This document shows, in pieces, positions 1 through 64,000 of a stretch of 64,000 bases of DNA. The translations under genes were made by a program, and so were the position numbers. The DNA lies in the NCBI RefSeq assembly GCF_014838715.1, contig NZ_CP061947.1, forward strand, positions 186,001-250,000, in the 5' to 3' direction. Source of the DNA: Algoriphagus sp. Y33 (GTDB lineage: Bacteria; Bacteroidota; Bacteroidia; Cytophagales; Cyclobacteriaceae). How positions within the stretch are numbered: position 1 is the first letter of the stretch; every line of letters starts with the position of its first letter. Under the pieces are notes generated by a model. It was not told the DNA's origin. It ran no database searches and was given only the letters and a program-made list of their open reading frames with translations.

Positions 1-100
1 ATCAGGTATCAAGATCTTAGAGTCAAGATGGATGGTTTTCAAGTTTGAAATTTGGATAAGTTGAGCTCACTGAAACGGACAGCAAAACCGTCTTCGGAGG
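1..100. repeat. Diverged direct repeat, left copy flanking the permease gene
   Basis: The first ~40 bases contain a motif of the form GTATCAAGATCTTAGAG followed by CAAGA. Related sequence recurs at about 2673-2760 and 2917-2950, on the other side of the permease gene. The left and first right copies also share a later stretch (CAGCAAAACCG.. versus GACAACAAAACTG..). The copies are clearly diverged. Their origin is not known from the sequence. Confidence 0.45.
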
Positions 101-235
101 ATAAAACATGAAATGAAGCCTGCCTCCTAAGCATTGGCAATAGCGACTATAACCTTTCAACTTTCCTGCTTTCTCACTTCGCATCTTCCAATCCCCGGCG
201 GATACCTAATTAAAATCTTTCAATCCCAACTAACC

Positions 236-2653
236 ATGTGGCAAAACAATTTCAAAATATCCTTTAGAAACCTCAAAAAGCATAAAACACTTACTGCCAT
301 TAACGTGCTTGGAATGGCGGTTGGTCTAGCGGCATGCTTGCTGATTGGTCTGTTTGTTTTTGACGAGCTGTCGTACGATCAGCATGTCAAAGATGGGGAA
401 CGGATCTACCGTGTGGCTCTGGAAACGAAAGAATCCAGATGGGCGGGGAGTCCGGGTCCGCTGGCGGAAGGATTGAAAAACGACTTTTCTGAAGTGGAAA
501 ATGCTACCCGGATCATGAAGTTTCCCGAACTTGACCAAATGCTCTTGAAAAGCGAAAGCAATGGTGAGGTGATGCAGTTTTATGAATCAAAAGGTTATTA
601 TGTAGATTCTACCTTCTTTCAGGTGTTCGACTACGAATTTCTAACGGGGCTGCCTTCCAATGCCCTGAAAGCTCCCAATTCTGTGATTCTCTCCGCTTCG
701 CTTGCCAAAAAGTTCTTCGGTAAAGCTGATCCCATGAACCGGCCCCTTACCATTGGCTTGCCTTTCGGTGACTTTGATTATACTATCACGGGCGTATTTG
801 AAGATGCAGGGCTAAAATCCCATATAGATGCCAATTTTTTCCTGTCCATGGAAAACAATGACATTGGAAATGCAGTGAAAGGAATGACCAATTGGGCGAC
901 TAATAACATTTTCTATACCTATGTGAAGCTTCTTCCCGAGACTGATGTCGAGGCGTTTGAGAAGAGACTGATTCCGTTTTTTGACCGTCATGGCGCAGAG
1001 GATTTGATAGCTATGGGAAGCTTTAGCAAAAGTCTTTTCCTTCAGCCCTTGGCAGAAATTTACCTGAAATCCGGTATGGAATATGAGTTGGGGGCCACTG
1101 GAAGCAAGATGACACTGTATGTTTTTGGCTCTGTGGCCATATTTATTCTGTTGATTGCCTGCATCAATTTTATGAATTTGGCGACTGCGAGATCTGAAAA
1201 GCGGTCGAAGGAAGTTGGGATCAGGAAACTATTGGGAGCAAATAAAAGTGGGTTGGTAAGACAGTTTTTGGGTGAATCCTTGATAGTTTCCATGCTTGGA
1301 CTGATAATGGCTTTTCTACTTGCTTCGCTTTTAATGCCGTATTTCAATCAATTGACCGGTAAAGATTTGGAGTTGTACCAACGGACTTTTCCTCTACTGG
1401 CGATTTTCATCCTAGCCATTGCGGCTGGTTTGGTAGCAGGAATCTACCCGGCATTTTTTCTGTCAGCTTTTGCACCAAGCACTGTACTGAAAGGGAAATT
1501 TAAAGGTAGATTGTCGGGTTTTTCACTCCGGCAAGTCTTGGTGATTTTTCAGTTTGCTATTTCGGCATGTCTGATCTTGATGGTTTTTGTGATCAAGAAC
1601 CAACTGGACTTTGTCCAAAATCAGGATTTGGGATTCAGAAAAGACCAACAATTGATTCTCCCGCTCAAAAGTGAAAATGCTGTATCCAAATATGATGTGC
1701 TGAAAACCAATCTGATGCAGAATCCAAATGTAAAATCAGTGACGCTAACCTCAACTTATCCGGGAATAGAAAGCATAGAGGATATGATGTACTATGCAGA
1801 TGGCAAAACTGTGGAGGATGTAGTGAACATAACCAATGCCTATGTCGGTGATGATTTCGTAGAGACACTTGGGTTTCAGATGCTGGAAGGAAGGACATTT
1901 ACTAAGGAATACACCTCAGAATATCCCATGATGATTTTGAATGAATCAGCCATTAAATCTCTAGGCTATGAAGTAGCTGATGCTGTAGGAAAGAAGGTTC
2001 ACTTTGAATGGAGCGGGAAGTTGAATACGCTGGAGATTGTAGGAGTGGTGAAGGATTTTAATTACCAAAGTCTTCATACGAAGATTAATCCGTACGCTTT
2101 TATTAAGGAAAATCGGGGAGGATATTTGATCGCTAATTTCGAAGGAAGTGGCACAAACGAAGTTATGGCAAGTGCAGAAACCAGTTGGAATAAACTCAAT
2201 ATTTCAGATCCTTTTGTCTATTCGTTTTTGGATCAGGACTTTCAGCGTAATTATGAGAAGGAAGAGCGTGTGGCGAACATTATTATAGGATCTGCCTTAC
2301 TGGCGATCTTTATTGCATGCCTAGGTCTGTATGGGCTGACGGCCTTTATGACCGAGCAACGAACTAAGGAAATTGGCATTCGCAAGACGATGGGTGCGAC
2401 CGATTGGAGTATTGTCGCTTTGCTTTCGAAGGATTTCGGCAAGACCGTTTTATTGGCAATTCTGATCTCTGTGCCAATAAGTTTATACCTGTCAAATGCT
2501 TGGCTGGAAAATTTTGCCTTTAAGATCGAACTGCAATGGTGGTATTTTGCAGTCACCGGCTTAGTAGCGCTGATGATAGCGATGATCACTGTGAGCTTCC
2601 AGTCGGTCCGGACGGCACTGATGAATCCGGTGGAAAGTCTGAAAAGTGAATGA
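236..2653 (+). CDS. ABC transporter permease, FtsX/MacB type (805 aa)
   Basis: Integral membrane permease of the FtsX/MacB superfamily in the ~800-residue form common in Bacteroidota. An N-terminal membrane segment (NVLGMAVGLAACLLIGLFVF) is followed by a large extracytoplasmic MacB-like domain, a three-helix FtsX unit at about residues 290-430, a second extracytoplasmic domain and a C-terminal FtsX unit at about 680-800. Both FtsX units carry the coupling-helix signature (KEVGIRKLLGA and KEIGIRKTMGA). The frame is open back to 134, but the ATG at 236 (MWQNNFKISFRN) is the typical start of this family and removes an unconvincing 34-residue extension. Such permeases work with an ATPase and often act in export or lipoprotein transport; no ATPase gene is visible nearby, so the substrate is unknown. 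Confidence 0.9.
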   Translation: MWQNNFKISFRNLKKHKTLTAINVLGMAVGLAACLLIGLFVFDELSYDQHVKDGERIYRVALETKESRWAGSPGPLAEGLKNDFSEVENATRIMKFPELDQMLLKSESNGEVMQFYESKGYYVDSTFFQVFDYEFLTGLPSNALKAPNSVILSASLAKKFFGKADPMNRPLTIGLPFGDFDYTITGVFEDAGLKSHIDANFFLSMENNDIGNAVKGMTNWATNNIFYTYVKLLPETDVEAFEKRLIPFFDRHGAEDLIAMGSFSKSLFLQPLAEIYLKSGMEYELGATGSKMTLYVFGSVAIFILLIACINFMNLATARSEKRSKEVGIRKLLGANKSGLVRQFLGESLIVSMLGLIMAFLLASLLMPYFNQLTGKDLELYQRTFPLLAIFILAIAAGLVAGIYPAFFLSAFAPSTVLKGKFKGRLSGFSLRQVLVIFQFAISACLILMVFVIKNQLDFVQNQDLGFRKDQQLILPLKSENAVSKYDVLKTNLMQNPNVKSVTLTSTYPGIESIEDMMYYADGKTVEDVVNITNAYVGDDFVETLGFQMLEGRTFTKEYTSEYPMMILNESAIKSLGYEVADAVGKKVHFEWSGKLNTLEIVGVVKDFNYQSLHTKINPYAFIKENRGGYLIANFEGSGTNEVMASAETSWNKLNISDPFVYSFLDQDFQRNYEKEERVANIIIGSALLAIFIACLGLYGLTAFMTEQRTKEIGIRKTMGATDWSIVALLSKDFGKTVLLAILISVPISLYLSNAWLENFAFKIELQWWYFAVTGLVALMIAMITVSFQSVRTALMNPVESLKSE

Positions 2654-3162
2654 GGGATAGTAAAGTAGCAAGTATCAGGTAGCAAGTATCAAGAGCCAAG
2701 AATCAAGATGCTAGATTTTCAAGACAACTTGGAAGTAGAGAAGCTGACAACAAAACTGTGTGCTGTAAGTGAGATAGTAGTTCCAATAATGAATGTCGAA
2801 TTTCGAATGCTGAATATCGAATAGCTAAGGCTGAAGTCTAGAACCAAGAGTCTAGTGACTAGACCTGTGAAACTCCTCCTTGGATTGATGATTTTGTTTG
2901 TGAATAAGTAGCTGGTGCCAAGTATCAAGATCTTAGAGCCAAGAACTTAGACAACTCCCCCTTGGACTACTCTTCTTGTTTTGGAAACGGGAAACCAGAT
3001 AAAGGGTGCAAGGGGGATTTATAGGACTGACTAAAACCTGTCCTGTTTACACCATCGGTTTTTGATGAATAAGTAAGTTTTTAAGGTTGCTAATAGCAAA
3101 ACCTGACAGGTTTATCCGGCTTTTTACACATAAATATAGCACTAGGATTAAAGTACGATACC
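2654..3162. repeat. Repeat-rich intergenic region
   Basis: This gap of about 500 bases holds no convincing gene. It contains two diverged copies of the motif also seen at 1-40 (about 2673-2760 and 2917-2950), short iterations of TCTAG near 2840-2860, and a perfect 15-bp palindrome AAACCTGACAGGTTT at 3101-3115. It looks like an accumulation of small interspersed repeats. Confidence 0.5.
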
Positions 3163-3885
3163 TTATTTATCAGCCTGCTTGGCATAGCCAAATACCTTTT
3201 GGAGCAAAGGGGAAGATCGGGAAGAGATGTCTTCACGGATTTTCAATTCTTCTTTGGCTATTTCTACAAACAGGCCGTCAATGGCTTTTCCTGTCACATA
3301 GGCTGTAAGATCGGTGTTTACTTTTTTCACAAAAGGAACTTTGTTGTATTGGGTCATTACATCCTCCCAATATTTGGTAGCATCGGTTTTCTTCAAGCTG
3401 CTATCGATTATAGGAGAAAACTTCTCCGTAAGGGCTGGAGAGGTTGTTTTGTTGAAATAAGTAGTGGCGGCATTCTCTTCACCCAATAGAACGTCTTTCA
3501 CATCGGCTATACTCATTTGCTTAATTGCGTTCGTAAAGATGGGCTTTGCTTCCAGTGCTGCATCTTCGGCTGCACGGTTGAGACCGGTGATCGCCTGATC
3601 TACCATGTCACCCAAGCCCATCGAGCGCAGTGTTTTTTCCACATTTCTGGCTTCCTCGGGAAAAAGGATTTTGACATCGAGGTTTCCCAAGTATCCGTCT
3701 TTTGCGCCCAGACGATCTGCGCTGATACCTGTTGCTTTTTCCAATGCTTCTTTCAGACCGGAGTTGATCTCAGCGTTGCTGGGAAGTTTGATTGTCTGGC
3801 CTAAGGAAGCGGTAGCGATGGTGAAGGTAGCCAGAGAGACTAAGAAGAAGATAAAATAGGAGGCAATGGGGGATTTATAAATCAT
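3163..3885 (-). CDS. DUF4197 family exported protein (240 aa)
   Basis: The protein starts with a hydrophobic export signal (SYFIFFLVSLATFTIATASLGQ) and continues as a helical DUF4197-type protein. It has the expected N-terminal block (INSGLKEALEKATGISADRLGAKDGYL) and the line 'DVKILFPEEARNVEKTLRSMGLG'. DUF4197 proteins have no assigned function. The length is normal for the family. The gene stands alone, with repeat-rich DNA on both sides. Confidence 0.85.
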   Translation of the reverse strand: MIYKSPIASYFIFFLVSLATFTIATASLGQTIKLPSNAEINSGLKEALEKATGISADRLGAKDGYLGNLDVKILFPEEARNVEKTLRSMGLGDMVDQAITGLNRAAEDAALEAKPIFTNAIKQMSIADVKDVLLGEENAATTYFNKTTSPALTEKFSPIIDSSLKKTDATKYWEDVMTQYNKVPFVKKVNTDLTAYVTGKAIDGLFVEIAKEELKIREDISSRSSPLLQKVFGYAKQADK

Positions 3886-3913
3886 GGGATAGTGTTTTTA
3901 AGTGAATAGTATG

Positions 3914-4065
3914 GTGGGGTTCCCGCAGATAGACGGAGAAAAGCTCGCAGATGTTCGCGGATTTAGAATATTGAGAGCTTCCGTAGACCTTCCTTTGCTT
4001 GAAAGTGTATAATAAGAAATTCCGTAGATAGACGCAGAGAAGTCCGCTGATTTCCTCAGATCTAA
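3914..4065. repeat. Pair of diverged direct repeats (CGCAGATAGACG type)
   Basis: Two ~45-bp segments, about 3920-3964 and 4020-4064, share the pattern TTCC(C)G(C/T)AGATAGACG(G/C)AGA(A/G)AAG..CGC(A/T)GAT...C(G/T)C(G/A)GAT. They are imperfect direct copies of a small intergenic repeat upstream of the DUF4197 gene. A 75-residue reading frame across them is not credible as a gene. Confidence 0.4.
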
Positions 4066-4161
4066 TTGGATTACATCTCTCATGTGGTCTCCCTTTAAAA
4101 GGTCTAGTTCAAAATAGTTCTGCAAGATTATAGATTTTTTTAAAGAGCACTGTACTAAGTC

Positions 4162-4719
4162 TTACAATAACCCATCAATTATTTCAGGGAAATGCTTGTG
4201 CTCTAAGGCATGGACTTTATCGGCGATGGATTCTGGAGTATCAGCTGAGGTAAGCGGGGTGGAAGCCTGGAAAACTATTCTTCCTTCATCGTAATTTTCA
4301 TTGACCAAGTGGATAGTAATCCCTGTTTCGGTATCACCTGCAGCTTTTACCGCTTCATGCACAAAATTTCCATACATGCCTTTTCCTCCATATTTTGGCA
4401 GTAGAGCCGGGTGTATATTCACCATTTTATCGGGAAAAGCTCTGATCAAATCAACTGGGATTTTTAATAAAAAACCTGCCAGAATCACCCAATCTATATT
4501 TTCAGATTGGAGTTTCTCGAGTAAAGTACCGGCATCCATCTCCTTACGGGTGAAAGTAAACGTGGGAACGCCGAACTTCTTTGCCCGCTCCAGTACAAAA
4601 GCTTCCGCCTTGTTGGAGGCAACCAGCGCAATTTCTGCTTTTTCAGAATGCTGGAAATGAGCCATGATTTTTTCGGCATTGCTACCGCTTCCGGAGGCTA
4701 GGATTGCGAGGCGTTTCAA
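4162..4719 (-). CDS. purN: Phosphoribosylglycinamide formyltransferase (GART, 185 aa)
   Basis: Transfers a formyl group from 10-formyl-tetrahydrofolate to glycinamide ribonucleotide, the third step of de novo purine synthesis, in the cytoplasm. The N-terminal phosphate-binding loop is SGSGSN (residues 9-14). The catalytic triad expected for PurN is in place: N101 and H103 in NIHPALLPKYGG, and D144 in NYDEGRI. Length (185) is typical. The gene is single and not obviously in an operon with other purine genes in this window. Confidence 0.95.
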   Translation of the reverse strand: MKRLAILASGSGSNAEKIMAHFQHSEKAEIALVASNKAEAFVLERAKKFGVPTFTFTRKEMDAGTLLEKLQSENIDWVILAGFLLKIPVDLIRAFPDKMVNIHPALLPKYGGKGMYGNFVHEAVKAAGDTETGITIHLVNENYDEGRIVFQASTPLTSADTPESIADKVHALEHKHFPEIIDGLL

Positions 4720-4803
4720 CGGGTTATGGGATTTTGATGGAACACGAAATTAAGGCAATTCTCCCTTAGACGGAGAATTTTTGAGGGTTTTTACAATCAA
4801 ATT

Positions 4804-6000
4804 TCAATACAGAAAACCGAATAGCCATAATGGGATTTTTTTACCAAAACCTATCTCCAGTTCATCCAGTGCCAAAAAACTATTCTCAACTCCTTTGATT
4901 TGTTCCCCATCTTTTGATTTTCCGCCAATTTCTACTGTCCAAGTCTGATCAATTAGAAAGTCTCCTTTTGTGCTTAGTTCAAGCTTATGACCGGTATTTG
5001 ATAGTTGATTGGCAAAAAACGTTTCTCTAATTGTTCCGGAATTAGGTTGCGATTGCAGAGCAAAAGCAAAATTTGTGTTTTCGAAATAAATTTTATCAGG
5101 CTTTTGCAGATAGTTGATTCCCCGATTTTGTTTGTTAACCATCCGAATGAGCTTAGCGTCTTGCAAATGAGCTAGAAATGAATAGACGGTTGTTCTGCCT
5201 AACCCTAACTTTTCTGCAATTTTTGAAATATTTGGTTCGAAAGGCACTGAAACCGAGATTACACCGAGTAGCTTTTTGATTTTGGCAATATTGGATGGGG
5301 AATATTCTTTAGCGAAAGCTAGATCGCTTTCAAGTACGGTATTGATGATTTGGAAAAGCCTGCTGCTGACACTTTCAGGTGTAACTTGATTCACTATTGG
5401 GAAATATCCATCGTTGAGATAGTTCTTGAAATTTGGAATCGCATGCAATTTAGGAAGTAAAGTGGACGTTATTTCCAGATGGTTTGTGATCAATTCCTCT
5501 AGTGAAAAACTCGGTAATTCTAACGCTTGGGTTAATCTCAAATACTCTCTAAAAGAAAGTCCCTCTAGGTTTTGGGTGATTAATCTTCTACTCAAATCTG
5601 ATTCCCCTCTATACAAATCCAAAGCTGAAGAACTGGTAAAAATTACTTTTAGATTTGGAAACCCATCGTAGATAAGCTTAAGTTCTCTGGACCAGTTTTT
5701 ATACTTATGTACTTCGTCAATTAATAGAAGTTGGCCTGAAGCTGAATAAAACTGTGAAGCTAACTCAAAGAGAGAGTTTTGATAAAAATAGGGATGATCT
5801 GCCGTTACATACAGTTTTTGGTTAGGATTGAGCGGGGAAGAAATTAAGTATTGAAGCAGTAATGTCGTTTTTCCAACACCTCGAATTCCCTTGATTCCAA
5901 GTAATTTTTCATCGCCTTTTATTTCAGAAAATAGATACCTCTTCCAATCTAAGGAGATTTGAGTAATGAGATTTTGTTGGAATAGATAAAGCTCTTCCAT
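4804..6000 (-). CDS. AAA ATPase with DUF4143-type C-terminus (398 aa)
   Basis: The N-terminal AAA domain has Walker A GIRGVGKTT (about residues 38-46) and Walker B LLLIDEVHKY (about 91-100). The central part contains a winged-helix-like stretch (ISKIAEKLGLGRTTVYSFLAHLQDAKLI). The C-terminus resembles DUF4143, a nuclease-like fold, though active-site residues cannot be confirmed by eye. Proteins of this type are common orphan ATPases in Bacteroidota with unproven roles, sometimes suspected in mobile-element or antitoxin-like functions. No partner gene is adjacent. Confidence 0.85.
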   Translation of the reverse strand: MEELYLFQQNLITQISLDWKRYLFSEIKGDEKLLGIKGIRGVGKTTLLLQYLISSPLNPNQKLYVTADHPYFYQNSLFELASQFYSASGQLLLIDEVHKYKNWSRELKLIYDGFPNLKVIFTSSSALDLYRGESDLSRRLITQNLEGLSFREYLRLTQALELPSFSLEELITNHLEITSTLLPKLHAIPNFKNYLNDGYFPIVNQVTPESVSSRLFQIINTVLESDLAFAKEYSPSNIAKIKKLLGVISVSVPFEPNISKIAEKLGLGRTTVYSFLAHLQDAKLIRMVNKQNRGINYLQKPDKIYFENTNFAFALQSQPNSGTIRETFFANQLSNTGHKLELSTKGDFLIDQTWTVEIGGKSKDGEQIKGVENSFLALDELEIGFGKKIPLWLFGFLY

Positions 6001-6149
6001 TGCATTGTCTTGAACTCAAGACAATTTTGCTATTTGCCTCAGTGGATAAGTATTTCCAATTTTTCAATAACAATAGCTAACCCTTTGACCTCAGCTCAGG
6101 GGACATAGGGAATACTGATCACAGACCACTGTAAACTGGCCACTAATGA

Positions 6150-7391
6150 CTAGCCCCTCACTTGCCCATTTCCCCTCACAATCCACTTGTAGCTGCAAAG
6201 TTCTTTCAGAGCCATTGGGCCGCGTGCGTGTAGTTTTTGGGTGCTGATACCGATTTCGGCTCCCAGTCCAAACTGGGCTCCGTCGGTGAAAGCCGTAGAG
6301 GCATTGGCGTAAACAGCTGCCGCATCCACTTCAAGAAGAAACCTGTCGATGACTTCCTGATTTTCGGCCACAATAGCCTCAGAATGCTTGGAAGAATATG
6401 CTGCGATATGATCCAGCGCTTCATCGAGATTTGCTACGGTTTTGATGGCTAATTTCAGTCCCAGAAACTCAGTCCCAAAATGTGATTCGTCAGCTAGTGA
6501 AATCAGTTCATTGCTGTCCAAAGCCGCAAAGGCCTTTTCGTCAGCAAAAATCTGAACCTTGCTTTCCAGCATAGGTTGGATGATATCATTCAAGTCCGGC
6601 AGGTGAACTTCGTGAATGACTAAGCAATCCAAAGAGTTACAAACGCTTGGCCTGCGGGTTTTGGAATTGAAGGCAATCTCTGTTGCTTTATCGAGATCAG
6701 CCGATTCATCCACATAGGTATGGACTATTCCGGCTCCGGTTTCGATGACCGGTACTTTTGCATTTTCCCTTACGAAATTGATCAGTCCCTGTGAACCCCG
6801 CGGTATAATTACATCCACAAAACCCACCGCTTCCAGAAGTGCTTTGGTAGCAGCCCGGTCTGCGGGTAAAAGCTGGAATGCGTCAGTCGGCAGCTCATTA
6901 ACAGCCAATACCTGATGAATCAAACTCATGATGGCTCGATTGGAATGATCTGCATCTGATCCACCCTTCAACACTAAACCATTTCCTGATTTGAGAGCCA
7001 AGGCGAACACATCAAATGTGACATTTGGCCTAGCTTCGTAAATAATTCCTATTACTCCGAGAGGAACGGTTGTTTTCTCCAGAGAAAGTCCATTTTCTAA
7101 CGTTTTGCTCTCCAAGGCATGATGCAATGGACTTGGTAATGCGCTTACCTGGATTATTTCCCCGGCGATACTGTGGATCCGCTCTTCGGTGAGAAGTAAT
7201 CTGTCATACATAGGGTTGTCTGGCTCCATTCGATCCAGATCCTTTTGGTTTTCTTCCAGTAGAAAGTACTTGTTTTCCACCGCCGAAATTGCCAGATTAT
7301 GCAACACCTGGTTGACTTTCTCATTGCTGAGACCGGTCAATTTTCTTGCTCCTTTTTTTACTCCATCAAATATATGTTGGTACTCAGTCAT
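6150..7391 (-). CDS. proA: Glutamate-5-semialdehyde dehydrogenase (gamma-glutamyl phosphate reductase, 413 aa)
   Basis: Second enzyme of proline synthesis: NADPH-dependent reduction of gamma-glutamyl phosphate to glutamate-5-semialdehyde. The protein belongs to the aldehyde-dehydrogenase superfamily. The catalytic cysteine is C251 in [11 protein letters not shown], and the family block [14 protein letters not shown] is at about residues 112-125. It follows proB and overlaps its 3' end by 8 bases, so the two are translated from one transcript and probably coupled. Confidence 0.95.
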
Positions 7392-8466
7392 GATCGAAAA
7401 TATAGAGGTAATCGTAATGGATTAATGCTTTTTGGTTCTTTTGGCCAATTCTTTCGCCGGCTATTTTGGAGGAATACTCTGCACGGCCAAGTCCGATTTT
7501 ATGTCCGGACTCATCGCGGATAAGCAAGATGTCTCCTTTGGAAAACTCACCTTCCAGTTTACTGATTCCTATAGGCAATAGGCTTCTTATTACTTCGGAG
7601 GTGAGGGAAGCTTTTGCCCCCTCGTTGATTGTAACTTCTCCTACGTAATAATGTTCGCCATGAGCCAGCCATTTCTTTGCACCATGCTTGGCTTTCTGTG
7701 GCTCAAACCAGGTGCAGCGCAAGGTTTTGTCTGCAAATTCACCCAGAACATTGTCCCGCTTGCCGTTGGCAATAATCACCTGAATACCAAGATCGGCCGA
7801 TTTCTTGGCCATGGCGTATTTGGTCAGCATGCCTCCGCGACCGAAAGATGATTTGGATGCTGAAATGTAGCCGGACACTTCAGGCATGCTGGAAGCTACT
7901 TTTTCTATAAGTTCGGAAGTGGGCTCAGAAGGATTTCCGGTGAAAATCCCGTCTACATTTGTCAGCAATACCATCGTATCCGCATTGATCATAGCAGCTG
8001 TGAGACTTGCCAGTTCATCGTTGTCTGTGAACATCAGCTCGGTGATCGTTACGGTGTCATTTTCATTGATAATGGGCAAAATACCCTGTGAAAGCAATGC
8101 CTGTACGCAGTTTTTCATGTTCAGAAAATGCTTTCTGTCACGGAAATCCTCTTTTGTCACCAGGATCTGGGCAACCGGTTGATTGTGATTTTCAAAAAAG
8201 TTTTGGTACTGATTGATCAGGCGGATTTGTCCCGTGGAAGCCCATATTTGTTTTTTGAATACAGGATTGAGTTTCTCGGGAAGGGGAATGGCCTGTCTAC
8301 CAAAAGCCACTGCTCCGGAACTTACCAACACTATTTTCTTTCCCCGGCAAGTCAACTCCTGAATTTGAGCCACAAGTTTTTCCATCCGATTCAGATCAGG
8401 AAGTCCATTTTCCTGAGTCAATACATTCGACCCAATTTTGATTACAAGTAGTTTGCTGTCTAGCAT
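7384..8466 (-). CDS. proB: Glutamate 5-kinase (360 aa)
   Basis: First enzyme of proline synthesis: ATP-dependent phosphorylation of glutamate. The amino-acid kinase domain starts with [12 protein letters not shown] and contains the segments [11 protein letters not shown] and NENDTV. The C-terminal ~85 residues form the PUA domain seen in feedback-regulated ProB. It is the upstream gene of a proB-proA operon on the minus strand. Confidence 0.95.
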
Positions 8467-8781
8467 TTTTGAAAAATTTGCTTGAAAATAGGGAAGATTT
8501 GGGACTTATGACCTTGAATTTAAGATTTACGGGCCTGTTCGGCGGATTTATCAGGAACATGAGTGCTTTTATCTTTTATGAATTTGGTTCATAAGCTCTC
8601 TTGTTTTATTACTTAATGTATATCCATTTTTCTACCAGTAATGAGACTAAAGCATTATAGGATTTGGTCAACACTAGCATTGAGGTCACTTCGGTAACCC
8701 GGCATCGGTCTTCTAGCCAGTAAAACAAGGCGAATATGGTTACTGGCATCATTGCGGATAATCATATTTATTGTTTAATGT
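8467..8781. other. Intergenic gap with no recognised feature
   Basis: About 315 bases between proB and the disrupted acetyltransferase gene. I see no reading frame, hairpin or repeat that I can support here. The proB promoter must lie in or beyond its left part, but I cannot point to convincing boxes. Confidence 0.4.
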
Positions 8782-9191
8782 TTAACCATGCTCATTCCCC
8801 TTGTAAATCCACATGGGTTCCGTGCCTCCTGCTTTTGTGAAACCTGCCTTTTGATAGAAACCGCTTGCTTTTCCGTCTGCTGCTAATATTTGCATATGGA
8901 AATGTCCATACTTTTCCAGCATTTTATCCATAATCATCTTTCCAATTCCTTTTCCCTGAAAATCCGGGTGAACAAGTAAATGAGGATAGTAAACGACCAA
9001 AAAACCGTCAGAAATAGCATTGCAATTCCAACAAGTCGATCCTTGTCCCATGCGGAAAATAGGGAATGGGAATTCATAAGTCCGTTATAAAGCTCACTTG
9101 GCTTGTCGGCAGAACTCCATTCATTGGCACGATATAATTCCAAAATGGCTTCAATCTTTATAGTTCTTCTATCTGATAACGTGATTTCCAT
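8782..9191 (-). pseudogene. GNAT-family N-acetyltransferase, disrupted by a -1 frameshift
   Basis: Two overlapping frames together make one GNAT acetyltransferase of about 135 residues. The N-terminal half starts at 9191 (MEITLSDRRTIKIEAILELYRANEW) and runs to ..DRLVGIA. The C-terminal half continues NAISDGFLVVYYPHLLVHPDFQ with the acetyl-CoA loop QGKGIG and the motif ASGFYQKAGF. Joining them needs one extra base near 9019-9023, where GCAATGCT would be GCAAATGCT in an intact gene. It is either a recent pseudogene or a sequencing error in a short A-run. Substrate unknown. Confidence 0.85.
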
Positions 9192-9325
9192 ATAGTATGA
9201 CTTGTTATTGAAAGTGGGGTTCTACTACGCTCAGCCAGGCAATATTGTGTTGCCTTTCACGGAGTCCAAGGGCAATTTTTGGGTCAAAATAAACACCGGT
9301 GAATCACGGGATTTTTAAACATACT

Positions 9326-10198
9326 TTACAATAACCCCATGCTTAAGGTTCCCACTAGCATTAAGACCTTGGCAATTGTGCTCAGTTGCGTGAAATGGTC
9401 CTTGCGGTCTGCATGATATATTCTATACATAAAGTAGCTGAAAAAGATCCCAAGTCCTCCAAAATACATGAAAATTACAGGACGGTTTAATTCAAAAGTC
9501 ACCACCAATATAGCGCAGACAAATACGGCTGCAATCAGGAAAATCACAGCTTTTGTTTTCCGAAATCCAATCACGATGGGCAAGGTGCGGCATCCGTGTT
9601 TTCTATCTCCCTGCCGGTCTTCTATGTCTTTTAGGATTTCCCGGATAAGATTGAGAAAGAAAGCAAATATGGCGTAGGTCAAAACCAATAGTTCTGATTT
9701 TTGGAAATAGAATGCAATCACATAGATGGATACGCCTGTGAGCAAGGCCACCGTGAAATTCCCGATAAAGGGTTCCCTTTTCAGCTGGTTGCTGTAGAAC
9801 CAAAGCAAAAATGCTGCGACAAAGTTAATTAAGCCTATGCTTGGGCTAACCATAAACCCCAGTCCTACGGCAGTGAAATTCAAAACAGTATGTAGGAGGA
9901 TAACTACGCGTCGCTTTATGCCTTTGCCTACCACTACATTTCCCGGGCGATTCACATAGTCGATTTTGACATCATAATAATCATTGATCATATAGCCTGC
10001 CGCAGTGATCAATAGGGTGGAAATGACTAATAGATAAAGTTTATAGTCCTGCAGTGCAGGCATACCGAAATTATTGGTTTCAACTAAAAAGTAGGCGGTC
10101 ATTAGCTGTGCAAATCCAACCATCAGCAGATTGATAGGCCTGCTGATCCGAAAAAGTCCCCGGATGGAAATCATTCTGTCCACAGTCATGGTATTCAT
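9326..10198 (-). CDS. UbiA-family prenyltransferase (290 aa)
   Basis: Integral membrane prenyltransferase with about eight to nine hydrophobic segments. Both Asp-rich motifs of the UbiA superfamily are present: NDYYDVKID (N72-D80) and DIEDRQGD (D191-D198), which bind Mg2+-prenyl diphosphate. In Bacteroidota, proteins of this length and style are usually annotated as geranylgeranylglycerol-phosphate geranylgeranyltransferase-like; the true acceptor cannot be told from sequence. The start chosen is the first ATG (MNTMTVDRM); a later ATG at residue 9 is equally possible. Confidence 0.88.
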   Translation of the reverse strand: MNTMTVDRMISIRGLFRISRPINLLMVGFAQLMTAYFLVETNNFGMPALQDYKLYLLVISTLLITAAGYMINDYYDVKIDYVNRPGNVVVGKGIKRRVVILLHTVLNFTAVGLGFMVSPSIGLINFVAAFLLWFYSNQLKREPFIGNFTVALLTGVSIYVIAFYFQKSELLVLTYAIFAFFLNLIREILKDIEDRQGDRKHGCRTLPIVIGFRKTKAVIFLIAAVFVCAILVVTFELNRPVIFMYFGGLGIFFSYFMYRIYHADRKDHFTQLSTIAKVLMLVGTLSMGLL

Positions 10199-10476
10199 AC
10201 ACCAAAAATAGATTCAATTCCTGTCACATCTAGGGAAAAGGCTAGGTATCTGAAATTAAACCCTAATTATTCCATAAGGTCTGTAGTAGAAATGCAAACC
10301 ACGGTCAAATGTCGTGGTTTCTACACTTATATAAATTACTTATTTTCATTTAGTTAAGTTCAATATTAGCTCTGCTTGGAGTTTCTATGGGGACGGTAAA
10401 GTAATAAGTTTTTGTCCCTCCCCGATGAAGATTCCCTGAGTCCATTCCCTCAAGGGAATATTCCCCTGTTTTTAAT

Positions 10477-10491
10477 TGCCACATTATTGCA
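10477..10491. promoter_or_regulatory. Zur/Fur-like operator, upstream site (decayed TonB gene)
   Basis: TGCCACATTATTGCA matches 13 of 15 positions of the palindrome TGCAACAATATTGCA found at 18.6-18.8 kb. It overlaps the TATTG (-33) element of the predicted promoter at 10485-10517. Confidence 0.6.
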
Positions 10492-10517
10492 ATTAAACAT
10501 GGCTTGATTTACATTTG
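10485..10517 (+). promoter_or_regulatory. Bacteroidota-type promoter of the decayed TonB receptor
   Basis: TATTG at 10485-10489 is followed, after 20 bases, by TACATTTG at 10510-10517, which fits the Bacteroidota consensus (TTG ... TAnnTTTG). Its two flanking 15-bp palindromes are placed much like those at the TonB promoter at 18.64 kb. Confidence 0.55.
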
Positions 10518-10530
10518 CAATGTTGTTGCA
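10516..10530. promoter_or_regulatory. Zur/Fur-like operator, downstream site (decayed TonB gene)
   Basis: TGCAATGTTGTTGCA differs at one position from the TGCAATATTGTTGCA sites near 18.6-18.8 kb. It overlaps the last two bases of the -7 box and extends into the expected transcription start. It begins 39 bases after the upstream site. Confidence 0.65.
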
Positions 10531-10552
10531 TTATTTGTACTGACACTATTGT

Positions 10553-11137
10553 ATGGGGAGCTATCAATTTGACAAAGAGTTAAGGCACATTTCAGACGCT
10601 AAAGGCTCTAAGCCTTACAACAGAAAAAGGGAAGTGTTTTGTTCGTCAGGACAGCTGTATTTTCTGGATAAGACAGATGATTTTCATGAAGGGAGGTTTC
10701 ATATTGCAGCGGAAAAGGACGACATACTCATATTTTCATTTATTGGAATGGAGTCCAAAGAAGTGCTCATCAAGGATGCATCTTTTCTGGAGGTATGTTA
10801 CAGGAAGAAGCGACGGCACCGGATGAAGTGGTAGTGATATTTAAAAAACCTGTAGTTGAAGTAGAAAGAGGGAAGGAAACCTTTAATGTGGATCAGATAG
10901 CGACAAGCAGTGGGATAACTGCTTTGGAAATTCTCAAAAAAATCCCTGGCGTCGGCGTGGATCCGAATAATGAAATCCTTTGGCGGGGAAGTACAGGAAT
11001 AGATGTAATGATAGATGGAAAGAGAAGCTACTTATCGGGAAATCAATTAGCACTTTTTTGGGAAAGTATAAGTGCTCTGGACATATGCAGGTCCAAACTT
11101 TACAAATATTACCCTTTCCCTGAACTACCAATTTTAA
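10553..11137 (+). pseudogene. TonB-dependent receptor remnant (frameshift plus internal deletion)
   Basis: The remnant starts with a carboxypeptidase-regulatory-like domain (IAAEKDDILIFSFIGMESKE), then breaks by one base near 10794 and continues in another frame with the plug start (LQEEATAPDEVVVIFKKP, ALEILKKIPGVGVDPNNE, GIDVMIDGKRSYLSGNQLA). This is the pattern of Bacteroidota outer-membrane beta-barrel receptors that carry a regulatory domain. The frame then changes again: at 11078-11137 a third frame reads WTYAGPNFTNITLSLNYQF and stops, which is a typical last barrel strand ending in Phe. So about 500-600 residues between plug and last strand are missing. It lies under a two-operator promoter and just ahead of a DUF4625 lipoprotein gene. 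Confidence 0.8.
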
Positions 11138-11155
11138 CTAATAATTAATAAAACG

Positions 11156-12088
11156 ATGAAAAACACAATCAACTATCTTCTTTTTACACTGATCATAGCA
11201 GTGCTCTTCAGCTCTTGTGAAGATGATCCAGAACCGGTTTTACCTATGCCCATTATTGAAAATGTCGAGATCGGATTAGGCAACAATGGAATAGGGGTAG
11301 TAGGAAGGGACTTTCATCTCGACCTTGATATTGTGGCAGGGGATAAGATTGATCTGGTTCAAGTGAAAATTGAGCCCATCGAAGGTGAGTCCTATGCCGA
11401 CGAATGGAATTTTGAGCTGACTTGGGAAGAATACAAGGGAGTTAAAAACACCAACGTCCACAAGCACTTCGATATACCGGAAGATGCAGTTGAAGGGAAG
11501 TATGACTTCTTTATTATCGTTACGGACGAGAATGGTACTACGCTTCAAGAAACCTATGAGGTTGAGATCGTTGATCCTTCAAATCTTGCGGTAGATCCCA
11601 TATTATACATTTGGCATATAACCACCGATCAAGGTGATTTTCATTATGTAAACGAGACACTTGAAAATCCGGAAAATGTGGAATTTTCGAAAAGTGAAAT
11701 TCTTTCCTCTGATGCAGCCATAAAAAATGTAAAGGGGGATGGAAAAATGTACCTTCTGCTTATCAAAAAGGACGCAAACCATCTCCCGGAGTCAGTTGAT
11801 GCGATAGACTTCTCGAAGGTGATCGTACATGACGTATTTGAGCACGAAAATGAGACCGAGGTATATACCTTCAGCAGTGTGATATACGATGGAAATGGAG
11901 GTTTTTTGAGACCAAGCCCTAAACTTACCATAGGAGCATCGGCAGACAATAATTCCCCCGAGCCTAATGCCATAAGCGGGGACAAAGCTTGGGAATCAGG
12001 GGAATATTATTTTGGTGTAGTCTATACCAATTCCTCGCATAACATCAGTCTTCACCATTACTTTGAGCTTAACGTGACAGGGTTTTAA
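11156..12088 (+). CDS. DUF4625 family lipoprotein (310 aa)
   Basis: A lipoprotein signal ends in FSSC (lipidated Cys about residue 21), followed by an acidic spacer. The body resembles DUF4625 (PIIENVEIGLGNNGIGVVGRDFHLDLDIVAGDKIDLVQVKI). The second half (about residues 150-310) may be a diverged second domain. It contains several His and acidic residues (HITTDQGDFHYVNE, HNISLHHYFE), which would suit metal binding but are not proof. It sits 18 bases after the end of the TonB remnant and is probably transcribed from the same regulated promoter. A strong terminator follows. Confidence 0.8.
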   Translation: MKNTINYLLFTLIIAVLFSSCEDDPEPVLPMPIIENVEIGLGNNGIGVVGRDFHLDLDIVAGDKIDLVQVKIEPIEGESYADEWNFELTWEEYKGVKNTNVHKHFDIPEDAVEGKYDFFIIVTDENGTTLQETYEVEIVDPSNLAVDPILYIWHITTDQGDFHYVNETLENPENVEFSKSEILSSDAAIKNVKGDGKMYLLLIKKDANHLPESVDAIDFSKVIVHDVFEHENETEVYTFSSVIYDGNGGFLRPSPKLTIGASADNNSPEPNAISGDKAWESGEYYFGVVYTNSSHNISLHHYFELNVTGF

Positions 12089-12104
12089 TAGGTGGGTAAT
12101 TTGG

Positions 12105-12138
12105 CAACGGCACTGACATTAGGATGTCAGTGCCGTTG
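12105..12138 (+). terminator. Rho-independent-type terminator hairpin
   Basis: Perfect 15-bp stem CAACGGCACTGACAT / ATGTCAGTGCCGTTG with a 4-base loop (TAGG), starting 16 bases after the stop codon of the DUF4625 gene. There is only a weak T-tract (TATTTG) after it. Confidence 0.75.
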
Positions 12139-12206
12139 TATTTGAAAGTTTATGCTAACAATGGGGTGATCGGATCTTATAAAGCCAATTCAAAGAATGG
12201 GGCAAA

Positions 12207-12426
12207 TTTAACCCGAAATATGCACTAGCAATTCTACGTCACGGCGTACAAGTTACTGCATCCATTAATTGCTTCAAAACCAGTCATTACATTGCTGTTT
12301 TCGAGTTCACCATATCCGCCGCGGCGGACTCACTCTCCAAGCAGACTGATTTTCTTGCAATTAATGCCCTTACCGATTAAAATCGGGACAGGCTATTACG
12401 AAACCTAATGCATAATTCGGGTTTAA
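12207..12426 (-). mobile_element. MITE-like element, copy A (220 bp, full length)
   Basis: A complete copy in inverse orientation of the element at 24032-24250. The ends are imperfect terminal inverted repeats of about 21 bp: TTTAACCCGAAATATGCAC on the left and the complement of TTTAAACCCGAATTATGCA on the right. Internal landmarks are a GC-rich palindrome TCCGCCGCGGCGGA, a CCGATT..AATCGG hairpin, and paired arms around GCAATTAAT. It has no coding capacity for a transposase. Its right end overlaps the 3' end of the neighbouring minus-strand gene and supplies its last codons. Confidence 0.75.
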
Positions 12427-13201
12427 CCATATCCCAATAAAGCTCCAGAAACGGATACTCCCGGTCTGAAGACATAAAGCTGGATTTTCTCAATTTATAG
12501 ATAGAAAGCAGTTCCATGGCCTGCTCTTTCAGATGAACGTCTTCTTTTCCGGCCTGGTATCCTTTAGGAACGGCATAGACAAATGCGCCTTCATCTTTAC
12601 TGCTGACGGGAATCTGTAAAAAATCTCTTTTGACAAATTCTTTGGTGGCTTTTTCGTGTGCTGCAGCTTCCACAAAGAAATCCACTGCATGGCTTGGGTA
12701 TCCGAAAAAATAACCATAAGCTCTAAACCGTGGCACTGAATGATCAAACTCTGTCATGGAGAGTACCTGATGGATCGGGGTGTGCGGGTGGATGCCGCGT
12801 TCTAAAAAAAAGGAGAAGTTTTCCCTGATCTTCTCGCGGACTGATTCCCTGTGGTACACCAGTACTTCAAATACCCGTTGTTCTCCATAGACCTGTCGAA
12901 AAGGTAGTGTGACAAAACCTATCGGACTATCCTCAAGTAAACCCAATGCAGAAATAAGTTCGTCCAGCTGTTTCCTTGGAACATCTTCAGAAAGGTATGC
13001 TTGGGAGACCGAATCTATTTTGAATTGAAATTGTATAACGGTACTTATCGGTTTAAGTCCGCCCATAACAGTATAAAGCCCTTCATTTTCCAGAATTTCT
13101 TTAGCCAGGGAATCTGCCAGCTGTAGGATTTTAGAGGACTGTCCATAGGATGTGGCAGCAGTCCAGAGAATAAATAAAAGAGCTTGGATTAAGATTTTCA
13201 T
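12377..13201 (-). CDS. Unknown exported protein, 3' end replaced by a MITE (274 aa)
   Basis: A signal peptide (MKILIQALLFILWTAATSYG) is followed by a mixed alpha/beta protein I do not recognise. It is the last gene of the operon that begins with the TonB receptor at 18.6 kb (5 bases after the DUF6850 gene), so an accessory role in metal uptake is plausible but unproven. The last ~15 residues (KPELCIRFRNSLSRF) are translated from the MITE-like element at 12207-12426, so the original C-terminus has been replaced. A segment with several His residues (RGIHPHTPIHQVL) could bind metal, but this is speculation. Confidence 0.7.
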   Translation of the reverse strand: MKILIQALLFILWTAATSYGQSSKILQLADSLAKEILENEGLYTVMGGLKPISTVIQFQFKIDSVSQAYLSEDVPRKQLDELISALGLLEDSPIGFVTLPFRQVYGEQRVFEVLVYHRESVREKIRENFSFFLERGIHPHTPIHQVLSMTEFDHSVPRFRAYGYFFGYPSHAVDFFVEAAAHEKATKEFVKRDFLQIPVSSKDEGAFVYAVPKGYQAGKEDVHLKEQAMELLSIYKLRKSSFMSSDREYPFLELYWDMVKPELCIRFRNSLSRF

Positions 13202-13206
13202 AGTGA

Positions 13207-14661
13207 TTAAAAGAGCAATTGGATGGAAAGTGATAGTTCCCGCAAAGGGTAAGAGCTTGACAAACGGTGAGAATAGGTAGATTCAAAAAAGATCTGGTTT
13301 TCTTTCATAATTGGCAGCTTACATTTTAGGTTTAGTGCTGGTTCCAGAAACGAACGGGAATAGAAAGCCTGTTGGGAGCCCAGCAGCAATCGGGACAGTT
13401 CATTTGATTCGTCAAAATCCATATCCGAGTAGGCATTCCAAACTTTTAGTAGCGGGTTGATATAGAGTTGCGTAGACCCGAGTGTCAGTGATTTAAGAAC
13501 CGCAGCTTCCACCGTGTTAATCCTCACATCTACTACTTCCCCTGCCGCAAAATCTTCTGATTTATTCAGCTGGGTCTGAAGTTGCAGTCGAAGCTGCCAG
13601 GCTCCTTTTGGACCCAGACTTCCCAGATTTTCCCAGCTTATCTTGTAGGATTTATTCTCCACATTGATGGCGGAGAAGATGGGGTCTGTTCCCAGCAGTT
13701 TATCCGAATCGAAGGTGACGATGGATTCCAGTTTTTTAGAACCTTGCAGCTTCATGCCTATTCCGGCGATCCATGATAAACCGGTCATTTTGGAGGTCCC
13801 TCCATTGACAGGAAAGGCCACCCCATCTCTGGCTTCATAGGATCTATTTTTAAAGGTAACTTCAGTAAATGCCTTTACATTCTCTTTTTGATAGTGCAAA
13901 TAAAGAAAGCCGTCTATACCCTGAAGCTTCTGGGTTCTTTGGAAGGATTGATACGTATTCAACGTGTAAGTTCCCCATCCTCTTCCCTGGTAGATTTGCA
14001 CATCCTGCACTGCAAAGGCACCGATATGGTTTTCCTCCTGACCGGAGACAATTTGTATTCCTGCTCCCAGACTAGTTTGGGGAAGAACTTTGATACTTTG
14101 CCCTGCCCGGATAGTATACTGACTTATTCTGGCCAAAGGCCGGGGTTCGGCATTGCGTGAATGGGTGCCGACTTTATAGGAAAGAGCTCCTATGGTCTGC
14201 AGTGTTTTAGTTCGACCATATTCAGGGCTAGTGAAAGTTAATCTGAAATCAACTTCGTCACCTGACCAAGCCTGCGTATCCTTGTCCATCAGCCGGTAGG
14301 GAATGTTATCCCAGGCTGAAGTCTGCAGTAAGTAGGGACGCACCGATTTCAGTGTCTTATGATAGTTGAATGTTCCTGCTGTCATCCAAGAACCTATCTT
14401 CATCACCGAAGCCGATCGAAAATATCCCTGATTGATTTGCTGTGTGTCAAAGGGCTGCTCCCGGATACCTGAGCGCGTGCGGAAGCCAAGTTTTGCTTCA
14501 TAAAAAGTGGGTTGGTCTTTTTGAAGCAAAAATGGATGATGATGCAAGTGGTGAGTAAAGAGCTGGTTTTGATAGCGTATTCTGTCCATGGGGAAATTTT
14601 GCCCGCCGGAAACCAGCGGGCAAAAAAAGAAACCAATTAACCAAATCAATCTGAAAGTCAT
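13207..14661 (-). CDS. DUF6850-type outer-membrane beta-barrel protein (484 aa)
   Basis: A signal peptide (MTFRLIWLIGFFFCPLVSG) precedes a protein of alternating hydrophobic and polar strands that ends in LSLSIQLLF, the aromatic C-terminus expected of an outer-membrane barrel. The style and genetic position match DUF6850 proteins, which accompany TonB receptors and DUF4876 lipoproteins in Bacteroidota. It lies 8 bases downstream of the DUF4876 gene and is co-transcribed. The exact role is unknown; it is likely an accessory channel or surface protein for the same metal substrate. Confidence 0.75.
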   Translation of the reverse strand: MTFRLIWLIGFFFCPLVSGGQNFPMDRIRYQNQLFTHHLHHHPFLLQKDQPTFYEAKLGFRTRSGIREQPFDTQQINQGYFRSASVMKIGSWMTAGTFNYHKTLKSVRPYLLQTSAWDNIPYRLMDKDTQAWSGDEVDFRLTFTSPEYGRTKTLQTIGALSYKVGTHSRNAEPRPLARISQYTIRAGQSIKVLPQTSLGAGIQIVSGQEENHIGAFAVQDVQIYQGRGWGTYTLNTYQSFQRTQKLQGIDGFLYLHYQKENVKAFTEVTFKNRSYEARDGVAFPVNGGTSKMTGLSWIAGIGMKLQGSKKLESIVTFDSDKLLGTDPIFSAINVENKSYKISWENLGSLGPKGAWQLRLQLQTQLNKSEDFAAGEVVDVRINTVEAAVLKSLTLGSTQLYINPLLKVWNAYSDMDFDESNELSRLLLGSQQAFYSRSFLEPALNLKCKLPIMKENQIFFESTYSHRLSSSYPLRELSLSIQLLF

Positions 14662-14669
14662 AACTACGA

Positions 14670-15884
14670 TTATGGCAGGACAGGAATAGCTAACACTTCG
14701 AAATCCGCTTGGCTGTTATTCGTATCCTGATATACTGTGTTGCCATCTATCGAGAATGCCTTTCTTATAATGGATTCTCCGGTGTAGGTGTCGGATACAT
14801 GTATAAATCCGGCGTCCAAACTCGCTGAGATGCGCTTAAAGCTTCCGTCATTTTCGCTTCTGAGTGCCTCTACTGCATCGATTACCAAAGCATTTGGCAC
14901 TTTTACCACCTGCGGGTAGGTAGGGCTTGTATCCGGTATGGATACCTGATCCAATGCTGCAAAATCATCTGTTCTCCAAATAATTGTACCCGGACCAAAT
15001 ACAGGAACCAATGCAAATGTTGGGTTGAATGGGTGATAGATCATTTCTAGGTTGGGTACATTGGGAGCGTCCACATCGCGTGTAGACCCTGCTACAAAAA
15101 ACTCAAAATCCGCCGAGCTCAAATCTACAGGGCTTCCCGGATTGGCTTCCTCAGCTTGGTGATTGATTCCTTGCTGGGCAATGACCACGCTACTGAATGG
15201 CTGTAGTATATTCTCCTCTCCTGATCCCTTTATTTTCCATGCAGTAGAAATATATACGTGGTCACTGTCATCCTGAAAAGGAGTAGGTGGCGTATTTGGA
15301 TTGATCAGTCCGGATGGTCCATAGACGTTAGAAATGTAGAGTCCATCCAATGCAATGGGCTCACTGGAGTTGTTGTAAATCTCGAAAAACTGATCAAAGA
15401 AGTAATTTCCTCCCTCCGGAGTTTTTGAGCCTGAATAATAAACCTGCTTAATAACCAAATCGCCGGATACAGAGCCTGCCAAACGAACTGAAATCGGACC
15501 TTTGGACGCTGTTTCTTCAGACAGCATTAAATTGTTGTTCAGGTAATTGAGGTTGATCTCGGTAGCAATTCCTGCAAGTTCCATAGCCTGTTCAGCTGTC
15601 AGACTCAGGTTGGCATTGAGCTCATAGCCGCCCGGTACCAACTCTTCAAAAACCACATTTCCGGAAGCATCGGTTACTTTTTCCTGCTGATTTCCGGAAG
15701 CCAGGTTTTTAAGCCGTACGGTAACCCCGGCCGCTTGTGAATCTTCAAAATCTTCGGGAAAAATTGCAGATATCCCGACGGAGAATGTTTTTAACCGCGG
15801 TTCATCGTCTGTGTTGCAAGCTATAAGCAGCAGAAAGAAGAATACTCCTATCAGGCCGGTTAGTTTTGATGTAAATTTGTTCAT
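14670..15884 (-). CDS. DUF4876 family lipoprotein (404 aa)
   Basis: The lipoprotein signal ends in LLIAC (Cys at residue 23). An N-terminal CarboxypepD_reg/SpaA-like beta domain (VTVRLKNLASGNQQEKVTDASGN) is followed by the DUF4876 region with a lamin-tail-like segment (FFEIYNNSSEPIALDGLYISN). It starts 4 bases after the TonB receptor stop. DUF4876 lipoproteins are repeatedly found next to TonB receptors and probably form a surface lid or substrate-binding partner, like SusD next to SusC; that is inference. Predicted to be repressed with the receptor through the palindromic operators. Confidence 0.82.
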   Translation of the reverse strand: MNKFTSKLTGLIGVFFFLLLIACNTDDEPRLKTFSVGISAIFPEDFEDSQAAGVTVRLKNLASGNQQEKVTDASGNVVFEELVPGGYELNANLSLTAEQAMELAGIATEINLNYLNNNLMLSEETASKGPISVRLAGSVSGDLVIKQVYYSGSKTPEGGNYFFDQFFEIYNNSSEPIALDGLYISNVYGPSGLINPNTPPTPFQDDSDHVYISTAWKIKGSGEENILQPFSSVVIAQQGINHQAEEANPGSPVDLSSADFEFFVAGSTRDVDAPNVPNLEMIYHPFNPTFALVPVFGPGTIIWRTDDFAALDQVSIPDTSPTYPQVVKVPNALVIDAVEALRSENDGSFKRISASLDAGFIHVSDTYTGESIIRKAFSIDGNTVYQDTNNSQADFEVLAIPVLP

Positions 15885-15888
15885 AGTT

Positions 15889-18615
15889 TTATATGGATTT
15901 TAGTTGGAAGAATAGTTCAGCACCGAAAAACAGGGTGATATTTCTCTGAGAATAGGTTTCTGATCGGACACTTTGATAGAGAGGACGGTGATTCGGTAGA
16001 TTGTTGACATAGAAAGCGAATCCTCTGCCGGGCGAAAATTCCTTGTTTAGACGCAAATTGATCAGGAATAAAGGAGGCCTCTGTTCTTTGAGTAGCCGGC
16101 TTTCTGCTATTCCACGTTCATAGTTTTTGTATTCCGGAAGGATTGCCTCGGTTGGAGACAGGGGAGTTTGGATTCCATTTCTACCCAGTAGTGCAATGGG
16201 TAGATTGCTATAGCCTATCGGCTGATCAGCCTGTATCCACAATGCCTGTATCAGAGAGGAGATCACCAATCCCGCAGAAGGAATGCGATGGATCAACCGG
16301 ATAGAGGTATTCCACTGTGTGGCGTTAGTACCTGTGCCGCCTGCATATACGGGCACATGCGGGGTATCCGTATAGCGGAATATAAAATCCGAATCCACTT
16401 GATCGCCTGTGGAGGTAGAAACCGTCCGGACAAAAGCTCCTGTGAGATTTATCTGCGTTTTCAAGAGGGTGATTTCGGGAAAATCCACTGTGTATTCAAT
16501 TCCCGTATTCTTCAAATGCTGATTATTGACAGGCCTGTCATAGCCAAGAAAGAGCGTGTCGTAGGAAATGGGCAAGGCACTTAATATGGGAGGCGAACCC
16601 AGTGGGTAATCCAGTACCTCAAATTTGGCCCGGTGAGCCAGATAAGGTTCCCTGATATATCCCGGTCCATCAGCAGTAGTCTCATGAAATGCAGTCAGAC
16701 TAAAGGCGGTTCCCGCTAATTTCCCGTCTAAACCGAGCTCAGCTTTTCGGCTTTTAAATGCTTTGACTTCTCCATTGGGGAGATCTATTCTGTTGGTGGT
16801 GACTATCAGCAGCCGCTCTTCCGCCTCCGGAGCATAATAATTGAAATTGATCAAGTCAATAAACCGGGGTCCCGGACTGAGGTAAATCAAGGGCGGGATT
16901 TTGGAAAGAATTCCATAGCCGGCTTTGAGAGAAAGTTTTTCCTTGATAATAGACCAGTTGGTATTTATTCTAGGCTGTAAATGCGAACCCAGAGATTGGG
17001 GAGAAGTACCTGAAAGAAAGTAGTGATCCAGACGCAGTCCTGCCTGCCAAAATATGGAACCGCCTAAAAACCTGAAAGAGAATCTGTCTTCCGCATACCA
17101 GGAGACTTGATTCAATCCGGGGGTGTCGCTAAAACTTCTCGGTCGGTCGCCGGCACTGTAGTTTTGGCGTGGTGGGCGGCTCAGATCAAATGTTCTTCCG
17201 GGCCCACGGTTGGCATCATACCGCCATTCTGTACCTACCAGTACCCGATGGGATTCTCCGGACAGTTTCCAATGGCCTGTTGATTCTATTCTGTGATAGT
17301 AGCTTGTTGCCCTGCCTTTTACGTTAGTTTCATTTAGATATCGTGCTGTCCCATAAGGAACAGCACCGGTAGTATCATTCAGAAAAACAGGCCTTGGACC
17401 GACATTGGTTGTGATAAATTCCTGATAGAAGGCATCCTGACGATTCAGATCCAGCGAAAATGTTCCCTCAACTCTTTCCAGCCATGCTGAAGTAGGATAA
17501 TAGCTGAGTCGGTTATTAAGCCTGATTGCCTGATCCTGTGCTTTCCACGATCTGGCTGCAGGATCAATTCCTTCATCCTGTCTTTGTGCAGCCACATTGC
17601 TGCTAAGCCCCAGTCGGCTTCTCCAAGTCAATTTCCCGCCGAGTAATCCGGACAATTCATGTCCCAGTGTTGCTGTTATCCTTGAAAAACTGTTTAAAAC
17701 ATCCCTCGGGTCGGGTTTGGAGTCTATGAAGTCCAGATCCAGACTGATGGCTTGTCGGTCCGGCTTGATGGAAATGCCCATTCCTGCGCCTGTTTGAAAT
17801 GCCTGAGGGTTGGCCCGGATGCGTACCTGCGGTTCAAAAGCTCCGATCCTGGTTTCAACCAAGATTGTTCCTGAAGTGGCATTGCCGTATTTGGCAGAAG
17901 CCACTCCACGTATTACCTCTACGCGTTCAATCTGATCTGCAGGAATCTGTCTAAGGTCGGTTCCTTGCCCCGATACAGATTGGAATGGGGGACTAGAACC
18001 CGGAGAAGAGTTAAGGATATTGACATTATATTGAAGGTTGGCGTCATTGGACACTGGGCTACCATCCATTACAAGGGAAGTTCCCAATTGTGCAAGTGTG
18101 TTGCCTGCGGAACTGACAGGAACATGGCGGATCAATACCTGTTGGGGAGAATTTACGCTGGGATTGATGGCCAGCTGACCGGGCAGGAGTTGAAGAACGT
18201 CCCGGAGACTGTTTGGCTGTACATGCGCTATGGCTTGGCGGTTTATTTCTGTGCTGCTTCCTAATCCGGATTGATTTTCCTTTCCTGTGACGGTGACTTC
18301 GTCGAGATCCAAGCTGCTACGCTGAAGGGAAAATTGTAAGATATGCTGCGCTTTCCCTGCGGTGATGGTAGTTTCTATGGGGGCGTACCCCAGGAAAGTG
18401 ACTTTCACATGAAGTGAAATCCCTTTTGGTACTTCCAAGGGACCGAATTCTCCTTTATCTCCACTGATCAAGGTTCTGCCCAATGGCTCAAACTGAAGCA
18501 AGGCACCCGGCAGAGGAAGTTGATTTTCATCTTTCACTGTTCCATGTAGTGTTTGGGCTACAGTGAGTTGATAAAAGACTAGGAGATAAAGTAGGAGTAG
18601 GCCTCTTCGTAACAC
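15889..18615 (-). CDS. TonB-dependent receptor, probably metal (zinc/iron) uptake (908 aa)
   Basis: Outer-membrane receptor with signal peptide (RRGLLLLYLLVFYQLTVAQ), a carboxypeptidase-regulatory-like domain (LHGTVKDENQLPLPGA), a plug domain (ADQIERVEVIRGVASAKYGN) and a C-terminal barrel. The frame can be opened back to a TTG at 18642, but that codon lies upstream of the transcription start predicted from the promoter at 18640-18671. The GTG at 18615 is therefore the better start and gives a normal signal peptide. First gene of a four-gene operon (receptor, DUF4876, DUF6850, unknown) with gaps of 4 to 8 bases. Two TGCAATATTGTTGCG operators cover its promoter, so it should be repressed by a Fur/Zur-type protein when metal is plentiful. 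The metal is inferred, not shown. Confidence 0.88.
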   Translation of the reverse strand: MLRRGLLLLYLLVFYQLTVAQTLHGTVKDENQLPLPGALLQFEPLGRTLISGDKGEFGPLEVPKGISLHVKVTFLGYAPIETTITAGKAQHILQFSLQRSSLDLDEVTVTGKENQSGLGSSTEINRQAIAHVQPNSLRDVLQLLPGQLAINPSVNSPQQVLIRHVPVSSAGNTLAQLGTSLVMDGSPVSNDANLQYNVNILNSSPGSSPPFQSVSGQGTDLRQIPADQIERVEVIRGVASAKYGNATSGTILVETRIGAFEPQVRIRANPQAFQTGAGMGISIKPDRQAISLDLDFIDSKPDPRDVLNSFSRITATLGHELSGLLGGKLTWRSRLGLSSNVAAQRQDEGIDPAARSWKAQDQAIRLNNRLSYYPTSAWLERVEGTFSLDLNRQDAFYQEFITTNVGPRPVFLNDTTGAVPYGTARYLNETNVKGRATSYYHRIESTGHWKLSGESHRVLVGTEWRYDANRGPGRTFDLSRPPRQNYSAGDRPRSFSDTPGLNQVSWYAEDRFSFRFLGGSIFWQAGLRLDHYFLSGTSPQSLGSHLQPRINTNWSIIKEKLSLKAGYGILSKIPPLIYLSPGPRFIDLINFNYYAPEAEERLLIVTTNRIDLPNGEVKAFKSRKAELGLDGKLAGTAFSLTAFHETTADGPGYIREPYLAHRAKFEVLDYPLGSPPILSALPISYDTLFLGYDRPVNNQHLKNTGIEYTVDFPEITLLKTQINLTGAFVRTVSTSTGDQVDSDFIFRYTDTPHVPVYAGGTGTNATQWNTSIRLIHRIPSAGLVISSLIQALWIQADQPIGYSNLPIALLGRNGIQTPLSPTEAILPEYKNYERGIAESRLLKEQRPPLFLINLRLNKEFSPGRGFAFYVNNLPNHRPLYQSVRSETYSQRNITLFFGAELFFQLKSI

Positions 18616-18624
18616 AGTATTTAA

Positions 18625-18639
18625 TGCAATATTGTTGCG
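18625..18639. promoter_or_regulatory. Zur/Fur-like operator at the TonB transcription start
   Basis: TGCAATATTGTTGCG lies directly downstream of the -7 box (18640-18647, minus strand) and covers the expected transcription start. It ends ten bases before the GTG start codon. Confidence 0.7.
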
Positions 18640-18671
18640 CAAAAGTAGGCTTATCTTTCTTTAATGCAATA
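18640..18671 (-). promoter_or_regulatory. Promoter of the TonB/DUF4876/DUF6850 operon
   Basis: On the minus strand, TATTG (complement of 18667-18671) is followed after 19 bases by TACTTTTG (complement of 18640-18647), a close match to the Bacteroidota promoter pattern. Operators overlap the -33 element and abut the -7 element. Confidence 0.65.
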
Positions 18672-18679
18672 TTGTTGCG
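18665..18679. promoter_or_regulatory. Zur/Fur-like operator over the -33 box
   Basis: TGCAATATTGTTGCG, an exact copy of the site at 18625-18639 and exactly 40 bases from it. It overlaps the -33 element of the TonB operon promoter. Confidence 0.7.
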
Positions 18680-18794
18680 TTTAATTTCTTTAGAGATAAT
18701 TTTTCTTCAGTTTTTTCGAATGAAAGTTTGGTAGAGAAGGATTTTACTTTAGCTTTTTAGGCTTATGATGGTGATTTTGATGCGACTTTATTTA

Positions 18795-18809
18795 TGCAAT
18801 ATTGTTGCA
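18795..18809. promoter_or_regulatory. Zur/Fur-like operator upstream of the regulator gene
   Basis: TGCAATATTGTTGCA is the most symmetric of the five sites (inverted arms TGCAA / TTGCA). It lies 60 bases before the ATG of the Fur-like gene, as expected for autoregulation. Confidence 0.7.
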
Positions 18810-18868
18810 ATTAATAAGGGTATTGATTTTTTTTGAATCATGTTGCACAACCAGCCCAAACTAGGATC

Positions 18869-19245
18869 ATGAGAAACACGCTTGCCAAAGAAAAATTTTA
18901 GCTGTGATTAATGATTCTGAGCATGTCCTATCCTATTCCGAGATTAAAGGCGAAATAGGGAAGGTATGCAGCAGGGTTACACTTTATCGGGTTCTTGAGC
19001 GGTTGGAACAAGAAGGGGTAATGTATAAGATAGCCGATGTTGATGGTACATTTCGCTTTGGTTCTCAGTCTCCAAAAGATAATAACACTAGCTATGTCCA
19101 TTTTTCATGTGTTGCATGCAGGAACGTGACTAAACTGAAGGAGGATCACGTCACTTTCTCCAGTCTTTCAAAGCATCAAGTTCATTTTTCTCAGATTACT
19201 ATGGCAGGAATTTGCCCGCAATTCAAGAAATCTACCCAAACATGA
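18869..19245 (+). pseudogene. Fur/Zur-family metal-responsive repressor, early frameshift
   Basis: An ATG at 18869 starts MRNTLAKEK and then hits a stop. The rest of the protein, from ILAVINDSEHVLSYSEI onward, is in the next frame. One extra A in the five-A run at 18891-18895 would restore a continuous ~126-residue Fur-family protein. The winged helix (YSEIKGEIGKVCSRVTLYRVLERL) and the first metal-site Cys pair (HFSCVAC) are clear. At the C-terminus the second Cys pair expected in this family appears as ICPQF, so one Cys is missing. Either the gene is damaged, or the A-run is misread and the last Cys change is real. The internal start at 18904 would give a protein lacking its first helix. Confidence 0.75.
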
Positions 19246-19278
19246 AGGAGGAGCTTGGGATTTGCCTCTTCATGTTTG
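19237..19278 (+). terminator. Hairpin at the end of the Fur-like gene
   Basis: An 11-bp stem CAAACATGAAG / CTTCATGTTTG encloses a 20-base loop and overlaps the stop codon of the Fur-like gene. There is no strong T-tract, so it may only stabilise the 3' end. Confidence 0.45.
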
Positions 19279-19457
19279 CTACATGCAGTGTTTAATACAG
19301 ACTTTGGTTACTATGCGATTTTAGCTTACGGGGATGTCTGGTTGAAGAAATATCCGAAAAAAATCATGTGTTTGCCTAACGATAGCGAGAATAGTAATTG
19401 CTGTTTTCTAGTAGTGGATAAATAGTGCATGCTATTTATATAATTATAAAAAAATCC

Positions 19458-19488
19458 TTTGCCGTTGATTTTTCAACTGTTACTTTTG
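19458..19488 (+). promoter_or_regulatory. Bacteroidota-type promoter of the copper gene set
   Basis: TTTG at 19458-19461 is followed after 19 bases by TACTTTTG at 19481-19488. The predicted transcript would start at about 19494, essentially at the GTG of the first frame, so either the mRNA is leaderless or translation begins at the ATG at 19535. Confidence 0.5.
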
Positions 19489-19492
19489 CATT

Positions 19493-19867
19493 GTGTTAAA
19501 ATCACTCATACATATCTCTCTTTGCTCAATACTTATGCTCAATAGCATGGTCTATTCTGTGATTCAGGGAAGTTATGAATTAAACAAGGCCTTTATCATC
19601 GAGAATTTTTGTGTCAATAAAGACAAGCCTATGATGAACTGCGACGGCAAGTGCTATCTGGCAGATAAGATGAGGGCTCAAAAAGAAAAGCAGGATACTA
19701 ATTCTGTGCATAAATTCAGCTCGGATTTCGGTATTTATATCCCGATTCCTAAGTTAGAATCAATTTATTCTAAGTCTTTTGTTTCAGCCAGTATGTTGGT
19801 AGTGGCGTATTTGGAGCCTTTCACTTCCTTACTGGTTCGTGAAGTGGTCAAGCCTCCCCGGCTCTGA
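19493..19867 (+). CDS. Small Cys-containing membrane protein, copper-set gene 1 (124 aa)
   Basis: An N-terminal hydrophobic segment (SLIHISLCSILMLNSMVYSVI) is followed by an extracytoplasmic part with ENFCVNKDKPMMNCDGKCYLADK, that is, C-x(8)-C-x(3)-C with adjacent Met residues. This could bind copper, but it is inference. A second hydrophobic stretch (SASMLVVAYLEPFTSLLV) may be a transmembrane helix. The frame begins with GTG at 19493; ATG at 19535 is an alternative given the promoter position. It precedes the MbnP-like gene on the same strand by about 250 bases. Confidence 0.6.
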   Translation: MLKSLIHISLCSILMLNSMVYSVIQGSYELNKAFIIENFCVNKDKPMMNCDGKCYLADKMRAQKEKQDTNSVHKFSSDFGIYIPIPKLESIYSKSFVSASMLVVAYLEPFTSLLVREVVKPPRL

Positions 19868-20117
19868 TTTTTTATATATTTCCTAATCTTTTCCTTTAAT
19901 TCGGCTATAGGTAGCTGCCAAGCATTGGCTATGGTTTCGGGTTTGCTTAGTCTAGTTGGCTGCATGCCTGGGGAGAGGATATATCCCGGGATTTCTTGAG
20001 ATTATAATATACTAAAGAGTATGTGTTTCTCTTTGGTTTAAAATCTATCTTCATATTTTATATGTAGATGGATAGGTGTGTCTTGTTGTGAATAAAAAAA
20101 AAATAATATAAATAAAA

Positions 20118-20990
20118 ATGAAATTATATAATAATATTTTTGGTGTGCTGGCTCCAATGGTATTGGGGCTAACGCTGGTTATCTTGACTTCTTGTAGTGA
20201 TGATGATCCTGCGCCGGATTTAACAAAGACCGGTGATTTCTCCATTGAATTTGATACTATAGTCGGAGAGGAGACATTTGGTATGGAGCCGCGCCAATAC
20301 ACCAATGCAAGGGGAGAAGCGTTTTCCATCAGAACCCTCCGGTATTTTATCAGTAATATCAAGCTTTACACAGCGTCCGGGGAAGAATACATGGTTCCTC
20401 AGGAAGAAAGTTATTTTTTGATCCAGGCTGAGGATCGGGATACCCGTTTTACCAAAGTCACCGCTCCGGAAGGAGACTATACCAAAATATCATTTGTGCT
20501 GGGCGTGGATAGTTTGAGAAATACCATGTCCGTGGATCAGCGTCCGGGTGTATTGTCCTTTGATCCTGATCAAGGTCATGGGGGTGGAGGGATGTACTGG
20601 GGATGGAACAGCGGCTATATCTTTTTTAAATTTGAAGGGAACTGTGATTTGATCTCTGATGATCAGCAGGGGGATCCAACAGGAAACAGGCAGTTCAAAT
20701 ACCACATCGGCGGATTCGGCGGATACAGTGCCCCTACATTGAACAACATCAAAGAAATCACGCTGGATCTGAACCAGGGAGGCATCGCTCAAGTGCGGGA
20801 AGGATTGAGAAGTAATGTGCATCTCTTTGTGGATGTGATGAACGTGTTCAATGGGCAGCATACATTCAGTATTCAGGAGCATCCCAATGTGATGTTCAGT
20901 GACTACAGTGTCAACATTGCAAATAATTTCCCCGGAATGTTTTCCCATGACCATACAGAAAATTTCAGCAAAGGGGAGGAGGGACTTTAA
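20118..20990 (+). CDS. MbnP-family copper-binding lipoprotein (290 aa)
   Basis: The lipoprotein signal ends in LTSC (Cys26). The body matches the MbnP family: beta strands FSIEFDTIVGEE, RTLRYFISNIKLY and the signature MYWGWNSGYIFFKFEG at about residues 159-174. In MbnP a tryptophan is oxidised to kynurenine by its partner MbnH and helps bind copper; W161 and W163 are the candidates here. The MbnH-like gene follows immediately, with only the stop codon between, which supports this assignment. Role: binding copper outside the inner membrane. The exact residue used cannot be named from sequence alone. Confidence 0.85.
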   Translation: MKLYNNIFGVLAPMVLGLTLVILTSCSDDDPAPDLTKTGDFSIEFDTIVGEETFGMEPRQYTNARGEAFSIRTLRYFISNIKLYTASGEEYMVPQEESYFLIQAEDRDTRFTKVTAPEGDYTKISFVLGVDSLRNTMSVDQRPGVLSFDPDQGHGGGGMYWGWNSGYIFFKFEGNCDLISDDQQGDPTGNRQFKYHIGGFGGYSAPTLNNIKEITLDLNQGGIAQVREGLRSNVHLFVDVMNVFNGQHTFSIQEHPNVMFSDYSVNIANNFPGMFSHDHTENFSKGEEGL

Positions 20991-22085
20991 GTGCAGATGA
21001 GAAGTAAATCGACGTTTAATCGGATTCTCCATCCTTTGTCCCTGGGTGTATTGTTGTTCATTTCAGTTTCCTCCTGTCACTCAGGGGAGGGGGAGCCAGA
21101 GATATTTCAAGGGTTTGTGCAGCCAAATCACTTTCCGGAAGCGTCGTATGATTTCTCCGGAAACGAAGTGACCAAGGAAGGGTTTGAATTGGGGAAAAAG
21201 CTCTTTTTTGAGCCAAGGCTCTCACGTAACAATACCATTGCATGTGGGAGTTGCCACATTCAGACTGCGGCTTTTACCCATCACGGGCATGACGTAAGCC
21301 ACGGTATTGATGATCAGTTAGGCATCCGAAATCCCATGCCGATAATGAACCTCGCATGGGGAGACGAATTTTTCTGGGACGGAGGTGTCTTTGACCTGGA
21401 TCTTGCAGCGATCAATGCCATCACCAACCCTGTGGAAATGGATGAAAATTTGCCCAATGTCCTTAAAAAGCTTCGTGAACACCCCGAATATCCAGAGCTT
21501 TTTAAAAAGGCCTTTGGGACGGCAGAAATTACAGATGCAAGGTTCTTGAAAGCATTGTCCCAATACATGCTGATGGCGGTGAGTGCGAATTCGAATTACG
21601 ATAAAGTGAAAAGAAATGATTCGGGGGCTGTGTTTTCCGATGGACAGCTGGCAGGTTATCAGGTTTTTCAGAAAAACTGTGCAACCTGCCACAGCGAGCC
21701 CTTACTTACCGATAGAAGCTACCGAAACAATGGACTCGCACCTAACCGGGTAGATGATAAAGGGAGGTATGGGGTTACGCTGAATGAAGCTGACAGCTAT
21801 AAGTTCAAGGTGCCTAGCCTGAGAAACTGGCAATACACCGGCCCATATATGCACGACGGTAGATTTCTGACGCTTAATCGGGTGATTGAGCACTACCGAA
21901 CAGGCATGGTAGATTCGGAATTTCTGGATCCGGTATTCCGAAATGACGACGGATCTATTGGTGTCAATATGACCGATGAAGAAAAAAATAACCTGATAGA
22001 ATTTCTTAACACATTAAATGACCGGGATTTTGTGACCGATCCACTGCTTGCAGAACCTGTTCTTAACAGCACTATAATAAAATGA
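20991..22085 (+). CDS. MbnH-like di-heme c-type cytochrome peroxidase (364 aa)
   Basis: Exported di-heme protein of the cytochrome-c peroxidase/MauG superfamily. Two heme-binding motifs are visible: CGSCH near residue 85 and CATCH near residue 230. The signal ends in SSC, so it is probably a lipoprotein. The frame starts with GTG at 20991 directly after the MbnP stop; ATG at 20997 is also possible, and a purine-rich GGAGGAGGG at 20975-20983 precedes both. By analogy to MbnH it would oxidise a tryptophan of the neighbouring MbnP-like protein. It overlaps the next gene by 4 bases (ATGA), so the genes are translationally coupled. Confidence 0.85.
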   Translation: MQMRSKSTFNRILHPLSLGVLLFISVSSCHSGEGEPEIFQGFVQPNHFPEASYDFSGNEVTKEGFELGKKLFFEPRLSRNNTIACGSCHIQTAAFTHHGHDVSHGIDDQLGIRNPMPIMNLAWGDEFFWDGGVFDLDLAAINAITNPVEMDENLPNVLKKLREHPEYPELFKKAFGTAEITDARFLKALSQYMLMAVSANSNYDKVKRNDSGAVFSDGQLAGYQVFQKNCATCHSEPLLTDRSYRNNGLAPNRVDDKGRYGVTLNEADSYKFKVPSLRNWQYTGPYMHDGRFLTLNRVIEHYRTGMVDSEFLDPVFRNDDGSIGVNMTDEEKNNLIEFLNTLNDRDFVTDPLLAEPVLNSTIIK

Positions 22086-23050
22086 AAATTAAAATATTTA
22101 TCCTATTGCTGGTGATCACCATACCCCTGAGTGCGCTAGCCTGTGACATCTGCGGATGTGGAGTAGGAAGTTATTACCTTGGAATTCTGCCGGATTTCAG
22201 CGATAAGTTCGTTGGCGTTCGCTATCAATCCAAATTACTCACAACCCATCTTGGTCCAAGCGGAAATCGGACGCTGCTCACTTCGGATGAGACATACAGG
22301 AGCATCGAAGTATGGGGAGCGTGGAACTTTGGCAGCAGGTGGAGAATTATGGCGATTCTACCTTATAATTTCAATACCCGCATGATCGAGCAGGGAAGCA
22401 CCAAAGGCTATAAAGAAGGATTGGGTGATGTGGTTGGGATACTTAACTATAAGTTGTTTGAGTCACGGGTGACCACTGAGAGTTCGAAGTTTCTGGCGCA
22501 TTCGCTATGGTTAGGGGCAGGAGTAAAAGCGCCTACGGGCAGATACGAAGCCGGCGAGCAGGTGATGTCTGATTCCCCCAATAATTTTCAGCTAGGATCA
22601 GGAAGTACTGATTTTTTATTCAATTCGGCTTACGATGTAAGACTGATGGACCTAGGGGTAAATGTAAATGCCAGTTACAAGGTAAACACGGAAAATAATT
22701 TTGATTATCGGTATGGTAACAAATTTACGGGGAATTTTCTGGTCTACTACAAATTTAACATTCAGGATAAGATCAGGATTTCACCTAATGTAGGATTGCT
22801 TTACGAAACACAGCCACAGGATATGCTATACAATAAATATAAGGTTTATCAGTCAGGAGGAGATTTGCTAAGTAATGTAATGGGGGTGGAGATGAACATT
22901 GGTTCCGTCTCTATTGGCGCAAATTACCAAATTCCCATTTCTCAAAATCTTGCCAATAATCGGGCTGTTACGGGGAACCGGTTAATGACGCATATTTCTT
23001 TTAACCTGAAGAAAAAAGAGAAAATGGAAGAGCGCATTTTCGAGTTATAA
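22082..23050 (+). CDS. Porin-like outer-membrane protein of the copper set (322 aa)
   Basis: The signal peptide ends at LSALA, and the mature protein begins CDICGCGVG, a compact Cys motif at the very N-terminus that could hold a metal or form a disulfide. The rest is predicted beta-barrel with alternating strands. The start overlaps the MbnH-like stop by ATGA. The coupled order MbnP, MbnH, barrel suggests passage or surface exposure of copper, which is inference. The C-terminal tail (FNLKKKEKMEERIFEL) is charged and unusual after the last strand (HISFNL). Confidence 0.75.
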   Translation: MKIKIFILLLVITIPLSALACDICGCGVGSYYLGILPDFSDKFVGVRYQSKLLTTHLGPSGNRTLLTSDETYRSIEVWGAWNFGSRWRIMAILPYNFNTRMIEQGSTKGYKEGLGDVVGILNYKLFESRVTTESSKFLAHSLWLGAGVKAPTGRYEAGEQVMSDSPNNFQLGSGSTDFLFNSAYDVRLMDLGVNVNASYKVNTENNFDYRYGNKFTGNFLVYYKFNIQDKIRISPNVGLLYETQPQDMLYNKYKVYQSGGDLLSNVMGVEMNIGSVSIGANYQIPISQNLANNRAVTGNRLMTHISFNLKKKEKMEERIFEL

Positions 23051-23095
23051 GCTGGTTTCAGAATCGAGTGCGGCTAACCAATTCTAGACCAATTT

Positions 23096-23188
23096 ATGCG
23101 AGATAGGGATTTCATGAAAACTCTGGTATACTCCTTCGTTTTTTCAGCAGCTATGGTTCTTTTCGGTCATTTTTCTACAGCGTATTAA
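23096..23188 (+). CDS. Possible 30-residue single-span membrane peptide
   Basis: An ATG at 23096, or the internal ATG at 23114, opens a frame whose body MKTLVYSFVFSAAMVLFGHF is one hydrophobic helix, ending in STAY. It sits between the porin and thioesterase genes. There is no further support, and it may be chance. Confidence 0.25.
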   Translation: MRDRDFMKTLVYSFVFSAAMVLFGHFSTAY

Positions 23189-23198
23189 ATTTCCCGTC

Positions 23199-23216
23199 TA
23201 ACTTTGATCAAAGTTA
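23199..23216. promoter_or_regulatory. Perfect 18-bp palindrome before the thioesterase gene
   Basis: TAACTTTGATCAAAGTTA is fully self-complementary and ends 43 bases before the thioesterase ATG. This is the form of a dimeric regulator site. The regulator is not known; the core TTGATCAA only loosely recalls CRP/FNR-family half-sites. Confidence 0.5.
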
Positions 23217-23259
23217 AACACCGTGTTTTTACTGATTAGAATACAAATACTTCCCACCA

Positions 23260-23646
23260 ATGACGATCGAAGAAAGAATCAACCAGTCCCAGACGCAGCT
23301 ATTCAAAGCTGTTTTTCCCAATACCACAAATCATTACGATACGTTGTTTGGCGGGACTGCGATGCATTTGATGGATGAGGTGGCGTTTATCACTGCTACA
23401 CGCTTTAGCAGACAGCGTATGGTTACGATCAGCAGTGACAAAATAGACTTTACCAAGCCAATACCTGCCGGTACAATCATAGAGCTTTGTGGGCGGGTAA
23501 TCCATGTGGGCAACACTAGTTTGAAAGTTCATGTAGAGATTTATATCGAACAGATGTACGAGAGCGGCAGGGAAAAGGCGGTTGCGGGTACCTTTACCTT
23601 TGTGGCAATTGATACCGGGAAGAAGCCCGTGAAAATCAACATTTGA
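23260..23646 (+). CDS. Acyl-CoA thioesterase, hotdog fold (128 aa)
   Basis: Small cytoplasmic thioesterase of the YciA/BFIT-like hotdog group that hydrolyses acyl-CoA. Key region: NHYDTLFGGTAMHLMDEVAFITATRFS, with the conserved GG and the Asp of the active-site helix, followed by the strand MVTISSDKIDFTKPIPAGTIIEL. Length is typical of single-domain family members. It stands alone between the copper genes and a repeat region. Confidence 0.88.
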   Translation: MTIEERINQSQTQLFKAVFPNTTNHYDTLFGGTAMHLMDEVAFITATRFSRQRMVTISSDKIDFTKPIPAGTIIELCGRVIHVGNTSLKVHVEIYIEQMYESGREKAVAGTFTFVAIDTGKKPVKINI

Positions 23647-23901
23647 CAGATCGTTAGGTAGAAATGGGGTGTTTCGTACCTATGCCACCTTCCGGTTTCC
23701 GTGAGACTTTTCCTGCCGCTACTGCCATACTTCTGAGCTTCCACAAACACGAGAGCCGTTATGAATTACGAAGCTCTGAATCCCGGTTTTACGTAGATTC
23801 CCTGTCTAAGCCGGAACAGGTAAAGCCCTGTTTTAACGTGCCGCTCTTTTGATGACTCAGAGTGAAAAGTAACTATTTTGTCTATATGGAGACAAACTTG
23901 T

Positions 23902-23964
23902 ACCCTATTGAATACATAAAGTACCTCCGCAAAAGCATTTTGTGGGGATCTTTGTACAAAAAGT
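23902..23964 (+). repeat. Upstream block shared with the HTCS gene (copy 1)
   Basis: About 63 bases (CCCTATTGAATACATAAAGT ... GGGGATCTTTGTACAAAAAG) closely match 42845-42906, which lies upstream of the HTCS gene. A weaker third match lies at 47408-47461 before the second SusC gene. Here it is followed by the MITE-like copy B and then the HTCS/glycosyltransferase chimera. Confidence 0.6.
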
Positions 23965-24031
23965 GAAGGAGTATTAGAAGTCTAAGATTGGGTACCTTTT
24001 CGATTCAGCGTTCACGACGAATTTGCTGATG

Positions 24032-24250
24032 TTAAACCCGGATTGTGCATTAGGTTTCGTCATAGCCTGTCCCGATGTAATCGGGAAGGGCATTAATTGC
24101 AAGAAAATCAGCCAGTTTGGAGAGTGAGTCCGCCGCGGCGGATATGGTGAACTCGAAAACAGCAATGTAATGGCTGATTTTGAAGCAATTAATGGCTGCA
24201 GTAACTTGTGCGCCGTGGCGTAGAATTGTTAATGCATATTTTGGGTTAAA
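24032..24250 (+). mobile_element. MITE-like element, copy B (219 bp, full length)
   Basis: A full copy, inverse to that at 12207-12426, with terminal inverted repeats TTAAACCCGGATTGTGCATT and the complement of TTTAACCCAAAATATGCATT. It contains the palindrome TCCGCCGCGGCGGA and a CCCGAT-GTA-ATCGGG hairpin. It has inserted between the upstream block at 23902-23964 and the chimeric gene. The distance from block to start codon is 440 bases here and 230 at the HTCS gene, a difference close to the element length. Confidence 0.75.
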
Positions 24251-24404
24251 ACTGTGGATTGGTTATACCTCACACTGTCTGTATTGAGAATTGTGCATGA
24301 GCATGTATGTCAGGGTAGATTGAGCTAGATGTGATATTTACTAAATTCCTCGGCGTTCAGTGCTGGCATATTATTTCCTCATGCTATAATTGTTCTAGTT
24401 AATT

Positions 24405-25496
24405 ATGAAGAAGTTGTTAGGCCGTGTTTTCTGTACTTTATTAGTGGTTAATAGCCTTTCCATTTGGGTGATCGGACAGCAGTCCTATCAATTTCGGCAC
24501 CTTACAACTAAAGACGGACTTTCCAACAGCAATGTCAGCGCTGTTTTAAAAGATAGTTATGGATTTTTATGGATTGGAATGGAGTCTGGACTAAACCGTT
24601 ACGATGGTTATGGGTTTAAAAGCTACAGCGCTGAACTGGGGTTATTACCTGCAAAAAATGAGATGGAACGTGCAGAATATGCCACAATTCGCGACCAGGC
24701 TGTAAATGTAATGTTCAAACAGGCAGTAGACACATTTGACGAAATTCTTAAGTCCTATGACATTCATATCGAAAGATCGATGTTACCAAACTTGTTGTGT
24801 AGGGAAGCTACCTTATGTCTACAGATTGGTACACCAGGCTTTGAATTTAATCGTATTGATCTAAGTGATAATATACGATTTATCGGTGCGCTGCTTCCTT
24901 ATTTATCAGAAAATGAAGATCGTAAACCATGGTTTGATGAACGAATTAAACGATATAAGAAAATTATCCTCGTAACGCAGGGTACTTTTGAAAAGGATTT
25001 TACGAAACTGACAGAACCCACCCTTCAGGCATTTAAGGATACCGACGTATTGGTCATCGTTGCAACCGCAGGCAACGGGACAAAAGAACTCAGGGAAAAA
25101 TATGCGTCGGAAAATATTATTATTGAAAATTTCATTCCTTTTAATGATGTGATGCCCTTTGTGCACGTATTCGTTACCAACGGCGGCTACGGTGGGACTT
25201 TGTTAAGTATCCATAACCAGGTGCCGATGGTAGCTGCAGGCGTACATGAGGGTAAAATTGAAATCTGCAGCCGCATAGGTTATTTCAACTACGGCGTAAA
25301 TCTTGGTACAGAAACTCCGGATATCGAGGCTATACGTAATGCCGTGAAAGAAGTATTGAATAACGGTTTATACAAAAAAAATATAGCTAGACTTAATGCA
25401 GAGATGGCAGAGTATAATGCTTATGAACTATGTGAAGGATACATTGCGGGGCTTTTTGGGGTGCAAAGTACAACCTCTACAGCTCGGGCGTACTGA
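24405..25496 (+). CDS. Chimera: HTCS N-terminus fused to UGT-like glycosyltransferase (363 aa)
   Basis: Residues 1 to about 78 (signal peptide, then YQFRHLTTKDGLSNSNVSAV and LKDSYGFLWIGMESGLNRYD) are nearly identical to the start of the HTCS at 43137, with related nucleotides too. From about residue 79 (nt ~24640) the sequence changes to the C-terminal two thirds of an MGT/UGT-like glycosyltransferase: IILVTQGTFEKDF, VLVIVATAGNG, and the nucleotide-sugar segment NFIPFNDVMPFVHVFVTNGG / YGGTLLSIHNQVPMV. The first part of the glycosyltransferase (acceptor side) is missing. The frame is open across the junction and ends normally, so this is either a live fusion or a pseudogene that kept its frame. 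The signal peptide would export a normally cytoplasmic domain, so function is doubtful. Confidence 0.8.
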   Translation: MKKLLGRVFCTLLVVNSLSIWVIGQQSYQFRHLTTKDGLSNSNVSAVLKDSYGFLWIGMESGLNRYDGYGFKSYSAELGLLPAKNEMERAEYATIRDQAVNVMFKQAVDTFDEILKSYDIHIERSMLPNLLCREATLCLQIGTPGFEFNRIDLSDNIRFIGALLPYLSENEDRKPWFDERIKRYKKIILVTQGTFEKDFTKLTEPTLQAFKDTDVLVIVATAGNGTKELREKYASENIIIENFIPFNDVMPFVHVFVTNGGYGGTLLSIHNQVPMVAAGVHEGKIEICSRIGYFNYGVNLGTETPDIEAIRNAVKEVLNNGLYKKNIARLNAEMAEYNAYELCEGYIAGLFGVQSTTSTARAY

Positions 25497-25851
25497 TCAA
25501 AACACTATTGCATCTGCTGTTTAAAAAATTCATGGAGACCTTGGCAGAAATGATAAAGATGATCTTTTTAGGAATTTTAGCGGGATCCGATGCTGTTGTT
25601 TCACCATGGTGAGTTCTCACAGTTAAAACCTAGTAAGCTTGTCAAAAGTCTTATTGGGCTTTGAATTGTCCGTTCTCATGAGTTTCATTTATAAAATATT
25701 CCTTTCGAAAAATGGAATCAAGGAAATTGAAATTACTATTTGCCAAGTGATAAGCCGGTTGACTTCAATTTAAGTGAAAAATGGAATGAAGCTCTGCGGT
25801 TTTGTTCCATTTTTTTACTTGGTTTCAGAAGGGCTGTTAGTTAGCACTGAT
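25497..25851. other. Intergenic gap between chimera and LacI gene
   Basis: Convergent gene ends. An inverted repeat at 25772-25820 (arms AAGTGAAAAATGGAA and TTCCATTTTTTTACTT) is a likely bidirectional terminator. I see no gene in the remainder. Confidence 0.45.
25772..25820. terminator. Bidirectional terminator-like inverted repeat
   Basis: Arms AAGTGAAAAATGGAA and TTCCATTTTTTTACTT pair almost fully around an 18-base loop. The A-rich and T-rich arms give a T-tract on either strand, between two convergent genes. Confidence 0.5.
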
Positions 25852-26871
25852 TCATTTTCTATTGGAGGATTCTCTCACCATCAGCCTTGCTTTCATGACC
25901 ACTTGTTTTGCGGGCTTAGGTATAGTTGAAGTGATTTCATCCAAAAGTAATCCAACAGCCTCTCTTCCTATTTCAAAAGTCGGATGAGCAATGGCAGTAA
26001 GGGTGGGCTCCACCACAGTTGCGTGAAATTCATCCGTAAAACCAACCAGTCCTACATCCTGAGGCACCTTCAATCCCTTGCTTTTTAATACTTTCATAGC
26101 AGAAAATATCACTGTATCGTTTACTCCAAAAATTGCATCGGGGATTTCGGGCTGGGACATTAATTGCTCTGCTACGAGTGCTGATTGGGCTATACTCAAA
26201 TCACAGTGTACTAGAAACTCAGGTTTAAAAGTTAAGCCACATTCCTTCAATCCTTTTTTATACCCCATTATTCGTTCCCTGCTTATATTGATGTTTTCGG
26301 GTCCTGCAATATGGGCAATTGCACGATAGCCATTTTCAAATAAATGAACTGTGAGGTCTCGGGCTGCTTCAATGTTGTTGATGACAACCGAGGAAAACTC
26401 AGTTGTCCTACATACTCTGTCAAAGAACACCAGTGGAACTTCCGAGCTTTGGATCAGGTCAAAATCAGAATAATCATGGGTGTCCTGAGCAAGGCAAACG
26501 ATCAACCCGTCCACTCTTAAATCCAGTAAATTTTGTAGACTTTCTCTGGATTTAATGTGGGACTCCTGAGAAGAAGATATAATTATATGATATCCTTGTT
26601 CTTTTGCTCCGCTTTCTATGCCACTGATTATAGAAGAAAAAAAATGGGTGACTATATCAGGGACTATTACCCCAATGGTTTTTGTTCGGTGCTTGAGCAA
26701 TCCAACAGCGAATGGGTTTGGTCTGTAATTCCAGGCTTTAGCCAAGTTTTTTACTTTTTCTGTAAGCTCCGGGCTAATATCATAATGATCTTTCAATGCT
26801 CTTGAAACTGTGGAGATTGAAACTCCCAGTTCGTTAGCCATGTCCTTCAAAGAAACTCTTTTCCTACTCAT
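25852..26871 (-). CDS. LacI-family transcriptional regulator (339 aa)
   Basis: N-terminal LacI helix-turn-helix (KDMANELGVSISTVSRALKDHYDIS, about residues 9-33) with the hinge region, then a periplasmic-binding-protein-like sugar domain (TKTIGVIVPDIVTHFFSSII to the C-terminus). Length 339 is standard. It is divergent from the SusC/SusD/GH95 locus and separated by ~620 bases, so it is the best candidate for local control of that locus in response to a sugar released by the esterases and fucosidase. The ligand is not known. Confidence 0.9.
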   Translation of the reverse strand: MSRKRVSLKDMANELGVSISTVSRALKDHYDISPELTEKVKNLAKAWNYRPNPFAVGLLKHRTKTIGVIVPDIVTHFFSSIISGIESGAKEQGYHIIISSSQESHIKSRESLQNLLDLRVDGLIVCLAQDTHDYSDFDLIQSSEVPLVFFDRVCRTTEFSSVVINNIEAARDLTVHLFENGYRAIAHIAGPENINISRERIMGYKKGLKECGLTFKPEFLVHCDLSIAQSALVAEQLMSQPEIPDAIFGVNDTVIFSAMKVLKSKGLKVPQDVGLVGFTDEFHATVVEPTLTAIAHPTFEIGREAVGLLLDEITSTIPKPAKQVVMKARLMVRESSNRK

Positions 26872-27492
26872 TATGAATTGATTAACTGGTTACTTTAAGT
26901 CTGTATTATGCTCTTTCAACTTTATAAGTCCCTGAATATAGGTTTTTAACATGGATAAATCCAATTCCCTTATTTCGTAGCATTATAACGTGTTGTATAG
27001 AACAAGTGTCGATAGGATCTGTTTTGCCCGCTCAAGAATTGAGTGAAAAGCTTTAATAGACTATGGTTTACAATGAGTGTTGCCGATTTTACTCTATACA
27101 GCAGAGGCGAATAGCTTGGTCTTTCCTGCTTGGATGACCAAATACTGATCCGTTTGGGATCAGAACGCTTTATTTATGAATAGTTTATAGTAGGTTAAGT
27201 TCCTCTTGTTCCGCAAAGGTTTGCGCAAAGGCTTGTGTAATTAATTATCTGAATTTGCTTGTGCTGGTATCAATATATATCTAAAATTATATAAATAAAG
27301 ATCTGGATTTTTATTTACTGCCATGGATTATATCCTGTATATAAGCTAGGATGTGAGCATATCATTTACCGGTATACCTATAGTTAACACCATTAGTTTT
27401 TATTGACTGATGGACTAGGATTTAGTGCGCTCTTTATTTAAAGAGCCATTGAATTCTTAAGTAATTAGAATTATAACAATAACCCCAAACCT
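26872..27492. other. Divergent regulatory gap between LacI and SusC
   Basis: About 620 bases without a convincing reading frame. It must hold the divergent promoters of the LacI gene and the SusC-led operon and probably a LacI-type operator, but I could not identify a clear palindrome. The end carries the leader motif ATAACAATAACCCCAAACCT directly before the SusC ATG. Confidence 0.45.
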
Positions 27493-30400
27493 ATGAAAGA
27501 AAATCTTACCATTACATGGTATAGATGCATTTTGATGCATCTATACCATGTCAGAAATTGTTTAGTGTTATTCCTGATTTTATTGGGAGGAACACAAAGT
27601 TTTGCACAGACCCAGATTACCGGCGTTGTCAAGGAAGAAGGCGGTGATATATTACCGGGAGTAAATATCGTTGAAAAGGGCACTTCCAATGGTGTGGTCT
27701 CGGATATTGATGGAAGTTATTCCATTACTGTAGGCGAGTCCGCCGTTTTAATATTTAGTTTTATTGGCTATACTCCCCACGAGGTAGAAGTAGGAAATCA
27801 ATCTGTTCTCAACATTGAATTGGCTCCTGATATGACTCAATTGGGAGAAGTGATAGTGGTAGGCTATGGGGAGCAAAGAAAGGAGACATTGACCGGCTCT
27901 GTTGCCAATATACAAGGTGAGGAACTGGCAAGAAGTCCCAATGCCAATGTATCAAATTCACTGGCGGGCAGGTTGCCTGGACTTACAATCAGCCAGAGAT
28001 CAGGAGAACCTGGAAGAGACGATCCCAACATATTGATACGGGGCAACGGGACTTTTGGTGATAATAGCCCACTGATTATTATTGACGGAGTGCCAAGGAG
28101 TCAATTGGGACGCCTAAACCCGGAAGATATTGAAAGTATATCTGTTTTGAAGGACGCCTCGGCAGCCATTTACGGAGCACGCGCTGCCAACGGTGTGATT
28201 TTGGTGACTACCAAAGCCGGTAAAAAAGGAAAGCCTGTCTTTAACTTCACGATGAATCAATCATTTCTGCAGCCAACGAAAATCCTGGATATGCTTGATG
28301 CAGCAGAATTTGCGCAGGTGTATAATGAGGGGGCATGGTATAGGGCAGGAAGACCCGAAACAGACTGGACAGCACCTTTCAGTCAAGATGCCATCCAAAA
28401 ATATGCAGATGGATCAGATCCTGTAAGGTATCCGAATACCAATTGGGTGGATGAAGCTGTAAAACCCTTTTCAACCCAACAAAGGATTAATTTGTCCGCA
28501 AGGGGAGGCTCGGATGATGTCAATTATTTCCTCTCTTTTGGGACAATGAGCCAAAATGGAAATCTGGTAAATGATCCAACTGAGTATAGGCAGTATAATA
28601 TGAGGGTCAATGTAAATGTAAACCTGACCGACAATCTTACAATAGGAGCAAATCTCTCTGCGATGCTGAATGACCAGAACTTTGGTTCTGTCGCTACCGA
28701 TGAAGAAAGTTGGGTGAACTTCAAAAATATTTACCAAGCAAACCCAACTTTGGTAGCTCAGTATCCAAACGGCTTATACGGTCCGGGTAGATTGGGTGAG
28801 AATCCTCTTCTGATGGATCAGAGAGGTTATTTTACCAGAGAGAGCTCACCTATTTTCACATCCTTTACAGCTTCATACAAAATCCCGTTTGTGGAAGGGC
28901 TAAAGGTAGATGCCAGTTTTAATTATGATATAAACAATCAGGTGCAAAGAAGGTGGAGAACACCTTATACATTCCATGAATTCAATACTGTGACGGAAGA
29001 GTACGACCTGCGTCAGGGTACGGGGGTGACAGCTCCCGAATTGTCCCAAACCAATACCAAGTGGACAACCAAGCTGTATAATATCCGGTTGAATTATTCA
29101 AAAACCATCGGGAAACATTACCTGGCAGGTTTGCTGGGCACTGAACAACAGGAGAACAATGAGAATTGGGTGTACGCCTTCCGAAGAAATTTTGTCAGCT
29201 CGGCAATCGACCAAATAGATGCCGGCAGTAGTGATACCAATGACATGAACACCGGAGGGTCCACGCGAATCGGTGGATATAACAACTATTTTGGACGTCT
29301 TAATTACGATTTTGACGGAAAGTATTTGTTGGAATTTTTGTTTCGCTACGATGGATCCCAGAAGTTTCCGAAAGAAAGCCGGTATGGCTTTTTCCCGGGC
29401 GTTTCTGCAGGCTGGAGGTTATCAGAGGAGCCATTTATGGCTAATTTGGATTTTGTCAACCAGTTGAAAATTAGAGGGTCTTACGGTAAAATAGGGAATG
29501 ATTTTGTCGATGCCTATCAGCATCTTCAGGCCTTCACTTTTGGCAACAACTATTACTTTGGAGGGAATGTGTCTCCGGGTGTGACTCCTGGCGTATTGCC
29601 TAATCCAAACATTACCTGGGAAACTAGCGAAAAAATTGACTTAGGTCTGGAGGGTGTATTCTGGCAGGGTGGTTTGGGCTTTGAATTTATTGTTTTCAAC
29701 GAACAGCGATCCGATATACTCGCCACAAGAAACGTGTCGGTAAGCAATGTATATGGCTACCCCGGATTACCTGATGAAAATATTGGAAGGGTAAGGAACA
29801 AAGGATTTGAGCTGTTACTCAATCATAAAAGATCGCTGGGTGAACTTGATTACAGAATTGCTGGAAATGTAGCTTTTGCCAGAAGTGAAATCCAGTTTAT
29901 GGACGAGGTGCCCAATGCTGTAGCTGATAGGAACCTAACAGGTCATCCCGTTGGAGCCGCCTTATATTACCAAGCTGATGGGATATTCAATACCCAGGAA
30001 GAATTGGATAGCTACCCCCATATTTCCAATGCTCAGGTGGGTGACGTGAAAATAATAGACAGGAATAATGATGGCGAAATCAATGGCGATGATCAGTTCA
30101 GGTTCGATTACACCGCTACTCCTGAGTATGTATTTGGCTTAAACTTCGATTTTACTTATAGGAATTTTGACCTGAACGTGTTCTTCCAAGGGCAGACCAA
30201 TGTGTACAATTATGATGACAGTTATCCTGACTTGGGCAATTCCGCATTTGATAATGCCACAGTAGAACGCGCCACTGACCGATGGACTGTAGACAATCCT
30301 GACGGTACCAAGCCAAGAGCCGATGCAATCCAACCGGGGGCAAACACCATGTGGTTGTTTGATGCTACTTTCGTCCGATTGAAAAATGTGGAATTGGGCT

Positions 30401-30582
30401 ATTCCCTTCCTAATAACTTCATCTCTAGAATCGGCTTAACTGATGCCCGATTTTATGTAAGTGGATTCAATGTGCTTACCTGGTCCAAAGAGATCAAATG
30501 GGCAGATCCTGAAGCCAGTGGAGGGTTCCTGTACTACCCACAGCTACGAACGATGAATATTGGTCTGAATGTTAAATTTTAA
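27493..30582 (+). CDS. SusC/RagA-family TonB-linked outer-membrane protein, locus 1 (1029 aa)
   Basis: Outer-membrane glycan importer of the SusC type. After an N-terminal export segment (CLVLFLILLGGTQSFAQ) come a carboxypeptidase-like domain (ITGVVKEEGGDILPGVNIVE), the TonB-box-like stretch, and the plug with the SusC signature SVLKDASAAIYGARAANGVI. The barrel ends NIGLNVKF. It pairs with the SusD gene 11 bases downstream. The first coding bases contain a perfect 16-bp hairpin (27515-27550), which is unusual inside a gene start. Directly upstream is the leader motif shared with other genes of the region. Likely substrate: a fucosylated glycan, from the neighbouring GH95. Confidence 0.93.
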   Translation: MKENLTITWYRCILMHLYHVRNCLVLFLILLGGTQSFAQTQITGVVKEEGGDILPGVNIVEKGTSNGVVSDIDGSYSITVGESAVLIFSFIGYTPHEVEVGNQSVLNIELAPDMTQLGEVIVVGYGEQRKETLTGSVANIQGEELARSPNANVSNSLAGRLPGLTISQRSGEPGRDDPNILIRGNGTFGDNSPLIIIDGVPRSQLGRLNPEDIESISVLKDASAAIYGARAANGVILVTTKAGKKGKPVFNFTMNQSFLQPTKILDMLDAAEFAQVYNEGAWYRAGRPETDWTAPFSQDAIQKYADGSDPVRYPNTNWVDEAVKPFSTQQRINLSARGGSDDVNYFLSFGTMSQNGNLVNDPTEYRQYNMRVNVNVNLTDNLTIGANLSAMLNDQNFGSVATDEESWVNFKNIYQANPTLVAQYPNGLYGPGRLGENPLLMDQRGYFTRESSPIFTSFTASYKIPFVEGLKVDASFNYDINNQVQRRWRTPYTFHEFNTVTEEYDLRQGTGVTAPELSQTNTKWTTKLYNIRLNYSKTIGKHYLAGLLGTEQQENNENWVYAFRRNFVSSAIDQIDAGSSDTNDMNTGGSTRIGGYNNYFGRLNYDFDGKYLLEFLFRYDGSQKFPKESRYGFFPGVSAGWRLSEEPFMANLDFVNQLKIRGSYGKIGNDFVDAYQHLQAFTFGNNYYFGGNVSPGVTPGVLPNPNITWETSEKIDLGLEGVFWQGGLGFEFIVFNEQRSDILATRNVSVSNVYGYPGLPDENIGRVRNKGFELLLNHKRSLGELDYRIAGNVAFARSEIQFMDEVPNAVADRNLTGHPVGAALYYQADGIFNTQEELDSYPHISNAQVGDVKIIDRNNDGEINGDDQFRFDYTATPEYVFGLNFDFTYRNFDLNVFFQGQTNVYNYDDSYPDLGNSAFDNATVERATDRWTVDNPDGTKPRADAIQPGANTMWLFDATFVRLKNVELGYSLPNNFISRIGLTDARFYVSGFNVLTWSKEIKWADPEASGGFLYYPQLRTMNIGLNVKF
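27515..27550 (+). promoter_or_regulatory. Perfect 16-bp hairpin in the SusC 5' coding region
   Basis: CATGGTATAGATGCAT, loop TTTG, ATGCATCTATACCATG. The stem lies at codons 8-20 of the SusC gene. It can be translated on both strands to similar peptides (WYRCI.MHLYHV) because of the symmetry. It could act on translation or mRNA stability of the SusC/SusD operon. Confidence 0.6.
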
Positions 30583-30593
30583 GCTAAGCTAAA

Positions 30594-32285
30594 ATGAAAA
30601 AGATATTAATTTACTTACTCATGCTGAATGCGCTTGTTGGATGTTCTGATGATATTCTGGATGTGCAACCGCAGGATAGAGTGTCTGAAGATGCTGTCTG
30701 GGGGGATGAAAATCTAATAAGAGCATATCACACGTCCCTTTATAATGGAATTCTTCATGGATTTAAGATTCATATGCTTTCCAAGGCTACAGATGAAGCC
30801 TATTGTGCGATCAACTGGGACATTGGAATTATCCCTACCGGCACTCTAAGAGCTGATAATGTGGGTGGCGTGGCAGATACCCATTGGACCGGTGGAGGAG
30901 GATTGTATTATTGGAATACCGGATATCAATACATCAGGAGGATCAATATATTTCTGGATAAAATGGCCGATCCGGAAATTCAGGTGGCAGAGAAGGAAAA
31001 ACTGGTGGCAGAAGCACACTTCTTACGTGCATACATCCACTTTTTACTTATGGAAAGATTCGGGGATGTACCCATCGTGACCCAAAGTTATGAGCTTGGT
31101 GCTGATCATACCTTCGTCAGAAGCACACTAGAAGAGTGTGTAGCCTTTATTGAAAGTGAACTCACTAGCGCAATTCCTGACTTAGAGACACGTTATGCTG
31201 CTTCAGATGCCAATTTTGGGAGAGCTACCCGGCATGCTGCGCAAGCTTTGCTTTCCCGTGTGCTGTTGTATGCTGCTTCCCCACTTTTCAATGAGTCGGG
31301 TGATCAGGGTAAATGGCAAAAGGCGGCTGATGCAGCAGAGGCATTGCTCGACGCCGGCTATGAGCTGCACCCTGATTATACCAGTCTTTTCAATCAACCT
31401 ACAGGAACAGCAAACAATGAGTTGATATTTGTAAGGCCATTTTCTTCTAGCCCGGGCAGTTTTCATTCTGCGCCCATGGATAATCTTAACAGACGTTACG
31501 GCGCCTATGGCGGTTGGTGGGCGAGCAATGGACCATCCCAAAATCTGGTCGACGATTATGATATGATCAACGGTGAGCCGGCTTTTATCTATCCTAACGG
31601 CGAGAAGACGATTAATCCTGCCTCTGGATACAATCCTCAAGATCCTTATGCAAATAGAGATCCTCGTTTTGATGCGACTGTTATCCATGACGGTTCTACT
31701 TATCATGGAGATACTTTTGAAATGTGGGTAGCTCCGGATGGAGAGTCATGGGGCTTTGACTCCTATAGACAAAGTGGTGATAATCCAAGATCAAATTATG
31801 TTCTTAAAAAGTTTATGCCGGATGAAAGTGTTCCTTTAAGCTGGCAACAGCCATACACCAATCCATGGATTATATTCCGTTTGGGTGAAATTTACCTGAA
31901 CTACGCTGAAGCAAAATTTGAATTGGGAGATGAAGCTACCTGTAGGGAATATCTTTCTAAAGTAAGAGCAAGGGTAAATATGCCTCCGATTCCTGATTCG
32001 GTCACCGGCGAGGAGTTAAGAAGAAGATTATATAATGAACGCAGAATTGAGCTGGCGTTTGAGGAGCATCGCTATTGGGATGTAAGGCGATGGAGAATAG
32101 CTGAATCGGTTGAGAATGAACCAATATATGGTATGGATATTATCAGAAATCCGACAACAGGGGATAAAACCTATTCTCGCATTCAGCTTCTTGCACGACA
32201 ATTTGAAGAGAAGATGTATTTATTGCCCATCGACCAAAATGAAGTTTTGAGAAATGAGGGAATAGAACAAAACCCTGGGTATTAA
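30594..32285 (+). CDS. SusD/RagB-family surface lipoprotein, locus 1 (563 aa)
   Basis: Partner of the preceding SusC; binds glycan at the cell surface and acts as a lid. The lipoprotein signal ends in LVGC (Cys16 or so), followed by DDILDVQPQDRVSEDAVWGD. The helical TPR-like SusD region (EKEKLVAEAHFLRAYIHFLL) and the C-terminal SusD block (LYNERRIELAFEEHRYWDVRRW) are clear. Length is normal. It is followed by an 11-bp hairpin at 32298-32329 before the fucosidase gene. Confidence 0.93.
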   Translation: MKKILIYLLMLNALVGCSDDILDVQPQDRVSEDAVWGDENLIRAYHTSLYNGILHGFKIHMLSKATDEAYCAINWDIGIIPTGTLRADNVGGVADTHWTGGGGLYYWNTGYQYIRRINIFLDKMADPEIQVAEKEKLVAEAHFLRAYIHFLLMERFGDVPIVTQSYELGADHTFVRSTLEECVAFIESELTSAIPDLETRYAASDANFGRATRHAAQALLSRVLLYAASPLFNESGDQGKWQKAADAAEALLDAGYELHPDYTSLFNQPTGTANNELIFVRPFSSSPGSFHSAPMDNLNRRYGAYGGWWASNGPSQNLVDDYDMINGEPAFIYPNGEKTINPASGYNPQDPYANRDPRFDATVIHDGSTYHGDTFEMWVAPDGESWGFDSYRQSGDNPRSNYVLKKFMPDESVPLSWQQPYTNPWIIFRLGEIYLNYAEAKFELGDEATCREYLSKVRARVNMPPIPDSVTGEELRRRLYNERRIELAFEEHRYWDVRRWRIAESVENEPIYGMDIIRNPTTGDKTYSRIQLLARQFEEKMYLLPIDQNEVLRNEGIEQNPGY

Positions 32286-32297
32286 GTAACCCAATTT

Positions 32298-32329
32298 CAC
32301 CGGTGGCCAGACAGATTCGGTCACCGGTG
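32298..32329 (+). terminator. Hairpin between SusD and fucosidase genes
   Basis: Arms CACCGGTGGCC and GGTCACCGGTG pair at 10 of 11 positions around a 10-base loop. There is no T-tract. It may be a partial terminator or processing site that lowers expression of the enzyme genes relative to SusC/SusD. Confidence 0.45.
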
Positions 32330-32424
32330 CTACTCTATAAATTTGACTATCTTACCTATCAGTTGCATGACTTTGAAAGCATACTAAGTCTGTGGCTGAT
32401 TTATTTTGATCAAAACGACAATTA

Positions 32425-34878
32425 ATGAACAAGTTTTTTACAATTCTATTTATATCCCTGACTAGTATAGGATATGCACAAAATGATCTGAAGCTGTGGT
32501 ATAAGCAACCTGCCGGGGAAGTCTGGACAGATGCGTTGCCCATAGGAAATGGAAGACTTGGTGCGATGGTCTATGGAAACGTGGATCAGGAGATCATCCG
32601 GCTAAATGAGCATACCGTGTGGTCAGGGGGGCCAAACAGAAATGACAATCCTGATGCATTGGATGCTTTGCCGGAAATCCGAAAACTCATTTTTGAAGGC
32701 AAGCAAAAAGAAGCTGAGTTACTCGCTGCCAAAACCATACAAAGCAAGAAATCCCACGGGCAAAAGTTTCAGCCTGTAGGAAATCTGCTCATTGACTTTT
32801 CAGGTCATACTGACTTCACGGATTATCGAAGGGAACTTGATATAGAGCAGGCTATTTCCAAAGTGAGCTATGTAGTAGATGGGGTCACCTACACCAGAGA
32901 GGCGATTGCTTCTCTTGCTGATCAGGTCATTGCTGTTCGACTGACAGCAAGTGAGCCGGGAAAAATTTCGTTCAGTTCCTCCCTGACCACTCCACAGCCC
33001 AATGCCACAATCAGCAATAACGGAGACAAGAATCTGATACTGACCGGAACCACTACAGACCATGAAGGAGTGACCGGACAGGTCAAATTCACAGCATTGG
33101 CCCAGATCAAGACCAAAGGAGGAGCAATAGCTGCTGAAGGCAATGCACTGGTGGTAAGCGGTGCCGATGAAGCAACTATTTATATTTCTATTGCCACCAA
33201 TTTCAACAATTACAAGGACCTGAGTGGAGACGATGCTGCCCGTGCAGAAGCCTTTTTGGAACAAGGATCTGCCCATTCATTTCCTGAGCTGTTGAAGACC
33301 CATTTGACAGAATACCAAAACTATTTCAATAGGGTAAGTTTAGATTTGGGAAACTCGGAAGCTGACCAACTTCCTACGGATGTCCGGTTAAAGAATTTCA
33401 GAACCGGCAATGATCCTCAGCTGGTTACCCTTTACTACCAGTATGGACGATACTTATTGATATCTTCATCTCAGCCTGGAGGACAGCCTGCCAATCTACA
33501 GGGAATCTGGAATCATGAAATGTCTCCTCCATGGGACAGCAAGTATACCATCAACATCAATGCGCAGATGAATTATTGGCCTGCGGAAAAAGCGAATCTG
33601 GCAGAACTCCATGAGCCATTTTTGAAGATGGTTGGCGAAATGGCGGAGGCGGGAGAAGAAACTGCCAAAGTCATGTATGGTGCCCGCGGCTGGATGGCTC
33701 ACCACAATACGGATATATGGAGAATCACCGGACCTGTGGATGCGATATTCTGGGGAATTTGGAGTGGAGGAGGAGCCTGGACCAGCCAGCATCTCTGGGA
33801 ACATTTTCTCTATTCCGGAGACATGGATTACCTAGAGTCAATCTACCCGGTATTAAAGGGAGCGGCGACCTTCTATGTGGATTTCCTTGTAGAGCATCCG
33901 AACAATAAGTGGTTGGTGGTGAACCCCGGAACATCACCTGAAAATGCACCCCAAGCCCATGGCGGATCTTCTTTGGACGCAGGGACTACCATGGACAATC
34001 AATTGGTATTCGATGCGTTCAGCACGGTGATCCATGCGGCAAAATTACTGGATATAAAAGACGCATTTACGGATACACTGCGAATGATGCGTGATCGCTT
34101 ACCTCCGATGCATATCGGAAAACACGGACAGCTTCAGGAGTGGTTGGAAGATATTGATGATCCGAATGATCACCATCGCCACATTTCACACTTGTATGGT
34201 TTGTTTCCTTCCAATCAGATTTCTCCGTACAGAACTCCTGAATTGGCATTTGCGTCAGAAAACACATTAATCCAGCGCGGTGATGTGTCCACGGGATGGA
34301 GCATGGGCTGGAAGGTCAATTGGTGGGCAAGGATGCTGGACGGAAACCATGCCTACAAATTGATTCAGAACCAACTGTCTCCGGTGGGAACAAATCAGGG
34401 CGGAGGGGGATCTTACAATAACCTCTTTGATGCGCATCCACCGTTCCAGATTGATGGAAATTTCGGCTGTACTTCCGGAATCACCGAAATGCTGGTACAG
34501 AGTGCCAATGGAGAAATCCATCTGCTTCCGGCTTTACCGGATGTTTGGGCAGGGGGAAGTATTACAGGAATCCGTGCCAGAGGTGGTTTTGAGATAGTAG
34601 AGCTCAAATGGAAAGATGGGGAAATTGAGAAAGTAGTGATTAAATCAACTATTGGTGGAAATCTTAGACTGCGTGCACCGAATGGACTGAGAGCTGCCGA
34701 CGGTGAGACACCTCAAGTCGCAAAAGGTGAAAATCCAAACCAGTTCTACTTTATTCCCGAGACTTCCGAACCTATCGTATCCGATGAGGCGGCAATACAA
34801 CTTCCAGAGCTCAGAGAAACGGTTTTGTATGATCTTTCTACCTCAGCAGGAGAACTTATCACGTTACAGGGAAACTAG
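32425..34878 (+). CDS. GH95-family alpha-L-fucosidase (817 aa)
   Basis: Exported glycoside hydrolase that removes alpha-1,2-linked L-fucose (or L-galactose) from glycans. Signal peptide at the start ([19 protein letters not shown]). The GH95 N-terminal beta domain begins [20 protein letters not shown] and [12 protein letters not shown]. The catalytic (alpha/alpha)6 barrel has [15 protein letters not shown] (catalytic Asn pair region) and [17 protein letters not shown] (the Asp of the DGNFG motif). Length ~800 is usual for the family. It is the strongest clue to the substrate of this locus. Confidence 0.92.
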
Positions 34879-34907
34879 GATGGGGGAATTGCAGATTTTA
34901 TTAACAC

Positions 34908-35867
34908 ATGAATAACTTCAGTTCATTAGGTTTTAGATTAATCATGGGGTTGCTGGTATGGAGCATTGCGTCTTTTCCACCTTTCAACCCGAAGTTATTG
35001 GCTCAGGAAAAAAGAGTTTCCAAGGCATTGATAGTTGATGGCTTTAGCAATCACGATTGGAAGCAAACTTCTGCGGTCATAAAATGGCTATTGGAAGGGA
35101 GTGGAAGATTTGACGTAGAAGTATCCACCGTTCCTTTAGACAGCACAGAGCGAAAATTATGGGACCCTGATTTCGGAGGGTATGATGTGGTGATCCAGAA
35201 TACCAACAATATTCATGACCTGGGATTGAATTGGCCGACCCCTGCACAAGAAAAACTGGAGGAATATGTGAAAAACGGTGGGGGGCTGTACATCCTTCAT
35301 TCTGCAAACAATGCATTTCCACAATGGAGTGAGTATGACAAAATGATTGGCCTTGGATGGAGAGCAGCCGAAATGGGTGTAGCTCTGGAAGTGGATTCTC
35401 TGATGAATTTGGTGAGGTATGAACGCGGTGAAGGAAAAGGAACAAGTCATGGTGATCGTTTTGATGCGCTCATTCAGGTAATGAATACCCATCCGATTAA
35501 TCAGGGATACCCGAGCTCATGGAAAACGGCAAATACAGAAGTGTATAGCTTTCCAAGAGGGAATGCAGAAAATATTACGGTGCTGTCCTGTGCCTATGAC
35601 AGCACGGATACCAAAAGAATTTGGCCGGTAGAATGGGTGGTAGCCTACGGCAAAGGAAAAGTATACAATTCAAGTATGGGACACCTTTGGCATGGGGAAA
35701 CCTATCCTGAGGCGTATCGGTGTGCCGGTTTCCAAACCACCGTGATCAGAGCAGCGGAATGGTTGGCTACCGGTCAAGTAACCTATTCCATACCTGCTGA
35801 TTTTCCCAATGGGGAAAATACCAGTTTAAGACCAATCGAAGATTTTACCACAATTGATTATGACTAA
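34908..35867 (+). CDS. ThuA-like domain protein (319 aa)
   Basis: Exported protein with an N-terminal hydrophobic segment (LIMGLLVWSIASFPPF) and a ThuA-type class-I-glutamine-amidotransferase-like fold: ALIVDGFSNHDWKQTSAVIK, YDVVIQNTNN, VKNGGGLYILHSANNAFPQW, and YGKGKVYNSSMGHLWHG near the end. ThuA-like proteins are common in Bacteroidota polysaccharide loci, sometimes as isomerase- or hydrolase-type accessory enzymes; the reaction is unknown here. It follows the GH95 gene by 29 bases. Confidence 0.85.
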   Translation: MNNFSSLGFRLIMGLLVWSIASFPPFNPKLLAQEKRVSKALIVDGFSNHDWKQTSAVIKWLLEGSGRFDVEVSTVPLDSTERKLWDPDFGGYDVVIQNTNNIHDLGLNWPTPAQEKLEEYVKNGGGLYILHSANNAFPQWSEYDKMIGLGWRAAEMGVALEVDSLMNLVRYERGEGKGTSHGDRFDALIQVMNTHPINQGYPSSWKTANTEVYSFPRGNAENITVLSCAYDSTDTKRIWPVEWVVAYGKGKVYNSSMGHLWHGETYPEAYRCAGFQTTVIRAAEWLATGQVTYSIPADFPNGENTSLRPIEDFTTIDYD

Positions 35868-36051
35868 CTATCGAAGAACGTATGATGAACTGGCCCCAGC
35901 TCATCTAATATGGCTTGAATTGCCTATCTTTTCTCTAAGGATAGCTATTTACGCAGGTAGCTTTCTTTTTCCGGTTTTTTTTGATGGACAGACTGTACAT
36001 GCTTAATGGGTTTTTGCCCGTTAATTGATTGGCTATCCAAAACTTTATCAG

Positions 36052-38007
<1,956 letters not shown>

Positions 38008-38085
38008 TATTTTAGAATCAACATGTTCGGTTACGATAAACCCTCCCAAAGTTGAAACATGTTAAAATAAGAACAAAATAATAGT

Positions 38086-38910
38086 ATGGATTTACACTTA
38101 TCTAATAAGATCGTGTTAGTAGTAGGCGGAGCCGGTAAAAAGGGCAGCATTGGCGAAATTATCGTACGGCATATTGTATCGGAAGGAGCGATACCTGTAA
38201 TCATCGATAGGAATAGCCGGGGATATGCGGTTCAGAAAGAACTTCAAAATAGCGGAGTTGATGCACTTTTTATTGAGGCGGATGTCACCGATCCGGATAC
38301 CTGCAAAACTGCTGTGGAAGCCGTTATTTCGAAATATAACCGAATTGATATTCTCATCAACAATGTAGGTATTAATGACGGGACAAGTCTGGAAAGTTCT
38401 TATCAAGAGTTTATGGATTCCATACGGCTTAATCTTGCGAGTTACTTCTTGATGACAAAATTAGCACTCCCGAAATTGAAAGAGTCTAAAGGGAATATTA
38501 TCAATATCGGATCCAAGGTGGCTCTTACAGGGCAGGGGGGCACATCAGGCTATGCTGCCGCCAAGGGAGGAGTTCTGGCACTTACCAGAGAGTGGGCGGT
38601 GGATTTGATTGGGTTTGGGATTCGGGTAAATGCTGTTGTCATTGCAGAAAGCGAAACACCTGCTTACCAAGACTGGCTGGATACTTTTCCCGATCCGCAG
38701 GGAGTAAAGGAGCAGATCGTCTCGAAAATTCCTTTAGGCAAAAGAATGACGAGCCCGGAAGAAATAGCCAACTCCGTGTTATTCCTTGCCTCGGACTGCT
38801 CATCCCATACCACAGGTCAGTTTGTTTTTATAGACGGTGGCTATGTCCATTTGGACAGAAAGCTTGTCCACGATGAGGTTAGAGTCATCAATGGAGTAGC
38901 CGAAAAGTAA
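38086..38910 (+). CDS. Short-chain dehydrogenase/reductase (274 aa)
   Basis: Cytoplasmic NAD(P)-dependent SDR. N-terminal dinucleotide site (VVGGAGKKGSIGE), NNVG motif (ILINNVGINDG), and catalytic Ser and Tyr-x3-Lys (INIGSKVALTGQGGTSGYAAAKGG). With the dehydrogenase downstream it probably acts in oxidation of a sugar such as L-fucose or a related deoxyhexose released by the fucosidase; this is inferred from context. A small hairpin follows at 38923-38944. Confidence 0.9.
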   Translation: MDLHLSNKIVLVVGGAGKKGSIGEIIVRHIVSEGAIPVIIDRNSRGYAVQKELQNSGVDALFIEADVTDPDTCKTAVEAVISKYNRIDILINNVGINDGTSLESSYQEFMDSIRLNLASYFLMTKLALPKLKESKGNIINIGSKVALTGQGGTSGYAAAKGGVLALTREWAVDLIGFGIRVNAVVIAESETPAYQDWLDTFPDPQGVKEQIVSKIPLGKRMTSPEEIANSVLFLASDCSSHTTGQFVFIDGGYVHLDRKLVHDEVRVINGVAEK

Positions 38911-38922
38911 CTGATCTCAGCA

Positions 38923-38944
38923 TTGCTTTTTTGAAGAAAAGCAA
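38923..38944 (+). terminator. Small hairpin after the SDR gene
   Basis: TTGCTTTT, loop TTGAAG, AAAAGCAA: an 8-bp stem 12 bases after the SDR stop. Possible weak terminator. Confidence 0.35.
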
Positions 38945-39016
38945 ACTGATTGCCTACAAATCACTTTGCCCTTCGAGAATCATTAAAAACACAACTAAAA
39001 TAATAAGTATAATCTG

Positions 39017-40036
39017 ATGAAATCACTGATATTAAAAGAGCCCGGTAAGTGGGAGATAAAGGAAACAACGGTAGAGGGGGATTTACAGGAGGATGAGGTA
39101 CTTCTTAAAGTCCATAGGATTGGCATTTGCGGAACGGACATGCATGCATTTCGGGGCAAACAACCATTTTTCTCCTATCCAAGAATATTGGGACATGAGC
39201 TTGGACTGGAAGTTATTGAAATTGGCAGCAAGGTATCCCAGGTGAAAGTAGGGGATAAATGTGCCCTTGAGCCCTATTTTAATTTCAAAGAAGATCAGGC
39301 CGTGAAACTGGGTAAAACAAACTGCGGAGAATTTATTTCTGTGTTCGGAGTGCATCAGGATGGAGGTATGCGCGAGTTTATCAAAGTGCCTGCCCGGTAT
39401 CTCCATACCTCAACAAAACTTACCTACGATCAATTGGCTCTGATTGAACCGTTGGGAATAGGGTTTCATGCGGTGAGCAGGGCGTCTATCCAGCCTGAAG
39501 ACAAGGTCTTGGTGATAGGAGCCGGTCCCATAGGTTTGGCTACCATGCAATTCGCCACGATCAGGAATGCTAAAGTAGTAGCTTTGGATATCAATGAAGA
39601 TAGACTTCAGTTCTGTTTGCAGAATTTGGATCTTGTAGGCACTGTAAATGCCACCTCCGATACTGTGAAGGAACAACTTAGGGAGCTTTTTGATGGGGAT
39701 TTGCCTACAGTGGTAATGGATGCTACCGGAAATGAGTACTCTATGAAAAACACGTTGGACTATGTGGCTTTCGGTGGAAGAATTGTTTTTATCGGACTTT
39801 ACCAAGGCGATTTTACATTTTTTGATCCCCTGTTTCACAGAAAGGAAATCACGCTTCTTGCCAGCAGAAACGCATTGGGAGCAGACTTCGAAGAGATTAT
39901 TTCCTTGATGGAAGCAGGCAAGGTTGCTACCGACCACTGGATTTCACATCGTGTGCCTTTTGGGGAGTTGCCAATGCGTTTTGAATCACTGCTCCAGCCT
40001 GAATCAAAGGTGATCAAAGCTATAGTGGAGTTGTAA
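39017..40036 (+). CDS. Zinc-type MDR alcohol/sugar dehydrogenase (339 aa)
   Basis: Medium-chain dehydrogenase with catalytic-zinc residues in GICGTDMH and GHELG and the Rossmann motif VIGAGPIGLA. In family members with a structural zinc, the segment after KCALEPY has four closely spaced Cys; here it reads FNFKEDQAVKLGKTNCGE and keeps only one of them, so the structural zinc is probably absent. Likely a sugar-alcohol or sugar-acid dehydrogenase acting with the SDR in catabolism of the released monosaccharide. The exact substrate is unknown. Confidence 0.88.
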   Translation: MKSLILKEPGKWEIKETTVEGDLQEDEVLLKVHRIGICGTDMHAFRGKQPFFSYPRILGHELGLEVIEIGSKVSQVKVGDKCALEPYFNFKEDQAVKLGKTNCGEFISVFGVHQDGGMREFIKVPARYLHTSTKLTYDQLALIEPLGIGFHAVSRASIQPEDKVLVIGAGPIGLATMQFATIRNAKVVALDINEDRLQFCLQNLDLVGTVNATSDTVKEQLRELFDGDLPTVVMDATGNEYSMKNTLDYVAFGGRIVFIGLYQGDFTFFDPLFHRKEITLLASRNALGADFEEIISLMEAGKVATDHWISHRVPFGELPMRFESLLQPESKVIKAIVEL

Positions 40037-40123
40037 CCATTTTGTATTAATTGTAGGACTGTTAAGTTGATATTGTCAAATAGAAACGTCTTTAAGCGTT
40101 TACTTCTAGAAAATAAAGTAACT

Positions 40124-40142
40124 GTTAATAACCTATAAACCT
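40124..40142 (+). promoter_or_regulatory. Leader motif GTTAATAACCTATAAACCT before the start codon
   Basis: A near-identical copy of the leader at 36052-36072, immediately before the ATG of the flavoprotein gene. Confidence 0.5.
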
Positions 40143-40771
40143 ATGGAATGGACATTCGAAAATAGTATTACAACTGAGGAAGAACTCCGCGAAATAATGG
40201 GACATCCCAGCGAGATAGTGACCCGGAAAACGATAGATTATATCGTTGGTCACTGCAAGAGTTTTATTGAAAAATCACCCTTCATTACCATCGCAACAGC
40301 TGACTTGAATGGTAATTTTGATGTTTCTCCAAAAGGTGATCCGGCAGGATTCGTGAAAATACTAAGTGATAAAGTCCTTGCGATCCCGGATAGGCCCGGA
40401 AACCGTAAAGCAGATACATTAACCAACATCATTCAAAACCCAAATTTAGGGTTGATTTTCTTGATTCCGGGAATTAAAGAAACCCTGAGAGTGAACGGGG
40501 AAGCCAAAATAGTAACTGATGAAAGGGTTTTGGACCTATTGTCTTGTCAGGGGAAAAACCTTCATTTGCAATAATTGTGGAGGTAAAAGAGGTATTTATG
40601 CATTGTGCTAAATGCATTATCAGATCCAACCTCTGGATGAACATTGATGACACTCAAGAACGTGCTGTTCCATCCTTGGCCACTGCCTTGGTGGATCATG
40701 GAAAACTTGATATCACCTACCAAGAATTGGATGATATGATTAGAGATGATGAAAAAACCAATCTGTATTGA
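40143..40771 (+). pseudogene. PPOX-type FMN flavoprotein, disrupted by a -1 frameshift
   Basis: Two frames together make one ~209-residue pyridoxamine-5'-phosphate-oxidase-like flavoprotein. The first runs MEWTFENSITTEEELREIM to about TDERVLDLLS. The second continues SGEKPSFAIIVEVKEVFMHC and AKCIIRSNLW to the end. One missing base near 40540-40547 separates them. FMN-binding segments (SPFITIATADLNGNFDVSPKG, IPDRPGNRKADTL) are intact. It could be a real pseudogene or a base lost in sequencing. This family may act on small flavin- or F420-like substrates; no role in glycan use is evident. Confidence 0.85.
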
Positions 40772-40846
40772 TATTGAATACAGTGACGGTAGTTGCTTTT
40801 TTTTAACCTATTAACTTGTAATATCCTGTCAACTAAACTAGAATTA

Positions 40847-42553
40847 ATGAAGGGCCTTTTATCATGTATGATTTTCCTGTGTATAGCGGGATTCACCTTT
40901 GGTCAAACCGAAGAAAGACAAAGGCCTGAAGAATGGAAGGGGTTGGTGAAAGGCGGAAAGTTTATGGATCTGTTTCTGCCGATTCCCCCGATAGGAAATT
41001 TGACTTCCGACACATGGGGCACGGAAGGCGTACTGCCAAGGTATACTGACAACGGTATAGAGGATGGTGAGTGGTCTTATTGGGGAGGTAAAATCATACC
41101 GGGAGAGGATGGAAAATATCATATGTATGTATGCCGATGGAGAGAGGATACTCCAAAAGGGCATTGGGAATGGCCCAATTCCATTGTGGTACATGCGGTT
41201 TCGGACTCACAGATGGGGCCGTTCAGAGTTGTGGGTGAAATCGGAAAAGGCCATAATCCGGAAATCTTTAAAACTGAATCGGGAGAATATGTTATTTATG
41301 TCATTGATGGGTATTACCGTTCCGCATCCTTAAACGGGCCATGGGAATACGGACAATTTGATTTTGACCCAAGAGATAGGCCCATTATTGAAGGATTGTC
41401 CAACCTGACCTTTGCCAAAAGGGAAGATGGTTCTTATTTGATGGTCTGCCGTGGAGGTGGGGTTTGGTTCAGCAAGGATGGCTTGGACACCTATAATCAG
41501 GTGTCGAATAGTAGGATTTATCCTCCGGTAGATGGGCGGTTTGAAGATCCTGTAGTATGGAAAGACAATGTCCAATACCACTTAATCGTCAATGATTGGC
41601 TAGGCAGAATAGCATTTTACCTGAGATCAAAGGACGGTGTCCATTGGAAAACTGATCCCGGTGAGGCTTATATGCCCGGGATTGCAAAATACGAAGACGG
41701 AACCGTGGAAGACTGGTTTAAGTATGAGCGGATCAAGATTTTTCAGGATGACCTGGGCAGGGCAACTCAGGCCAATTTTGCCGTGATCGATACGCTGAAG
41801 GCTGAGGATAAGTCAAATGACAGGCACAGTTCCAAAAACATCGGGATACCATTGAAAGTAGGGATGCAGCTAGAGGTGCTGAATAAAAAAGCCATCACCT
41901 TCAGCACCAAGCAGATAAAAGTTTTAATAAAAGCAGAAAAGGGATTTGATCCCATTACTGAGTTGGACTTTACTAGTCTGAGGTTTGGAGCATCGGAGGA
42001 AGTGAATTTCGGCAGGGGAGCTGTAGTTACTGACTTCCGAGCTAAGGGTTCGGATGTAGAGGTGGTTTTCAGCGGGGTAGGAAACGGTTTTACCAAAGAT
42101 AACTTCGCCGGAAAACTTTTAGGAAAGGATCTGAGCGGTAAACCGGTTTTTGGCTTTTCCAGACTGCCGGGGGTAGAGTATACTACTGCCATTCTATCCG
42201 CCGGAAAGCCGGAATTATTTTTATCTTCGGGCGATATCATCACCCGCGTGGAGAATTTCGGACAGGTTAAATCCAAAAATGCCAAGTTGGCCTTGCAGCT
42301 GATCAAAAACGGAGAAACTCTGCTTAGCCAGACCGTTAAACTTCCGGACTTGCAGCCTTTTCAATCTGCCGAAAGTAAGTTTAAGATTCCGGCCAACTCT
42401 GCTGAAATTGTTCCCGGTGAAGAATTGAGCTTTGTGCTAACTGTTTTCTCAACTGACGGAGAGGAGGTTTTCAGTGGGGTATTGGAAGCATTGAAAAATA
42501 CCAATGACAACAATTCGGTCGGATATGCTGAAATAGATGAGATTAGGCAGTAA
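40847..42553 (+). CDS. Exported five-bladed beta-propeller-like glycoside hydrolase-type protein (568 aa)
   Basis: The start is taken at the ATG at 40847 (MKGLLSCMIFLCIAGFTFG, a clean signal peptide), not at 40793 where the frame opens. The body resembles GH43/GH117-like propellers: GGKIIPGEDGKYHMYVCRW, GHNPEIFKTESGEYVIYVID, RFEDPVVWKDNVQYHLIVND. An acidic residue at each of these blade positions fits a catalytic pocket, but the exact family is not clear to me. The C-terminal ~200 residues form beta-sandwich domains (KNAKLALQLIKNGETLL). Last gene of the locus. Confidence 0.7.
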   Translation: MKGLLSCMIFLCIAGFTFGQTEERQRPEEWKGLVKGGKFMDLFLPIPPIGNLTSDTWGTEGVLPRYTDNGIEDGEWSYWGGKIIPGEDGKYHMYVCRWREDTPKGHWEWPNSIVVHAVSDSQMGPFRVVGEIGKGHNPEIFKTESGEYVIYVIDGYYRSASLNGPWEYGQFDFDPRDRPIIEGLSNLTFAKREDGSYLMVCRGGGVWFSKDGLDTYNQVSNSRIYPPVDGRFEDPVVWKDNVQYHLIVNDWLGRIAFYLRSKDGVHWKTDPGEAYMPGIAKYEDGTVEDWFKYERIKIFQDDLGRATQANFAVIDTLKAEDKSNDRHSSKNIGIPLKVGMQLEVLNKKAITFSTKQIKVLIKAEKGFDPITELDFTSLRFGASEEVNFGRGAVVTDFRAKGSDVEVVFSGVGNGFTKDNFAGKLLGKDLSGKPVFGFSRLPGVEYTTAILSAGKPELFLSSGDIITRVENFGQVKSKNAKLALQLIKNGETLLSQTVKLPDLQPFQSAESKFKIPANSAEIVPGEELSFVLTVFSTDGEEVFSGVLEALKNTNDNNSVGYAEIDEIRQ

Positions 42554-42844
42554 GTGGATTCTAAAGTCATTGGATGGGGAATCCCGGCTTCTTATATGAC
42601 CGTATGGATTGGAGTTACTGACTTTTGAGTTTGTTTTCAGTAGTTATGCATTATTTTGGTTTTCTTGGCCAACGCCCTCATCTATAGCGTCACGTTCAGG
42701 ATGCTATAGATACGTGCCTTGACAATCTTGTGTCAATCTGAAAGGAAGCGAAATGACATTTTTTGGTTAAAACTACCCAGAGACTTTTTTGATTCTATCT
42801 GAACCTAAACAATACTTAATTCTATGGTATAAATACATACCTAT

Positions 42845-42906
42845 ACCTTATTGAACACATAACGTACCTCCCCCAAAGCGTGTTATTGGGATCTTTATGC
42901 AAAAGT
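42845..42906 (+). repeat. Upstream block of the HTCS gene (copy 2)
   Basis: ACCTTATTGAACACATAACG ... GGGATCTTTATGCAAAAGT. It matches 23902-23964 closely, showing that the upstream region and the start of the HTCS gene were duplicated together. A weaker match is at 47408-47461. Confidence 0.6.
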
Positions 42907-43090
42907 CTATCGGCTATTATGAAGCCAATGCCTTTTCAGCCCAATGCTCAGACGGATTAGTACATAGCTAACCTGTTAATAATCAATTTGTCGGATTCCC
43001 AAACTGAGAATTTGACAGGAAACAGTGTGTAAAGGGTTGACTGAGATGCTTGGAATATCTGCTAAATCTCTTGGTGCTTAATAATAACCT

Positions 43091-43126
43091 ATGACTTTTC
43101 ATTTTATATTTATCATTGTCCTCTAG
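43091..43126 (+). CDS. Short leader frame (11 codons) before HTCS
   Basis: The AATAACCT leader motif is followed by ATG and reads MTFHFIFIIVL, then TAG, ending 10 bases before the HTCS ATG. At other genes the same motif sits directly at the start codon, so this may be an upstream frame affecting HTCS translation or a leftover start. Confidence 0.25.
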   Translation: MTFHFIFIIVL

Positions 43127-43136
43127 TCAGCTAAGT

Positions 43137-46100
43137 ATGAATAAGTGGTTAGTCCATGTTTTAGGTATTATATTACTGGTTCATTTTTTTTCCGGTTGGG
43201 CAATAGGGCAGCCGCATTATCAATTTCAACATCTCACGACCGATGAAGGGCTTTCCAATAGCAATGTCAGCGCTGTTTTGAAGGATAGCTATGGTTTTTT
43301 GTGGATCGGCATGGAATCCGGGCTAAGCCGCTATGATGGTTATGGGTTTAAAAACTATACTGCTGAACCCGGTGCGCCCAATACAAGCTCATTCAATAAT
43401 ATTTGGGGATTGCAGGAAGACGGACTGGGGTATATCTGGATCAGTAGCTTTTCTTTCATGGTGTACAACCGTAGCAAGGATAATTTCATTACAGATGTCC
43501 CCGGGTTTTTGAGGGAGATGGGCATACTTGTAGACCAAAATTACCAAGTGTATGTAGACAAAAAAAAGCATGTGTGGGTGATGGATGGGCTGAGGATGCA
43601 CCATTACAATACAGATACAAGAATGGTGAATGTCTTCAATTTGAACGTGCAGCTAGATGACGTGGCTTCCGTCCGCTTGAGTGACGATGGAGAATATTTG
43701 TATGGTGTTTTAAAACCGGGAATGCTATGGCAAATGCATAAGCAGACGGGGACTCAGAAACTGCATAGGCTAGAAGATATAGAGCACCCCGAACTATACA
43801 ATAAAGTGTATGCAGATAGTCGCGGTGGCTTATGGCTCTTTTCCGGTAAATCCGGTCTGGTATATTATCGGGATAACCCAAATGCCGGTTGGATGAAATT
43901 ATTGATGAGTTCAAATGGCAAGGGGGTTAGCAACAGGGTTTTGAATATTCTGGATGATGAAAGCGGTCATATATGGATAGGAACTGATCATAACGGATTG
44001 TTTATATATGATAGAGCCAGCGGAAGCCTTACCAATCTACTGGAGGATCAAGGAAATAAAACATCGATTTCATCCAATAATGTGGTGTGCCTTTACCGGG
44101 ATGATAGGGGAATAATATGGATAGGGCATAATAAAAAAGGCATGTCATATTATCACAACAGTTTTAATAACATCGTAAGTGCTGACTATCCCGAATGCAG
44201 GGATGTCAGTGCGATTCTGGAGGATAGGAATGGTAATATTTGGTTGGGTACAGATGGCGATGGATTATTCTTAAAAGAAAATATCGATGATGGGAAAATC
44301 AAGAAGCTCCCTATAGGCAACAGCACAGCTATTGTTTCTTTATTGGAAGACCGTAAAGGACGGATCTGGATCGGAACATATCTGGAAGGGCTTATCTGTT
44401 ATGAAAATGGGGAGTTTAGGCGTTACACCACCGGGAACAGTGGACTGGCTTCAAATAACATTTGGAACTTGAAGGAAGACAGGTACGGAAATCTGTGGGT
44501 CGGAACTTTGGAGGGAGGGATTCAATATCTCCGCAATGGTAATGATAAAGTGGGATTGGATTCTCTTGAAACCGTCTGTGAGTGGGTGAAGCATCCGCTT
44601 GATATGTATTATGACGGTGGGGATAAGCTATACGTCGGAACTGTCTTTGGACTCAATGTGGTGGACATCGCCACCGGCAGCTGTACTGTTCTTGTGGGGA
44701 ATTCCAGGGGCACCCAGGATTTCAGTCAAATGCTAATATCCAATGTCCATAAAGCTGAAAATGGTAATATTTGGCTAGGACACCCAATCGGTGTTACCCT
44801 TTGGGATGTGAAGAAGGATACGCTTTATTTCATTAATGAGAACAATGGTCTTACCGATAATATCGTACGCGGCATCATTGAAGATGATAACCATAACATT
44901 TGGGTGACCACAAGCAATGGTCTTTCTGTCCTTTCCACAGAACGTGACAGTCAGGATTTCCTGAGGATTAGTAGCAGAAATTTTTCAACCAAAGACGGGT
45001 TCAAAAACAACTATTTCAACAATCGGTCTATATATAAGCTCCGCAACCGTGATATTCTTGTAGGCGGCACAGAAGGATTTACTATTGTCAATCCAAATAA
45101 AATAGTGGAAAAAAACCAACCGCCTGCCAAAGTGGGTTTTACGGGTTTGAGTGTAGGGAATAATAGTATTAAAGTGGATTCCCTGTACAATGGGAATACA
45201 TTGCTGAAGCGCCCTATGGAACAAACAGACTCACTGACGTTTCATCATAGTGATAGGATGATTGTATTACATTTCACTACGGGCGATTTGCTGCATGCGG
45301 ATAAGGTAAGGTACTCCTATAGACTGGATGGGTTTAGTCAGGAATGGATTACTATACAGGAAAACAAGGTCACGTTCTCTTCGTTGCTTCCCGGCATTTA
45401 TAAGCTCTATGTCAAGGCTAGTAACAGTGACGGGGTTTGGAATGATGTTCCCACGGTTTTAAGTATTACGGTTACCCCTCCTTTCTATTTATCACGATGG
45501 GCAATTGCCTTGTATGTGATTCTGTCTATAAGCCTTATTTGGTATGTGATCTACCGTACCCGAAACCATCAACGCAGCAGACTTGAGCAGCAAAAGGTGC
45601 AATTGGAACGGGAACAGGAGGTTAATCTCAATGAAATGAAACTGAAGTTTTTCACCAATGTCAGTCATGATTTGCGGACTCCTCTGACGCTCATCACCAC
45701 ACCGTTGCAGGCAATTCTCGAAGGAGATCTCGAAGAAGGGCTACGACAAAAACTGAATATAATCAACAAGAATGCAGGGCATTTATTGAGACTGATAAAT
45801 TCTTTATTGGATTTTCGCAAGTTGGATGCTAAGGCTGAATCTTTGAATTTGAGACAGGGGGATTTCATTGGGTTTATAAGAAATGTGTGTTTACCCTTTC
45901 ATAATTATGCCATTGACCGACAGATGAGCTTTGTATTCACCTGCGAAATGGAATGCCTTCTGATGGAGTTTGATTCGGCAAAGGTTCAAAAGATTATGTT
46001 CAACCTGCTTTCCAACGCCTTTAAGTTCACCCAGAGTGGAGAATCAGTTGGAGTGCATGTTTACGGGGAGGGTGATTTTGTGTCAGTAAGCGTGTCAGAC

Positions 46101-47141
46101 TCAGGACAAGGAGTTGCGGATAAGGATAAGACATATATTTTTGAGCGGTTTTATCAGGCTTCCCAAGCACAGGATAATTTGGGCAGTGGAATCGGCCTTC
46201 ATATTGTGAGCGAATATGTTCATATGCATGGAGGAGCCGTTTCAGTGAAAGACAATGAGCCCCGGGGATCTGTATTCACTTTCAGACTGCCTATAATCGA
46301 AATCGGCGAGGTAGAAGGATTGGAATCTGAAGATGAATCAGACGATGAATTTGCTGAGAAAATTGATGGACAGGTTTTACCTTCTAAGCCCGTGTTACTT
46401 TTTGTTGATGACAATTTAGACCTCTGTGAGTTTATGGCAGGTAGTCTGTCGGATGAATTTACCGTTATACTGGCCAATAACGGGCAAGAGGCAGTAGAAC
46501 AACTTGAAATGAATGATGTTCGCGTGGTAGTAAGTGATGTCATGATGCCTGTGATGACAGGAATAGAACTTTGCCATCAAATAAAAACAAATATACATTG
46601 GTCTCATATCCCTGTTATCCTGTTGACCGCCCGGACAGCCGAAGAATACCAAATCGAGGGATTGGAAATGGGAGCGGATGATTACCTGACCAAACCATTC
46701 AATTTTAATCTTTTAAAATTGCGGATTCGTAAATTTTTGGAATGGACCGAATTGAGCCATATCACATTCAGTCAGAAAATGGACGTTTCTCCCAGCGAAA
46801 TAACCATCACCTCTCTGGATCAAAAACTGATCGAAAAAGCTATTAAAGTGGTGGAAGAACATATCAGTGAGCCGGAGTTTTCGGTGGAGGACCTTGGAAG
46901 CGAAGTAGGGTTGAGTAGAAGTCATTTATATAAGAAATTGATGAACATTACAGGAAAAGGGCCGGCAGAGTTTATCCGTACCATCCGCCTTAAAAGAGGC
47001 AGGCAACTGCTGGAACAAAACCAGATGCAAATAGCGGAAGTTGCCTACACTGTTGGCTTCAATTCACCTAAAAGGTTTACCATCAATTTCAAAAACGAAT
47101 TCGGTATTCTGCCCTCAGATTATGTGCGTAGTATAAAGTAA
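43137..47141 (+). CDS. Hybrid two-component system regulator (HTCS), 1334 aa
   Basis: One-protein sensor-regulator that detects an oligosaccharide outside the inner membrane and activates a polysaccharide locus. Order: signal peptide; two-component regulator propeller repeats from about residue 30 to 690 (GLSNSNVSAVLKDSYGFLWI and many IWIGT.. blades); Y_Y_Y domain about 700-780; one transmembrane helix (WAIALYVILSISLIWYVIY); HisKA with H844 (NVSHDLRTPL); HATPase with DSGQGV and GSGIGL; receiver with D1134 (VSDVMMPVMTG); C-terminal AraC HTH (VEDLGSEVGLSRSHLYKKLM). The ATG at 43137 is preferred over a TTG at 43116. It sits just before the second SusC/SusD locus and is its probable activator. 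Its first 78 residues recur in the chimera at 24405. Confidence 0.94.
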   Translation: MNKWLVHVLGIILLVHFFSGWAIGQPHYQFQHLTTDEGLSNSNVSAVLKDSYGFLWIGMESGLSRYDGYGFKNYTAEPGAPNTSSFNNIWGLQEDGLGYIWISSFSFMVYNRSKDNFITDVPGFLREMGILVDQNYQVYVDKKKHVWVMDGLRMHHYNTDTRMVNVFNLNVQLDDVASVRLSDDGEYLYGVLKPGMLWQMHKQTGTQKLHRLEDIEHPELYNKVYADSRGGLWLFSGKSGLVYYRDNPNAGWMKLLMSSNGKGVSNRVLNILDDESGHIWIGTDHNGLFIYDRASGSLTNLLEDQGNKTSISSNNVVCLYRDDRGIIWIGHNKKGMSYYHNSFNNIVSADYPECRDVSAILEDRNGNIWLGTDGDGLFLKENIDDGKIKKLPIGNSTAIVSLLEDRKGRIWIGTYLEGLICYENGEFRRYTTGNSGLASNNIWNLKEDRYGNLWVGTLEGGIQYLRNGNDKVGLDSLETVCEWVKHPLDMYYDGGDKLYVGTVFGLNVVDIATGSCTVLVGNSRGTQDFSQMLISNVHKAENGNIWLGHPIGVTLWDVKKDTLYFINENNGLTDNIVRGIIEDDNHNIWVTTSNGLSVLSTERDSQDFLRISSRNFSTKDGFKNNYFNNRSIYKLRNRDILVGGTEGFTIVNPNKIVEKNQPPAKVGFTGLSVGNNSIKVDSLYNGNTLLKRPMEQTDSLTFHHSDRMIVLHFTTGDLLHADKVRYSYRLDGFSQEWITIQENKVTFSSLLPGIYKLYVKASNSDGVWNDVPTVLSITVTPPFYLSRWAIALYVILSISLIWYVIYRTRNHQRSRLEQQKVQLEREQEVNLNEMKLKFFTNVSHDLRTPLTLITTPLQAILEGDLEEGLRQKLNIINKNAGHLLRLINSLLDFRKLDAKAESLNLRQGDFIGFIRNVCLPFHNYAIDRQMSFVFTCEMECLLMEFDSAKVQKIMFNLLSNAFKFTQSGESVGVHVYGEGDFVSVSVSDSGQGVADKDKTYIFERFYQASQAQDNLGSGIGLHIVSEYVHMHGGAVSVKDNEPRGSVFTFRLPIIEIGEVEGLESEDESDDEFAEKIDGQVLPSKPVLLFVDDNLDLCEFMAGSLSDEFTVILANNGQEAVEQLEMNDVRVVVSDVMMPVMTGIELCHQIKTNIHWSHIPVILLTARTAEEYQIEGLEMGADDYLTKPFNFNLLKLRIRKFLEWTELSHITFSQKMDVSPSEITITSLDQKLIEKAIKVVEEHISEPEFSVEDLGSEVGLSRSHLYKKLMNITGKGPAEFIRTIRLKRGRQLLEQNQMQIAEVAYTVGFNSPKRFTINFKNEFGILPSDYVRSIK

Positions 47142-47518
47142 CCTGATACGAAAATAAAACACCGAGTTAAGCTGCTCCACTTCGTGGGATCATTTTTAGG
47201 CCCTGGGGACTGTGTCAGCAAGTCAGATTAGAACTATTTTTTTAGACAGACTTACCTGTCGGAGATCGGGGGCTTAGCTCTGGAGCTATTTCAATATGAG
47301 GTGCTGTGAAAAAAGTTCTGTAATATTGGTTAAATGACCAATTTTATGAATGATTTTTTGCGATGATCCAACTATTTATACTGGATAATGCTAGATAAAA
47401 CATCAAAGCCCCTTATTGAAAACATGGCGAACCCTCCTTCGGAATTAGGATTTATACATTTCGCTGTCAATTGACCGGTAAAATGGTCGAATTAACAATA
47501 ACCTAAAATAATCTATTT
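47142..47518. promoter_or_regulatory. Gap between HTCS and SusC, likely HTCS target region
   Basis: About 380 bases. It contains a diverged copy of the shared upstream block (47408-47461: CCCTTATTGAAAACATGGCG) and the leader AACAATAACCTAAAATAATC immediately before the SusC ATG. I could not define the HTCS site itself. Confidence 0.4.
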
Positions 47519-50500
47519 ATGAAGTTAAAAACGTGTACACACTTTAAGTGGCCCGGTACAAGGCTAAGGTATGGCCTCAGCTTTATTCTGATGTGCTTCT
47601 GGTCAACGACCATTTTTGGACAAACTATTCAACTAACAGGAATAGTGAAATCGGAGCTGGACAATGAAGTTCTGCCTGGAGTGAATGTTGTTGTCAAAGG
47701 GACGACCCATGGGACGGTAACAGATTTAGACGGGCGCTATTCCCTGGAAGTTCCTTCTCCTGAGGCTATTGTAGTCTTCAGTTTTATCGGATTTAGCCAT
47801 AAAGAAGTCCGTGTGGGAAGCCAAAGTGTCATTAATGTTGTTTTGACAGCGGATATGAATTCCTTGGATGAGGTGGTAGTGATAGGCTATGGTACTACAA
47901 GGAGACAGGATGTTACAGGGTCTATTTCTTCGGTTTCCGGGGAAGAGATTCGTAGGACTAGCCCTGTCACCATAGATCAGGCACTGCAGGGGAAGGTTCC
48001 GGGAGTTGTGATACAGCAGGCTTCAGGTCAGCCGGGTGGAGCGGTCAATGTACAGGTAAGAGGGGTGACCTTCAATAATTCAGCTCCTTTATATGTGATT
48101 GATGGGATTATTATGGGGGGGATGGCTACCCTGGGTTCCGGTACCAATCCTTTGGCCGGTATCAACCCGAATGAAATTGAGTCCATCGATGTGTTAAAAG
48201 ATGCCTCCGCTACGGCCATATATGGCTCTCAAGCGACCAATGGGGTTATCGTCATCACAACCAAAAGGGGGAGTGATGCAGCTCCCAGTATCAATTATGA
48301 GTTCAGTACCGGTTTTCAGCAACTTCCCAATCGGCTTTCGCTTATGAATTTGCAGGAATATGCCTCTTTTATCAATGAGCGGAACACGGGATTAGGATGG
48401 GGATTCGATGAAAGACCTGAGTTTGCTAATCCTGAATATTTGGGAAAGGGAACAGATTGGCAGGGGGAGTTATTTAGAAACGCCCCCATGACCAACCATG
48501 CCCTTACGGTGAGCGGAGGTGATAAAAGGACGCAATATCTACTTTCAGCGTCTTACTTCAATCAGGAAGGTATAGCCCTGGGGTCTGATTTTACAAGAGC
48601 ATCCCTGAGACTTAATCTAGACAATAAGGCAACGGACTGGCTGAAGATCGGGACAAGTCTTCAGCTGGCAAATATCAATGAAAATGTCACTTCTACCGGT
48701 TCGAGTGTCATAGCAACTGCTCTTAGTCAGACTCCTGATATAGCTGTATCAAATCCGGATGGAAGCTGGGGTGGTGCTTTTAACCCCAATGGTTGGGTCA
48801 ATAATACGGTAAACCCTTATGCAATTGCGCTTATCAATAAGGATAATGTTAGGAGAAACCAACTATTCGGCAACTTATATGCCGAGGTTAATTTATTGAA
48901 AGATTTGGTATTTAGAAGTGAGGTGACAGGCAGTTTTTCTATGGCCACACAGGATCAGTTTTTCCCTACTTACGAAATGGGGCTTGTGGTAAGAACGATC
49001 AACGAAGCTACTTACAGATTCTCTCAAAACTTCTATTCCACTGTACGGAATTACTTCACATACTCACGGATGTTAGGTGACAGATACAATTTGAATGTTA
49101 TGACTGGTCACGAGGCACAGCTGAGCAAATCGGAGAACATATTCGCAAGCCGTACCAACTTTCCTTCAAATAATGTGCAGACCATCAGTGCCGGTGACCC
49201 ACTCACGGCTATGAATTCCGGAGTGAAATCCCATAACTCCCAAGAATCATATTTTGGCAGGGTGAATTTTGGTATTGATGACAAATATTTGTTGACCGGT
49301 AATGTGCGGGCAGACGGATCTTCAAAGTTTGCTGCAGGAAATAGATGGGTAGCTACCTATTCCGGAGCTATTGCATGGAAAATTCATAATGAGAACTTCC
49401 TGAAGGATGTTAAAAACATGAATGAGTTGAAGCTAAGAGTAGGTTATGGTTTGACAAACAACCAGAATATTCCTGATTACCGCTATACCTCCGGTTTGGC
49501 CACTGTTACCACCGGTTTGTCCGGAGTATCCCAAATCGTTCGTAACATGGGCAATCCCGTCGTAGAATGGGAAAGGACAAGGTATAGCAATATCGGTCTT
49601 GACGGAACATTCTTTAACTGGCGTATAAACTTCTCAGTAGATATCTATGACAGAAACGTTGACGGTCTTTTGATGCAGGTTCCCTTACCGATGTACTCGG
49701 GTACAGGTATAGGGTATTCCCCCGGTTCAATACAATCCCCTTGGGTAAACGTTGGAGAAGTCAACAACAGAGGAATTGACTTTAGAATTAGTACAAAAAA
49801 TATAAGCAACAAAAATTTCATCTGGTCCACTGACCTTACGGTGTCACGCAACATCAATAAAGTGGTAAGGCTTATTACTGATGATGCTGCGTTGACTGGT
49901 CAGTTCAGCAGAACCCCGGTAGGAAGATCTATTGGTGAATTTTATGGTTACGTCACTGAAGGGGTTTTTGCCACGGCAAGTGATTTTGAGACGAATGCTA
50001 TCCCCGTGAGAAATGGTGAGCCACTTCCAATAGGTGCTGCCGGAGGAAGCATCTGGTTCGGTGATCTGATATTTAGGGATTTCAATGGTGATGGGATCAT
50101 CGATGAAAGAGACCAAACCTATCTGGGCTCACCTATTCCTAAGTTTCAAGTGGGCCTCAACAACTCGTTTTCCTACAAGAATTTTGACTTAAATGTGTTC
50201 CTCAGTGCGAATTATGGGAATAAGGTCTTCAACCAGTTGAGAATCAACGGAGAGTATCCGGGTACCAGTTTCGGATACCTGAGATCATTGACCAATTATG
50301 CCAGACTTGAACTGATAGATCCCGAAGGATCAGCTACTGATATCAACAACGTATATGTATCCAATCCTGATACCAAAATTGTAGGTATCAGAAATGACAA
50401 TACAAACGAGAATAATAGAACATCTGACAAATTTATCGAAGATGGATCCTTTATCAGATTTAGGACTATCTCATTAGGTTATACCCTGCCGGAAAGCCTC

Positions 50501-50689
50501 ATTCAGAAAGCACGGGTAAATGCGCTTAGAGTCTATGTAAATGTCAACAATGCGTTTCTTATAACGAAATATAAGGGTTTGGATCCTGAAATCGGATCTT
50601 GGGATCCCCTGAATGCAGGTGTGGATAACGGTTTTTACCCCCAGCCCCGAGTGTTTACAGTAGGTGCCAATATCACCTTGAACAAATAA
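47519..50689 (+). CDS. SusC/RagA-family TonB-linked outer-membrane protein, locus 2 (1056 aa)
   Basis: Glycan importer of the second locus. Signal-like segment (FILMCFWSTTIFGQ), carboxypeptidase-like domain (LTGIVKSELDNEVLPGVNVV), plug with the SusC motif (SIDVLKDASATAIYGSQATN) and barrel ending VFTVGANITL. Partner SusD starts 99 bases downstream, after leader repeat copy 1. Substrate inferred from neighbours (GH5, GH2, IPT protein): a beta-glucan- or hemicellulose-like polymer. Confidence 0.93.
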   Translation: MKLKTCTHFKWPGTRLRYGLSFILMCFWSTTIFGQTIQLTGIVKSELDNEVLPGVNVVVKGTTHGTVTDLDGRYSLEVPSPEAIVVFSFIGFSHKEVRVGSQSVINVVLTADMNSLDEVVVIGYGTTRRQDVTGSISSVSGEEIRRTSPVTIDQALQGKVPGVVIQQASGQPGGAVNVQVRGVTFNNSAPLYVIDGIIMGGMATLGSGTNPLAGINPNEIESIDVLKDASATAIYGSQATNGVIVITTKRGSDAAPSINYEFSTGFQQLPNRLSLMNLQEYASFINERNTGLGWGFDERPEFANPEYLGKGTDWQGELFRNAPMTNHALTVSGGDKRTQYLLSASYFNQEGIALGSDFTRASLRLNLDNKATDWLKIGTSLQLANINENVTSTGSSVIATALSQTPDIAVSNPDGSWGGAFNPNGWVNNTVNPYAIALINKDNVRRNQLFGNLYAEVNLLKDLVFRSEVTGSFSMATQDQFFPTYEMGLVVRTINEATYRFSQNFYSTVRNYFTYSRMLGDRYNLNVMTGHEAQLSKSENIFASRTNFPSNNVQTISAGDPLTAMNSGVKSHNSQESYFGRVNFGIDDKYLLTGNVRADGSSKFAAGNRWVATYSGAIAWKIHNENFLKDVKNMNELKLRVGYGLTNNQNIPDYRYTSGLATVTTGLSGVSQIVRNMGNPVVEWERTRYSNIGLDGTFFNWRINFSVDIYDRNVDGLLMQVPLPMYSGTGIGYSPGSIQSPWVNVGEVNNRGIDFRISTKNISNKNFIWSTDLTVSRNINKVVRLITDDAALTGQFSRTPVGRSIGEFYGYVTEGVFATASDFETNAIPVRNGEPLPIGAAGGSIWFGDLIFRDFNGDGIIDERDQTYLGSPIPKFQVGLNNSFSYKNFDLNVFLSANYGNKVFNQLRINGEYPGTSFGYLRSLTNYARLELIDPEGSATDINNVYVSNPDTKIVGIRNDNTNENNRTSDKFIEDGSFIRFRTISLGYTLPESLIQKARVNALRVYVNVNNAFLITKYKGLDPEIGSWDPLNAGVDNGFYPQPRVFTVGANITLNK

Positions 50690-50700
50690 AATGCTGAACC

Positions 50701-50788
50701 ATGAAATGCCCATGAGAAAAGCTTCTCAGACAGAGGGATGATTATCCAGGGCATTCCATGTGGCCATTGAAAATCAAATTATAAACAC
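50701..50788 (+). repeat. Leader repeat copy 1 (before SusD, peptide frame broken)
   Basis: ATGAAATGCCCATGAGAAAA...CAGGGCATTCCATGTGGCC..ATTATAAACAC, ending at the SusD start. It shares the beginning (ATGAAAT), the GGGATGATTAT core, the ATTCCATGTGGCC block and the ATAAACACATGAAA end with copies 2-5. The variable hairpin is GAGAA/TTCTC here. The short peptide frame stops after four codons in this copy. Confidence 0.6.
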
Positions 50789-52384
50789 ATGAAATTGAAA
50801 AATATATTAATCTATTTCTTTCCCGTATTTGTAGGACTCTCAGTATCCTGCAGCGAGGACTTTTTGGATCGACCGCCATTGTCAGAGATAAGCACTGAAA
50901 ACTTCTATAAGACTACCGATGACCTGAGATTGGCTACCGCTGCACTATACGGAGGAGGACCTTGGGCTGAATGGAATTATTCCTGTTACTTGCCTGTAGG
51001 CGAGGTTCTTAGCGGTAATATGGCTGTAGGGTATTGGGGTGATGCAGTTCAGCTGAATACATTCTCCATCACCGGATTGAATGGGATTATGGTTGCAAAC
51101 TGGAGGGCTATGTACAGGATCATTGCCCACTGCAATACAACGATCAATGCCATCACAGACAAAGCGCCTGCAGCTATACCTGAAGAAGACAAGAATGCGG
51201 CTATTGCCGAGGCAAAGTTTATAAGAGGATTTGCATACTATAACCTGGCGTTGCTGTGGGGAGATGTTCCGATTATAGAAGATAATACCAAGTTGGTTAC
51301 TTCCCCTCTGGTTCCCAGATATCAGGTTAACGATGTATACCGGTTAGTGGTGAATGACCTGACTTATGCGGCCGAAAATCTTCCCCTTTCAGATGCTAAA
51401 GGAAGGCTTACCACTTGGTCTGCGCAAGGGATGTTGGCTAAGGTATATCTGACCTGGGCCGGTTTAAATTCGAAAGGACTTGGACAGCGTGACCAGAAAC
51501 TTCTTGACATGGCCAAGCTCTATGCAGGCAATGTGTGTAACGATAGCGGACTGACATTGTTGGACAACTATGAAAATCTGTTTAGAACGGAGTTTAATGA
51601 TAACCGGGAATCATTATTTGCATTGCAATGGTCTCCGGGGCTTGGTTGGATGGAAGGCAACATGCTTCAGATATATTCTCCAGGAGGTGCAGAAATATCA
51701 GCCAATGGACAAGCGGGTTGGTTTGGTATCCGACCTACCATGAATATGTTCGAGTCGTACACTCCGGAGGATAGCATTAGGCGCAAGGCTACTTTTATGC
51801 TGAGGGGGGATTATTACCCTGAGCTGAATGCAGCGGGAGGTGGTTATACTTTCAATGGGGATACCGGTTTGAAGAAGCATATTGTGGGTACCAATGTGGA
51901 CAACAAAGCACCTACAATGACATCGAACTCTTCTCCGCAGCACAATTCTTTATTGAGGCTGGCAGATGTGTATCTGATATATGCAGAAGCCATCTTGGGC
52001 GACAATGCCGTCACATCAGATGCGGATGCGTTGTTTTACTTCAATGAAGTGCGCAGAAGGGCAGGGCTTGCTCCTGTTACCTCGATTGATGCGGACATGT
52101 TGATGAATGAAAGAAGAATTGAGCTGGCCGGTGAAAGTCATTTTTGGAATGATCTGGTAAGGCTTTCTTACTATAATTCTCCAAAGGCAATCGGCATTCT
52201 CAATAACCAGCAACGAATAGCCTTTGAGTATGACGAAAACGGGGTCGTAACACCAAACGACCCTTTCGGCGACATAACCCCGGCGAACGCGAATACCTTT
52301 ACTTTCCCACTGCCTTCAATCGAGGTGACCGCCAATCCCAAATTGATGGAGCCTCCGGTACCATATCCATTTGAAGATAAGTAA
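50789..52384 (+). CDS. SusD/RagB-family surface lipoprotein, locus 2 (531 aa)
   Basis: Surface glycan-binding partner of the SusC gene upstream. The lipoprotein signal ends in LSVSC, followed by SEDFLDRPPLSEISTENFYK, a typical SusD start. SusD helices (AAIAEAKFIRGFAYYNLALL) and the C-terminal block (LMNERRIELAGESHFWNDLV) are present. Its ATG forms the end of leader repeat copy 1. Confidence 0.92.
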   Translation: MKLKNILIYFFPVFVGLSVSCSEDFLDRPPLSEISTENFYKTTDDLRLATAALYGGGPWAEWNYSCYLPVGEVLSGNMAVGYWGDAVQLNTFSITGLNGIMVANWRAMYRIIAHCNTTINAITDKAPAAIPEEDKNAAIAEAKFIRGFAYYNLALLWGDVPIIEDNTKLVTSPLVPRYQVNDVYRLVVNDLTYAAENLPLSDAKGRLTTWSAQGMLAKVYLTWAGLNSKGLGQRDQKLLDMAKLYAGNVCNDSGLTLLDNYENLFRTEFNDNRESLFALQWSPGLGWMEGNMLQIYSPGGAEISANGQAGWFGIRPTMNMFESYTPEDSIRRKATFMLRGDYYPELNAAGGGYTFNGDTGLKKHIVGTNVDNKAPTMTSNSSPQHNSLLRLADVYLIYAEAILGDNAVTSDADALFYFNEVRRRAGLAPVTSIDADMLMNERRIELAGESHFWNDLVRLSYYNSPKAIGILNNQQRIAFEYDENGVVTPNDPFGDITPANANTFTFPLPSIEVTANPKLMEPPVPYPFEDK

Positions 52385-52390
52385 TAACAA

Positions 52391-52484
52391 TCATGAAATC
52401 GAGCATGACTCAAGAGTCACACACTGGGATGATTGTAAACCCTGCGAGATTCCATGTGGCCTTTGAAAAACAAAATATAAACAT
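52391..52484 (+). repeat. Leader repeat copy 2 (before the IPT gene)
   Basis: Carries all blocks of the repeat: ATGAAATCGAGCATG, hairpin GACTC-AA-GAGTC, ACACACTGGGATGATTGTAA, GCGAGATTCCATGTGGCC, and AAATATAAACATATG at the start of the next gene. Confidence 0.7.
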
Positions 52485-52488
52485 ATGA
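52393..52488 (+). CDS. Leader peptide frame in repeat copy 2 (31 aa)
   Basis: Reads MKSSMTQESHTGMIVNPARF then HVAFEKQNINI and stops with TGA that overlaps the next gene's ATG (ATGA), so it could couple translation. The frame is related to those in copies 3 and 5. It may be a real leader peptide or a by-product of the repeat. Confidence 0.4.
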   Translation: MKSSMTQESHTGMIVNPARFHVAFEKQNINI

Positions 52489-53708
52489 AAAAGACTATGT
52501 CAAAATATATAGATCGATTGCTGCTGGCTTGCGCGGCAGTAATGATGACCCTGATGTTTGCCTGTGAGCAGGAGGACTCCTTGCCCGCACCTATCATTAC
52601 AGAAGTCAGAAATTATGAAGCGGCTCCCAACGACACATTAATCACTGAAATGGTTACGGGTCAGTGGGTGGTAATACATGGAAAAAACTTAGCCCAGGTT
52701 GCCCAGGTGACTTTTGGTGGTATCCAGGCAAACATCAACCAAACCTTCTGGACTGATGGAAACATAGTGGTGCAGATACCTTTTATTCCGTTCCAGTCAG
52801 TGTCCTTAGAGGAACTGAATAAAGTAACCGTTGTAAACGCGGGAGGATCTTATACGTATTCGATTGACTTTGTCATTGACCCACCCGTGATCACACGAGT
52901 ATCATACGAACTCCCGAGTGAGGGAGACTCGGTGTACATTTATGGAAGCAATTTCTTTTACGTTGAAGAGGTGACTTTTGCCGGTGCGGCGATTTCAGAA
53001 TACGTATTGTCAGATGATGGTACATCAATTGGGTTTAAGTCCCCTGCACTCAGTCAAAGCGGACCGGTAACGGTAGAAACCGGTTCAGGATCCTATACCA
53101 CTTCTCTGAATGTAAATGATCCCGTAGGTATGCTTTGTAACTTCGATGATATAAACACTTATGGCTGGGGGGCGAACATAAGTAATAGCAGCACTATCTT
53201 TCCGGGCAATAAGGGTAACTATGCAATTTTAAGTAATAATGGCCTGAGTGCGGGTAATTCTAGTTGGTGGGAAGGAGGAAGAAGTATTAATACCAATGCA
53301 GTCCAGTGGGTTCCGGAGGATAAGTTGGACGATCCTGTTGCCGATTATGCTTTTAAATTTGAGATCAATGTACCTGAGCAATGGAATGGAACGTCTCTAA
53401 TCATTTTAAAAGATTTCAATTGGGCCTACGTGGCACGCTACGAACCATGGAATCTTGGAAATAATAAAACTGCCCCATTCAGTACAAAGGGCAATTGGAT
53501 CACGGTAACCATCCCATTTTCAGAGTTTCGTAATAAACCCAATGGAGGAAAAGATGGGACAGGCGAATCAGTTGGAAGTTTAAAAGACTTACTGGGAGAC
53601 TCTGGCAGTGGAGGTATCAATATCTTCACGGTCAATGATTCCAGCCAACCTGCAGCTGCTATGAATTTTGCCGTTGATAATATCAGAATAGTGAAAATAG
53701 CTGAATGA
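52485..53708 (+). CDS. IPT/TIG-domain surface glycan-binding lipoprotein (407 aa)
   Basis: Lipoprotein (signal ending LMFAC) with two IPT/TIG-type Ig folds in the first half (APIITEVRNYEAAPNDTLIT; PPVITRVSYELPSEGDSVYI) and a C-terminal beta-sandwich glycan-binding part (ADYAFKFEINVPEQWNGTSL). This matches surface glycan-binding proteins placed after SusD in many loci. It binds the polymer at the cell surface to help the SusC/D pair. The start codon overlaps the stop of the leader peptide frame. Confidence 0.85.
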   Translation: MKKTMSKYIDRLLLACAAVMMTLMFACEQEDSLPAPIITEVRNYEAAPNDTLITEMVTGQWVVIHGKNLAQVAQVTFGGIQANINQTFWTDGNIVVQIPFIPFQSVSLEELNKVTVVNAGGSYTYSIDFVIDPPVITRVSYELPSEGDSVYIYGSNFFYVEEVTFAGAAISEYVLSDDGTSIGFKSPALSQSGPVTVETGSGSYTTSLNVNDPVGMLCNFDDINTYGWGANISNSSTIFPGNKGNYAILSNNGLSAGNSSWWEGGRSINTNAVQWVPEDKLDDPVADYAFKFEINVPEQWNGTSLIILKDFNWAYVARYEPWNLGNNKTAPFSTKGNWITVTIPFSEFRNKPNGGKDGTGESVGSLKDLLGDSGSGGINIFTVNDSSQPAAAMNFAVDNIRIVKIAE

Positions 53709-53712
53709 TCTT

Positions 53713-53975
53713 AGAGCTTGTTTAAACTTTATCCTTTGGCCTGTGATTGCGCCTCTTTCGCCCATTCTTCGGCTATTTTCGGGGATGTAGCGGAGCTACG
53801 ACCCCGAAAACGAGCCTTGATTGAACTAAAGATGCATCAATTTCATCCGTTTATTGTTTGTTTTTATCTGCCGGATGGAATCTTTGATGATTTAAACAAT
53901 CATTTCCCTTAGGGTTTTAATGATTGTTTAAATCATCTCGATTTCGGCTTCAAAAACAAAATTTAAGCAAGCTCT
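53713..53975. mobile_element. Foldback element with nested inverted repeats (~263 bp)
   Basis: The ends are inverted (AGAGCTTG..TTAAA and TTTAAGCAAGCTCT). Inside lie a 16-bp imperfect hairpin at 53776-53810 (TTTTCGGGGATGTAGC / GCTACGACCCCGAAAA) and a perfect 19-bp hairpin at 53886-53937 (GATGATTTAAACAATCATT and its complement). No transposase frame. It lies directly upstream of a gene remnant and may have taken part in its truncation; it may also act as a terminator for the IPT gene. Confidence 0.6.
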
Positions 53976-54018
53976 TACTTTCTGATTTCTAAAAACCGTC
54001 CCTTTTCCCTCCTTTTTT

Positions 54019-54192
54019 AGTGGGGATTGGGCTAAGGCTGTCATTGAGGAGAGTGAAGTGGTAGTGTATTGGGAGAAGGTGGACAAACCATTGGTCGCTC
54101 GTTATGCTTGGGCCGACAATCCTACAGGTAACCTAGTAAATTCCGAAGGCTTGCCTGCAGTCCTATTCAGAACGGATAATTGGAAGGGATAA
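54019..54192 (+). pseudogene. C-terminal remnant of a sialate O-acetylesterase
   Basis: The frame reads SGDWAKAVIEESEVVVYWEK, then PLVARYAWADNPTGNLVNSE and GLPAVLFRTDNWKG before the stop. This is the characteristic end of sialate O-acetylesterase (SGNH/DUF303 type) proteins (RYAWADNP..NL.N.EGLPA..FRTD.W). About 58 codons remain; the N-terminal catalytic part is gone. No start codon, so it is a gene fragment. Confidence 0.75.
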
Positions 54193-54251
54193 CGCAGAAA
54201 AAGGATCTATAAGAAAGCAAATGATAAACTCAATAACCAAAATAAATTAAA

Positions 54252-55706
54252 ATGAAGAAAATGAAATTGACGGGGGGGCTGGCAGTACTATTCGGAATGA
54301 TGGTACTTGTGTCTTGTGGAGAAGAGGGTGTGATAGACCCCGTGCTTAACGTTTCCGTGAATAAGTTGGAGTTTGATGAAGAAGGAGGGGACATGGAAAT
54401 CTCAATAACCAGTACCAATGAATGGAGTATCAGTAATCAGGCCTCATCGTGGTTGCAGTTAAGCCAAACAGCAGGCAATAGCGGAAGCACTTCTATTCAA
54501 ATAACCGCTGTTCTCAATGCCACCGGACTGACCCGATCCACTGTATTGAATATTACCTCGCCAAACGGCCAGGGCAGGAGGATTACCGTTTCGCAGATTT
54601 CCACGCTATATCCTTCCTACAATACATCTCCGCTGCCTCCCGATGCAACGGGAATGGGCAGCAATGCAGTAGAGCTTGCCGCTAAAATGAAGTTGGGCTG
54701 GAACATCGGAAATACAATGGAAGCCCCCGGTGGCGAGGAAGGCTGGGGAAATCCGAAGATTACTGAAGCGTATGTAAAGTTTGTAAAGCAACAGGGATTT
54801 AATGCAATTCGCCTTCCTGTTTCCTGGGACTGGCACCATGTTGTGGATAGGAATACTGCAAAGATTGACCCTGTCTGGATGGACAGGGTAAAAGAAGTGG
54901 TGGGTTACTGTGTAAACAATGATATGTATGTGTTGCTCAATATCCACTGGGATGGTGGCTGGCTGGAAAACAATGTCACCCCAGCCAAGAAGGATTCGGT
55001 GAATGCCAAACAAAAAGCGTATTGGGAGCAAATCGCCACGGCACTGCGGGATTTTGACGAGCACCTGATGTTTGCCGGTGCCAATGAGCCCAACGTCCAT
55101 GATGAAGTACAGATGGAGGTACTTCATTCCTATCACCAGACTTTCGTCAATGCTGTCCGGGCCACGGGCGGACGAAACAGTTACAGGGTACTCGTGATTC
55201 AGGGGCCTGATACCAATATTGAAAAGAGCCATGAGATGATGAATATGCCTACAGATGAGATAGAAGGACGTATGATGGCTGAGCTACATTATTACACTCC
55301 GCCCCAGTTCTGTATCTTGGCAGAAGACGTAAGTTGGGGGAATATGGTCTATTACTGGGGAAATGGGTATCATTCAACCATTGAACCGGACCGGAATGCC
55401 ACCTATGGAGAGGAAGATGATGTGGTTAAATCTTTCGGTCTGGCAAAGCAGAAATTCGTGGACAAAGGAATCCCGGTAATCCTGGGCGAGTATGGGGCAT
55501 ATAGGCGTAACAATGCGCAACATGTACCACTGGATCTGGAGACCCACAATAACTCCGTGGATCATTGGATCAGGTATGTGACAAAAAAGGCGATCGAAAA
55601 TGGTTTAATCCCATTTTGGTGGGATACAGGTGGAGCATTGGACAGACGACTTTATACGGTGAAAGAGCAGCGTACGATTGACAATATTATTGAAGGCGGT
55701 AAATGA
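54252..55706 (+). CDS. BACON-domain GH5 endo-beta-glycanase (484 aa)
   Basis: Surface lipoprotein (signal ending LVSC, Cys22). A BACON domain (about residues 33-112: LEFDEEGGDMEISITSTNEW) precedes a GH5 cellulase-type TIM barrel. Acid/base E279 is in FAGANEPN and nucleophile E413 in VILGEYGAY; the histidine of NIHWDGGW also fits the family. It cleaves internal beta-linkages in a glucan- or hemicellulose-type polymer outside the cell. The GH5 subfamily is not clear. It is followed by a terminator-like hairpin and leader repeat copy 3. Confidence 0.92.
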   Translation: MKKMKLTGGLAVLFGMMVLVSCGEEGVIDPVLNVSVNKLEFDEEGGDMEISITSTNEWSISNQASSWLQLSQTAGNSGSTSIQITAVLNATGLTRSTVLNITSPNGQGRRITVSQISTLYPSYNTSPLPPDATGMGSNAVELAAKMKLGWNIGNTMEAPGGEEGWGNPKITEAYVKFVKQQGFNAIRLPVSWDWHHVVDRNTAKIDPVWMDRVKEVVGYCVNNDMYVLLNIHWDGGWLENNVTPAKKDSVNAKQKAYWEQIATALRDFDEHLMFAGANEPNVHDEVQMEVLHSYHQTFVNAVRATGGRNSYRVLVIQGPDTNIEKSHEMMNMPTDEIEGRMMAELHYYTPPQFCILAEDVSWGNMVYYWGNGYHSTIEPDRNATYGEEDDVVKSFGLAKQKFVDKGIPVILGEYGAYRRNNAQHVPLDLETHNNSVDHWIRYVTKKAIENGLIPFWWDTGGALDRRLYTVKEQRTIDNIIEGGK

Positions 55707-55710
55707 GAAT

Positions 55711-55752
55711 GCGCGGCCCAATTGTCCCGACTGTTCAGGGCAATTGGGCGCT
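55711..55752 (+). terminator. Terminator-like hairpin after the GH5 gene
   Basis: CCCAATTG (55717-55724) and CAATTGGG (55741-55748) pair, with an inner TCCCGACTGTTCAGGG. The inner unit resembles the CCCCGACTATTCGGGG hairpin found inside leader repeat copy 3. Confidence 0.5.
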
Positions 55753-55777
55753 TATCCAAGACTGAAATACCGGAAAA

Positions 55778-55900
55778 TAATAAACACATGAAATCGAGCA
55801 GGTCGAGAGCGACACACACTGGAATGATTATAAACCGTGCGAGATTCCATTGCCTGCCCCGACTATTCGGGGTGGCCTTTGAAAGACAAAATATATACAA
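55778..55900 (+). repeat. Leader repeat copy 3 (before the GH2 gene, with 21-bp insertion)
   Basis: Contains ATAAACACATGAAATCGAGC, hairpin GTCG-AGAG-CGAC, ACACACTGGAATGATTATAA, GCGAGATTCCA, then a 21-base insertion with a CCCCGACTATTCGGGG hairpin, then GTGGCCTTTGAAAGACAAAA. The insertion keeps the peptide frame. Confidence 0.7.
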
Positions 55901-55904
55901 ATGA
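55788..55904 (+). CDS. Leader peptide frame in repeat copy 3 (38 aa)
   Basis: Reads MKSSRSRATHTGMIINRARF, then HCLPRLFGVAFERQNIYK and TGA overlapping the GH2 ATG (ATGA). The seven-codon insertion CLPRLFG corresponds to the GC-rich palindrome. Related in sequence to copies 2 and 5. Confidence 0.4.
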   Translation: MKSSRSRATHTGMIINRARFHCLPRLFGVAFERQNIYK

Positions 55905-57697
55905 ATTACTTTAATACAATGATAACAGGATGGATATTGGTTTTTGGAGCCTTTATCCTATTGGGAAACGATATCTGTGCGCAGACCGCAATGGCTAATA
56001 TCCAATCCAGGAAGTTGACAAGCCTGAACGGGGAGTGGAGAGCATTAATAGACCCTTCCAATACAGGTGAATATCTTCAGGTGTGGGTAGGGAAAAAACC
56101 TGTCAAAAAAACAGATTTTTATGAGTACTCGTTTGAAGAGGCTTCAGTATTGAATGTGCCCGGAGACTTTAATTCCCAGATGAGCGAGTTAACCTATTTC
56201 GAAGGGACAGTCTGGTACAAAAAGCAGTTTAATTATTTGATTGCCGAAGGGAAAAGGCTGTTTCTCCATTTTGGGGCGGTTAATTACCTGGCTGACGTGT
56301 ACCTGAACGGCGAAAAAATCGGTAGCCATGAAGGCGGTTTTATCCCTTTTCAGTTTGAAATTACAGACAAAATCAAGGATGGGGATAATACCGTTATTGT
56401 GAAGGTCAACAATAACCGTAAAGGAAACGGCCTCCCGGGCTATGGGTATGACTGGTTTAACTATGGAGGTATTACCCGTGACGTGGATTTAATTGAAACA
56501 GACAACACCTTTATTGAAGATTATTTCATACAGTTAAAAAAAGGAAGTCTTACTACAGTCTTAGGGTGGGTTAAGATGAATGGAGCCGGTGAAAAACAGG
56601 ACATTGAGATTGAAGTCCCCGAACTAAATTTGCGCTATAAAGCAATAACAGATGATGAGGGCTTTGCCCACGTGGAATTTGAGTCGGAGTTTGAACTTTG
56701 GTCACCCGAAAACCCCAGACTTTATAGCGTAACTGTTAAAAGTGACACGGATTTTTTGGTTGACACTATAGGATTCAGAAGTATAGAAGTGCAGGGTAAT
56801 CAGATCTTGCTAAACCGTAAGCCAATATTCCTAAAGGCTGTCAATATCCATGAGGAGAATCCTCACAGAATGAATAGAGCGTATTCAAGCGAAGATGCTA
56901 AGCTGTTGCTTAATTCGGCAAAAGAACTGGGATGTAATCTTGTCCGTCTGGCCCACTATCCTCATAGTGAAAACATGGTGAAGGAAGCCGAGCGATTGGG
57001 AATCATGGTTTGGGATGAGCTGCCTGTGTATCAGCATATCCAGTTTTCCGATAGTCTCATGCCTGCAAAATTGGAGCAAATGCTTCAAGAAATGGTTGGT
57101 CGTGACAAAAACCGTTGTGGGGTCGTCGTTTGGGCACTTTCGAACGAAACATACCCCAGTACACCCAATAGGAATGATAGACTTATTGAACTTACACAAA
57201 AGTGCCGGTCCTTGGATTCTGCCCGCTTGATCACCCATGTAGTCAATACCCAAAGCTACGAAAACCATACAGTGAACGTTTGGGATTCCCTTTACATCCA
57301 TTCTGATATTGTCGCACTCAACGAGTATTTTGGATGGTACTTGCCGTGGCAAGGGAAGCCGTCAGACACAAAATGGAACATTAGTTTTCCTGACAAGCCG
57401 GTATTTATTTCTGAATTTGGAGGGGAAGCTGTGTACGGGAATAGTGATGGTCCACCGGATGAAGCCGCTTATTGGACGGAGGAATATCAAGAGAAAATCT
57501 ACGTTGACCAAATTGAGATGTTCAATTCAGTTCCCAACTTGGTAGGAGTATGTCCATGGCTTTTGTTTGACTACAGATCACTGGGACGGATGCATTCAGT
57601 TTACCAAAAGGGGTACAACAGAAAAGGGCTGATATCTGAAAAAGGAGGGAAAAAGAAAGCTTGGTATGTCATGAAGGAATATTTTGAGGGCAAATAA
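55901..57697 (+). CDS. GH2-family glycoside hydrolase (598 aa)
   Basis: Exported (signal segment ending ICAQ). It has the sugar-binding jelly roll (SLNGEWRALIDPSN.. GDFNSQMSELTYFEGTVWYK), Ig-like domain and TIM barrel. Acid/base E416 is in WALSNET and nucleophile E505 in FISEFGGEA, as in beta-glucuronidase/beta-galactosidase types; NCBI-style subfamily is uncertain. It is short for a GH2 because it lacks C-terminal domains. It would process oligosaccharides released by the GH5 enzyme. Its ATG overlaps the stop of the leader peptide frame. Confidence 0.9.
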   Translation: MNYFNTMITGWILVFGAFILLGNDICAQTAMANIQSRKLTSLNGEWRALIDPSNTGEYLQVWVGKKPVKKTDFYEYSFEEASVLNVPGDFNSQMSELTYFEGTVWYKKQFNYLIAEGKRLFLHFGAVNYLADVYLNGEKIGSHEGGFIPFQFEITDKIKDGDNTVIVKVNNNRKGNGLPGYGYDWFNYGGITRDVDLIETDNTFIEDYFIQLKKGSLTTVLGWVKMNGAGEKQDIEIEVPELNLRYKAITDDEGFAHVEFESEFELWSPENPRLYSVTVKSDTDFLVDTIGFRSIEVQGNQILLNRKPIFLKAVNIHEENPHRMNRAYSSEDAKLLLNSAKELGCNLVRLAHYPHSENMVKEAERLGIMVWDELPVYQHIQFSDSLMPAKLEQMLQEMVGRDKNRCGVVVWALSNETYPSTPNRNDRLIELTQKCRSLDSARLITHVVNTQSYENHTVNVWDSLYIHSDIVALNEYFGWYLPWQGKPSDTKWNISFPDKPVFISEFGGEAVYGNSDGPPDEAAYWTEEYQEKIYVDQIEMFNSVPNLVGVCPWLLFDYRSLGRMHSVYQKGYNRKGLISEKGGKKKAWYVMKEYFEGK

Positions 57698-57732
57698 GGA
57701 ATGTCTGGCGATTTGGGTGGATGTGAGCTTTC

Positions 57733-57885
57733 CGCAATAAAATCAGGCTGTTTGGAGACTGAGTCCGCCGCGGCGGATATGGTGAAGTCGAAAATTGCAA
57801 TGCAGTGACTGATTTAGAAGCAATTATTGGCCGCAATAACTTGTACGCCGTGGCGTAGAAGCGCTAATGCATAATGCGGGTTAAA
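57733..57885 (+). mobile_element. MITE-like element, copy C (5'-truncated, ~150 bp)
   Basis: Matches the right two thirds of copies A and B: AAATCAGGCTGTTTGGAGAC, GAGTCCGCCGCGGCGGATAT, then CTTGTACGCCGTGGCGTAGA and the terminal CTAATGCATAATGCGGGTTA. The left terminal repeat and the CCGAT..ATCGG hairpin are missing. Confidence 0.7.
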
Positions 57886-57897
57886 TGTTAATTTTTG

Positions 57898-58020
57898 CCG
57901 AATATACCGTGTAGGAGGAGCGAGGATTCTTATCAGATTATGGTGGAGCTCAGTCATTCTTTCAATACCGGTATTTATGAAGATGCCGGCAGAAAAGTGT
58001 TCGAAGAGGTTAGTAATTGA
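57898..58020 (+). other. Unexplained short reading frame or gene fragment
   Basis: One frame ends SYQIMVELSHSFNTGIYEDA followed by GRKVFEEVSN and a stop at about 58020. It has a protein-like composition but no clear start or family. It could be the 3' remnant of a gene lost next to the MITE copy, or chance. Confidence 0.2.
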
Positions 58021-58100
58021 ATTATCCGGTATTATTTTCTCATGTTATTTGTAATCAGTCTAAATAGTAATATCTTCGTGGAATCGCTTATTCCACCCTA

Positions 58101-58652
58101 TTGTTTCACTCCAAGTTAAATACTGATTTTCGGCCTACTCCGGATATAAAAACTCAAAAAGGTTTTGAGAAGGCCTATAATCTATACGCTGCAAAGATGT
58201 ATGGGATTTGCAGAAGTAAGATCAATAGTAGTGAAATAGCTGAAGAAATCGTCCATGATATATTCAGATCACTTTGGGAACGAAGGAATTTGGTTGAAAT
58301 CAATGAACATATAGAGCAGTATCTAATAAAAGCCACCAAACTGAAAATCATCGACCACTATCGACAGAAGGCCAGAGATGAAAAGCATTTGGTTTGTGCG
58401 TTAGAAGAGTATTGCGAAACAGAGAACTGTACAGAGCATGATGTTGAATTCGAAGAATTGCAAATACGGGTTGATTTTTTAGTGGACAGGCTCCCGTGTA
58501 AATGTCAGGAAGTGTATCGGTTAAGCCGTGAAAAGGGATTGAGCAACAAGGAGATAGCCTCTACTCTTCTTGTCTCAGAAAAGACGGTAGAATACCACCT
58601 CGCCAAGGCGTTGAGTTATCTTAAAGAGCGGTTAAAGGAATACAGGTTTTGA
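58101..58652 (+). CDS. ECF-type RNA polymerase sigma factor (183 aa)
   Basis: Bacteroidota-type extracytoplasmic-function sigma-70 factor. Region 2 lies at about residues 25-95 (LYAAKMYGICRSKINSSEIA) and region 4 at about 125-175 (LPCKCQEVYRLSREKGLSNK, HTH with EIASTLLVSEKTVEYHLAKA). It starts with TTG at 58101; no in-frame ATG upstream. It is expected to be held by the FecR protein encoded next and to activate the TonB receptor gene in response to siderophore binding. A terminator follows at 58666-58689. Confidence 0.9.
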   Translation: MFHSKLNTDFRPTPDIKTQKGFEKAYNLYAAKMYGICRSKINSSEIAEEIVHDIFRSLWERRNLVEINEHIEQYLIKATKLKIIDHYRQKARDEKHLVCALEEYCETENCTEHDVEFEELQIRVDFLVDRLPCKCQEVYRLSREKGLSNKEIASTLLVSEKTVEYHLAKALSYLKERLKEYRF

Positions 58653-58665
58653 TTTTCTTTTTTAT

Positions 58666-58689
58666 ATTCCGGTCAAGCCGGAATTTTTA
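58666..58689 (+). terminator. Terminator after the sigma factor gene
   Basis: ATTCCGG, loop TCAAG, CCGGAAT followed by TTTTTAAAACTTTTTG: a classic stem with T-tract 13 bases after the stop codon. The FecR gene begins 85 bases further on, so read-through or a separate promoter is needed. Confidence 0.65.
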
Positions 58690-58774
58690 AAACTTTTTGT
58701 TTTTTTCTCTACCTGACCTAGGGTTCTTCCCGACTTGTACGATTTAGATAGTAGCAAGGACAAACTATCAAGCT

Positions 58775-59707
58775 ATGCAAATCACGGAGGAATTACTGAA
58801 AAGGTACAGTGAGGAAAACTGTACTGAAGAAGAGATACGGGCTGTTGAAGCTTGGCTGCTTAATTCTGACAGAGAGGAAGGGGCTGAATACAAAGAAGAA
58901 TTTACAGGAGTCAAGTCAAAAATATGGTTACGTCTTTCTTCCCGCTTTCCCCAAGAGAACACCGCTGTCATTCCCCTTTTTAAACAAATTATCCGCTATG
59001 CTGCAGTTATCAGTATCCTGATGGCCGTCGGTTTTGTGATCTTGAGCAATCAAACTATATCAGACCTTTTTGCTGTGCAGAAGACCGTCGCTTACGGTCC
59101 CGGTGAGCAAGGCCTGCTTACCCTGAAAGACCATAGTAGGATTCAACTCAATGCGGGATCCAATTTGCACTATTCCTCCGCTTTTGGCAGTAAAAACAGA
59201 GAAGTCAATTTAGTGGAAGGAGAAGCATTTTTTGATGTTGTGCGGGATACTGATCACCCGTTTACAGTGCGTACAGACGAGGTAGCTATTACCGTACTGG
59301 GTACGAAGTTCAATATCGATAATGATCCGAAAGACCAGAAGATAGTGGTAACGCTTATCGAGGGGGCAATAAAGTTTTCAGCACCGGGGAAGGATTATGT
59401 GCTGTCTCCCGGAGAGCAGGTTACCTACAACAGAAGAACAGGTGATGTCCAAATATTGCGTGATGTAAATATAGAGATGGTTACCGCATGGACTAAGGAT
59501 ATTCTGTGGTTTGTAGCAACACCCATGGCCGAGGTGTTTGAAGCACTAGAGCAACGGTATGGCTTTCGGTTCGAGATTCAAAGAGATATTGATATTCCAT
59601 TTTCGGCCAAGTTTGAAAAGGAGTCTCTTGATAAGGTATTACGCTTGATCGAGGCAAGTACCGATTTGAAATTCAGAAAAGAAGAGAAGGGAATTATTGT
59701 CTATTGA
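58775..59707 (+). CDS. FecR-family anti-sigma regulator (310 aa)
   Basis: Inner-membrane anti-sigma protein: N-terminal cytoplasmic part (EELLKRYSEENCTEEEIRAV), one transmembrane helix near residues 72-92 (YAAVISILMAVGFVILSN), FecR domain (about 105-200: TVAYGPGEQGLLTLKDHSRI, ...AEGEAFFDV-type strand) and a C-terminal DUF4974 domain that contacts the STN domain of the receptor. It follows the sigma gene and precedes the STN-type TonB receptor, as in cell-surface signalling systems. Confidence 0.9.
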   Translation: MQITEELLKRYSEENCTEEEIRAVEAWLLNSDREEGAEYKEEFTGVKSKIWLRLSSRFPQENTAVIPLFKQIIRYAAVISILMAVGFVILSNQTISDLFAVQKTVAYGPGEQGLLTLKDHSRIQLNAGSNLHYSSAFGSKNREVNLVEGEAFFDVVRDTDHPFTVRTDEVAITVLGTKFNIDNDPKDQKIVVTLIEGAIKFSAPGKDYVLSPGEQVTYNRRTGDVQILRDVNIEMVTAWTKDILWFVATPMAEVFEALEQRYGFRFEIQRDIDIPFSAKFEKESLDKVLRLIEASTDLKFRKEEKGIIVY

Positions 59708-59709
59708 TT

Positions 59710-59823
59710 CAAAATATAAACACATGAAATCAAGCATGATTCAAGAGTCACACCGAGGGGATTATAACCGTGCGAGATTCTCCCAATCCGCCGCGGCGGA
59801 TCGGGACAAGGCTATCTGACCAT
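59710..59823 (+). repeat. Leader repeat copy 4 (between FecR and receptor, right part replaced)
   Basis: Begins AAAATATAAACACATGAAAT, hairpin GATTC-AA-GAGTC, then GGGGATTATAACCGTGCGAG and ATTCTCCCAA. Its 3' part is replaced by TCCGCCGCGGCGGATCGGGA, a palindromic unit also present in all MITE copies. Confidence 0.6.
59724..59819 (+). CDS. Leader peptide frame in repeat copy 4 (31 aa)
   Basis: Reads MKSSMIQESHRGDYNRARFS then QSAAADRDKAI and stops. The first part matches the other leader peptides (one residue missing at GMIIN); the second part is translated from the palindromic unit. It does not overlap a gene start. Confidence 0.3.
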   Translation: MKSSMIQESHRGDYNRARFSQSAAADRDKAI

Positions 59824-59825
59824 AA

Positions 59826-59937
59826 AAAAACAAAAATAAACAGATGAAATCGAGCATGTCGAAGACGACACACAGTGGGATGATTATAAACCGTGCGAGA
59901 TTCCATGTGGCCAATAGAAAACAATTATAAACACATG
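59826..59937 (+). repeat. Leader repeat copy 5 (before the receptor, no adjacent gene start)
   Basis: Tandem to copy 4. It shows ATAAACAGATGAAATCGAGC, hairpin GTCG-AAGA-CGAC, ACACAGTGGGATGATTATAA, GCGAGATTCCATGTGGCC, and ends ATTATAAACACATGAAAAAA. The final ATG (59935) opens only a 13-codon frame (MKKVRGPTPGKSY). Confidence 0.65.
59844..59930 (+). CDS. Leader peptide frame in repeat copy 5 (28 aa)
   Basis: Reads MKSSMSKTTHSGMIINRARF then HVANRKQL and TAA. It is the cleanest version of the shared peptide (MKSS..., GMI.N.ARFHVA). It ends four bases before the repeat's terminal ATG instead of overlapping it. Confidence 0.35.
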   Translation: MKSSMSKTTHSGMIINRARFHVANRKQL

Positions 59938-60069
59938 AAAAAAGTAAGGGGGCCAACCCCGGGCAAATCCTATTGAATTGAAAAGCCGGATGCGCTTCAC
60001 CACACCCGGCATACATGTTTTAACTAAATCAATTGCGGAACAATTAATAAATCAAAACCTATTGTAAAA

Positions 60070-62685
60070 ATGCAACTATTATATTCAATTACGAATAAGA
60101 CAAGATTATTTTATAGTATCCTCCTCTTGCTGTTTGTCCAAATCTTATCGGTCCATGCTCAGTCTGACATACAAAACAGGGTAGAGATCTCCTCTGGTAC
60201 AGCGACAATTAAAACTATACTGGAGCAGATTGAAGCACAGACAGACCTTAATTTTGTTTATAGTGATGCGCATGTTTCCCTGAATGAGCGGATTACACTG
60301 GAAGAAACATACACTACAGTAAACCGGTTGCTGGCTGATATCACCGCCAAGGCAGCGCTGAAGTTTACGGTCAGTGGTAACCAGATAGCCCTGAGGCAAC
60401 TGGGATTTGGTACGGTGTCCGGGACAGTCAAAGATGAAAAAGGTATTCCTATAGAATTTGTCTCAGTAATCCTCAAAGGCACCGGCATTGGGAATGTAAC
60501 CGATTCGAAAGGGGAATTTGTACTTAACAGCATACCTGAAGGCAAGCGGATCTTTGCATTTCAAATGGTTGGCTACGGAAAAAAAGAACTTAGTATAGAG
60601 GTCAAAAGGGATGATATTACACACGTATCGGAAATAAGATTAACCGAAGATGTGACGCAGCTGATGGGAGTGGAAGTATCGGGTGATAGAGAGGGAAATA
60701 GCTATGTGATAGCTGAGCCTTCCCCGTCTTTGCGTATCCACACACCTATTATAGAGACTCCGCAGAGTATCATTGCCATTGATGGCAAAATAATGGAAGA
60801 TCAACAGATTTATGTGATTACCGATGTTGCCAGAAATGTAAGTGGTGTCACCACACTTTTTCCCTATGTAGGTGTTTACACCGATTTCAGCATTCGGGGA
60901 AGTAGATCCGGAAACCGGCTTAGAAATGGGATGAGCCCTGGATCAACTACATTACAAGAAGACATGAGCTACGTGGAGCGTGTAGAGTTTGTCAAAGGTC
61001 CTGCGGGATTTATGCTGGCACAGGGAGAGCCGGGGGGAATGTACAATGTGGTGACCAAAAAGCCACTGGGGAAAACACATGGGGGGATTACATTTACCAC
61101 AGGCAGTTATGGTCTTTTCAGAAATGCCATAGATTTTGGCAGCACTTTAGGAAAAGAGGAAAAACTAAGTTACAGATTGAATATAATGGGACAGAAATCA
61201 GGAAGCCATTGGGACTACGGCATCAATGACCGCTTTTCGATCGCACCTGTGATCCGATATGATTTTGATGAAAAGACATCCCTGACTTTAGAGTATAATT
61301 ATGACCATGCGGTAGTGAATGGTTCATTCAATAATTTACCTACTAAAAATGGAGTATTTCTAAGGAGAAGTTTTATGCTTGAAGATCCTTTACAGGATCC
61401 TTACAAATTTAATTCAAATTTTGGATTTGTGAATTTTCGGCATCGATTGTCTGACGCTTGGACTGTTACAGCTCAGATAGGTACTTCATTTTACAACAGG
61501 GAGGGCACGGTGATGTTTGCAACCCATACGCCAGGGATTGATAATAACGGAATGCTAAACAGAAATTACCGATATCAGGCGGGACTTGACAAGTCAATTA
61601 CAGGACAGCTATTTTTAAATGGTGATGTAACTACGGGTACGGTTAAACACAAATTGCTTATTGGCTTTGACGGAGGTGATGTCTCTACCAAAATGAAATA
61701 CGGGCAAGCAAGCAATGTATTGCCCATTGATGTAAATAAGCCAGTCTATGGACTCTCTGTTGGCATTGATACCTTGTTGAATGAACAGGATTTTCTATAT
61801 TATAATCCATCCAGAACTTCCTGGCAAGGGTTTACTTTCCAAGATGATATCAAATTCACCGAATGGTTGCAGCTAACACTTGGAGGGAGATACACCTACT
61901 TTCAGACCGGGAGAACCGCAGGAATATTAGAAGATAATGCCTTCACTCCCAGGGTAGGCTTATTGGTACAACCGATTAATAATACTTCGGTATATTTTCT
62001 ATACGACCAATCTTTTATAGCCCAAACGGGGGTTGATTTTAACAACAATAGATTTGAGCCTTTAAGAGGAAACAATCTGGAATTTGGAGCAAAAAGAGAA
62101 TGGTTTGGTAAAAAACTATTCACCCAACTAGCGGCATTCAACATTACCAAAAACAATGCATTGACCAGTGATCCTGATAATCCTAATTTCTTAATCCAAC
62201 GTGGTCAGATAGAAAGTAAGGGAGTGGAATTGGATGTATTGGGTTCCATAAATGACCAGCTGGATATTGTGGCCAACTACGCCTACATAGATGCCAAAAT
62301 TACAAAAGATACGGATGAAAATATAGTAGGAACCCGTGAGCAGGGAGCCTTGCACACTATAAATCTTTGGGCCAAATACAATGTCACAAATGGCTTGGGA
62401 TTTGGTGTAGGAGGATCATACCATAAAGATCGTTATGTGTATACCCAAAAAGTAAATCCTACAGATCCACAAGGCAAACTGGATGATTTTAAAAGTCTGA
62501 ATGCGGCTCTTTATTACAAGGTTAAGAGACTAAGTTTTGCACTTAATGCGGACAATATTACAGATGAATTCAACTATATAGGAACAGTCCGCCACAACTC
62601 AGGCATAAGCGGTAGGGATACAGAATATACTTATATCACCATGCCGGGCGCAAACTGGAGATTATCTGTCAACTATAAATTTTAA
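60070..62685 (+). CDS. STN-domain TonB-dependent siderophore receptor (871 aa)
   Basis: Outer-membrane transducer: signal sequence (LFYSILLLLFVQILSVHAQ), STN signalling domain (about residues 38-115: TIKTILEQIEAQTDLNFVYS), carboxypeptidase-like domain (VSGTVKDEKGIPIEFVSVIL), plug (ITDVARNVSGVTTLFPYVGV; YVERVEFVKGPAGFMLAQGE) and a siderophore-type barrel ending MPGANWRLSVNYKF. It imports a ferric siderophore and signals through FecR to the ECF sigma factor. A strong terminator follows, then a PepSY protein gene. Confidence 0.93.
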   Translation: MQLLYSITNKTRLFYSILLLLFVQILSVHAQSDIQNRVEISSGTATIKTILEQIEAQTDLNFVYSDAHVSLNERITLEETYTTVNRLLADITAKAALKFTVSGNQIALRQLGFGTVSGTVKDEKGIPIEFVSVILKGTGIGNVTDSKGEFVLNSIPEGKRIFAFQMVGYGKKELSIEVKRDDITHVSEIRLTEDVTQLMGVEVSGDREGNSYVIAEPSPSLRIHTPIIETPQSIIAIDGKIMEDQQIYVITDVARNVSGVTTLFPYVGVYTDFSIRGSRSGNRLRNGMSPGSTTLQEDMSYVERVEFVKGPAGFMLAQGEPGGMYNVVTKKPLGKTHGGITFTTGSYGLFRNAIDFGSTLGKEEKLSYRLNIMGQKSGSHWDYGINDRFSIAPVIRYDFDEKTSLTLEYNYDHAVVNGSFNNLPTKNGVFLRRSFMLEDPLQDPYKFNSNFGFVNFRHRLSDAWTVTAQIGTSFYNREGTVMFATHTPGIDNNGMLNRNYRYQAGLDKSITGQLFLNGDVTTGTVKHKLLIGFDGGDVSTKMKYGQASNVLPIDVNKPVYGLSVGIDTLLNEQDFLYYNPSRTSWQGFTFQDDIKFTEWLQLTLGGRYTYFQTGRTAGILEDNAFTPRVGLLVQPINNTSVYFLYDQSFIAQTGVDFNNNRFEPLRGNNLEFGAKREWFGKKLFTQLAAFNITKNNALTSDPDNPNFLIQRGQIESKGVELDVLGSINDQLDIVANYAYIDAKITKDTDENIVGTREQGALHTINLWAKYNVTNGLGFGVGGSYHKDRYVYTQKVNPTDPQGKLDDFKSLNAALYYKVKRLSFALNADNITDEFNYIGTVRHNSGISGRDTEYTYITMPGANWRLSVNYKF

Positions 62686-62694
62686 CTGTTGTTG

Positions 62695-62738
62695 CCAAGG
62701 GCACTTCTACCGATAGGTGGAAGTGCCCTTGGTTTTAA
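62695..62738 (+). terminator. Terminator after the siderophore receptor
   Basis: CCAAGGGCACTTCTACC / GGTGGAAGTGCCCTTGG with a 4-base loop (one G-T pair) and a TTTT tail, ten bases after the stop codon. Confidence 0.75.
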
Positions 62739-62774
62739 TTTGGAAATAATATACTCGGCATTAGCAAAAAATCA

Positions 62775-64000
62775 ATGGTTAAAAAATATTTGCGGATAAC
62801 TCACCTTTGGCTGGGGTTAGCCTCAGGGTTGATTGTTTTTATATTGGGAGTTTCAGGCTGTTTGTATGTTTTTGAGGAAGAGCTGAGGCCTATCGCATAT
62901 GCAGATCATTATCGTGTAGAAGGAGCAAAGAAAGAGCCTCTTCCTGTAAGTGATTTGCTGAAAACTGCAGAAATTGCCCTTGGAAAAGAATCTCCTGTTA
63001 GTAGTATAGTCATATATAACTCCAACGAACGTTCTTATATGTTTCGGTCGTTTCCGGATAAGCCAGTAGCACATAAACTATGGTACTGGGAAGGAATAGA
63101 GGATCGTCAGGATGCTTTTGTCAATCCATATACGGGAGAGGTACTCAAAATAAAGAACAGTGAATTTGAGTTTTTTAGAGTAGTGATGTGGCTCCATTGG
63201 AGCTTGCTATTGAAGACCGAGATCGGGCAGCCTATTGTCGGGATCGCTACTGTTATTTTTGTACTGTCATTAATTACCGGTCTTGTACTTTGGTGGCCCA
63301 AAAACAAGAGTGCCGCCAAACAACGTTTTTGGTTTCGATGGAAAACCGGGACTAAATGGAAACGCAAAAACTATGATTTACATAATATCCTGGGATATTA
63401 TATGATGGTTTTTGCCCTGATTATTTCGCTTACCGGTCTTGTATGGGCATTTGATTGGTTTGAAAATAGCGTTTCTTGGGTAGCAAATGGCGGAAGAACT
63501 ATTGAATCCGTACAGGAAACTATCACCTCAGACACTGCAAATTTTAGCTCAAACATTCCTACTGATTTAGTGTTTGAACAAGTCAAAAAACTGTACCCAA
63601 ATGCGGTTAGGTATTTAATCTCTATTCCGGAGGATTCTCTTTCAGCACAAACGGTACATGTTAAGTTTAGCTCCCGTTTTGATGATACCACAATTTATTT
63701 TGACCGGTACACAGGAGAACAACTGAAAACTATTGGATGGAACAATAAGAGTAACGGCGAGAAAATGACTTTTCTAAATTACGATATTCATGTAGGCAGT
63801 ATATTGGGCTTTCCCGGCAAAGTACTGGCATTTTTTGCGAGCTTGGTCGCTGCCGGTTTACCGGTTACCGGATTTTTGATTTGGTGGGGAAGGAGGAAGA
63901 AGGAACGCGGATATAAAAAGCGAAAAAATACTTCTAAGAAAACATTGAACGAAAAGAATAAAGAAAACCCTTATGCGCAAAACAGCAGGTCTAAATTTGG
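62775..64000 (+). CDS. PepSY-associated membrane protein, partial (runs off window)
   Basis: The frame is open from ATG 62775 (MVKKYLRITHLWLGLASGLI) to the window end, 408 codons. The first helix (WLGLASGLIVFILGVSGCLY) is followed by a PepSY domain (EPLPVSDLLKTAEIALGKES), a WLHWSLL segment, a second helix (IVGIATVIFVLSLITGLVLW) with WWPKNK, a third helix near residue 215, a second PepSY-like region and a fourth helix (GKVLAFFASLVAAGLPVTGF). This is the PepSY-TM protein commonly found next to siderophore receptors and thought to act in reductive iron release. The C-terminal tail is Lys-rich; the stop codon lies beyond the window. Confidence 0.85.
   Translation, partial: MVKKYLRITHLWLGLASGLIVFILGVSGCLYVFEEELRPIAYADHYRVEGAKKEPLPVSDLLKTAEIALGKESPVSSIVIYNSNERSYMFRSFPDKPVAHKLWYWEGIEDRQDAFVNPYTGEVLKIKNSEFEFFRVVMWLHWSLLLKTEIGQPIVGIATVIFVLSLITGLVLWWPKNKSAAKQRFWFRWKTGTKWKRKNYDLHNILGYYMMVFALIISLTGLVWAFDWFENSVSWVANGGRTIESVQETITSDTANFSSNIPTDLVFEQVKKLYPNAVRYLISIPEDSLSAQTVHVKFSSRFDDTTIYFDRYTGEQLKTIGWNNKSNGEKMTFLNYDIHVGSILGFPGKVLAFFASLVAAGLPVTGFLIWWGRRKKERGYKKRKNTSKKTLNEKNKENPYAQNSRSKF

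Follow-up and report, generated by a model that had tools for sequence, protein, structure and literature searches.

Five related units lie on the + strand of the window, by which is meant the whole 64-kb stretch of DNA that was analysed, each measured here from its first ATG to its last ATG. All five had been described in a first-pass annotation and were located, and its statement that copies 1-3 each end in the start ATG of a real gene was corroborated by the Pfam domains of the SusD, IPT/TIG, and GH2 products. Its count of the copies was incomplete, as a truncated 3' end and a sixth copy on the minus strand had been overlooked. The features are as follows.

50701-50791, + strand: copy 1; stem type AATGCCC/GGGCATT; frame from the 5' ATG reads MKCP-stop; final ATG is the SusD gene start
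50789-52384, + strand: SusD-family gene (PF07980, PF14322); start codon formed by the end of copy 1
52393-52487, + strand: copy 2; stem type AATCGAGC/GCGAGATT; frame MKSSMTQESHTGMIVNPARFHVAFEKQNINI; its TGA overlaps the gene ATG
52485-53708, + strand: gene for an IPT/TIG and SGBP-B-type glycan-binding protein (PF18329, PF01833); begins where copy 2 ends
53844-53947, - strand: sixth copy, decayed, of a long-stem subfamily (nhmmer E 0.34); away from gene starts
55788-55903, + strand: copy 3; extra hairpin inserted after ATTCCAT; TGA overlaps the GH2 start
55901-57697, + strand: GH2 gene (PF02836, PF02837); begins where copy 3 ends
59711-59726, + strand: truncated 3' end AAAATATAAACACATG, just 5' of copy 4, past the stop of a FecR-type gene
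59724-59846, + strand: copy 4, the older copy in a tandem pair, carrying an inserted hairpin; final ATG is the first ATG of copy 5
59844-59937, + strand: copy 5, sharing one ATG with copy 4 (tandem); final ATG opens only 13 codons

The SGBP-B domain of the protein encoded from 52485 is a xyloglucan-binding one. Copy 1 differs from the other copies in its stem sequence (ATGAAATGCCC.../GGGCATTCCAT), copy 2 carries one mismatch in its terminal stem (inner CATGTG against terminal CATATG), and the sixth copy now has CCG in place of its 5' ATG, with a terminal stem of CATCCG/CGGATG. A chance repeat was ruled out by the counts of a 20-base core, which has three matches in the window with up to three mismatches against none in 100 shuffles, and 65 matches in the genome against none for the reversed control; one of the 65, at 399774, stands without the remainder of the unit and, by eye, looks like a chance match inside a gene.

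A dispersed family with conserved stems

A model search of the 6.4-Mb chromosome placed at least 150 copies of this interspersed family among the matches listed, and the 5' end of the element alone gave 233 matches against six for the reversed control. Twelve copies, including copy 5 (59847-59937), are identical over 91 bases, one of them having ATT instead of ATG at its 5' end, and this identity points to recent movement of the family; the earlier description of the unit as portable is thus borne out. Own-genome nhmmer matches scoring below 25 bits or without a 3' end were dropped (212 to 193), and copies with unparsable parts were left out (431 to 340, with 314 for the count of stem P4 and 193 to 177 for the comparison of array ages). 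The model (R1) matches 25 of 395 Bacteroidia genomes, 19 of them outside the taxonomic family of the host, a figure that undercounts distant copies, as R1 learned from Cyclobacteriaceae copies and works essentially as a sequence model; the RNAalifold structure of the first alignment that it used was poor (five pairs), owing to misaligned inserts and subfamilies.

On the coding strand, the element carries conserved, covarying stems. P1 follows directly after ATGA, encloses the hairpin P2, and occurs in several types (AATCGAGC/GCGAGATT, AATGCCC/GGGCATT, AATACCC/GGGTATT, AACCCGCATGA/TCATGCGGGTT, and AACCGACA/TGTTGGTT), while positions 3-12 of P2 are paired in 78% of cases against 48% expected. 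P4 is formed by a CATNNN immediately following P1 and the 3'-terminal N'N'N'ATG, and this stem closes on the final ATG; the two sequences are exact complements in 219 of 314 copies, against a mean of 91 and a maximum of 116 in shuffles. The covariation score of 0.268 against 0.113 was reached by none of 500 shuffles in an alignment that includes two rows which are chance matches, and two of the five measures were no better than shuffles (both-side changes, 2 against 1.7; further pair types, 8 against 7.7). Several copies have unexceptional fold energies (z -1.1 to -4.6), and in one of eight RNA folds both P1 and P4 are missing.

A conserved regulatory RNA, dispersed by duplication and retained to control the genes of a regulon, would account for a folded structure that is able to pair the AUG of the gene and for an element that is always co-transcribed with it. 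The host genes are nonetheless unrelated, comprising SusD, GH2, pfkA (which scores above its NCBIfam cut-off), LptF/LptG family, and Xaa-Pro aminopeptidase family members; presence and absence differ between orthologues, the copies form tandem arrays and include the twelve identical ones, and nothing in Rfam matched the element at E values up to 1, the only two sub-threshold matches lying elsewhere. This explanation is accordingly held to be very improbable.

Probable insertion at start codons and growth of arrays

Among the own-genome terminal copies that end in ATG, this ATG opens a reading frame of at least 50 codons in 109 of 139 and a shorter one in the other 30, the latter including four of the twelve youngest, identical copies. 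The same holds for 28 of 31 terminal ATG copies in the relative G056 (sampled at its 30 best loci) and for 14 of 19 in class-level stretches; the shares in relatives are those of non-random samples, because loci were chosen by exact core match (at least 120 stretches) or, for class- and order-level stretches, by model score. The copies therefore do not lie mostly away from gene starts, and the position that the first-pass annotation assigned to the unit was upheld.

Comparisons of occupied with empty sites, among those listed of 150, locate the insertion point at the gene's original start codon. They include a pair of paralogues within one genome (L232/L028), one occupied and the other empty, and a glucosamine-6-phosphate-isomerase-family gene, for which 15 repeat-free relatives have ATG at the same codon (ATGAAA in nine of the 15) and a 16th carries its own independent tandem pair there; a comparison in G021 supports start-codon insertion likewise. 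After insertion, the native start and its upstream sequence stay in place as the 5' ATG of the element, that is, the ATG of the "MKSS" frame, and a second ATG(AAA) at the 3' end of the element provides the gene's start codon. Of 234 copies that stand first in their array, 195 have ATG as the 5' trimer, and no consensus precedes it; the ATG(AAA) flanking the element on both sides may be element sequence instead of a target-site duplication. The host gene is presumably still translated, as copies precede genes such as that for phosphofructokinase. Taken together, the element is best regarded as non-autonomous mobile DNA of about 91-125 nt that inserts at the start codon of a gene, usually ATGAAA, a reading to which a probability of roughly three in four is given.

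The first-pass annotation had instead proposed a leader with a translation-coupling peptide. As it stated, copies 2-5 do read MKSS..., and in two of them, copies 2 and 3, the TGA shares bases with the gene ATG; in copy 1, the frame comprises four codons and yields no such peptide. Where the 5' hairpin region is 21 nt long, the frame GMIIN... is read and the nonsynonymous/synonymous-like ratio is 0.67 (122 distinct cores), and where it is 22 nt long, the frame is unread, yet the ratio is 0.62 (28 distinct cores); purifying selection on the peptide frame was thus not found, the ratio being alike whether the frame is read or not. The frame from the 5' ATG usually ends inside the element. Among 110 single gene copies whose 5' ATG is intact, 55 have their stop at -9..+1 relative to the gene ATG, which would suit coupling, but so do nine of 19 non-gene copies (p = 1). 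Retention of the 5' ATG leans toward the peptide, at 110 of 121 gene copies against 19 of 29 non-gene copies (p = 0.0014). A translated, coupling leader peptide as the selected function is, on this balance, the least credible of the readings considered, and the 5' ATG looks like the old start codon of the gene, with the short frame it opens a by-product.

An excess at start codons could also arise if ATGAAA were targeted anywhere and on either strand, with insertions into coding sequence or 5' regulatory DNA subsequently lost and those at a start codon kept because the gene survives them. Such selection requires no new machinery, ATGAAA occurs often at starts (84 of the 553 ATG-start genes called, the calls being rough, as the first ATG of reading frames of at least 90 codons was taken), and one old, decayed copy does lie within a transposase-like gene (L307). 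Unoccupied ATGAAA sites are nevertheless distributed as 84 at starts to 181 at other non-coding positions, against 109:30 for the terminal ATG copies. The order within arrays also speaks against survivorship, since the 5' ATGAAA of an old copy would be an equally good and harmless target, yet in own-genome tandem pairs the gene-proximal copy is the younger in 34 of 37, the older in one, and tied in two. Seven of the twelve identical copies lie behind the end of an older copy and none in front of one. In relatives, the polarity is weak, at 41:27 (p 0.11) and, in G056, 8:2 (p 0.11). Single copies at genes do not look younger than those elsewhere (medians 0.871, n=82, and 0.910, n=24), and constraint therefore does not explain the array order. 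Indiscriminate targeting followed by loss is considered unlikely, albeit the strongest of the competing accounts, whereas new copies that enter at the current start codon would cause arrays to grow toward the gene.

Candidate mechanisms and known systems

The start-codon specificity could be conferred by a trans-acting single-strand transposase akin to the TnpA of IS200/IS605, which would use the internal CAT as its guide. This CAT could pair both with the ATG at either end of the element and with that of a new target, and such pairing would provide both the specificity for start codons and the restoration of the start upon insertion. By analogy with these insertion sequences, the guide step is put forward as plausible, at somewhat less than even odds. 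A transcript whose CAU pairs with the start codons of mRNAs, and which is then copied back into DNA, or another targeting coupled to translation initiation, would fit the sense orientation, a start-codon preference exceeding the ATGAAA motif, the array polarity, and RNA-like stems. It would also fit the replication strands, as the copies (113:80 leading) show no preference beyond that of the genes (295:193), with origin and terminus estimated from the GC skew of the fetched stretches. The stems are, however, explained equally well by guide pairing at the DNA level, and an RNA-level route is judged improbable.

The search for a mobilising enzyme covered Y1/RAYT genes near copies, element ends enclosing a gene, and the copies of order-level genomes, and none was found. 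PF01797 genes number six in the own genome and are present in 65 of 72 genomes of the genus. None of 86 Y1-transposase stretches was flanked by element ends, and no copy adjoined the gene except at L307, with its old copy inside, and L327, with one copy nearby. Pairs of 5' and 3' ends enclosing a gene gave 14 candidates among the loci examined, none convincing; the surroundings of the few copies in order-level genomes held no autonomous partner, and searches of plasmids and phages found no element. Apparent lone left ends, three of which had no model match nearby, proved to be mostly complete divergent copies among the nine read, and L299 and L301 showed no 3' end in the vicinity.

According to PMC6006769 and PMC5934647, members of the IS200/IS605 family (IS608, with TnpA_Y1) have subterminal hairpins without terminal inverted repeats, an internal guide that base-pairs with the left-flanking site to choose the target, and a similar sequence that closes the right end. 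The present element resembles them in its hairpins and its lack of terminal inverted repeats and, putatively, in the guide and the closing of the right end, but it has no transposase inside or beside it, appears to insert at start codons, has a putative guide that pairs with ATG such that one CAT could serve both ends, and lacks their lagging-strand habit in showing no replication-strand bias. Like REP/REPIN sequences mobilised by RAYT (TnpA_REP), it is a short, interspersed, intergenic hairpin repeat of high copy number, probably mobilised in trans; unlike them, it is missing the GT[AG]G foot (as given in PMC6006769), having AGCATG or similar at the foot of its 5' hairpin, and the RAYT-type genes examined have no adjoining copies beyond the two exceptions above, one such gene (L306) being surrounded by different palindromes. 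MITEs, including the enterobacterial RU elements, are likewise small non-autonomous repeats, some with reading frames that meet genes (according to PMC2759123 and PMC10969869), but the element has no terminal inverted repeats, its 5' AAATCGAGC... and 3' ...TAAACACATG not being inverted copies, is not fused in frame as a rule, and has the start codon as its site. Rickettsia palindromic elements, according to PMC10969869, are also small repeats that genes tolerate; theirs lie in frame within genes and encode a conserved peptide, whereas the element lies outside the reading frame with no conserved peptide. No description of the element was found in the open-licence PMC literature searched, which included passages of these four articles and of PMC2864571.

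Start codons as possible attachment sites

The present family appears to insert at hundreds of different start codons. Integrases of tRNA genes and Tn7 also insert at a conserved gene feature while the gene keeps working, although they use one or few fixed sites. It is tentatively suggested, at clearly less than even odds, that the family represents a Bacteroidia-wide miniature mobile class for which the functional start codon itself is the attachment site, with machinery that would recognise whichever start is being used through CAT/ATG pairing, perhaps with the non-template strand or the mRNA. Each insertion would move the start to its own end, arrays would grow on the gene side only, and initiation regions would progressively be replaced by a common structured leader.

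If this is true, target choice would come with a self-restoring start codon, which was not met in the literature searched, and the family would offer a naturally guide-paired insertion system that can be tested. The 5' ATG in genes carrying the element would be a former start, a warning for annotation. In some Bacteroidia, a mobile structured 5' leader able to pair the start codon would immediately precede hundreds of genes in each genome, and the family would be a source of translational variation.

Copies, arrays and folded structure

The five repeat units proposed in the first-pass annotation are present in the window, all on the forward strand, and the final ATG of the first three is indeed the start of a real gene. 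A sixth, decayed copy lies on the opposite strand.

50701-50791, + strand: copy 1; last ATG is the SusD gene start
52393-52487, + strand: copy 2; last ATG is the IPT/SGBP-B gene start
53844-53947, - strand: sixth copy, decayed; from a long-stem subfamily whose other copies are of the CGATTAAAATCATCATT...AATGATTATTTTAATCG type
55788-55903, + strand: copy 3; last ATG is the GH2 gene start
59724-59846, + strand: copy 4
59844-59937, + strand: copy 5

Across the 6,378,979-base chromosome, the 20-base core gave 65 matches at up to three mismatches (reversed control 0), the 5' end of the element (ATGAAATCGAGCATG) gave 233 (reversed control 6), and a profile model (R1) built from 41 aligned copies gave at least 150, every one at E < 1e-5. 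The element is a real, widespread repeat family, apparently undescribed to date. Copies occur singly or in head-to-tail arrays, in which the last ATG of one is the first ATG of the next; 50 of the 193 own-genome copies kept adjoin another. Small hairpins (TCCGCCGCGGCGGAT, CTGTCCCGA...TCGGGACAG, CCTGCCTGCCGCAGGCAGG), seen at window 57764-57787 and 59787-59810 and in many element copies, are set into copies at fixed places and are also found alone, as if a second small repeat were nesting within the element.

The 3' end is paired with an internal CAT-containing segment in stem P4. In 219 of 314 parsed copies the trimer after CAT is the exact complement of the one that precedes the last ATG, compared with a mean of 91.0 and a maximum of 116 in shuffles. 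The exact types are GTG/CAC (103), CTG/CAG (63), ATG/CAT (51) and AAG/CTT (2), and ATG/CAG (23 copies) is the chief mismatched group. Among 45 diverse rows, 93.3% of P4 cells were paired (84.8% shuffled), 25 cells carried changes on both sides (7.4 shuffled), and the covariation score of 0.268 (0.113 shuffled) was reached by 0 of 500 shuffles, while two other covariation measures on these rows were not above shuffles. P1 has a subfamily-specific sequence with matching changes on both arms, often with tandem GA/GA mid-stem. Among 137 distinct forms, the P2 hairpin was paired at positions 3-12 in 78% (48% expected) and at 5-10 in 77% (54% expected). RNA folding predicted P1 in seven and P4 in six of eight test sequences (z-scores -1.1 to -4.6), one of the two P4 failures being a slice missing its 3' end; DNA parameters gave P4 in 4/4 and P1 in 3/4.

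Start codons as the site of insertion

Portability of the unit, as first suggested, is borne out by 12 own-genome copies identical over 91 nt in unlike flanks; by this sequence evidence, the element moves. Eight of the 12 open an ORF of at least 50 codons and four do not. Chromosome-wide, the repeat end likewise proves to be a gene start: 143 of the 193 kept copies are terminal, ATG closes 139 of the terminal ones, and in 109 of those 139 it opens such an ORF, with AAA as the next codon in 102. In 234 first-in-array copies (own and relatives' loci), the 5' junction is ATG in 195, and no upstream consensus beyond it was found. Outside copies, ATGAAA occurs at 84 called starts, at 181 other non-coding places and 806 times within called genes in the fetched DNA, by rough gene calls.

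Occupied and empty sites were aligned. In an own-genome paralogue pair (L232 occupied, L028 empty) both sides align and the element fills the gap at ATGAAA. In a glucosamine/galactosamine-6-phosphate-isomerase-family gene, 15 element-free relatives start at the homologous ATG (ATGAAA in nine), and at that codon a sixteenth (locus L210) has a tandem pair of independent origin. At a third site the element is absent in genome G021 (~75% identity; ATGAGA there), and further empty sites of the same kind are among the comparisons listed. On these alignments, the ATG opening the element's short MKSS peptide frame is the gene's former start codon. L028, L232 and a third paralogue, L174, share identical DNA (CCTCCTACGCGGAGGTGTATTTTCG) directly after the start, containing a perfect CCTCC/GGAGG hairpin, and their proteins are only ~50% alike.

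Arrays grow on the gene side in the own genome. Taking as younger the member of a pair closer to some other own-genome copy, the gene-proximal copy was younger in 34 of 37 adjacent pairs (reverse 1, ties 2); by model bits the ratio was 28:9 and by core mismatches 23:5. Seven of the 12 identical copies lie behind the end of an older copy and none ahead of one. This polarity is not a product of constraint near genes, because single copies at genes are not visibly younger (median 0.871, against 0.910 off genes). The trend was weaker in relatives: 8:2 in genome G056 (p 0.11) and 41:27 by bits in others (p 0.11). The free, harmless 5' ATGAAA of the old copy is therefore avoided, which argues that recognition is of the functioning start codon or of the 3' end of the element itself.

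The peptide frame

A translation-coupling peptide had also been proposed, and as a selected product it finds no support. The hairpin region is 21 nt in 201 and 22 nt in 52 of 340 parsed copies, shifting the core into different frames, and the core varies alike in both classes. The nonsynonymous/synonymous-like ratio of the GMIIN frame is 0.67 in the class whose peptide is read in it and 0.62 in the other; for the frame in which the 22-nt class does read its peptide, the ratio is 0.93. Among gene copies, 55 of 110 have the stop of the frame between -9 and +1 relative to the gene ATG; among the others, 9 of 19 do. As a counterpoint, the 5' ATG is better kept at genes (110/121 versus 19/29 elsewhere, p 0.0014), a difference that could come from age, from pairing in P1 or from genuine use of the former start.

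Mobilisation, range and host genes

A sense-strand structure, a start-codon site, a restored ATG and, in the own genome, gene-side growth are established; mobilisation in trans is inferred. In IS608, according to PMC5934647 and PMC6006769, an internal guide pairs with the flank and right end to choose the target; the element's CAT occupies the place expected for such a guide and might pair with the ATG at both element ends and in the target. Against IS608-like trans-mobilisation count the lack of any Y1 gene with adjoining element copies in 86 stretches and of any replication-strand bias of copies beyond the genes' own. Targeting at the RNA level, or coupled to translation, is a less probable alternative. 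An old copy interrupts a RAYT/Y1 transposase-like gene near its start (L307 ~1375-1470; own genome, 154385+); an intact RAYT-type gene (L306) lies amid another palindrome family (GCAGTCTTCAGACTGC, AAGTCTTCAGACTTG), and other Y1 genes (MANTYTQIHIHLIFAVKFRKALI...; L317, L322, L323) have flanking GTTCCGTAGGAACG-type palindromes.

The core pattern occurs in at least 120 stretches of relatives' genomes, among the matches listed in Algoriphagus, Belliella, Cyclobacterium, Lunatimonas, Lunatibacter, Anditalea, Mongoliibacter and Cyclobacteriaceae or Cytophagales bins. In the order, 26 of 291 genomes match (22 in the own family, four outside, where 5/6 terminal copies are at ORF starts); in the class, 25 of 395 match the model, 19 outside the family, and absence of a match means little because R1 was trained on close copies. 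A detector needing ATGAAA, TTCCAT and exact P4 found 21 copies in 26 class-level stretches (L434-L459; controls 0 and 3), and 14 of 19 class-level terminal copies open an ORF of at least 50 codons. Outside Cyclobacteriaceae, L447 (genome G697) has three near-identical tandem copies, the last ATG opening only 24 codons.

Since the element precedes pfkA (above the NCBIfam cut-off), an LptF/LptG-family permease gene and an aminopeptidase-P-family gene, the genes behind its copies presumably still work. Putative effects on the host are hiding of the start codon by P4 or ribosome re-entry from the old start. Small mobile repeats are known as a kind; what is new is the targeting of start codons with their restoration.
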